A stretch of DNA of 21,006 nt from a virus. The translations under genes and the position numbers were made by a program. Below, piece by piece: positions 1 to 21,006 of this stretch (the stretch's first letter is position 1; each line of letters opens with the position of its first letter). The stretch spans positions 1 to 21,006 of the IMG/VR virus record IMGVR_UViG_3300021373_000540. One strand, given 5' to 3'. Below the pieces are notes generated by a model. It made no database searches, was not told where the DNA came from, and was given only the letters and a program-made list of their open reading frames with translations.

Positions 1-259
1 AAGCTACCTGTGAAATAACCGTACTCTTTTTATGGCCATTGATCCCCGCCCAGACTGACACCTCGCCAGTGCGTAACCTGACGTGCTCATGCGTGTCATT
101 CCAAGGTAGGGGATAGCCGGTCGTCTGCGGTGAGCACCGTACTCGGCTCAAGAAGTCATTTTCTATCTGTGGGATAGTAATGACGTCGGCGGCTTCGGAT
201 TGTCTAAATATTTCTATCAGCTTCTGATCTGTGAAATCCCAGACTTTCACTTCTCTCAT
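1..259 (-). CDS. Replicative DNA helicase (DnaB/twinkle-like), N-terminal part, cut by window edge
   Basis: An open frame starts with ATG at 259 and runs off the left edge, giving 86 residues. The start overlaps the stop of the upstream initiator gene (ATGA arrangement). Residues about 65-86 read VSVWAGINGHKKSTVISQVA, which matches the beta-strand plus P-loop of RecA-fold phage helicases that usually read WAGINGHGKS. The position normally held by the last glycine of the P-loop is lysine here. About 64 residues precede the P-loop, too few for a Toprim primase domain, so the protein is probably a helicase without a fused primase. The neighbouring CHC2 zinc-finger and initiator genes support a role at the phage replication fork. 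The family call rests on one motif and context because the ATPase core lies outside the window. Confidence 0.7.
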   Translation of the reverse strand, partial: MREVKVWDFTDQKLIEIFRQSEAADVITIPQIENDFLSRVRCSPQTTGYPLPWNDTHEHVRLRTGEVSVWAGINGHKKSTVISQVA

Positions 260-807
260 AGTTCATATACCCCTAGCGTTACTTCTTCCTCTGTCTCATC
301 CTCCCACCGACGCTGGCGTAACCAAGTCGATGCGTGAGGGATGAATCTTTCTTCTTTACTAAACGCAAAGTCTTTGAGACCATCTTTGGCCCTTTTCTTG
401 TCCGTCTTGCTCAAGTTTCGCCAAGCAATCTGAGCAGTCTTCTTATTCACTTTCCGTGGGTAAGCCTTCCAGAAAGGCTCAAAATCTATTTCTTCAGTCG
501 TACGTGATTCCGTACTACTACGTGTATCAGTAGTATGGTTTTGCGTACTACTGGATATATTCAATGCATAGACGGTGCTTTTGCCGAAACGCTTACGCCT
601 CTCGATCAGCCCTAATTCTTCAAAACGCTTAATTGCGTAGGACACTGAGTTGCGTGTCGCACAACTGCGTCGGCAGATATCGTCATAACTTGGGAAGCAC
701 TCGCCGTTCTCATCTGCCCTATCAGCAAGTGCTATCAATATCGCTTTTTCAGTGGAGCGTATATCGACGACTTCATTGAGCGCCCAGTTGATTGCCGCGA
801 TGCTCAT
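256..807 (-). CDS. Phage replication initiator, O-like, winged-helix N-terminal domain
   Basis: The 183-residue protein has an N-terminal helix-turn-helix of the HTH_36 type: residues 1-80 include LADRADENGECFPSYDDIC, ATRNSVSYAIKRFEELGLI and a basic wing (RRKRFGKST). A Ser/Thr-rich linker follows at about 85-107. The C-terminal part (about 110-172) carries FEPFWKAYPRKVNKKTAQ and FIPHASTWLRQRRWEDE, the signature seen at the end of many phage replisome-organiser proteins. The family binds the phage origin and loads the helicase; here the helicase gene follows directly with an ATGA overlap, and the CHC2 gene precedes with the same overlap. The linker coding region contains short repeated motifs that could be the origin itself (see separate entry). 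The start at 807 is fixed by the overlap with the upstream TGA. Confidence 0.85.
   Translation of the reverse strand: MSIAAINWALNEVVDIRSTEKAILIALADRADENGECFPSYDDICRRSCATRNSVSYAIKRFEELGLIERRKRFGKSTVYALNISSSTQNHTTDTRSSTESRTTEEIDFEPFWKAYPRKVNKKTAQIAWRNLSKTDKKRAKDGLKDFAFSKEERFIPHASTWLRQRRWEDETEEEVTLGVYEL
495..554. repeat. Iteron-like repeats inside the initiator gene (candidate replication origin)
   Basis: The nonamer CGTACTACT occurs on the + strand at 511-519 and again at 544-552. CAGTAGTA, which is TACTACTG on the other strand, lies between them at 528-535, and CAGTCGTACGTG lies at 495-506. The two exact copies start 33 bases apart. In lambda the origin iterons sit inside gene O, in the stretch encoding the linker between its two domains; these repeats sit at the equivalent place. 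Slightly AT-rich DNA (GGATATATTCAATGCAT) lies beside them at 553-569. The repeats also encode Ser/Thr residues, so a low-complexity coding explanation remains possible. Confidence 0.4.
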
Positions 808-1214
808 TTAGTCTGTTCTAATAGCTCGTCGATGTAGCCGTTGGGTTGTCCGCCATTCATCAGCGCCTGACGATATCGTTCCTTCTCTTCTCTGCTAGGC
901 GTTCTACCCAGCTCGCGATCAGCGTTCCAGATCTCGACGACATAGTCATCTAGCACCTCTCTACGAATCCGCTGGAAGCCCCTATGGTTTTCCCCAGTGT
1001 CGGGAAACAAATCGCTGTAGCGTAAGCCTATGGCGTCTAGCACCTCATTAGCGCCGCACCCTGCTTTACAGTGAATTAGAATGCGTCCGTCGTCTTTTTC
1101 TTTGATGTGTAAGCTCGGACTTCTGTCGTTGTGTGATGGGCAGACTGCTACCCATTGATTAGCTGATGTCTTTCTGTGTGTCTCTAAGCGTTCCAAAATC
1201 TTATTTACAGACAT
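804..1214 (-). CDS. CHC2-type zinc-finger protein (primase zinc-binding domain only)
   Basis: From the ATG at 1214 the protein has 136 residues. The zinc-binding module is clear: CPSHNDRSPSLHI and then ILIHCKAGCGANEVLDAIGL, giving ligands C25, H28, C49 and C53, which is the CHC2 finger of DnaG-type primases that reads template DNA. After it comes GLRYSDLFPD, also typical, then a helical charged tail with no Toprim or catalytic primase domain. It may act with the adjacent helicase and initiator, either as a split primase subunit or as a DNA-binding accessory. A TTG lies one codon upstream at 1217, but the ATG has a good ribosome site (GGGGGA about 5 bases before). Its stop overlaps the initiator start as ATGA. 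Confidence 0.8.
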   Translation of the reverse strand: MSVNKILERLETHRKTSANQWVAVCPSHNDRSPSLHIKEKDDGRILIHCKAGCGANEVLDAIGLRYSDLFPDTGENHRGFQRIRREVLDDYVVEIWNADRELGRTPSREEKERYRQALMNGGQPNGYIDELLEQTK

Positions 1215-1272
1215 CAATGTCCCCCATATACTCGAAGTTGTAGTTCAAAGGCCCGTGTGGTCTCCTCTGTTT

Positions 1273-1295
1273 CCCCGCCTCGTGCGGGGTTTTTT
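1273..1295 (+). terminator. Rho-independent terminator reading rightwards, against the genes
   Basis: The + strand has CCCCGC, a five-base loop CTCGT, GCGGGG and then six Ts: a strong GC stem with a U tract. The orientation terminates transcription moving to the right, opposite to all genes here. On the minus strand the As come before the stem, so it is not a good terminator for the operon itself. It overlaps the last codons of the HTH gene, which ends at 1294. Confidence 0.75.
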
Positions 1296-1503
1296 ATTCC
1301 CCGTCGTAAGCAAGGAATTCCTCTAGGGACATGCCCAAGGCATCACAGAGTGACTGTATGGTGTGGAATTTCAAATTATCACAAGTGCGCCACCTAGCTA
1401 TTTGCTGTGGCTTGACCTCTAAACGCTCAGCTAGGTAGGCACTCGTAATCCCTGTATCAGACTGGGCGGCACGTAAGCACCGCCCTATGTTTGTAGGATT
1501 CAT
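1294..1503 (-). CDS. Cro/C1-type helix-turn-helix DNA-binding protein
   Basis: The 69-residue protein from the ATG at 1503 is essentially a single HTH_XRE domain: SAYLAERLEVKPQQIARWR forms the helix-turn-helix (about 22-40), followed by the conserved third-to-fifth helices with FHTIQSLCDALGMSLEEFL. Such proteins bind operator DNA and act as phage repressors or Cro-like regulators. A TTG one codon upstream (1506) is less likely, because the ATG overlaps the stop of the SSB-like gene as TGATG. Its position inside the replication operon suggests it could feed back on the promoter region at 3677-3746. No dimerisation or cleavage domain is present, so a Cro-like role is more likely than a RecA-sensitive repressor. 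Confidence 0.85.
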   Translation of the reverse strand: MNPTNIGRCLRAAQSDTGITSAYLAERLEVKPQQIARWRTCDNLKFHTIQSLCDALGMSLEEFLAYDGE

Positions 1504-1748
1504 CAAAACGGAATGTCCTCATCGATGAAGTCAGTTGTCGGAACTGAAGGCTTAGCCTTTGGTTGGCCGTCCTTCGGAGTGACAGACAGCTTAAAATACT
1601 TCTGCCCTTGCTTCGACTCGTTGACCCATCCACTGAGCCAGTAGTCTTTTCCTCCGACGTTTATGCTTCCCTTAAAGTCGGGATGCGAATCGGACTTCTT
1701 TTCCTTCTCACGGAAAAGGACGCCCTTGTTAGTATCATCGTATTCCAT
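1503..1748 (-). CDS. Small SSB-like protein with acidic DEDIPF tail
   Basis: The 81-residue protein shows a compact beta-rich core (about 5-58, with DFKGSINVGGKDYWLSGWV and KYFKLSVTPKD), then a Lys/Pro-rich linker and the C-terminal tail DFIDEDIPF. An acidic tail ending in Ile/Leu-Pro-Phe is the protein-docking tail of bacterial SSB proteins, and the core resembles a small phage protein family found in replication operons. I infer a single-strand DNA-binding or replication-accessory role. The ATG at 1748 has an AAAGGAG ribosome site. Its start lies inside the 3' end of the upstream small gene, and its stop overlaps the HTH gene, so all three are translationally coupled. The tail is visible directly; the fold is an inference. 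Confidence 0.6.
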   Translation of the reverse strand: MEYDDTNKGVLFREKEKKSDSHPDFKGSINVGGKDYWLSGWVNESKQGQKYFKLSVTPKDGQPKAKPSVPTTDFIDEDIPF

Positions 1749-1947
1749 TTAAAGCTCCTTTGTTCATAGTACGCTGATAGCGAGCAGACATAATGCTGAT
1801 GCATTGTGCGTCAATTTTCTTTTCTGCTTCTTCAAGCCTTGCTATTGCCCGATTGAAACTTTCATCGTCTTTGCGATTCAGATCGTCCAAAACGGTGCTA
1901 AGCAACAAACTCATCTCAAACATGAGATCTGAGCTGTCTTTAATCAT
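1735..1947 (-). CDS. Small helical protein of unknown function
   Basis: From the ATG at 1947 the protein has 70 residues, is rich in charged residues and is predicted to be mostly helical (for example FNRAIARLEEAEKKIDAQC). A GTG six codons upstream at 1965 is possible, but the ATG is preceded by AGGAGA at good spacing. It overlaps the end of the annealing-protein gene by 8 bases and the start of the SSB-like gene by 14. I recognise no family. Its place between an annealing protein and an SSB-like protein suggests a replication or recombination accessory, which is context only. Confidence 0.65.
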   Translation of the reverse strand: MIKDSSDLMFEMSLLLSTVLDDLNRKDDESFNRAIARLEEAEKKIDAQCISIMSARYQRTMNKGALNGIR

Positions 1948-2659
1948 CGTGGTTCTCCTGTTCACGGGTTTCTAAAAGGTCTGTGACCTGTTGTCGTTCT
2001 TGGGGAGTTAGCCTCGCCCAAAAAAAACGCTTTTCCTTGCTATGCATTTCGTCGACGATCTCAAACACACCTGCCTCGTCCTCGTTCTGCAAGCAATGTA
2101 CGACTTGAGTAGATGCCTCATCTGCCCAGTCGTGGATGCTTTTCTCCAAGGCTTTTATCCTTGCCTTGAATGCTGTCTTCTCATTCTTTGGCGCTGAGTT
2201 ATGTATCTCAATCTGCGCCTCTTCTTCCTGCCGCATGAAATAGAGAATGGCTAACCGCTCATCGTACTCCAGCAGTTCGTTCATTACTTCTACAGCGTTG
2301 GCTTCACTGCTCTTCTGCCGCTCTATCGCATTTACGACTTCATCAGCAGACGCGATCTCACTGCCAGCTAAACCAAAGAACGCTAAAGCACGACCGACAG
2401 CACTGGTCTCCGCATTCTCTAACGCTGACGTTGAATTGATCTTGCTAGACGTTCTCACCTCTTCAGCATAGCCCGTAGAGATCACCATGTTCGCCGCAGA
2501 TATCGTGGCTTTCATAATGATCAGCTTCTCGTTAGCCTCAATCAGCTCCGTATGAATGGTGAAGTCTGGATGTTTCTCCCTAAACTCCGATATCCGCAGA
2601 GCAACGGTTTTATATTCCTTACCGTGTATCGGAACGATACCCGTATCTTTTTTACTCAT
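1940..2659 (-). CDS. ERF/Rad52-like single-strand annealing protein (candidate)
   Basis: The 239-residue protein has an alpha/beta N-terminal part (about 8-70) followed by SALENAETSAVGRALAFFG at about 79-97. A motif of this form (NAET or NAEK, then GRALA) is characteristic of phage annealing proteins of the ERF/Rad52-like group and related families. These proteins coat and anneal single-stranded DNA during phage recombination. The C-terminal part (about 110-239) is helical and charged and ends in an acidic tail (QENHDD). A candidate PD-(D/E)XK nuclease lies just upstream and an SSB-like gene just downstream, the usual company of such proteins. The exact annealing-protein family is not certain from sequence alone. 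Confidence 0.55.
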   Translation of the reverse strand: MSKKDTGIVPIHGKEYKTVALRISEFREKHPDFTIHTELIEANEKLIIMKATISAANMVISTGYAEEVRTSSKINSTSALENAETSAVGRALAFFGLAGSEIASADEVVNAIERQKSSEANAVEVMNELLEYDERLAILYFMRQEEEAQIEIHNSAPKNEKTAFKARIKALEKSIHDWADEASTQVVHCLQNEDEAGVFEIVDEMHSKEKRFFWARLTPQERQQVTDLLETREQENHDD

Positions 2660-2942
2660 AGTTCAACTCCATGCCCTCAAAAACCTCCTCCTCGTTTAGG
2701 ACCGAGTAACCGTTCCATGTGCACGATCTGATGTCGTACTCAACGCAGTCCTCGACTCCCTTCTGACCCCAAAACTCGTATGGTTCTTTTACCTGCCACC
2801 AAGAGCAATCAAGGTCAATCTCATCCCTATCGACACGTAACCAAAGCAAGCCTTCGTCTGCATCAACAATTGAAGCACCTTCGAACTCGTCATTCTCTTC
2901 GGCTATATCAATAGCGTCTTTATGCGATATTTTTATAATCAT
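2652..2942 (-). CDS. Highly acidic 96-residue protein, unknown function
   Basis: The protein is strikingly acidic: about 27 Asp/Glu against 7 Lys/Arg in 96 residues, with many aromatics (WW, YEFW, TWNGYS). Charge is spread throughout rather than held in one tail. The ATG at 2942 follows GGAGGGATT, a good ribosome site. It overlaps the nuclease candidate by 23 bases on one side and the annealing protein by 8 bases on the other. I recognise no family. Small, strongly acidic phage proteins include DNA mimics that block host nucleases, but nothing here proves that role. Confidence 0.7.
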   Translation of the reverse strand: MIIKISHKDAIDIAEENDEFEGASIVDADEGLLWLRVDRDEIDLDCSWWQVKEPYEFWGQKGVEDCVEYDIRSCTWNGYSVLNEEEVFEGMELNYE

Positions 2943-3465
2943 AATCCCTCCAGTTTTTCGGCCCGAGGCTTCGTTGCATCATGAATCGCCACAAACTTTC
3001 AATCGGATAGAGCTGGCTCACCTTCATGGTTAAGCGCATACCATATCCAAAATCGTGCTCCGTCGACTCTTCCTTGAACGTCTTCCTGTCCATCCATCCA
3101 TTGACTCTCATGACGTTAGGATCGTCCGTAGAGCCTACAACGATCGCTATTTTCGCTTGGAATTTATCCATGCTGTCGAAGATCAATGGACCATATTCCT
3201 TACCCGTCCACTTCACGTCGATAGAGCAATCGTTCCACCACAAATCGACTCCGCCATCCGTTAGGATATTGAAGGTCGGTGCAGACAGGTTGAACAGTCG
3301 ACATATTGCGAACTCAGCTTTGAAACCGCAGACGTTTGCCTTCTCCCGACTCTGACGCTCGTTCTCAAGTCGTGGTGGGAAGCCTTGCATTTCACAGATC
3401 TTGACGGTGTCCGCCCCCATTAACTGCGCGCTATGCGCGTCTTCTTTGCTTAGCTCAATCAGCAA
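2920..3465 (-). CDS. PD-(D/E)XK-type nuclease (candidate)
   Basis: From a TTG at 3465, the protein has 181 residues. CGFKAEFAICRLFNL contributes an early helix glutamate (E51), then GGVDLWWNDCSIDVKWTG gives D74, D83 and K85, the D-x(n)-D-x-K arrangement of the PD-(D/E)XK fold. This superfamily includes phage exonucleases, Holliday-junction resolvases and restriction-type enzymes. The open frame extends to an ATG at 3525, but that would overlap the upstream gene by 71 bases; the TTG lies 9 bases after GGAGG (3475-3479) and overlaps by only 11, so I prefer it. An ATG at 3420 is also possible. Next to an annealing-protein candidate it may process DNA ends for recombination. Confidence 0.55.
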   Translation of the reverse strand: MLIELSKEDAHSAQLMGADTVKICEMQGFPPRLENERQSREKANVCGFKAEFAICRLFNLSAPTFNILTDGGVDLWWNDCSIDVKWTGKEYGPLIFDSMDKFQAKIAIVVGSTDDPNVMRVNGWMDRKTFKEESTEHDFGYGMRLTMKVSQLYPIESLWRFMMQRSLGPKNWRDYDYKNIA

Positions 3466-3676
3466 CCCAGAGATCCTCCGTTGGCTTATTAACGAACATG
3501 ACGTTCTGCCGATAGCCGAGTGCATTGATCTCGTTCATGATGCCGTAACGATCAGGTGCGCTCGCTAGGTGTGTGGTTTCAACTCTGCCGCTTGGGTACT
3601 TAGCTACCTCTTGAGCGACATATAGCCCCGTATGGGGAGGGCATGGTTCTACGTAGACCTCTAGCCAAAGTTTCAT
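3455..3676 (-). CDS. First gene of the early operon, 73 residues, unknown function
   Basis: The 73-residue protein begins MKLWLEVYVEPCPPHTGLYV and has a small mixed alpha/beta composition without membrane segments. AGGAGG at 3683-3688 lies six bases before the ATG, one of the strongest ribosome sites in the window. It is the first gene after the intergenic regulatory region and overlaps the downstream nuclease candidate. I do not recognise a family. First-position early phage genes often act on the host, but that is only a positional hint. Confidence 0.7.
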   Translation of the reverse strand: MKLWLEVYVEPCPPHTGLYVAQEVAKYPSGRVETTHLASAPDRYGIMNEINALGYRQNVMFVNKPTEDLWVAD

Positions 3677-3746
3677 GTCTAGCCTCCTCTTGTTAGACGA
3701 GTCTAGGTAATCATAGGCAAAAAGGTTGTGTCAACTATTTTGTTGA
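3677..3746 (-). promoter_or_regulatory. Intergenic regulatory region: candidate promoter and operators of the replication operon
   Basis: Seventy bases separate the endolysin stop from the first early gene. On the minus strand TTGACA (3729-3734, a perfect -35 box) is followed by TATGAT (3710-3715, five of six matches to the -10 box), but the spacer is only 13 bases, shorter than the usual 16-18. Three inverted repeats are present: GTTG-N3-CAAC at 3725-3735 overlapping the -35 box, TCAAC-N6-GTTGA at 3731-3746, and TAGAC-N2-GTCTA at 3694-3705. The half-site GTCTAG recurs at 3677-3682, between the AGGAGG and the ATG. The first two repeats with the following CTTTTT could also act as a weak terminator of the late operon. 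The HTH protein at 1294-1503 is a candidate ligand. Confidence 0.5.
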
Positions 3747-4094
3747 TTATCCGTAAGTCCACATGACGGGAGTGGTCGTTCGCATGTCGACGTGGACAAA
3801 GCCCTTAGCAACACCGATGCCAGAGAAGCCCATTTTTAGTGCTTCGTGTACGATATTCATGCGCTCGAATCCATTAGATACTGCAATATCTACTGCAATA
3901 CCTAAAGTATGCGTGCCAGGCTGATCTTTGCGTACTTCGATGCTGTGCTGTCGACTTCGATAGCCGCTAGTAATCCTAAATGGGAATCCGCACTTCTCTC
4001 TCAGCTCATCGAGCATGTGAATGAACTCGGGTTTCATTTCGTTCTCGCCGGTCTCGCGGCAACGGAACTCAGAAATATCGAAATGCTTGTACAT
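3747..4094 (-). CDS. Endolysin, peptidase M15-type D-Ala-D-Ala carboxypeptidase/endopeptidase
   Basis: The 115-residue protein is a complete single-domain peptidase of the Peptidase_M15_3 type, which cuts peptide cross-links in the cell wall. The zinc site is visible: ITSGYRSRQH at 41-50, then H62 and D69 in HTLGIAVD, and H101 in FVHVDM. There is no signal peptide or membrane anchor, so export would depend on a holin, and a GTA-type holin gene lies directly upstream with a TAATG overlap. The N-terminus (YKHFDISEFRCRETGENEM) is also typical of this family. It is the last gene of the late operon before the intergenic region. Confidence 0.9.
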   Translation of the reverse strand: MYKHFDISEFRCRETGENEMKPEFIHMLDELREKCGFPFRITSGYRSRQHSIEVRKDQPGTHTLGIAVDIAVSNGFERMNIVHEALKMGFSGIGVAKGFVHVDMRTTTPVMWTYG

Positions 4095-4468
4095 TACTTC
4101 TTCCTCAGAGACATGAGTTTATCTGCGCCACGAATGCCAAAACTGGCAGAAATAGCGAGAAACAGCAGATACTGATACCAGTCATCAAGCTCAGACAAAA
4201 CTGAAAATCCATGTCGAACACGTTCGATTATCTCAGGGTCATTTACGATTGCGCCGTAGCTGATGGCTATCAGAGGCGCGGCCAGTATAACCGTCCAGAA
4301 CTCATCCTTCCACGAGTGCATCGATGCATCGGCCATCTTGTTTTCCCAGCCAGCATCGTGCTTGATGACCTCTAACTTACGCTCGTGCTGTGCGCGCTTT
4401 TCTTCTGCTTTACGCTTAAAGTGACCGCCGACGAGTTCAGTTACTGGACCGAGGAGTGCTTGCCACAT
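4094..4468 (-). CDS. Holin, GTA_holin_3TM-like
   Basis: The 124-residue protein starts MWQALLGPVTELVGG, followed by a basic amphipathic helix (about 18-36), then DASMHSWKDEFWTVILAAPLI (about 47-67) and a second hydrophobic segment near 98-112. This order matches the GTA_holin_3TM family, named for gene-transfer-agent holins. Holins form membrane lesions that let the endolysin reach the wall. It is coupled to the endolysin by a TAATG overlap and to the upstream gene in the same way. Two strong membrane segments are visible; the short N-terminal hydrophobic stretch could be a third. Confidence 0.75.
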   Translation of the reverse strand: MWQALLGPVTELVGGHFKRKAEEKRAQHERKLEVIKHDAGWENKMADASMHSWKDEFWTVILAAPLIAISYGAIVNDPEIIERVRHGFSVLSELDDWYQYLLFLAISASFGIRGADKLMSLRKK

Positions 4469-4701
4469 TAGCGCGTAAACTCTAAGACAGTGATTAAAAG
4501 TGAAATGACACCAAGAACAAACGTGCCACCATACATCATTAACTTCTCAATCCGATCAAACCCAGACTGTGCTTTCGTCTCTAACTTGTCAAAGCGTTCA
4601 TGATGCTTGTTTAAAGTGTCTTGAATGTTCGTATACCGAACGAGACACTCTTTTTCGTGAGCTTCTAACCGTATGATTGCTTCTCGTCCCACGTTATCCA
4701 T
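4468..4701 (-). CDS. Small single-TM protein, XhlA-like layout, possible holin partner
   Basis: The 77-residue protein has a charged, coiled-coil-prone N-terminal half (IIRLEAHEKECLVRYTNIQD onward) and one membrane segment at about 56-73 (MYGGTFVLGVISLLITVL). The layout is that of XhlA-type phage lysis accessory proteins and of small proteins near holins in other phages. Its place directly before the holin and endolysin supports a lysis role, as an antiholin or holin partner. Its ATG at 4701 lies one base after the upstream TAA. Confidence 0.6.
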   Translation of the reverse strand: MDNVGREAIIRLEAHEKECLVRYTNIQDTLNKHHERFDKLETKAQSGFDRIEKLMMYGGTFVLGVISLLITVLEFTR

Positions 4702-4702
4702 A

Positions 4703-5236
4703 TTACTTACCTAACGGGTTAGCTAATTCATCCATAGCTGTCCAAGCGTCATCCATGTCTCGTTGCAAACGTCGTAGGCGCTCATCGACAGATCCTAATG
4801 CCTCAATTTTAGCATTAACAGTTATCACAGTCTCGCTGTTAGATTTCTCAACAGCGCTAATTCGATCACGTAAATCAAGTAACTCGCCCTGAGCCTTCAT
4901 GATAGCCTCTAGGTTAGCACCCAGTTCAGCCAGTTTGCCCTGCAACTCAGACACGTTGTTATCGTTAAGCTGTTGTTGCATGTTGGAAATGCTAACCTGA
5001 TAGTCCTGTAGCTTTGCAGATTGCGCTGTACGCAAGTCCTCGAATCTACCCTCTATGACTGCCGTACCTGACGTAGCATCGCTCACAGCGCCTTCAAGCG
5101 CCTCTAGTCGGCTAAAGAACTCAGAAGCTGTCCAGATACCACCGCCAATAGTTGACGCGAATGACAGCAAGATAGCTATCCAGACGCCTTTAATCTGTGT
5201 ACCGCCAACATTTAACTCTAAGTCTTCAATCGCCAT
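4703..5236 (-). CDS. Membrane-anchored coiled-coil protein, possibly spanin-like
   Basis: The 177-residue protein has one membrane segment near the N-terminus (about 17-35, GVWIAILLSFASTIGGGIW), then a long region (about 38-170) with heptad-like leucine and charge patterning. An N-terminal anchor followed by a periplasmic coiled coil is the general layout of inner-membrane spanins, and the lysis cassette follows. However, no outer-membrane lipoprotein partner with a canonical lipobox is encoded next to it, and no signature motif is visible. It could also be a virion or envelope protein. It overlaps the upstream exported-protein gene by 11 bases. Confidence 0.6.
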   Translation of the reverse strand: MAIEDLELNVGGTQIKGVWIAILLSFASTIGGGIWTASEFFSRLEALEGAVSDATSGTAVIEGRFEDLRTAQSAKLQDYQVSISNMQQQLNDNNVSELQGKLAELGANLEAIMKAQGELLDLRDRISAVEKSNSETVITVNAKIEALGSVDERLRRLQRDMDDAWTAMDELANPLGK

Positions 5237-6062
5237 TGTTGTAACACGCCTCTGGATCTGCCGCGAACCAGCAACCGCCCTCTGGTGAGGTGTAGAAGAA
5301 AGGTTGAGTCTCGCCTTCGATAAGAACTTCTTCTACCGACACGTAGTAATTAGCCAGTGATATGCCTTGGATTGTGCTACCGCCATCGAAAGATATCCAT
5401 ACTGACTGTGTTGCCGCGTCAAAGAATATGCTTGCCGCTTCTTGATAAGTAACACGCAAGTCGTAAGCCATGTCATCAGCTTGCTCTAGCAGAGATTCAT
5501 CGTTAGCCACCGCCATATATGCCGCCGCTACTTGCGTTGCCTCATGCACGGCTACGAGCGCGTCGTTGTATTGCTCTACTTCCTGATCTTCTAGCGTTAC
5601 ATCGTTAGCCGCGATGTACTCTTGCAAAGCCATCGCTTGTCTGTCGTCTTGCGCCTCTGCCGCGTCCTGCGCCATTTCATTAACCGTTGCAACTTCAATA
5701 AGCACCTGCGCCGCATCTACATACGCATCAATCGTTTCGCTAACAACATCCATAGCCGTGCTTGCCTGATCCTCAAAGTATTGTTGCGCGTTGGGATCGT
5801 AACTATAGGTCGCGTTCTGGAAGGCTAAGACAGCGGCGTTGTAAGCATCCTGCTTTGTCTTGTCTAACAAGCCCTGATCTACTGTTCCATCAGGTGAGAT
5901 CAAGCCTTGCCATGCATAAGACTCGGAGCCAGCAATAGCCTGTATACCGTACTTAAACGTGTTGCGGATATCTTGCGAGGTGTTTACAAGGTTGTCGATT
6001 TCATTGGCTTGCGCTTGTGCGGTAACGCTCAGACAGAGTGCTAGTAGTCTCTTGTACTTCAT
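5226..6062 (-). CDS. Exported acidic, alpha-helical protein of unknown function
   Basis: The 278-residue protein begins with a Sec-type signal peptide (MKYKRLLALCLSVTAQAQA, likely cleaved before NE). C10 is preceded by L-A-L, which is a poor lipobox, so a lipoprotein is unlikely. The mature part is strongly acidic, alanine-rich and predicted helical (about 90-215), then a beta-rich end with two cysteines (GGCWFAADPEACYNNGD). I recognise no family. The first 62 bases overlap the upstream exported-protein gene in another frame. It lies between the fibre-associated genes and the lysis cassette, so it could be an envelope-targeted late protein; GGGGGT before the ATG is its ribosome site. Confidence 0.75.
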   Translation of the reverse strand: MKYKRLLALCLSVTAQAQANEIDNLVNTSQDIRNTFKYGIQAIAGSESYAWQGLISPDGTVDQGLLDKTKQDAYNAAVLAFQNATYSYDPNAQQYFEDQASTAMDVVSETIDAYVDAAQVLIEVATVNEMAQDAAEAQDDRQAMALQEYIAANDVTLEDQEVEQYNDALVAVHEATQVAAAYMAVANDESLLEQADDMAYDLRVTYQEAASIFFDAATQSVWISFDGGSTIQGISLANYYVSVEEVLIEGETQPFFYTSPEGGCWFAADPEACYNNGD

Positions 6063-6681
6063 CTGTCTCTACCCCCATGCCAAGAATGGCATCATAAAAG
6101 CCTTTGTCGTCTTCGTAATCTGGGATATGCAAATTAGGCTGTTGCTTGATTGCTAAAAATGCTCTCTTTCCGACGACTATCTTTCCTGATTTTACCACTG
6201 GACATGGTGTTGCCGCGAGTAGCATTGCACGCCAAACATCAGCGTTTTGACACATCAATGACACTGCCGCAATTTTCATGCCCATATTAGATAGGGTGAT
6301 CGCATTTCTACGACGATTACACTCCTCGTCTTGTATGTATTTACCAGAAGACACGCCGATGCCGACTAGCTGTAAGCCGCCAGAGATAGACTGTAGACAA
6401 GACTCGCTACCACTAGACATTAAACTAGGGGATACAGCAGTATTCGCTGGCATGGTTGAGCCAGCGTTAGGGCCAGAGTTATTAGTCGTCCTGTTACCGT
6501 TGTTCGAGTTGATTTGGTTGGTGTTCAAATCGCCCTCGTTACGGATGCCGTCGTCCCGCTCAACGCCGTTCCCGTCCGTAGGTATTTCCGGTGGCGGATC
6601 TACCTCGGGGACGGGTTCGATTTGTGCTACAGCGTAACTTGATAGACTAAGCGTCAGCAGAAGGCTCGTCGTAATCCTCAT
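6001..6681 (-). CDS. Exported four-cysteine protein with Pro- and Asn-rich N-terminus, unknown function
   Basis: The 226-residue protein has a signal peptide (MRITTSLLLTLSLSSYAVAQ, likely cleaved after AVA or near Q20). A Pro/Glu-rich stretch (PVPEVDPPPEIP) and an Asn/Gly-rich spacer (about 50-80) follow. The folded part (about 88-175) has four cysteines, C95, C121, C144 and C160, which could form two disulfides in the periplasm, with two hydrophobic helices (LQLVGIGVSSG and MKIAAVSLMC). The end is polar. I recognise no named family; similar proteins seem to occur in marine phages. It overlaps both neighbours in other frames, by 35 bases upstream and 62 bases downstream. Confidence 0.75.
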   Translation of the reverse strand: MRITTSLLLTLSLSSYAVAQIEPVPEVDPPPEIPTDGNGVERDDGIRNEGDLNTNQINSNNGNRTTNNSGPNAGSTMPANTAVSPSLMSSGSESCLQSISGGLQLVGIGVSSGKYIQDEECNRRRNAITLSNMGMKIAAVSLMCQNADVWRAMLLAATPCPVVKSGKIVVGKRAFLAIKQQPNLHIPDYEDDKGFYDAILGMGVETDEVQETTSTLSERYRTSASQ

Positions 6682-6892
6682 CGGAGATAGCCTCGCTCTC
6701 TAATGATTGAGCCAATGCGTTTGCAAATGCCTCACGCCCGAATGCAAGCTGATCCAGGTTAAACTGAGCATTAGATAACTTTCGGTCGAGGTCGTTTACG
6801 TGGTTTAAGAGTGCCTTTTGTCGGTCAGTCATATCCTCAACAATGTACTCTTTATCGTTCACGGTGATTGGGGTCTTTTCATTTTTTCCCAT
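6647..6892 (-). CDS. Small phage protein, possibly DUF6447-like
   Basis: The 81-residue protein has the order ITVNDKEYIVEDMTDRQK, then a helical stretch with LNHVNDLDRKLSNAQFNLDQL and FGREAFANALAQSL, and an acidic tail (SDEDYDEPSADA). This short beta-hairpin plus paired helices resembles small proteins encoded beside tail-fibre genes in marine phages, which I associate with DUF6447. Function is unknown. TAGGAG lies six bases or so before the ATG at 6892. Its last 35 bases also encode the signal peptide of the next gene. Confidence 0.7.
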   Translation of the reverse strand: MGKNEKTPITVNDKEYIVEDMTDRQKALLNHVNDLDRKLSNAQFNLDQLAFGREAFANALAQSLESEAISDEDYDEPSADA

Positions 6893-6920
6893 CGTCGTTA
6901 CTCCTAGTTGTGGTTAAAGA

Positions 6921-7166
6921 TTAGGCAGTATAACCCTGCCCTGCGGTGATTGCGGAATTAGCGGCACTCATGTCCTCGCCGTCCCAATCGTCCTTAGCAA
7001 CCATAAGCTCAAGGTGAGCCACGTTACGGTCAACGCAGTCTTGACGCTCTGCGGCTTCCATATCGTCTTGGTTACCAGCAACGATGTCGTTGATAAGATC
7101 TACGCTATGTCCCATAGCAGTAAAGTCTTGTGTGCGCTCTTCAGCGGTTCTTGCTTCGTCAGTCAT
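6921..7166 (-). CDS. Small acidic protein beside the tail fibre gene, unknown function
   Basis: The 81-residue protein is acidic and probably helical, with VDRNVAHLELMVAKDDW followed by AANSAITAGQGYTA. A comparable RNV-HLE and AI-AG pattern occurs in small proteins next to fibre genes of marine myo- and siphoviruses, from my general knowledge. AAGGAGAT before the ATG overlaps the fibre gene's stop codon, so it is probably translated with the fibre. A chaperone or small virion component is possible, without direct evidence. Confidence 0.65.
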   Translation of the reverse strand: MTDEARTAEERTQDFTAMGHSVDLINDIVAGNQDDMEAAERQDCVDRNVAHLELMVAKDDWDGEDMSAANSAITAGQGYTA

Positions 7167-7177
7167 GGATTATCTCC

Positions 7178-10100
7178 TTAGTTAGATTCAAGTGTTGCGA
7201 CTCGTGCTTCCAAGTCTTCAATTTTAGTCATTGCTTCTTGCAAGGCTTTGACAGCCTTCATGTAAAGCACTGAGTAATTTACCTGTTTAGTGACTGTTCC
7301 CAAATCTTCTTTGGTTTCTGGGTCAATGTCTGGGCTTTCAAATACAAGACCGCCCATGCCAGCCGCTTCAACCTCTTGTGCGATCACACCAAGCATATTT
7401 GGTGCATCAAGGTTGTCGGCTTTCATGCTGTACTTGCGAACAGTCAGCGCCTTTATGTCTTCCCACTGAGAGCCGCTATCTACGATGTTTTCTTTTACCT
7501 TCTCGTCGGAAATAGCACCGTAGCTGTTATTAACATTAACGATATTGCCGTTGCTATAAATAATAAATTTAGTTACGGATAATCCCGTTGCCGCTAAAAA
7601 ATAATTAGTGGTGTTGTTTGGATCGGTATTCGTAAATCGAATTAGTGGACCATACGGCAGACTAGCGTTCGTATTGTCAATTAACATCGCATTTTGATTT
7701 GATGTTGGCGTCGAAAATATCCAGCTTGGATAGGTAGCGCCGCCATGATAGAAACCCCGTGGATTACCGTCACCGTCTGACAAGACGATGTTGTTGCTTG
7801 AGGTGCGGATGTCGAGGCCGCCTTGGTTGCCGTTGTAACGGCCAAGGATGGTGTTTTTAGCGCCTGTGGTTATTGCGCTACCTGCGCCTTGTCCAATAAC
7901 AGTACTGTGAGTTCCCGATGTGCTTTCGCCTAAAGCACCATAGCCGATTGCAACGTTATTGTTTCCAGTCGTACTAGCATCGAGAGTAAACGGACCTATA
8001 GCAACATTGTTTGTGCTTGTGTTGTTTCTTAAGGAGTCATAACCAATTGCTGTGTTGTAGTTTGTCGTAGTAGCGCTAATTAAAGCATTGCGTCCGATTG
8101 CAATATTTCCGCCACCCTCGGTCAGAGCTGTGCCAGTAGCACTTCCTATTGCAATGTTGTTAGAGCCTGTCGTTACTGCTCCAAGAGCGTTAATTCCAAA
8201 TGCATTATTGTGAGTTCCCGTTGTATTAGCATCTAACGCATTTGTTCCAACTGCAGTGTTGTTAGTACCTGTGGTGTTTGCAGTAAGCGCTTGATAACCA
8301 ACAGCAGTGAGGCTAGAGGCGGTCGTGTTTGAGTACAGGGCGCGATATCCCAAAGCTGTGCTGTTAGAGCCTGTGGTGTTAAAGCGAAGCGCCTCTGTGC
8401 CTAACCCAGTAAGATTCGCTCCAGTAGTGTTTGCATAACCTACATTAACACCAACGCCTGTATTGTTGTTGCCCGTTGATCCAGAGTAAAAACTCTGAGT
8501 ACCAATGGACGTAAAATTCGCGCCTGTAGAATTTCTAGCCGCCCTGTAACCTACAGCTGTCGTATTGACTTGCTCTGTTGCATTGCGAAGCGCATCATAA
8601 CCAACCGCGACATTTTGAGATCCGATAGTATTTGAGATCATCGCATCACGGCCAATCGCGGTGTTGTTGCCGCCGGTCGTTGTGCCGCCTAAAGATGCGT
8701 ATCCCAATGCCGTGTTGTTGCTCGCTGTCGTTATTAAATCACCGCTCTGATAACCTACAGCGGTGTTATTGGCTCCCGTAGTATTTGCGCTCAACGCTTG
8801 ATACCCGATCGCTACGTGTCCACCACCCGTCGTCGCCGCGTCTAACGCATAAGCTCCTACTGCCGTGCTGTTTGCGCCGGTTGTGTTTGACGCCATAGCG
8901 TTGTATCCAACCGCAGTGAGACTTGATGCTGTTGAGCTTGTACTAGAGAGCGTAAACAAGCCGACAGAAGTATTACCGGTGCCTGACGTGTGATACCGCA
9001 TAGCATCCGTACCAACGCCTAAGTTGTTTGACTCTGTTGTCGTGGCGGCCAATGCACGACGCCCTAACGCAACTATATTACTGCCGGTCGTAACTGCCCC
9101 ACCTGCGCTTCTACCTAAAGCCGTGTTTGCCGCGCCCGTGGTGCTTGAAGCAAGGGCGTTATGGCCTATTGCCGTATTTTCGCTGGCTGTCGTACTTTCA
9201 GTTAATGCGCTAGTACCAACAGCAACGTTGTAATTTCCGGTAGTGTTCGCATCAAGAGATAGAGCGCCTATTGCGATATTGCTTGAACCTGTGGTGTTTG
9301 CGTTACCAGCGTAATGGCCTAAGAACGCATTGTTAAATCCGGTGGTGTTATAGCGCCCAGACTGCCAGCCTACCGAGGTATTCGCACTACCTGTTGTTGT
9401 AGCGTACAGCGCGACATTACCGATTGCGGTGTTAGATCCAGTGGTGTTGCTATACAAAGCCTGTGTGCCAACAGCTGTTGATTGCGTTCCAGTCGTTGTA
9501 TATCTTGCGGCCTGTGCGCCTATAGCGGTTAATCCATAAACTGCACCAGTTGCGGCATATCCAGCTTGATAACCAACTGCTGTTTGATAGCTTGCATCTG
9601 TAGATGTTCTGAGGGCGTCTCGTCCAATAGCTATATTGTAGTCGCCCGAAGTTGATGAATAGAGGGCTGTACGCCCAACAGCGACAGTGCTAGTTGCGGA
9701 TGTAGCAGAGTACAGGGCTTGATTGCCAACAGCGACGTTACTATCTTCGTCGTTGTTGTAACCAGCTTGATAGCCAACGTAGACGTTAGAACCTTGATCT
9801 GTATTGCTGTAACCGGCTTCAAAACCTAAAGCCGTGTTGTATGAGCCAGTAGTCGTTGAGCGTAAGGTATTCCCGCCAACGCCCACGTTTCCAGTAGCAG
9901 TAGTAGAGGTAAATAACGAAAGATAGCCTATAGCAGTATTACTGTTTGTCGTGTTGTTGGTAAGAGCTTGATAGCCAACAGCTGTTGTATAACTACCTGT
10001 GCCAAGTGCATCACCAGCCAAACCGCCAATAACTACGTTCGCAGTGCCGGTACTTATTTGACTACCAGCGTTGTAACCAATGGCTACGTTGTAAGTATTT

Positions 10101-11581
10101 CCAGCAGACGCAGGATTTGCGGCCAACATACTATTCTGACCGATTGCTACGTTGCGAGATCCAATAGTGTTAGCACCTAAAGCATCGTTACCGATTGCTA
10201 CGTTTCCACTAGCCGTTGTGTTCGCATCAAGCGCTCGATAACCAAGAGCAGTATTTGAAGTACCTGTAGTGTTCGCGCCTAGCGCCCCATATCCTACAGC
10301 GGTGGTATTTGAGCCGGTCGTGTTTGCATCAAAAGTCGTGGCACCAACAGCGACGTTAAGTTGTCCTGTGGTGTTTAGCGCTAAAGCATCATAGCCCATA
10401 GCCACATTGTTAGAGCCAGTTGTGTTTAGCAGTAGAGCATCATTTCCAACGGCAGTGTTGGCAGTACCTGTTGTATTGCTATATAGCGCCTTTTTACCGA
10501 ATGCCTGTATTGTGCCAGTCGTATTGCTGTACCCAGCCTGATAACCAACTGCCGTGTTGTTTGAGGCGGTGGTGTTTGAGAAAAGCGCTGACGCACCTAT
10601 TCCAGTATTATAATTTCCAGTTGTATTTGACTTGAGCGCCTTGTCGCCAAATGCACTGTCATAACCGCCAGCCGTTGAATTCAGCATCGCCTCAAAGCCC
10701 ACGGCTGTGTGGTTAGATCCTGTCTGATTAGCGCCTAGCGCACTTTTACCTACTACCGTATTTGAATTACCCGTCGTGTTCGCATCTAAAGCAAAAGCAC
10801 CAATCGCAATGTTATTGACGCCAGTTGTGCTTGAAAGCAGTGCGTTGTAACCAACAGCAGTGTTGTTTGATGCCGTTGTGTTAGAACCAAGAGCGTCATA
10901 GCCGACAGCGGTATTATTTGAGGCTGTAGTTTGATCATTAAGCGCTCTGTTACCTAAAGCCGTGTTGTAGCTTCCGGTAGTTGCTACCGCCAGAGATGAA
11001 AAACCAAGTGCAGTGTTTCTTGTTCCGGTAGTTATATTGCCACCAGCACCAGAACCGATGCCCGTGTTTTCGCCGCCAGTTGTAATGTCCAGCAAAGAAT
11101 TGTTGCCTAGCGCGACGTTACCAAGGCTGTCCTTATTGCCGTCTAACGTGATTGTGCCGCCGTCTACTGACAGGTTGCCTGCGACGGTAAGGCCGTCCGT
11201 TACAGCAGTACCCGTAATGTCGACGCCTGTGGAGGTGGTGGCTAGTTTGGCTGAGTTGTCGTTGAAAAGCGTTACTGCGCCATCTTGGTCTGCGGAAATG
11301 TAGTTTTCACCAGAAGCAGATTTAAGACGAAGATTTGTAGCCTCAATAAATAAATGACCAGTACCGTTTTCTTCTATGTAGCTTCCTGTGCCTGAGTGAT
11401 AAATCAGTAGGTCTGAGCCAGCACCGAAGATAGCCTTGTCGTTGTCACCGAATGACAAGTCACCCGTCATGCTGTCGCCAGACGTTTCTACCTTGTCGCT
11501 GTTCAGGTTGGTGAAGTTAGCATCCACCTCGTTGTTAGTGAGAGGCGAACCCTTCCCAGAGCGTGTTGTAATCGTAGTCAT
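7178..11581 (-). CDS. Giant tail fibre with about 65 tandem 17-residue repeats and S74 intramolecular chaperone
   Basis: The 1467-residue protein starts with a phage-fibre N-terminus (KGSPLTNNEVDANFTNLN at about 10-27), then a beta-rich region with SGDSMTGDLSF and VDITGTAVTDGLTV (to about 150). Residues 155 to about 1258 are about 65 units of consensus NTAVGYxALxxNTTGxN, most exactly 17 residues long, like the head repeats of trimeric adhesins (YadA/Hia type), so a long trimeric beta-roll is likely. The C-terminal part has GAISDEKVKENI with the expected self-cleavage serine near S1358, then the Peptidase_S74 chaperone (about 110 residues) ending in a coiled coil (ALQEAMTKIEDLEARVATLE). The chaperone drives trimer folding and is then cut off. 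AAGAGGT precedes the ATG. Confidence 0.92.
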   Translation of the reverse strand: MTTITTRSGKGSPLTNNEVDANFTNLNSDKVETSGDSMTGDLSFGDNDKAIFGAGSDLLIYHSGTGSYIEENGTGHLFIEATNLRLKSASGENYISADQDGAVTLFNDNSAKLATTSTGVDITGTAVTDGLTVAGNLSVDGGTITLDGNKDSLGNVALGNNSLLDITTGGENTGIGSGAGGNITTGTRNTALGFSSLAVATTGSYNTALGNRALNDQTTASNNTAVGYDALGSNTTASNNTAVGYNALLSSTTGVNNIAIGAFALDANTTGNSNTVVGKSALGANQTGSNHTAVGFEAMLNSTAGGYDSAFGDKALKSNTTGNYNTGIGASALFSNTTASNNTAVGYQAGYSNTTGTIQAFGKKALYSNTTGTANTAVGNDALLLNTTGSNNVAMGYDALALNTTGQLNVAVGATTFDANTTGSNTTAVGYGALGANTTGTSNTALGYRALDANTTASGNVAIGNDALGANTIGSRNVAIGQNSMLAANPASAGNTYNVAIGYNAGSQISTGTANVVIGGLAGDALGTGSYTTAVGYQALTNNTTNSNTAIGYLSLFTSTTATGNVGVGGNTLRSTTTGSYNTALGFEAGYSNTDQGSNVYVGYQAGYNNDEDSNVAVGNQALYSATSATSTVAVGRTALYSSTSGDYNIAIGRDALRTSTDASYQTAVGYQAGYAATGAVYGLTAIGAQAARYTTTGTQSTAVGTQALYSNTTGSNTAIGNVALYATTTGSANTSVGWQSGRYNTTGFNNAFLGHYAGNANTTGSSNIAIGALSLDANTTGNYNVAVGTSALTESTTASENTAIGHNALASSTTGAANTALGRSAGGAVTTGSNIVALGRRALAATTTESNNLGVGTDAMRYHTSGTGNTSVGLFTLSSTSSTASSLTAVGYNAMASNTTGANSTAVGAYALDAATTGGGHVAIGYQALSANTTGANNTAVGYQSGDLITTASNNTALGYASLGGTTTGGNNTAIGRDAMISNTIGSQNVAVGYDALRNATEQVNTTAVGYRAARNSTGANFTSIGTQSFYSGSTGNNNTGVGVNVGYANTTGANLTGLGTEALRFNTTGSNSTALGYRALYSNTTASSLTAVGYQALTANTTGTNNTAVGTNALDANTTGTHNNAFGINALGAVTTGSNNIAIGSATGTALTEGGGNIAIGRNALISATTTNYNTAIGYDSLRNNTSTNNVAIGPFTLDASTTGNNNVAIGYGALGESTSGTHSTVIGQGAGSAITTGAKNTILGRYNGNQGGLDIRTSSNNIVLSDGDGNPRGFYHGGATYPSWIFSTPTSNQNAMLIDNTNASLPYGPLIRFTNTDPNNTTNYFLAATGLSVTKFIIYSNGNIVNVNNSYGAISDEKVKENIVDSGSQWEDIKALTVRKYSMKADNLDAPNMLGVIAQEVEAAGMGGLVFESPDIDPETKEDLGTVTKQVNYSVLYMKAVKALQEAMTKIEDLEARVATLESN
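7819..11119 (-). repeat. About 65 tandem 51-base coding repeats in the fibre gene
   Basis: The period is 51 bases (17 codons), visible on the + strand as recurring blocks of the form CCTGTGGTGTTTGC followed by GC, ATA-CC and AACAGC elements. Individual copies differ at many synonymous sites, so amino acid identity is much stronger than base identity. A few units depart from 17 residues: several have 16, and one (ending ANPASAGNTY) has 21. Confidence 0.9.
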
Positions 11582-11599
11582 GGTTAACCTCTTACTAAA

Positions 11600-12046
11600 T
11601 TAGGATGCTGTTAAAGTGATAGTCCAGTTGACAGTCAGCGTATCGTCAGCCGCTTTGTTCACTACACTAAACACAGTACGGCAGAGCATAGTTCCGCCAG
11701 AGGAAGCATTGAAGATACCTGCCTCAGTCACCGCACCAGTTGCGTCACCAGCCTCAAATGAAGAGACGTAAACAATCTGGTTGTTAGTAACCGTGGAAGA
11801 GTCTAATACTTCGCGTGAGCCAAGCTGTGATCCCAAGGTAGTATCGCCAGCCGCCGCCGCAGTAGAGCCAGAACCCAGCGCCATGTGCGTCATAGCTGTC
11901 TCGTCATCCTTCATGCGGTCACAGATAAAGTTAAGTCCCGTGTCCACAATCAGGTTCTCGATAAGGCGCTCATCTTTGATGTTGCCGTCCTTGTCACGAA
12001 GAACCAGTGCGACATCGCCTCGTAGTTTCAATCCATCGTTCATCAT
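11600..12046 (-). CDS. Virion structural protein, tail-fibre/baseplate associated (putative)
   Basis: The 148-residue protein has an N-terminal strand-rich part (LRGDVALVLRDKDGNIKDER), then HMALGSGSTAAAAGDTTLGS and the C-terminal pattern VTEAGIFNASSGGTMLCRTV followed by LTVNWTITLTAS. This pattern (about 148-180 residues ending in TVxWTxTL) is common in phage proteins near fibres, where it is probably a beta-sandwich structural component. The ATG at 12046 lies in an ATGATG pair overlapping the upstream TGA, with GAGGA seven bases before. The fibre gene follows after 18 bases. Confidence 0.7.
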   Translation of the reverse strand: MMNDGLKLRGDVALVLRDKDGNIKDERLIENLIVDTGLNFICDRMKDDETAMTHMALGSGSTAAAAGDTTLGSQLGSREVLDSSTVTNNQIVYVSSFEAGDATGAVTEAGIFNASSGGTMLCRTVFSVVNKAADDTLTVNWTITLTAS

Positions 12047-13110
12047 GTAAATGTCCTCGATGCGCCGACATAGTCTTCGGCAAAGTAAGTGAAGTCACAA
12101 TAACCCTGACTTCTTAGGCTACCCGAACTCGAAGCGGAAGGTGCTTCAGTAACGAATTTACCTCCCGATTTTACCTCCGAATCAGCAAATACGCCATCGT
12201 CAGACTTGACAGAACCGAAGTCTATCGTGTCTGTGTCAGTCGTCCCTGCTAAATCAGTAAAGTCTCTGAGGTATACAACGGTACGAGAGAATGAGTCTGA
12301 TGCAGTGCCGCTATCTGATGCTGGTCTGCCGACTACCTTAGCTGGGCTATCGTTGGCCGCTGGTGTCTCGCTAAAGTTCCGTACAAATGCGACATCCCTA
12401 TCGAACACGTCAGTTATAGCAACGATCTCTGTGCGTGTCTTAACAAACGCAATCTCTTGATCGTCCTCGATCGACGCCTCGCCATCGACGTCATCAGTGG
12501 CAAAGATCTGCTCTGAGACATTTTTGACGTACGTAAACTCTTCTTCGTCACCTAAGAATATGCGGTCTAGTCTGTCGCCGACGGTGTAATCCTCTAGGAA
12601 GTAGGTCACATCACAGTAGTCTTGAGCCGTATCGCCGCCTACATCCTTAGTAACATCGAGTGTGTCATTGTCAGTAAAGGCTGAGGCGTCTGCTACTACT
12701 TTGCCAGGTTGTAGTGTTGCGTCCTCTGCAACAGAGCCAGAATCAGTAAGCGGCTTAGTCTGATCAAAGGCATGAGCGTCAGTAAATGCAGGTTGTTCTG
12801 TTAGCGCTTTTACGATCGCTAGAACATCATCATCGCTAATAGATCCAGCGTCTGATGTATTCTTCACTACGTCTAATGTGTCATTGTCTGAGCCAGAAGG
12901 TGACTCCGACAGATTCTTTGTTACGTCGAGCGTGTCGTTATCTGTGGAAGAGACGTTATCGGATATAAGGAAGATTCGCAGGAATAAGCCAAGCACAACC
13001 TCTGCTTGCAAGCGCACTGCTTGAGCTGAGGCGACAAGAGCCTTGCCAGTAGCTTCTGCTACTAGCCTAGAGGCGCTAAACGCATTCCTTAGAAACGAAT
13101 CTATTCTCAC
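12043..13110 (-). CDS. Acidic 18-residue-repeat protein, probable tail/fibre component
   Basis: The 355-residue protein has a helical, Ala-rich N-terminus with a hydrophobic stretch (VVLGLFLRIFLI, about 38-49). About ten units of roughly 18 residues follow, of the form (S/T)DNDTLDVTKNLSESPSG, rich in Asp, Ser and Thr. A second motif, YCD(V/F)TYF(L/A)EDY, appears near 164-174 and again near 336-346 at the C-terminus. The start is GTG at 13110, overlapping the upstream stop as GTGA. Nothing in it suggests catalysis. Position between a BppU-N-like adaptor and the fibre suggests a structural linker or spacer; the very low pI may imply cation binding. I recognise no named family. Confidence 0.75.
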   Translation of the reverse strand: MRIDSFLRNAFSASRLVAEATGKALVASAQAVRLQAEVVLGLFLRIFLISDNVSSTDNDTLDVTKNLSESPSGSDNDTLDVVKNTSDAGSISDDDVLAIVKALTEQPAFTDAHAFDQTKPLTDSGSVAEDATLQPGKVVADASAFTDNDTLDVTKDVGGDTAQDYCDVTYFLEDYTVGDRLDRIFLGDEEEFTYVKNVSEQIFATDDVDGEASIEDDQEIAFVKTRTEIVAITDVFDRDVAFVRNFSETPAANDSPAKVVGRPASDSGTASDSFSRTVVYLRDFTDLAGTTDTDTIDFGSVKSDDGVFADSEVKSGGKFVTEAPSASSSGSLRSQGYCDFTYFAEDYVGASRTFT

Positions 13111-13436
13111 GCAAAGTCTTCTCTCACGTAGAACTCAACGACTTCGTAGACGGTCTCTCGTGTGCCTGAGTCAAAAACGACCTCTACTTCACCTTCATAG
13201 TATCCCGCATCAACATCCAGTTGTCCGCTAGAGAAGATAAAAATACAAACACCTAGCGCCTGTTGCTCTGGTGTCGATTGATTAGTCATTGAGAAGAGAA
13301 CAGTTGTCGTGTCCTGTTTACGAAAGTGCATCCTGATAGTGGCGTCTGATACATCTTCAGCCAAGCCAGTATCTGAGCGCGTCAACGTCACTTTAATTTG
13401 TGGGCCAGTGTCACCCTGTACTAGATTAATCTTCAT
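13107..13436 (-). CDS. BppU N-terminal-like baseplate adaptor
   Basis: The 109-residue protein starts INLVQGDTGPQIKVTLTRS and continues DATIRMHFRKQDTTTVLFS and GYYEGEVEVVFDSGTRETV, ending VVEFYVREDF. This beta-sandwich pattern (QGDTxP at the start, then ATVRFHFR-like and GxYxxEVEV strands) is that of the N-terminal domain of BppU-type baseplate upper proteins, which attach receptor-binding parts to the tail tip. Here the domain stands alone. CTAGGAGGC before the ATG is a strong ribosome site after a short 23-base gap, perhaps giving extra translation of the fibre genes. Confidence 0.7.
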   Translation of the reverse strand: MKINLVQGDTGPQIKVTLTRSDTGLAEDVSDATIRMHFRKQDTTTVLFSMTNQSTPEQQALGVCIFIFSSGQLDVDAGYYEGEVEVVFDSGTRETVYEVVEFYVREDFA

Positions 13437-13459
13437 GATTGCCTCCTAGGGCGATTTTA

Positions 13460-13660
13460 TCACGAGGGCTTCGTCGGCCATACGATATCTGACTTATCGG
13501 TTGCCGATGCGTAGGTTGTGGGCAGATCACGTAAGGCTGTTCGATAATTTATCCACTCTGTGCGCTTGGCATCTGTTAAACCATTATCGCCAAGTTGCGT
13601 CCAATCACTATGCGATAAAAGCACGTTGCGTTTTCGACGTATTTTGTCCCAATCCATCAT
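13460..13660 (-). CDS. Phage_tail_APC-like protein (tail assembly chaperone family)
   Basis: From the ATG at 13660 the protein has 66 residues and carries the family pattern almost end to end: WDKIRRKRNVLLSHSDWTQL, LTDAKRTEWINYRTALRDLP and finally VWPTKP. This is the Phage_tail_APC family (PF16778). The frame extends nine codons further upstream, but the downstream ATG overlaps the gpJ-like stop as ATGA and has GGGGAT at good spacing. Its location after the tip protein rather than before the tape measure suggests it serves the tip or fibres, not tail-tube assembly. Confidence 0.85.
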   Translation of the reverse strand: MMDWDKIRRKRNVLLSHSDWTQLGDNGLTDAKRTEWINYRTALRDLPTTYASATDKSDIVWPTKPS

Positions 13661-16600
13661 CGTATCCCCACGACGATAATGTCGCATTTAGTGACCGTAA
13701 TTCTATCTTGCGAAACTTGCCCATCAAAATTTGTAACACTGCCTTTTACATAAAAATACTTAGCGGCTGTAATTGCCGTGTCAAAAAATCCAATCATTTC
13801 GGCGGTGTGTTTTGCATAGGCGACAGAGGTATCACCTAAAGAATGATGGGTGTAATAGTAACTAGCGATCTGGCCCAGATAGCCACTAGCTTGATCACTG
13901 ACGAAAAAATTAACTTCTGGCAAATCGCCACCATCATCATCCCAGTTACTAGAACCGATGATATTCCACTCCATCTTAACGATGACTAGAGGCTTATGGC
14001 CGACAGTCGTATCATCTGGTGCGGGTAATTGAACGCTATCAATCTGTGTCAAGCTGTCAGCGGGAGAAAGACTCACAGAACTCGCCAGCGTGCTAGTTAC
14101 GTTTTCATTTACTCCGCCGAGCAACTTGTCAAAGCTAATCGTCCCCGCACTAATCTTCGCCGCAGTGACGGCGTTCGCGGCAAGCTCATCAGTGCTTATA
14201 GCACCCGCCGCAATCTGTCCTGCGGTGATTGTATTAGCCGCTATTTCATTAGCTGTGACTGCGCCAGCCGCAAGCTCATTTGTTGTAATTGCACCAGAAG
14301 CTATCTCATTCGATGAAATAGTATCTGCGGCAATCTGTGCCGCCGTTACCGTATTTGCCGCAATCTCGTCAGCTGTGACAGCGCCAGCGGCAATTGCGGC
14401 TGTAGTGATTGCGCCAGCGGCTATTTCATCAGCAGATATAGCACCTGTAGCTATCTCATTTGCAGTAATAGTATCAGCGGCAATCTCGGTGGCTGTTACA
14501 GCGCCTGCGGCAATTTCTGTTGCTGTGATAGTGTTAGCGGCTATTTCTCCCGCTGTGATAGCGCCAGCGGCTATTTTTGCTGTGCTAATCGCATCATCTG
14601 CGATGGTTGTTGTCGTTATTGCGCCAGCGGCAATGACATCAGATGTAATAGCATCAACAGCAATCTTGGCGTTCGTGATCGCGTCATCATCAATTTGCGA
14701 TGAGCCGACTGTGCTTAATTGCGCTAACGCACCAGCATCAGTGACGTAACTGAGATCAATATCGTCTAAAGCCGAGAGCGCACCTGAGTCGCTTACCTCG
14801 GCCAAACTTATTGCCTTAGTCCATTCTGAGCCGTTATAGCGATAGAGATTGTTGTCTGTCGTTAAAAACGCCATGTCGCCTTGGTTGGCTGTTGAAGGCA
14901 AGGTTGAAACAACTTGAACGGGCTGAATGCCAGATGCAAAAGCCGCAATGTCTACAGCACCAGTTGCAATTTGATCTGAGCCAACGGCATCGTCGGCAAT
15001 CTGATCTGAGCCAACAGCATCATTAGCGATCTGATCACTGCCAACTGCATCATCAGCAATCTGATCTGAGCCAACAGCATTATCATCGATCTGACCATCA
15101 CCGACCGTATCCTGATTGGCTAAATCACCCAGTGCACCTCGTGTTGCATTGACTGTGCTTGTATCGCTGTCTGGGTTTCTATCTGAGACCGCGTCGGTGC
15201 CCGTGCCCGTAGGGAAACGCCGCGCCCTGACCCAGTAATATCGCTCATCTCCGTCCGCGATAGGATCAACGCCATTAGAAGCATCGTGTAGGAACTGCGT
15301 ACCAAGTGTCTCACCCACTTTGACTGCGTTAGACCAACTTGAATTGGGCGACGCAAACACCTCAATCGATATGATGTGCGTCATGTTGGTCGGATTAGTC
15401 CAATCCAGTTCGATGCCTTCGACAAGCGCTGTAGCACTCAGATTCTGCGGATCAGGAACACCGAAGAAACCCTCTGCTATACCGCCGCTAGGAGTAACCG
15501 TGGAATAGCTCCCAACAGCCAGATCCGCATAGGATGCAGAGTCGTCTTCACGCAGAATGACATTAACGCCACCAGCGCCTGATTCGGACAAGTTCCATCC
15601 GAGGCACACGAATGTTTTGTTGGTGTAATTAAACTCCGAAAGTGTGACACTTACTCGATCACCTACAGCAATATTGACACCAGCCAAGTTAGTAGGGAAT
15701 GTGAGTACCTTCTGCAAGTCGCTCTGCTGGATCAACTTATGGGATATACGCTGAGCCATGTAGAAGCTGTTAGTCATGCTTAGCTTCAGCTCGCTACGTA
15801 GTTCTTCATTGTTGTCACGAGTCAGTGCACTTGTAATCTGTACCTTCGGAAACTCCATTTCCTTGTAATTGTTACTAGGATCGATGAAGGTTCCAGTGAT
15901 TGTGTTGAATCGCTCGTTACGCTCGAATGACGTCTTGAGCTTTGCAGGGCCAGTAAGATGGTCATCGTTCAGAGTCATGCCTGACGCGACCGCCTCGAAT
16001 GCACCTGCTCGTATGACGAACTTGCCATTCGTGTAAGTCAGCATACCGTTCATAGACGACAGCAACTTATTGATGTTTGCTTTGTGAGTTGCCGTGCCAA
16101 AAACGACACCGTTACACGTGAAGCGCTTTTCTTGTTGGCTGTTAGGTATGTCAACCAAGGTGTCACAGATGTCTGCCGCATCTACTGCCTTAGCAAGGTC
16201 GATGCGACTCAAGTCTATGTTCATCCCAAAATAATCATCCGTGAGATAGTCAACCAGACACCAGACTGGGTTCTCTGACCATTCCCATGTTGTAGAGTCG
16301 CTTGCTCGCTGTGTTGCTACACCAACAGACGCATCGTAGTACGTGCTAGTGCTATCCTGCCGTGGATCATAGATCTTCTTACCTTTAACCAAAGCCTTGA
16401 TGTTTTGAGGTAGGTACTTATCCCATATCTCTTGGCTGTCATCCGTTAGCGTGAACTTGGTGACGATATAAGTAAGATTCGTGCCGATGTGCTCATTCGT
16501 ATTGATAGTGCCAAAAGCCGCATTAAGAACGCTATCAGCCGTTGTCTGAGTGCCTAAGAGCTTTCTAATGGTACAGATAGTCACACTACTTTGCGGGCCA

Positions 16601-17019
16601 AACGTACCCGCTGTAACCTGACCATTAGCCGCAATCTGAGCGTTGGTTATGACCTTGTCATCGAAGTGAATGTCAGTGATCGCAGTCGATTGATGACCCG
16701 CAAGGACGATAGCGTGATACAAGTCCCTGTTCTCGTCCCCTGCAACGCCTACAAACGATATTGGACCAGATACCAGTGCCTCGCCATAGATGAGCTTTTG
16801 CGGCTCTACAGTGCCTCGTACGGTCGCCTGACGCGAGCTATCACTATCTAGGTTAGGTACACCATAAATATTATCTATGAGCTTTTTAGCTACTACGGCT
16901 CCTGCAACGACTGTTGCGGCACCAATTACGGCAAGTGCAGTCGGGCCATAAGTGCCTACGACACCAATAGTCTTGACTACAAACATACCGATAGCGGCTA
17001 GGGTCTGTGGCATATCCAA
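13657..17019 (-). CDS. gpJ-like central tail tip / host specificity protein with decapeptide repeats
   Basis: The 1120-residue protein starts with hydrophobic stretches (about 8-45). The hub part (about 50-500) has RGTVEPQKLIYGEALVSGP, WCLVDYLTDDYFGMNIDL and KANINKLLSSMNGMLTYTNG, matching the tip-attachment regions of lambda gpJ-type proteins. A fibronectin III-like domain follows at about 521-610 (NLSATALVEGIELDWTNP). Two blocks of decapeptide repeats come next: about five (DDAVGSDQIA) at about 636-690 and about nineteen (AAGAITAxEI) at about 775-963, separated by a short module containing NNLYRYNGSEWTKAI. The last 145 residues look like a beta-rich tip domain. It is the tip's central hub and probably touches the host receptor. 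Confidence 0.85.
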   Translation of the reverse strand: MDMPQTLAAIGMFVVKTIGVVGTYGPTALAVIGAATVVAGAVVAKKLIDNIYGVPNLDSDSSRQATVRGTVEPQKLIYGEALVSGPISFVGVAGDENRDLYHAIVLAGHQSTAITDIHFDDKVITNAQIAANGQVTAGTFGPQSSVTICTIRKLLGTQTTADSVLNAAFGTINTNEHIGTNLTYIVTKFTLTDDSQEIWDKYLPQNIKALVKGKKIYDPRQDSTSTYYDASVGVATQRASDSTTWEWSENPVWCLVDYLTDDYFGMNIDLSRIDLAKAVDAADICDTLVDIPNSQQEKRFTCNGVVFGTATHKANINKLLSSMNGMLTYTNGKFVIRAGAFEAVASGMTLNDDHLTGPAKLKTSFERNERFNTITGTFIDPSNNYKEMEFPKVQITSALTRDNNEELRSELKLSMTNSFYMAQRISHKLIQQSDLQKVLTFPTNLAGVNIAVGDRVSVTLSEFNYTNKTFVCLGWNLSESGAGGVNVILREDDSASYADLAVGSYSTVTPSGGIAEGFFGVPDPQNLSATALVEGIELDWTNPTNMTHIISIEVFASPNSSWSNAVKVGETLGTQFLHDASNGVDPIADGDERYYWVRARRFPTGTGTDAVSDRNPDSDTSTVNATRGALGDLANQDTVGDGQIDDNAVGSDQIADDAVGSDQIANDAVGSDQIADDAVGSDQIATGAVDIAAFASGIQPVQVVSTLPSTANQGDMAFLTTDNNLYRYNGSEWTKAISLAEVSDSGALSALDDIDLSYVTDAGALAQLSTVGSSQIDDDAITNAKIAVDAITSDVIAAGAITTTTIADDAISTAKIAAGAITAGEIAANTITATEIAAGAVTATEIAADTITANEIATGAISADEIAAGAITTAAIAAGAVTADEIAANTVTAAQIAADTISSNEIASGAITTNELAAGAVTANEIAANTITAGQIAAGAISTDELAANAVTAAKISAGTISFDKLLGGVNENVTSTLASSVSLSPADSLTQIDSVQLPAPDDTTVGHKPLVIVKMEWNIIGSSNWDDDGGDLPEVNFFVSDQASGYLGQIASYYYTHHSLGDTSVAYAKHTAEMIGFFDTAITAAKYFYVKGSVTNFDGQVSQDRITVTKCDIIVVGIR
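14130..14700 (-). repeat. About nineteen tandem 30-base coding repeats in the tip protein gene
   Basis: Each unit encodes ten residues of the form AAGAITAxEI. Copies differ at many positions but keep a strict 30-base period. The second and third codon positions make an open frame on the other strand as well (14090-14749), which is a by-product of the repeat. Confidence 0.85.
14960..15110 (-). repeat. About five near-identical 30-base repeats in the tip protein gene
   Basis: On the + strand ATCTGATCTGAGCCAACAGC recurs with a 30-base period (14973, 15001, 15031 and 15061 regions), encoding GSDQIADDAV units. These copies are much more alike at base level than the longer block at 14130-14700, which suggests recent duplication. 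Confidence 0.85.
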
Positions 17020-17426
17020 CTCCTGACGATGTGACGCTCAGGCACTCGCGTTAAGCCCTTCTTTGTCACACACACAATAGAATCGTTCAATTTTACCCCC
17101 ATCGTTAGACCACTGCGAGGATAATTAAACATGACGGGATGACCTTGCAGAGCCGCTTCACTAGGCTCGCCGAGCACACTATCTATCAGGTTCTCGAACC
17201 CGCCTGATGCTCTTATGATCTCGTCGGCTTGTTCTTTGGTTGCGTAGATCAGCTCATGGCTGTAATCGATGCCATGCAACTCTCTGATCATAAATACAGT
17301 GAACGCGACACAGTCTTTGTCGCCGTATTGGAACTCCCCTTTCTCCCAGCGATTTAGTGCTGACAGTATGTCAGCGACGCGGACCTTGTCCTCTTTCATC
17401 ATCTCTATCATCTCTTGGAGGTCCAT
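16998..17426 (-). CDS. DUF6950/NlpC-P60-like tail tip protein
   Basis: From the ATG at 17426 the protein has 142 residues. WEKGEFQYGDKDCVAFTVFM carries the cysteine (C39) expected at the N-terminal end of a helix in the NlpC/P60 fold, and the end KKGLTRVPERHIVRSWICHRP is the closing pattern of the DUF6950 family. The usual catalytic histidine is not evident; the equivalent stretch reads GLTMGVKLNDSIVC. It lies where lambda gpK sits, just before gpJ, a position held by tail-tip wall peptidases. The frame extends to a TTG at 17447, and in-frame ATGs at 17411, 17402 and 17399 are also possible. Confidence 0.7.
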   Translation of the reverse strand: MDLQEMIEMMKEDKVRVADILSALNRWEKGEFQYGDKDCVAFTVFMIRELHGIDYSHELIYATKEQADEIIRASGGFENLIDSVLGEPSEAALQGHPVMFNYPRSGLTMGVKLNDSIVCVTKKGLTRVPERHIVRSWICHRP

Positions 17427-18027
17427 TGTTCCGCGAACCGACTCCAAGGTTTCCGCTATTCGTGTCTTTCCACAAAATCTTCACGCCATCGATTTCGTGC
17501 AGATACTCGAAGAACAGGTCGTTAGAGTCGACGCGCTGTTGTTGCACATGCGTGTACTTGAGATTAGCTGACCGATCGATTTTAGCCAGCTCGGATTCAC
17601 ACGTAAGGCTGATAGAATTGTTGCTCTGGGTGCCAGTGACAAGCGTCATGACATCCATAAACCCAGACCATATCAGGTTAGGATCTTCGATTAGCGCCTC
17701 ATCCTCATCGAGCAAGCCTATATAGATATCGACATCTCTCATGAAGTAATCTTCTGTTCCCGCTGTTCCTATATCAGCGATCGTCGAATCTAAGCCTGAT
17801 AAGGTCAACGTGATGCTATATGGTGATATGTCTGTTCCTTCCTCGATAGAAGAGACAGAGCCGAAATCACCGACACCAAGCCAATCATTTCCGCCCCATG
17901 TGAAGGTGCCGATGCTGTCATGCACGTAAAGAGTTGAGCTAGAGAAATCTAACTTGGCGAACGTGACAGGCCGTACGACATCATCCTTGAGCGCGTTGAC
18001 TATGGCTGTAGATAATCCTCTGCTCAC
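17371..18027 (-). CDS. Tail tip/baseplate hub protein, DUF2163-like
   Basis: The 218-residue protein begins SRGLSTAIVNALKDDVVRPV, then KLDFSSSTLYVHDSIGTFTW and the GNDWLGVGDFGSVSSIEEG stretch, followed by ISPYSITLTLSGLDSTI. This order (LS-AL, F-S-TLYVH-G-TW, G-GSVS-IEE) is that of phage hub proteins related to DUF2163, which sit at the distal tail. It precedes the NlpC-like and gpJ-like genes, as in lambda-like tails (M-L-K-J order). Start is GTG at 18027, overlapping the upstream stop as GTGA. The C-terminal tail (PPRDDRDDERGQGPRR) is low-complexity and overlaps the next gene's start in another frame. Confidence 0.7.
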   Translation of the reverse strand: MSRGLSTAIVNALKDDVVRPVTFAKLDFSSSTLYVHDSIGTFTWGGNDWLGVGDFGSVSSIEEGTDISPYSITLTLSGLDSTIADIGTAGTEDYFMRDVDIYIGLLDEDEALIEDPNLIWSGFMDVMTLVTGTQSNNSISLTCESELAKIDRSANLKYTHVQQQRVDSNDLFFEYLHEIDGVKILWKDTNSGNLGVGSRNNGPPRDDRDDERGQGPRR

Positions 18028-18626
18028 GCTAGAACGTCCTCTATAGCCTCAATCGTAATCGAGCTTATGTACTTGGACTCGGTGTTCCAGCGAGGATTGT
18101 TGATCATCATGAACACACCAAACGGGTTAAAGATCTGAACAGCATCGTTGTTTTCTGTCGCCTTGCGGATATTAGGCGCTATGTCTACAGTCAAAGAGCC
18201 TGTGCCGTCCGAACTCGCATCGGCTGTGACCATGTGAAGCTCGTTGTTAAACGATATGTAGTCACCAGCCTTAAAGAAGTCAGTCACGTTAGCAGTAGCA
18301 CCGTCCAGATCTATCTGATAACCAGTCTGACCTGCACCATCTACTAAGACTGACTGCGGTGACGTCGCCGCGCCATTACGTACGCGACCATAATCCTCAA
18401 GGCGCATCCGATGTGTTTGACCATCTAACTTAGCGATGAACGCTTGCATCTCTGCTCTGTCACTCCCAGACAAGTTCCGAAACGTCATGCGCGTCCTCCA
18501 GTACGATCCTTTACGCTGGAGCGTCTGTACCGCCCCGCTTACTGGACTCTGGAATTGGCTCGTATTAGTCACAAGCTCAAATGTCTGACTCGTAGGAGTA
18601 ATAGATGGGAAGTTATACGTAGCCAT
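18024..18626 (-). CDS. Distal tail/minor tail protein
   Basis: The 200-residue protein reads FPSITPTSQTFELVTNTSQF, GAVQTLQRKGSYWRTRMTF, then RNLSGSDRAEMQAFIAKLDG and HRMRLEDYGR. This pattern (strand-rich with a helix and a final -RMRL-D-) is seen in phage distal tail proteins directly after the tape measure. The C-terminal half has beta-rich repeats (YQIDLDGATANVTDFFKAGD) and ends in EAIEDVLA. ATG at 18626 overlaps the tape measure stop as TAATG. It probably forms the ring or hub linking tail tube and tip. Confidence 0.7.
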   Translation of the reverse strand: MATYNFPSITPTSQTFELVTNTSQFQSPVSGAVQTLQRKGSYWRTRMTFRNLSGSDRAEMQAFIAKLDGQTHRMRLEDYGRVRNGAATSPQSVLVDGAGQTGYQIDLDGATANVTDFFKAGDYISFNNELHMVTADASSDGTGSLTVDIAPNIRKATENNDAVQIFNPFGVFMMINNPRWNTESKYISSITIEAIEDVLA

Positions 18627-20941
18627 TACATTCTACCTCTACGCATCATGTTATGTACTTGCTCTACAGTCTGACGAGAGGACTCAGAAACCGCCATAGC
18701 GATACGCTGATCTACATCACCGTCACCTGATGCATCGATGTTGTTGATGATCGTGATGTCCTGACCGCCGCCCCTAGTGTTGTCAATAACAGTCTCGTTA
18801 GGGTGAAGCATTGCCAAGAATCCGCCTTTACCATCCATGCCACCAGATCTTGCGCCAGAGCCAGTGAAGCCACCACCTTCAAATGTAGGTATCGCCGCCG
18901 CCTTAGCTACAGCCATCGTCGTAGTAAGTGCCGCCTGAGCACCCACTGCGTTACCACCTGCTGTCGCTAATGACACAAGTGCCGCCGCAGGAGCTGACGC
19001 CGCCGCAATAGCTGTCATAGCCGCCGCATTAGCCGCTACGGATGCGGATAGACTTCCTGCTTCTATATTCTTAGAGATAATCGCTTGCTTGGCCTTCTCA
19101 ATGCCCATCTGAACGATGCTCTTGATAAGCTCGTCCATGATCGCGCGACCCAGCATACGCATTGCTTCTGTGCCGTTAGCCGCGCCAGTGATAAATGCAT
19201 GGGATGCGTTTGTGATCGCGTTTTCTACGTTTTGCAGTCCGCCGATAATCTTGAGTTGCTGATCAAGCATGTGCTCAGCTTTCTGCTCTTCGAGCATCAT
19301 TGAGTATCTAGTCAACTCTTCCTGACTAATGGCATCTGCCGCTCTCGCCGCTTCTAGCGCCGCCTGACGTCGAACAAGATTATTAATAAACGACTCAGTC
19401 TCGGTAGCAAAGCTATCGATAGCCTCACTACGTAGCCGCTGATAGTTAGCGACATGATCCCTAACTTCTTTGAATCTGAGCTGTTTGATAGCCTCAAATC
19501 GCTTGGTCTCGATTGCGACCTCAGTATCTGCAAGCATCTGAGCCAGCTCTGCTCTACCATCAGCCGCCTTTCTAGCTCTGTCTAGCTCAGCGTCATAGCG
19601 CTTGTTAATCTTATCTACGTCTGTGACATCGCTTCTTTGTAGCGCCTCAAGAGTAGAGATAGCGCGCTTCTCAGCATCTACCTTAGCTTGCGCCACCTTA
19701 GCGTCTCTTGCCGCTTTAGCCGCCGCTCTATCTTTTTCTCGTTGCTCTCTTTCAGCGTCATTTGCATCCAGTTCTGCAATAGCATCAGTCTGCGCTTGAT
19801 TAATTTGACGATACATTTCAAGGAAGCGTGCACTCCCCATTTGACCTGCCATCGTAAAGTTTTTTACGAGTGACTCTCGCAAATCATTATAGTCAGCTTG
19901 AATTTGTTCGCGCTTATTCATCAACTCTCGCGCAATCTCTTCTATTCCCCGCTTCCCCTCTGCGATTTCCTCTGGCTCAAAAGCTAATGGGCCTTTCGCC
20001 TCACCATCACCACGCAAAGCCTCTTGTAACGCAATGATGCGATTAACTAACTCTGGTCGAGTAGCATCCTCTACAGAGCCACCAAGATTCTCTATCTCAG
20101 CAACTAATGAATTGAATTGGGCTAAATTGGCTTCTACTGCTTCTGTCTGCTCTTCAAACGCTCTAGTTGCTTTTGCTACAGCGGCGGCATGAAGAATTTG
20201 AGCTTGCATGGGGTTTTGCCCCCTCTGAAGCTGTATTTCCTGCCTAGATATTTTTAGACTCTTTTCAGCAGTTGCTACTTGATCTTCCATTGAGTCGACG
20301 AGGTTATCTAAATCACCTCGCGCTTTACCTAATTCTGCTTGACGCAAGCCTTCCAAGGCGGCGCTAATTGATCGTGCCGCCGCATCACTTGTAGGCACCA
20401 AATCCTCAAGTGTGCTACGTAATTCATCAAACTTATTTTCTGCGGTCTCTACATTTCTGAACGCGGTAAATGCCGCCGCACCTACAGCAAGGAATGCACC
20501 AACTACTGCACCACCAGATCCCATGAGAGAAGCAATCTGACCACCCTGCTGACCCAAGACGATCATAGCGTCAGTGCCGCCTTGCAACTGTACCGCAACG
20601 TCCTGCACCTGATGGCCCAGCTGACCAAAACCACCACGAACTAGGCGCAAAGAACCATTCAATCCTTTGCTAGACGCAATCTTCTTCTTTTCAAGAGCGA
20701 TAAGATTTTGTAACTCTTTAGCTTCTTTTATTTGTGCTTCTGTAGCTTTTGATTGTCGGAGGCGATAGATCTGAAGCTCATCAGCCGTCATTCCGATGGT
20801 ATTCTTGTAATCCTCCATCCGCTTGAGAGTATCTTTGACAGACTTTTCGAGCTTCTTTTGATTCCGCGCGGCAGAGTCGAAGGCTTGCTTCGTTTCATCT
20901 TCTGCGCGGATTTCTATTACGAGCGGCTCTGTGTTTGCCAT
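18626..20941 (-). CDS. Tail length tape measure protein
   Basis: The 771-residue protein has coiled-coil regions (about 15-90, 200-340 and 380-560, for example KDRAAAKAARDAKVAQAKVD), a hydrophobic helix near 142-160 (GAVVGAFLAVGAAAFTAF), and an Ala-rich stretch near 630-680. GGMDGKGGFLAMLHPNETVI at about 698-717 is the C-terminal motif of lambda gpH-type tape measure proteins. The length would correspond to a tail of roughly 110-120 nm by the usual 0.15 nm per residue rule. It sits right after a T-like gene and before tip genes, the standard order. The ATG at 20941 has AGAGGCAAGAGAAAG upstream and overlaps the preceding gene by 47 bases. Confidence 0.92.
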   Translation of the reverse strand: MANTEPLVIEIRAEDETKQAFDSAARNQKKLEKSVKDTLKRMEDYKNTIGMTADELQIYRLRQSKATEAQIKEAKELQNLIALEKKKIASSKGLNGSLRLVRGGFGQLGHQVQDVAVQLQGGTDAMIVLGQQGGQIASLMGSGGAVVGAFLAVGAAAFTAFRNVETAENKFDELRSTLEDLVPTSDAAARSISAALEGLRQAELGKARGDLDNLVDSMEDQVATAEKSLKISRQEIQLQRGQNPMQAQILHAAAVAKATRAFEEQTEAVEANLAQFNSLVAEIENLGGSVEDATRPELVNRIIALQEALRGDGEAKGPLAFEPEEIAEGKRGIEEIARELMNKREQIQADYNDLRESLVKNFTMAGQMGSARFLEMYRQINQAQTDAIAELDANDAEREQREKDRAAAKAARDAKVAQAKVDAEKRAISTLEALQRSDVTDVDKINKRYDAELDRARKAADGRAELAQMLADTEVAIETKRFEAIKQLRFKEVRDHVANYQRLRSEAIDSFATETESFINNLVRRQAALEAARAADAISQEELTRYSMMLEEQKAEHMLDQQLKIIGGLQNVENAITNASHAFITGAANGTEAMRMLGRAIMDELIKSIVQMGIEKAKQAIISKNIEAGSLSASVAANAAAMTAIAAASAPAAALVSLATAGGNAVGAQAALTTTMAVAKAAAIPTFEGGGFTGSGARSGGMDGKGGFLAMLHPNETVIDNTRGGGQDITIINNIDASGDGDVDQRIAMAVSESSRQTVEQVHNMMRRGRM

Positions 20942-21006
20942 CTTTCTCTTGCCTCTTGGCCTTCATTGCGAGATAGGTCCACCAGTAATTAAACTCGGTG
21001 GGCGTC
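20895..21006 (-). CDS. Tail assembly protein T-like, C-terminal end only
   Basis: A frame enters from the right edge (first full codon at 21005) and ends with TGA at 20895-20897. The 36 visible residues begin TPTEFNYWWTYLAMKAKRQE and end in a basic tail (HRAARNRNPRRR). TPxEFxxWxxYxxxKA is the ending of lambda gpT-like tail assembly proteins, which lie directly before the tape measure and, in lambda, are made as a frameshift extension of gpG. The 47-base overlap with the tape measure start also fits. Only the end is visible, so whether a frameshift is used here cannot be seen. Confidence 0.7.
   Translation of the reverse strand, partial: TPTEFNYWWTYLAMKAKRQEKDGKHRAARNRNPRRR

Follow-up and report, generated by a model that had tools for sequence, protein, structure and literature searches.

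The tail operon and the fibre gene

The DNA studied here, which we will call the window, is a viral fragment of 21,006 bp, record IMGVR_UViG_3300021373_000540 of IMG/VR. It comes from an uncultured tailed virus of bacteria, probably a marine one. The genes described below are all found in the minus strand. In order of transcription they start with a tape measure protein of 771 aa (18626–20941, phrog_1538) and the distal tail protein Dit (18024–18626, phrog_1302), followed by further tail proteins and by a J-like central tail fibre or tail tip protein (13657–17019, phrog_5616 and phrog_31). After some small proteins we find an Asp/Ser-rich repetitive protein of 355 aa (12043–13110), a small gp80-like protein of 148 aa (11600–12046, phrog_5417) and the tail fibre gene (7178–11581). 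Genes for an endolysin and a replication initiator come after it. This block of genes is a siphovirus tail-tip operon, and the fibre gene is located among its tail-tip genes, as is required of a siphovirus tail fibre. The gene is intact, with an ATG start and a single open frame of 1467 aa which has no internal stops, and it matches PHROG tail and virion families with E values down to 1e-177. The initial annotation had already called it a tail fibre, in agreement with the operon and with these families.

Two other proteins of the operon are also repetitive. In its C-terminal half (14210–15094) the J-like protein has numerous repeats of 10 residues (type TAxEIAAGAIT), which appear in the DNA as tandem repeats of 30 bp. 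The 355-aa protein, upstream of the gp80-like gene, has degenerate repeats SDNDTLDVxKNxSExP. It gave no match in the phage collection; it is found in 51 of the 52 related viral contigs which contain the fibre anchor and at least 1 kb upstream of it.

The fibre protein starts with a conserved N-terminal anchor, MTTITTRSGKGSPLTNNEVDANFTNLNSDK, in residues 1–34 (11480–11581). Residues 35–154 (11120–11479) form a shoulder, which is beta-rich in the AlphaFold2 model (pLDDT mostly 75–90 in residues 31–140). Residues 155–1242 (7856–11119) are the repeat array. An end cap and a variable tip domain, recognized by alignment, are found in residues 1243–1357 (7511–7855), with pLDDT values below 50 in most of them. 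The cap has the motif NTILGRYNGNQGGLDIRTSSNNIVLSDGDGNPR, common to its relatives, and the variable domain is a candidate receptor-binding tip. The chain is closed by a Peptidase_S74 domain, an intramolecular chaperone, in residues 1358–1467 (7181–7510), which ends in a long helix of the coiled-coil type.

The S74 family of Pfam (PF13884) matches residues 1358–1407 with 28.5 bits, above the cut-off of 22. Ser1358 (codon 7508–7510) and Lys1363 (codon 7493–7495), which lies at +5 from the serine, are invariant in 16 aligned proteins. They are equivalent to the catalytic dyads S587-K592 of MyRF and S911-K916 of endoNF (PMC8326128). The predicted fold of the domain can be superposed on 7dc3 (MyRF) with Z 9.2 over 107 residues, rmsd 2.9 and 27% identity; for 3gw6 (endoNF) and 3gud (the chaperone of phi29 gp12) Z is 7.8–7.9. 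From its sequence the domain is predicted to cleave itself just before Ser1358, leaving a fibre of 1357 residues. A self-cleaving chaperone had been proposed in the initial annotation: the domain and its dyad are there, and the cleavage is a prediction.

The repeat array and its variation among relatives

The units of the array were located as non-overlapping matches to an iterated 17-column profile. There are 64 coils with the consensus NTAVGYxALxxNTTGxN; the profile, the periodicity and a two-strand coil in the AlphaFold2 model all define them. Their spacing is 17 aa in 54 cases, 16 in six and 18 in two; the only unit with 21 residues is found in residues 477–497 (10091–10153). A degenerate start of a 65th unit, NTILGRYNGNQ (residue 1243), caps the array. 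The count of about 65 units, mostly of 17 residues, given in the initial annotation becomes 64 units plus this degenerate start; it had also described the 16- and 21-residue units, while the two units with 18 residues had escaped it. Gly is found at position 5 in all 64 units and Thr13, Ala8 and Ala3 are nearly invariant; positions 6, 7 and 10 are the most variable. Identity at a lag of 17 residues is 0.395, to be compared with 0.110 ± 0.009 in shuffled sequences, and shuffles of the whole protein give a mean of 3.3 units and a maximum of 8. The array is not a product of chance. It was also suggested that its Thr/Asn faces might bind ice or ordered water layers. The features of the units give this no support: the two threonines are part of the NTTG turn, the consensus has no TxT strand motif, and few columns are as conserved as those of Thr, which is what a structural ladder would lead one to expect.

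When the units are compared with each other, synonymous sites are saturated (mean pS 0.75) and non-synonymous sites are held (pN 0.45), so that the array appears to be old and kept by selection, not freshly slipped. A recent expansion by slippage is ruled out by this saturation, by the mean nucleotide identity between units (47%) and by the presence of only 2 pairs with pS below 0.3 among the 2016 pairs of units. In the window array no lag clearly stands out as a higher-order super-repeat. A related array, L010:6189-9128, contains duplicated blocks of 720 bp which are 83% identical; this points to growth in whole blocks and not unit by unit.

The length of the rod can be estimated from BpaC, in which 42 layers measure about 20 nm and a solved piece of 20 layers measures 89.5 Å (PMC9543794). 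With its rise of 0.45–0.48 nm per layer, 64 coils would give about 29–31 nm, a rod close to 30 nm. The array is a stout rod and not a giant fibre, as it had first been named. Some relatives are much longer: the comparison of copy number proposed in the initial annotation gives from 9 to 119 detected units, in some cases in arrays clipped by the end of the contig. The longest array, with 119 detected units, belongs to a fibre of 3213 aa (L007:709-10347) which has the same N-terminal anchor and an S74 domain. Neither is the closure by S74 unusual, as had been thought: S74 is found in 16 of the 25 array proteins scanned, the window fibre included, and a published figure of pelagiphage fibres shows YadA-like as well as S74 domains (Mizuno et al. 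2014, PMC3909814). Similar arrays, several of them with S74, are also found in bacterial metagenome-assembled genomes, among them bins of Competibacteraceae, Spartobacteria and Chitinophaga.

The anchor is found in 59 viral contigs with a mean identity of 85% and a lowest value of 74%; these contigs were obtained in searches with the window proteins and the count describes that set. The gp80-like gene lies directly upstream of the anchor in all 54 contigs in which it could be checked, with a median gap of 17 nt. No prophage copy of the anchored fibre appeared among the six loci found in sequenced bacteria. The rest of the fibre is exchanged. The shoulder is swapped or missing in relatives, as seen by comparison with contigs L002, L022 and L084. 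Contig L022 has a gp80-like protein 99% identical and no array. Contig L002 has 60 units and a different C-terminal domain; its orthology with the window array unit by unit is weak (score 47.8, against a permuted mean of 26.8 with SD 6.0, and at least one of 200 permutations is higher). The combination of a conserved anchor, a constant upstream gene and an exchanged distal part indicates a modular attachment fibre. Its anchor would dock the fibre on the tail and the gp80-like protein is likely to be its adaptor.

These variations raise the question of what the array does. Its main role may be that of a passive spacer which determines by its length how far the tip, the sole receptor binder, extends; such a role, compatible with either of the folds discussed in the next section, has in our opinion a reasonable chance of being true, somewhat below even. 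The range of 9 to 119 copies, with the consensus positions maintained, and the exchange of tip and C-terminal domains are what one would expect of a spacer. On the other hand, in some relatives S74 follows the array almost immediately and there is no tip domain, so that in them the array would have to carry any binding. The high variability of unit positions 6, 7 and 10 does not fit well with a passive role either, nor does the case of phage S-TIM4, in which a structural protein with a YadA domain acquired mutations during host adaptation (PMC6224464).

The fold of the repeat

The initial annotation described the repeats as adhesin-like, and a comparison of profiles supports it. When a profile of three 17-residue units is aligned by hhalign with a viral 14-residue YadA-like profile, the probability is 89% and the score 27.3, against 10.5 or less in 60 column-permuted controls, with an insertion of 3 residues per coil; both sets were chosen by a shared anchor pattern, which favours similarity around the Gly. 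The Pfam family YadA_head (PF05658) gives at best 15.9 bits (E 5.9e-4, taken as one genome), below its cut-off of 25 bits. The YadA head has 14–15 residues per layer and our array has 17, in some units 16. For both reasons we call the array YadA-like and do not consider it a member of PF05658. The YadA membrane anchor (PF03895) and stalk (PF05662) gave no Pfam match in the window fibre, and a scan of the fibre with NCBIfam gave none either.

Coils of different length are found together in other proteins. Contig L127 encodes one protein with 17-residue and one with 14-residue units. A trimeric autotransporter of Brevundimonas (L135:5842-11673), in which YadA_head, YadA_stalk and YadA_anchor are all above the Pfam cut-off, has a head in which blocks of 14-residue coils alternate with blocks of 16-residue coils along a single chain; its 16-residue blocks score well above shuffles with the profile of the window. 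In the arrays of two IMG/VR contigs, L128 and L129, the units have 16 residues (AVAIGxnAGxttQGan) and are intermediate in length between those of YadA heads and those of the window fibre. The sequence comparisons support that the array is related to the 14-residue coil of the YadA head. Since coils of 14 and 16 residues in one chain are expected to have the same handedness, a YadA-type roll is favoured for the array, which would be trimeric.

A different fold is suggested by structure prediction. The AlphaFold2 monomer model shows a regular coil of two strands, the solenoid on which the initial annotation had staked its interpretation, and its pLDDT is about 80–95 over most of the modelled array. 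The array model gives long VIA alignments, about 280 residues at about 3 Å with Z 16–18, to right-handed beta-helices, and its handedness is taken from these matches and not from the geometry of the model. Foldseek found no PDB structure at E ≤ 0.001. YadA rolls were not among the candidates of Foldseek or VIA, and their absence is no evidence against a YadA roll. The three chains of the array might accordingly be right-handed beta-solenoids with a coil of 17 residues, forming a slim version of tailspikes such as P22 and phi29 gp12, in the same fibre and with the same S74 processing. It is also true that phi29 gp12 has such a helix and that the S74 domain of the window is related to the gp12 chaperone (3gud). 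We consider this fold rather unlikely: the motif and the profiles resemble YadA head coils, the Brevundimonas protein combines 14- and 16-residue coils in one trimeric autotransporter chain, and AlphaFold2 is biased on repeats, for which it can give confident solenoids that are not real (PMC11795689). We would give slightly less credit to a fold without any solved example, in which a trimer of thin right-handed or new solenoids has, in the course of evolution, been exchanged with the left-handed YadA roll coil for coil.

A search of PDB sequences with the whole fibre or with the array profile gave nothing relevant to the array; for the profile this is weak evidence, since its alignment spreads 102 residues over 204 columns and its register is poor. 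With no relative of the array among PDB sequences, one solved structure would be enough to establish how the repeat folds.

The array is not an assembly artefact either. Assemblies often break or join at repeats, and two related contigs (L020 and L031) terminate within their arrays, but a fusion of several genes or contigs, the chimera feared in the initial annotation, is extremely improbable in a gene which has one open frame and has relatives built in the same way. No exact direct repeat in the array DNA exceeds 18 nt, and a second, independent contig (L004) is 99.4% identical over 5,990 bp, which include the last 249 or so residues of the fibre and the downstream genes; collapse, chimerism and misassembly are therefore unlikely.

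Proposed mechanism and comparison with known systems

The reading which we prefer, and which we consider probable as a whole, is that of a siphovirus side tail fibre with a docked anchor, a YadA-type trimeric rod, a tip and self-cleavage by S74. The fibre would be attached to the tail tip through residues 1–34, probably with the small gp80-like protein as intermediary. Its 64 coils would form a stiff homotrimeric rod of about 30 nm, each coil being a layer of a left-handed beta-roll as in the YadA head, with a loop 3 residues longer than in the classical coil of 14. The rod would end in the cap and the variable tip, which probably touches the host surface. The coiled coil of S74 may trimerise the chains and drive folding from the C-terminal end; the domain would then excise itself before Ser1358, with Lys1363 as the base.

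If the rod is of this type, the fibre suggests that adhesin rods are not bound to one coil length. What can be tested is whether their rolls form a series: classical YadA heads have 14 residues per coil, some viral arrays and one trimeric autotransporter 16, and the window fibre 17, with the additional residues falling in one loop. Many fibres of marine phages, and some proteins of bacteria, have repeats of this kind. A literature search by the repeat motif found no relevant paper among the results listed.

The head roll of YadA and BpaC shares with the array the motif [NS][TV]A[VI]Gxx[AS], the invariant Gly and the tandem layers; units rich in Thr and Asn are also found in BpaC. The array differs by its 17 residues per layer, against 14 in the YadA head, and by the lack of a YadA stalk or anchor. 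The S74 chaperones of endoNF, phi29 gp12 and MyRF have the same Ser with Lys at +5, the GxIAQE motif, a C-terminal helix of the coiled-coil type and a matching fold. In those proteins S74 comes after an enzyme or a DNA-binding domain, whereas in the window it comes after a YadA-like array and a short tip.

Another comparison is with the YadA/S74 fibres of marine phages. ORF108 of S-TIM4 (2235 aa) is a protein with a YadA domain described as structural (PMC6224464), and S-SZBM1_54 is a virion protein with a YadA domain detected by LC-MS (PMC9146016). Marine fibres of this kind have, like ours, a conserved N-terminus, a variable distal part and a YadA-type domain; they differ in belonging to another phage group, since the window is from a siphovirus, and in having another anchor. 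The explicit count of 17-residue units and the comparison of coil lengths are those of the present analysis. The Roseobacter phages CRP-1 (gp37) and CRP-7 (gp48) have 17-residue arrays with 24 and 23 units, respectively, and the S74 motif; gp37 of CRP-1 also has the cap motif of the window fibre. Both differ by another anchor and by their surroundings, where no siphovirus operon with J-like and Dit proteins is annotated. The window fibre, although large, is an ordinary representative of a type of marine phage fibre which is widespread.
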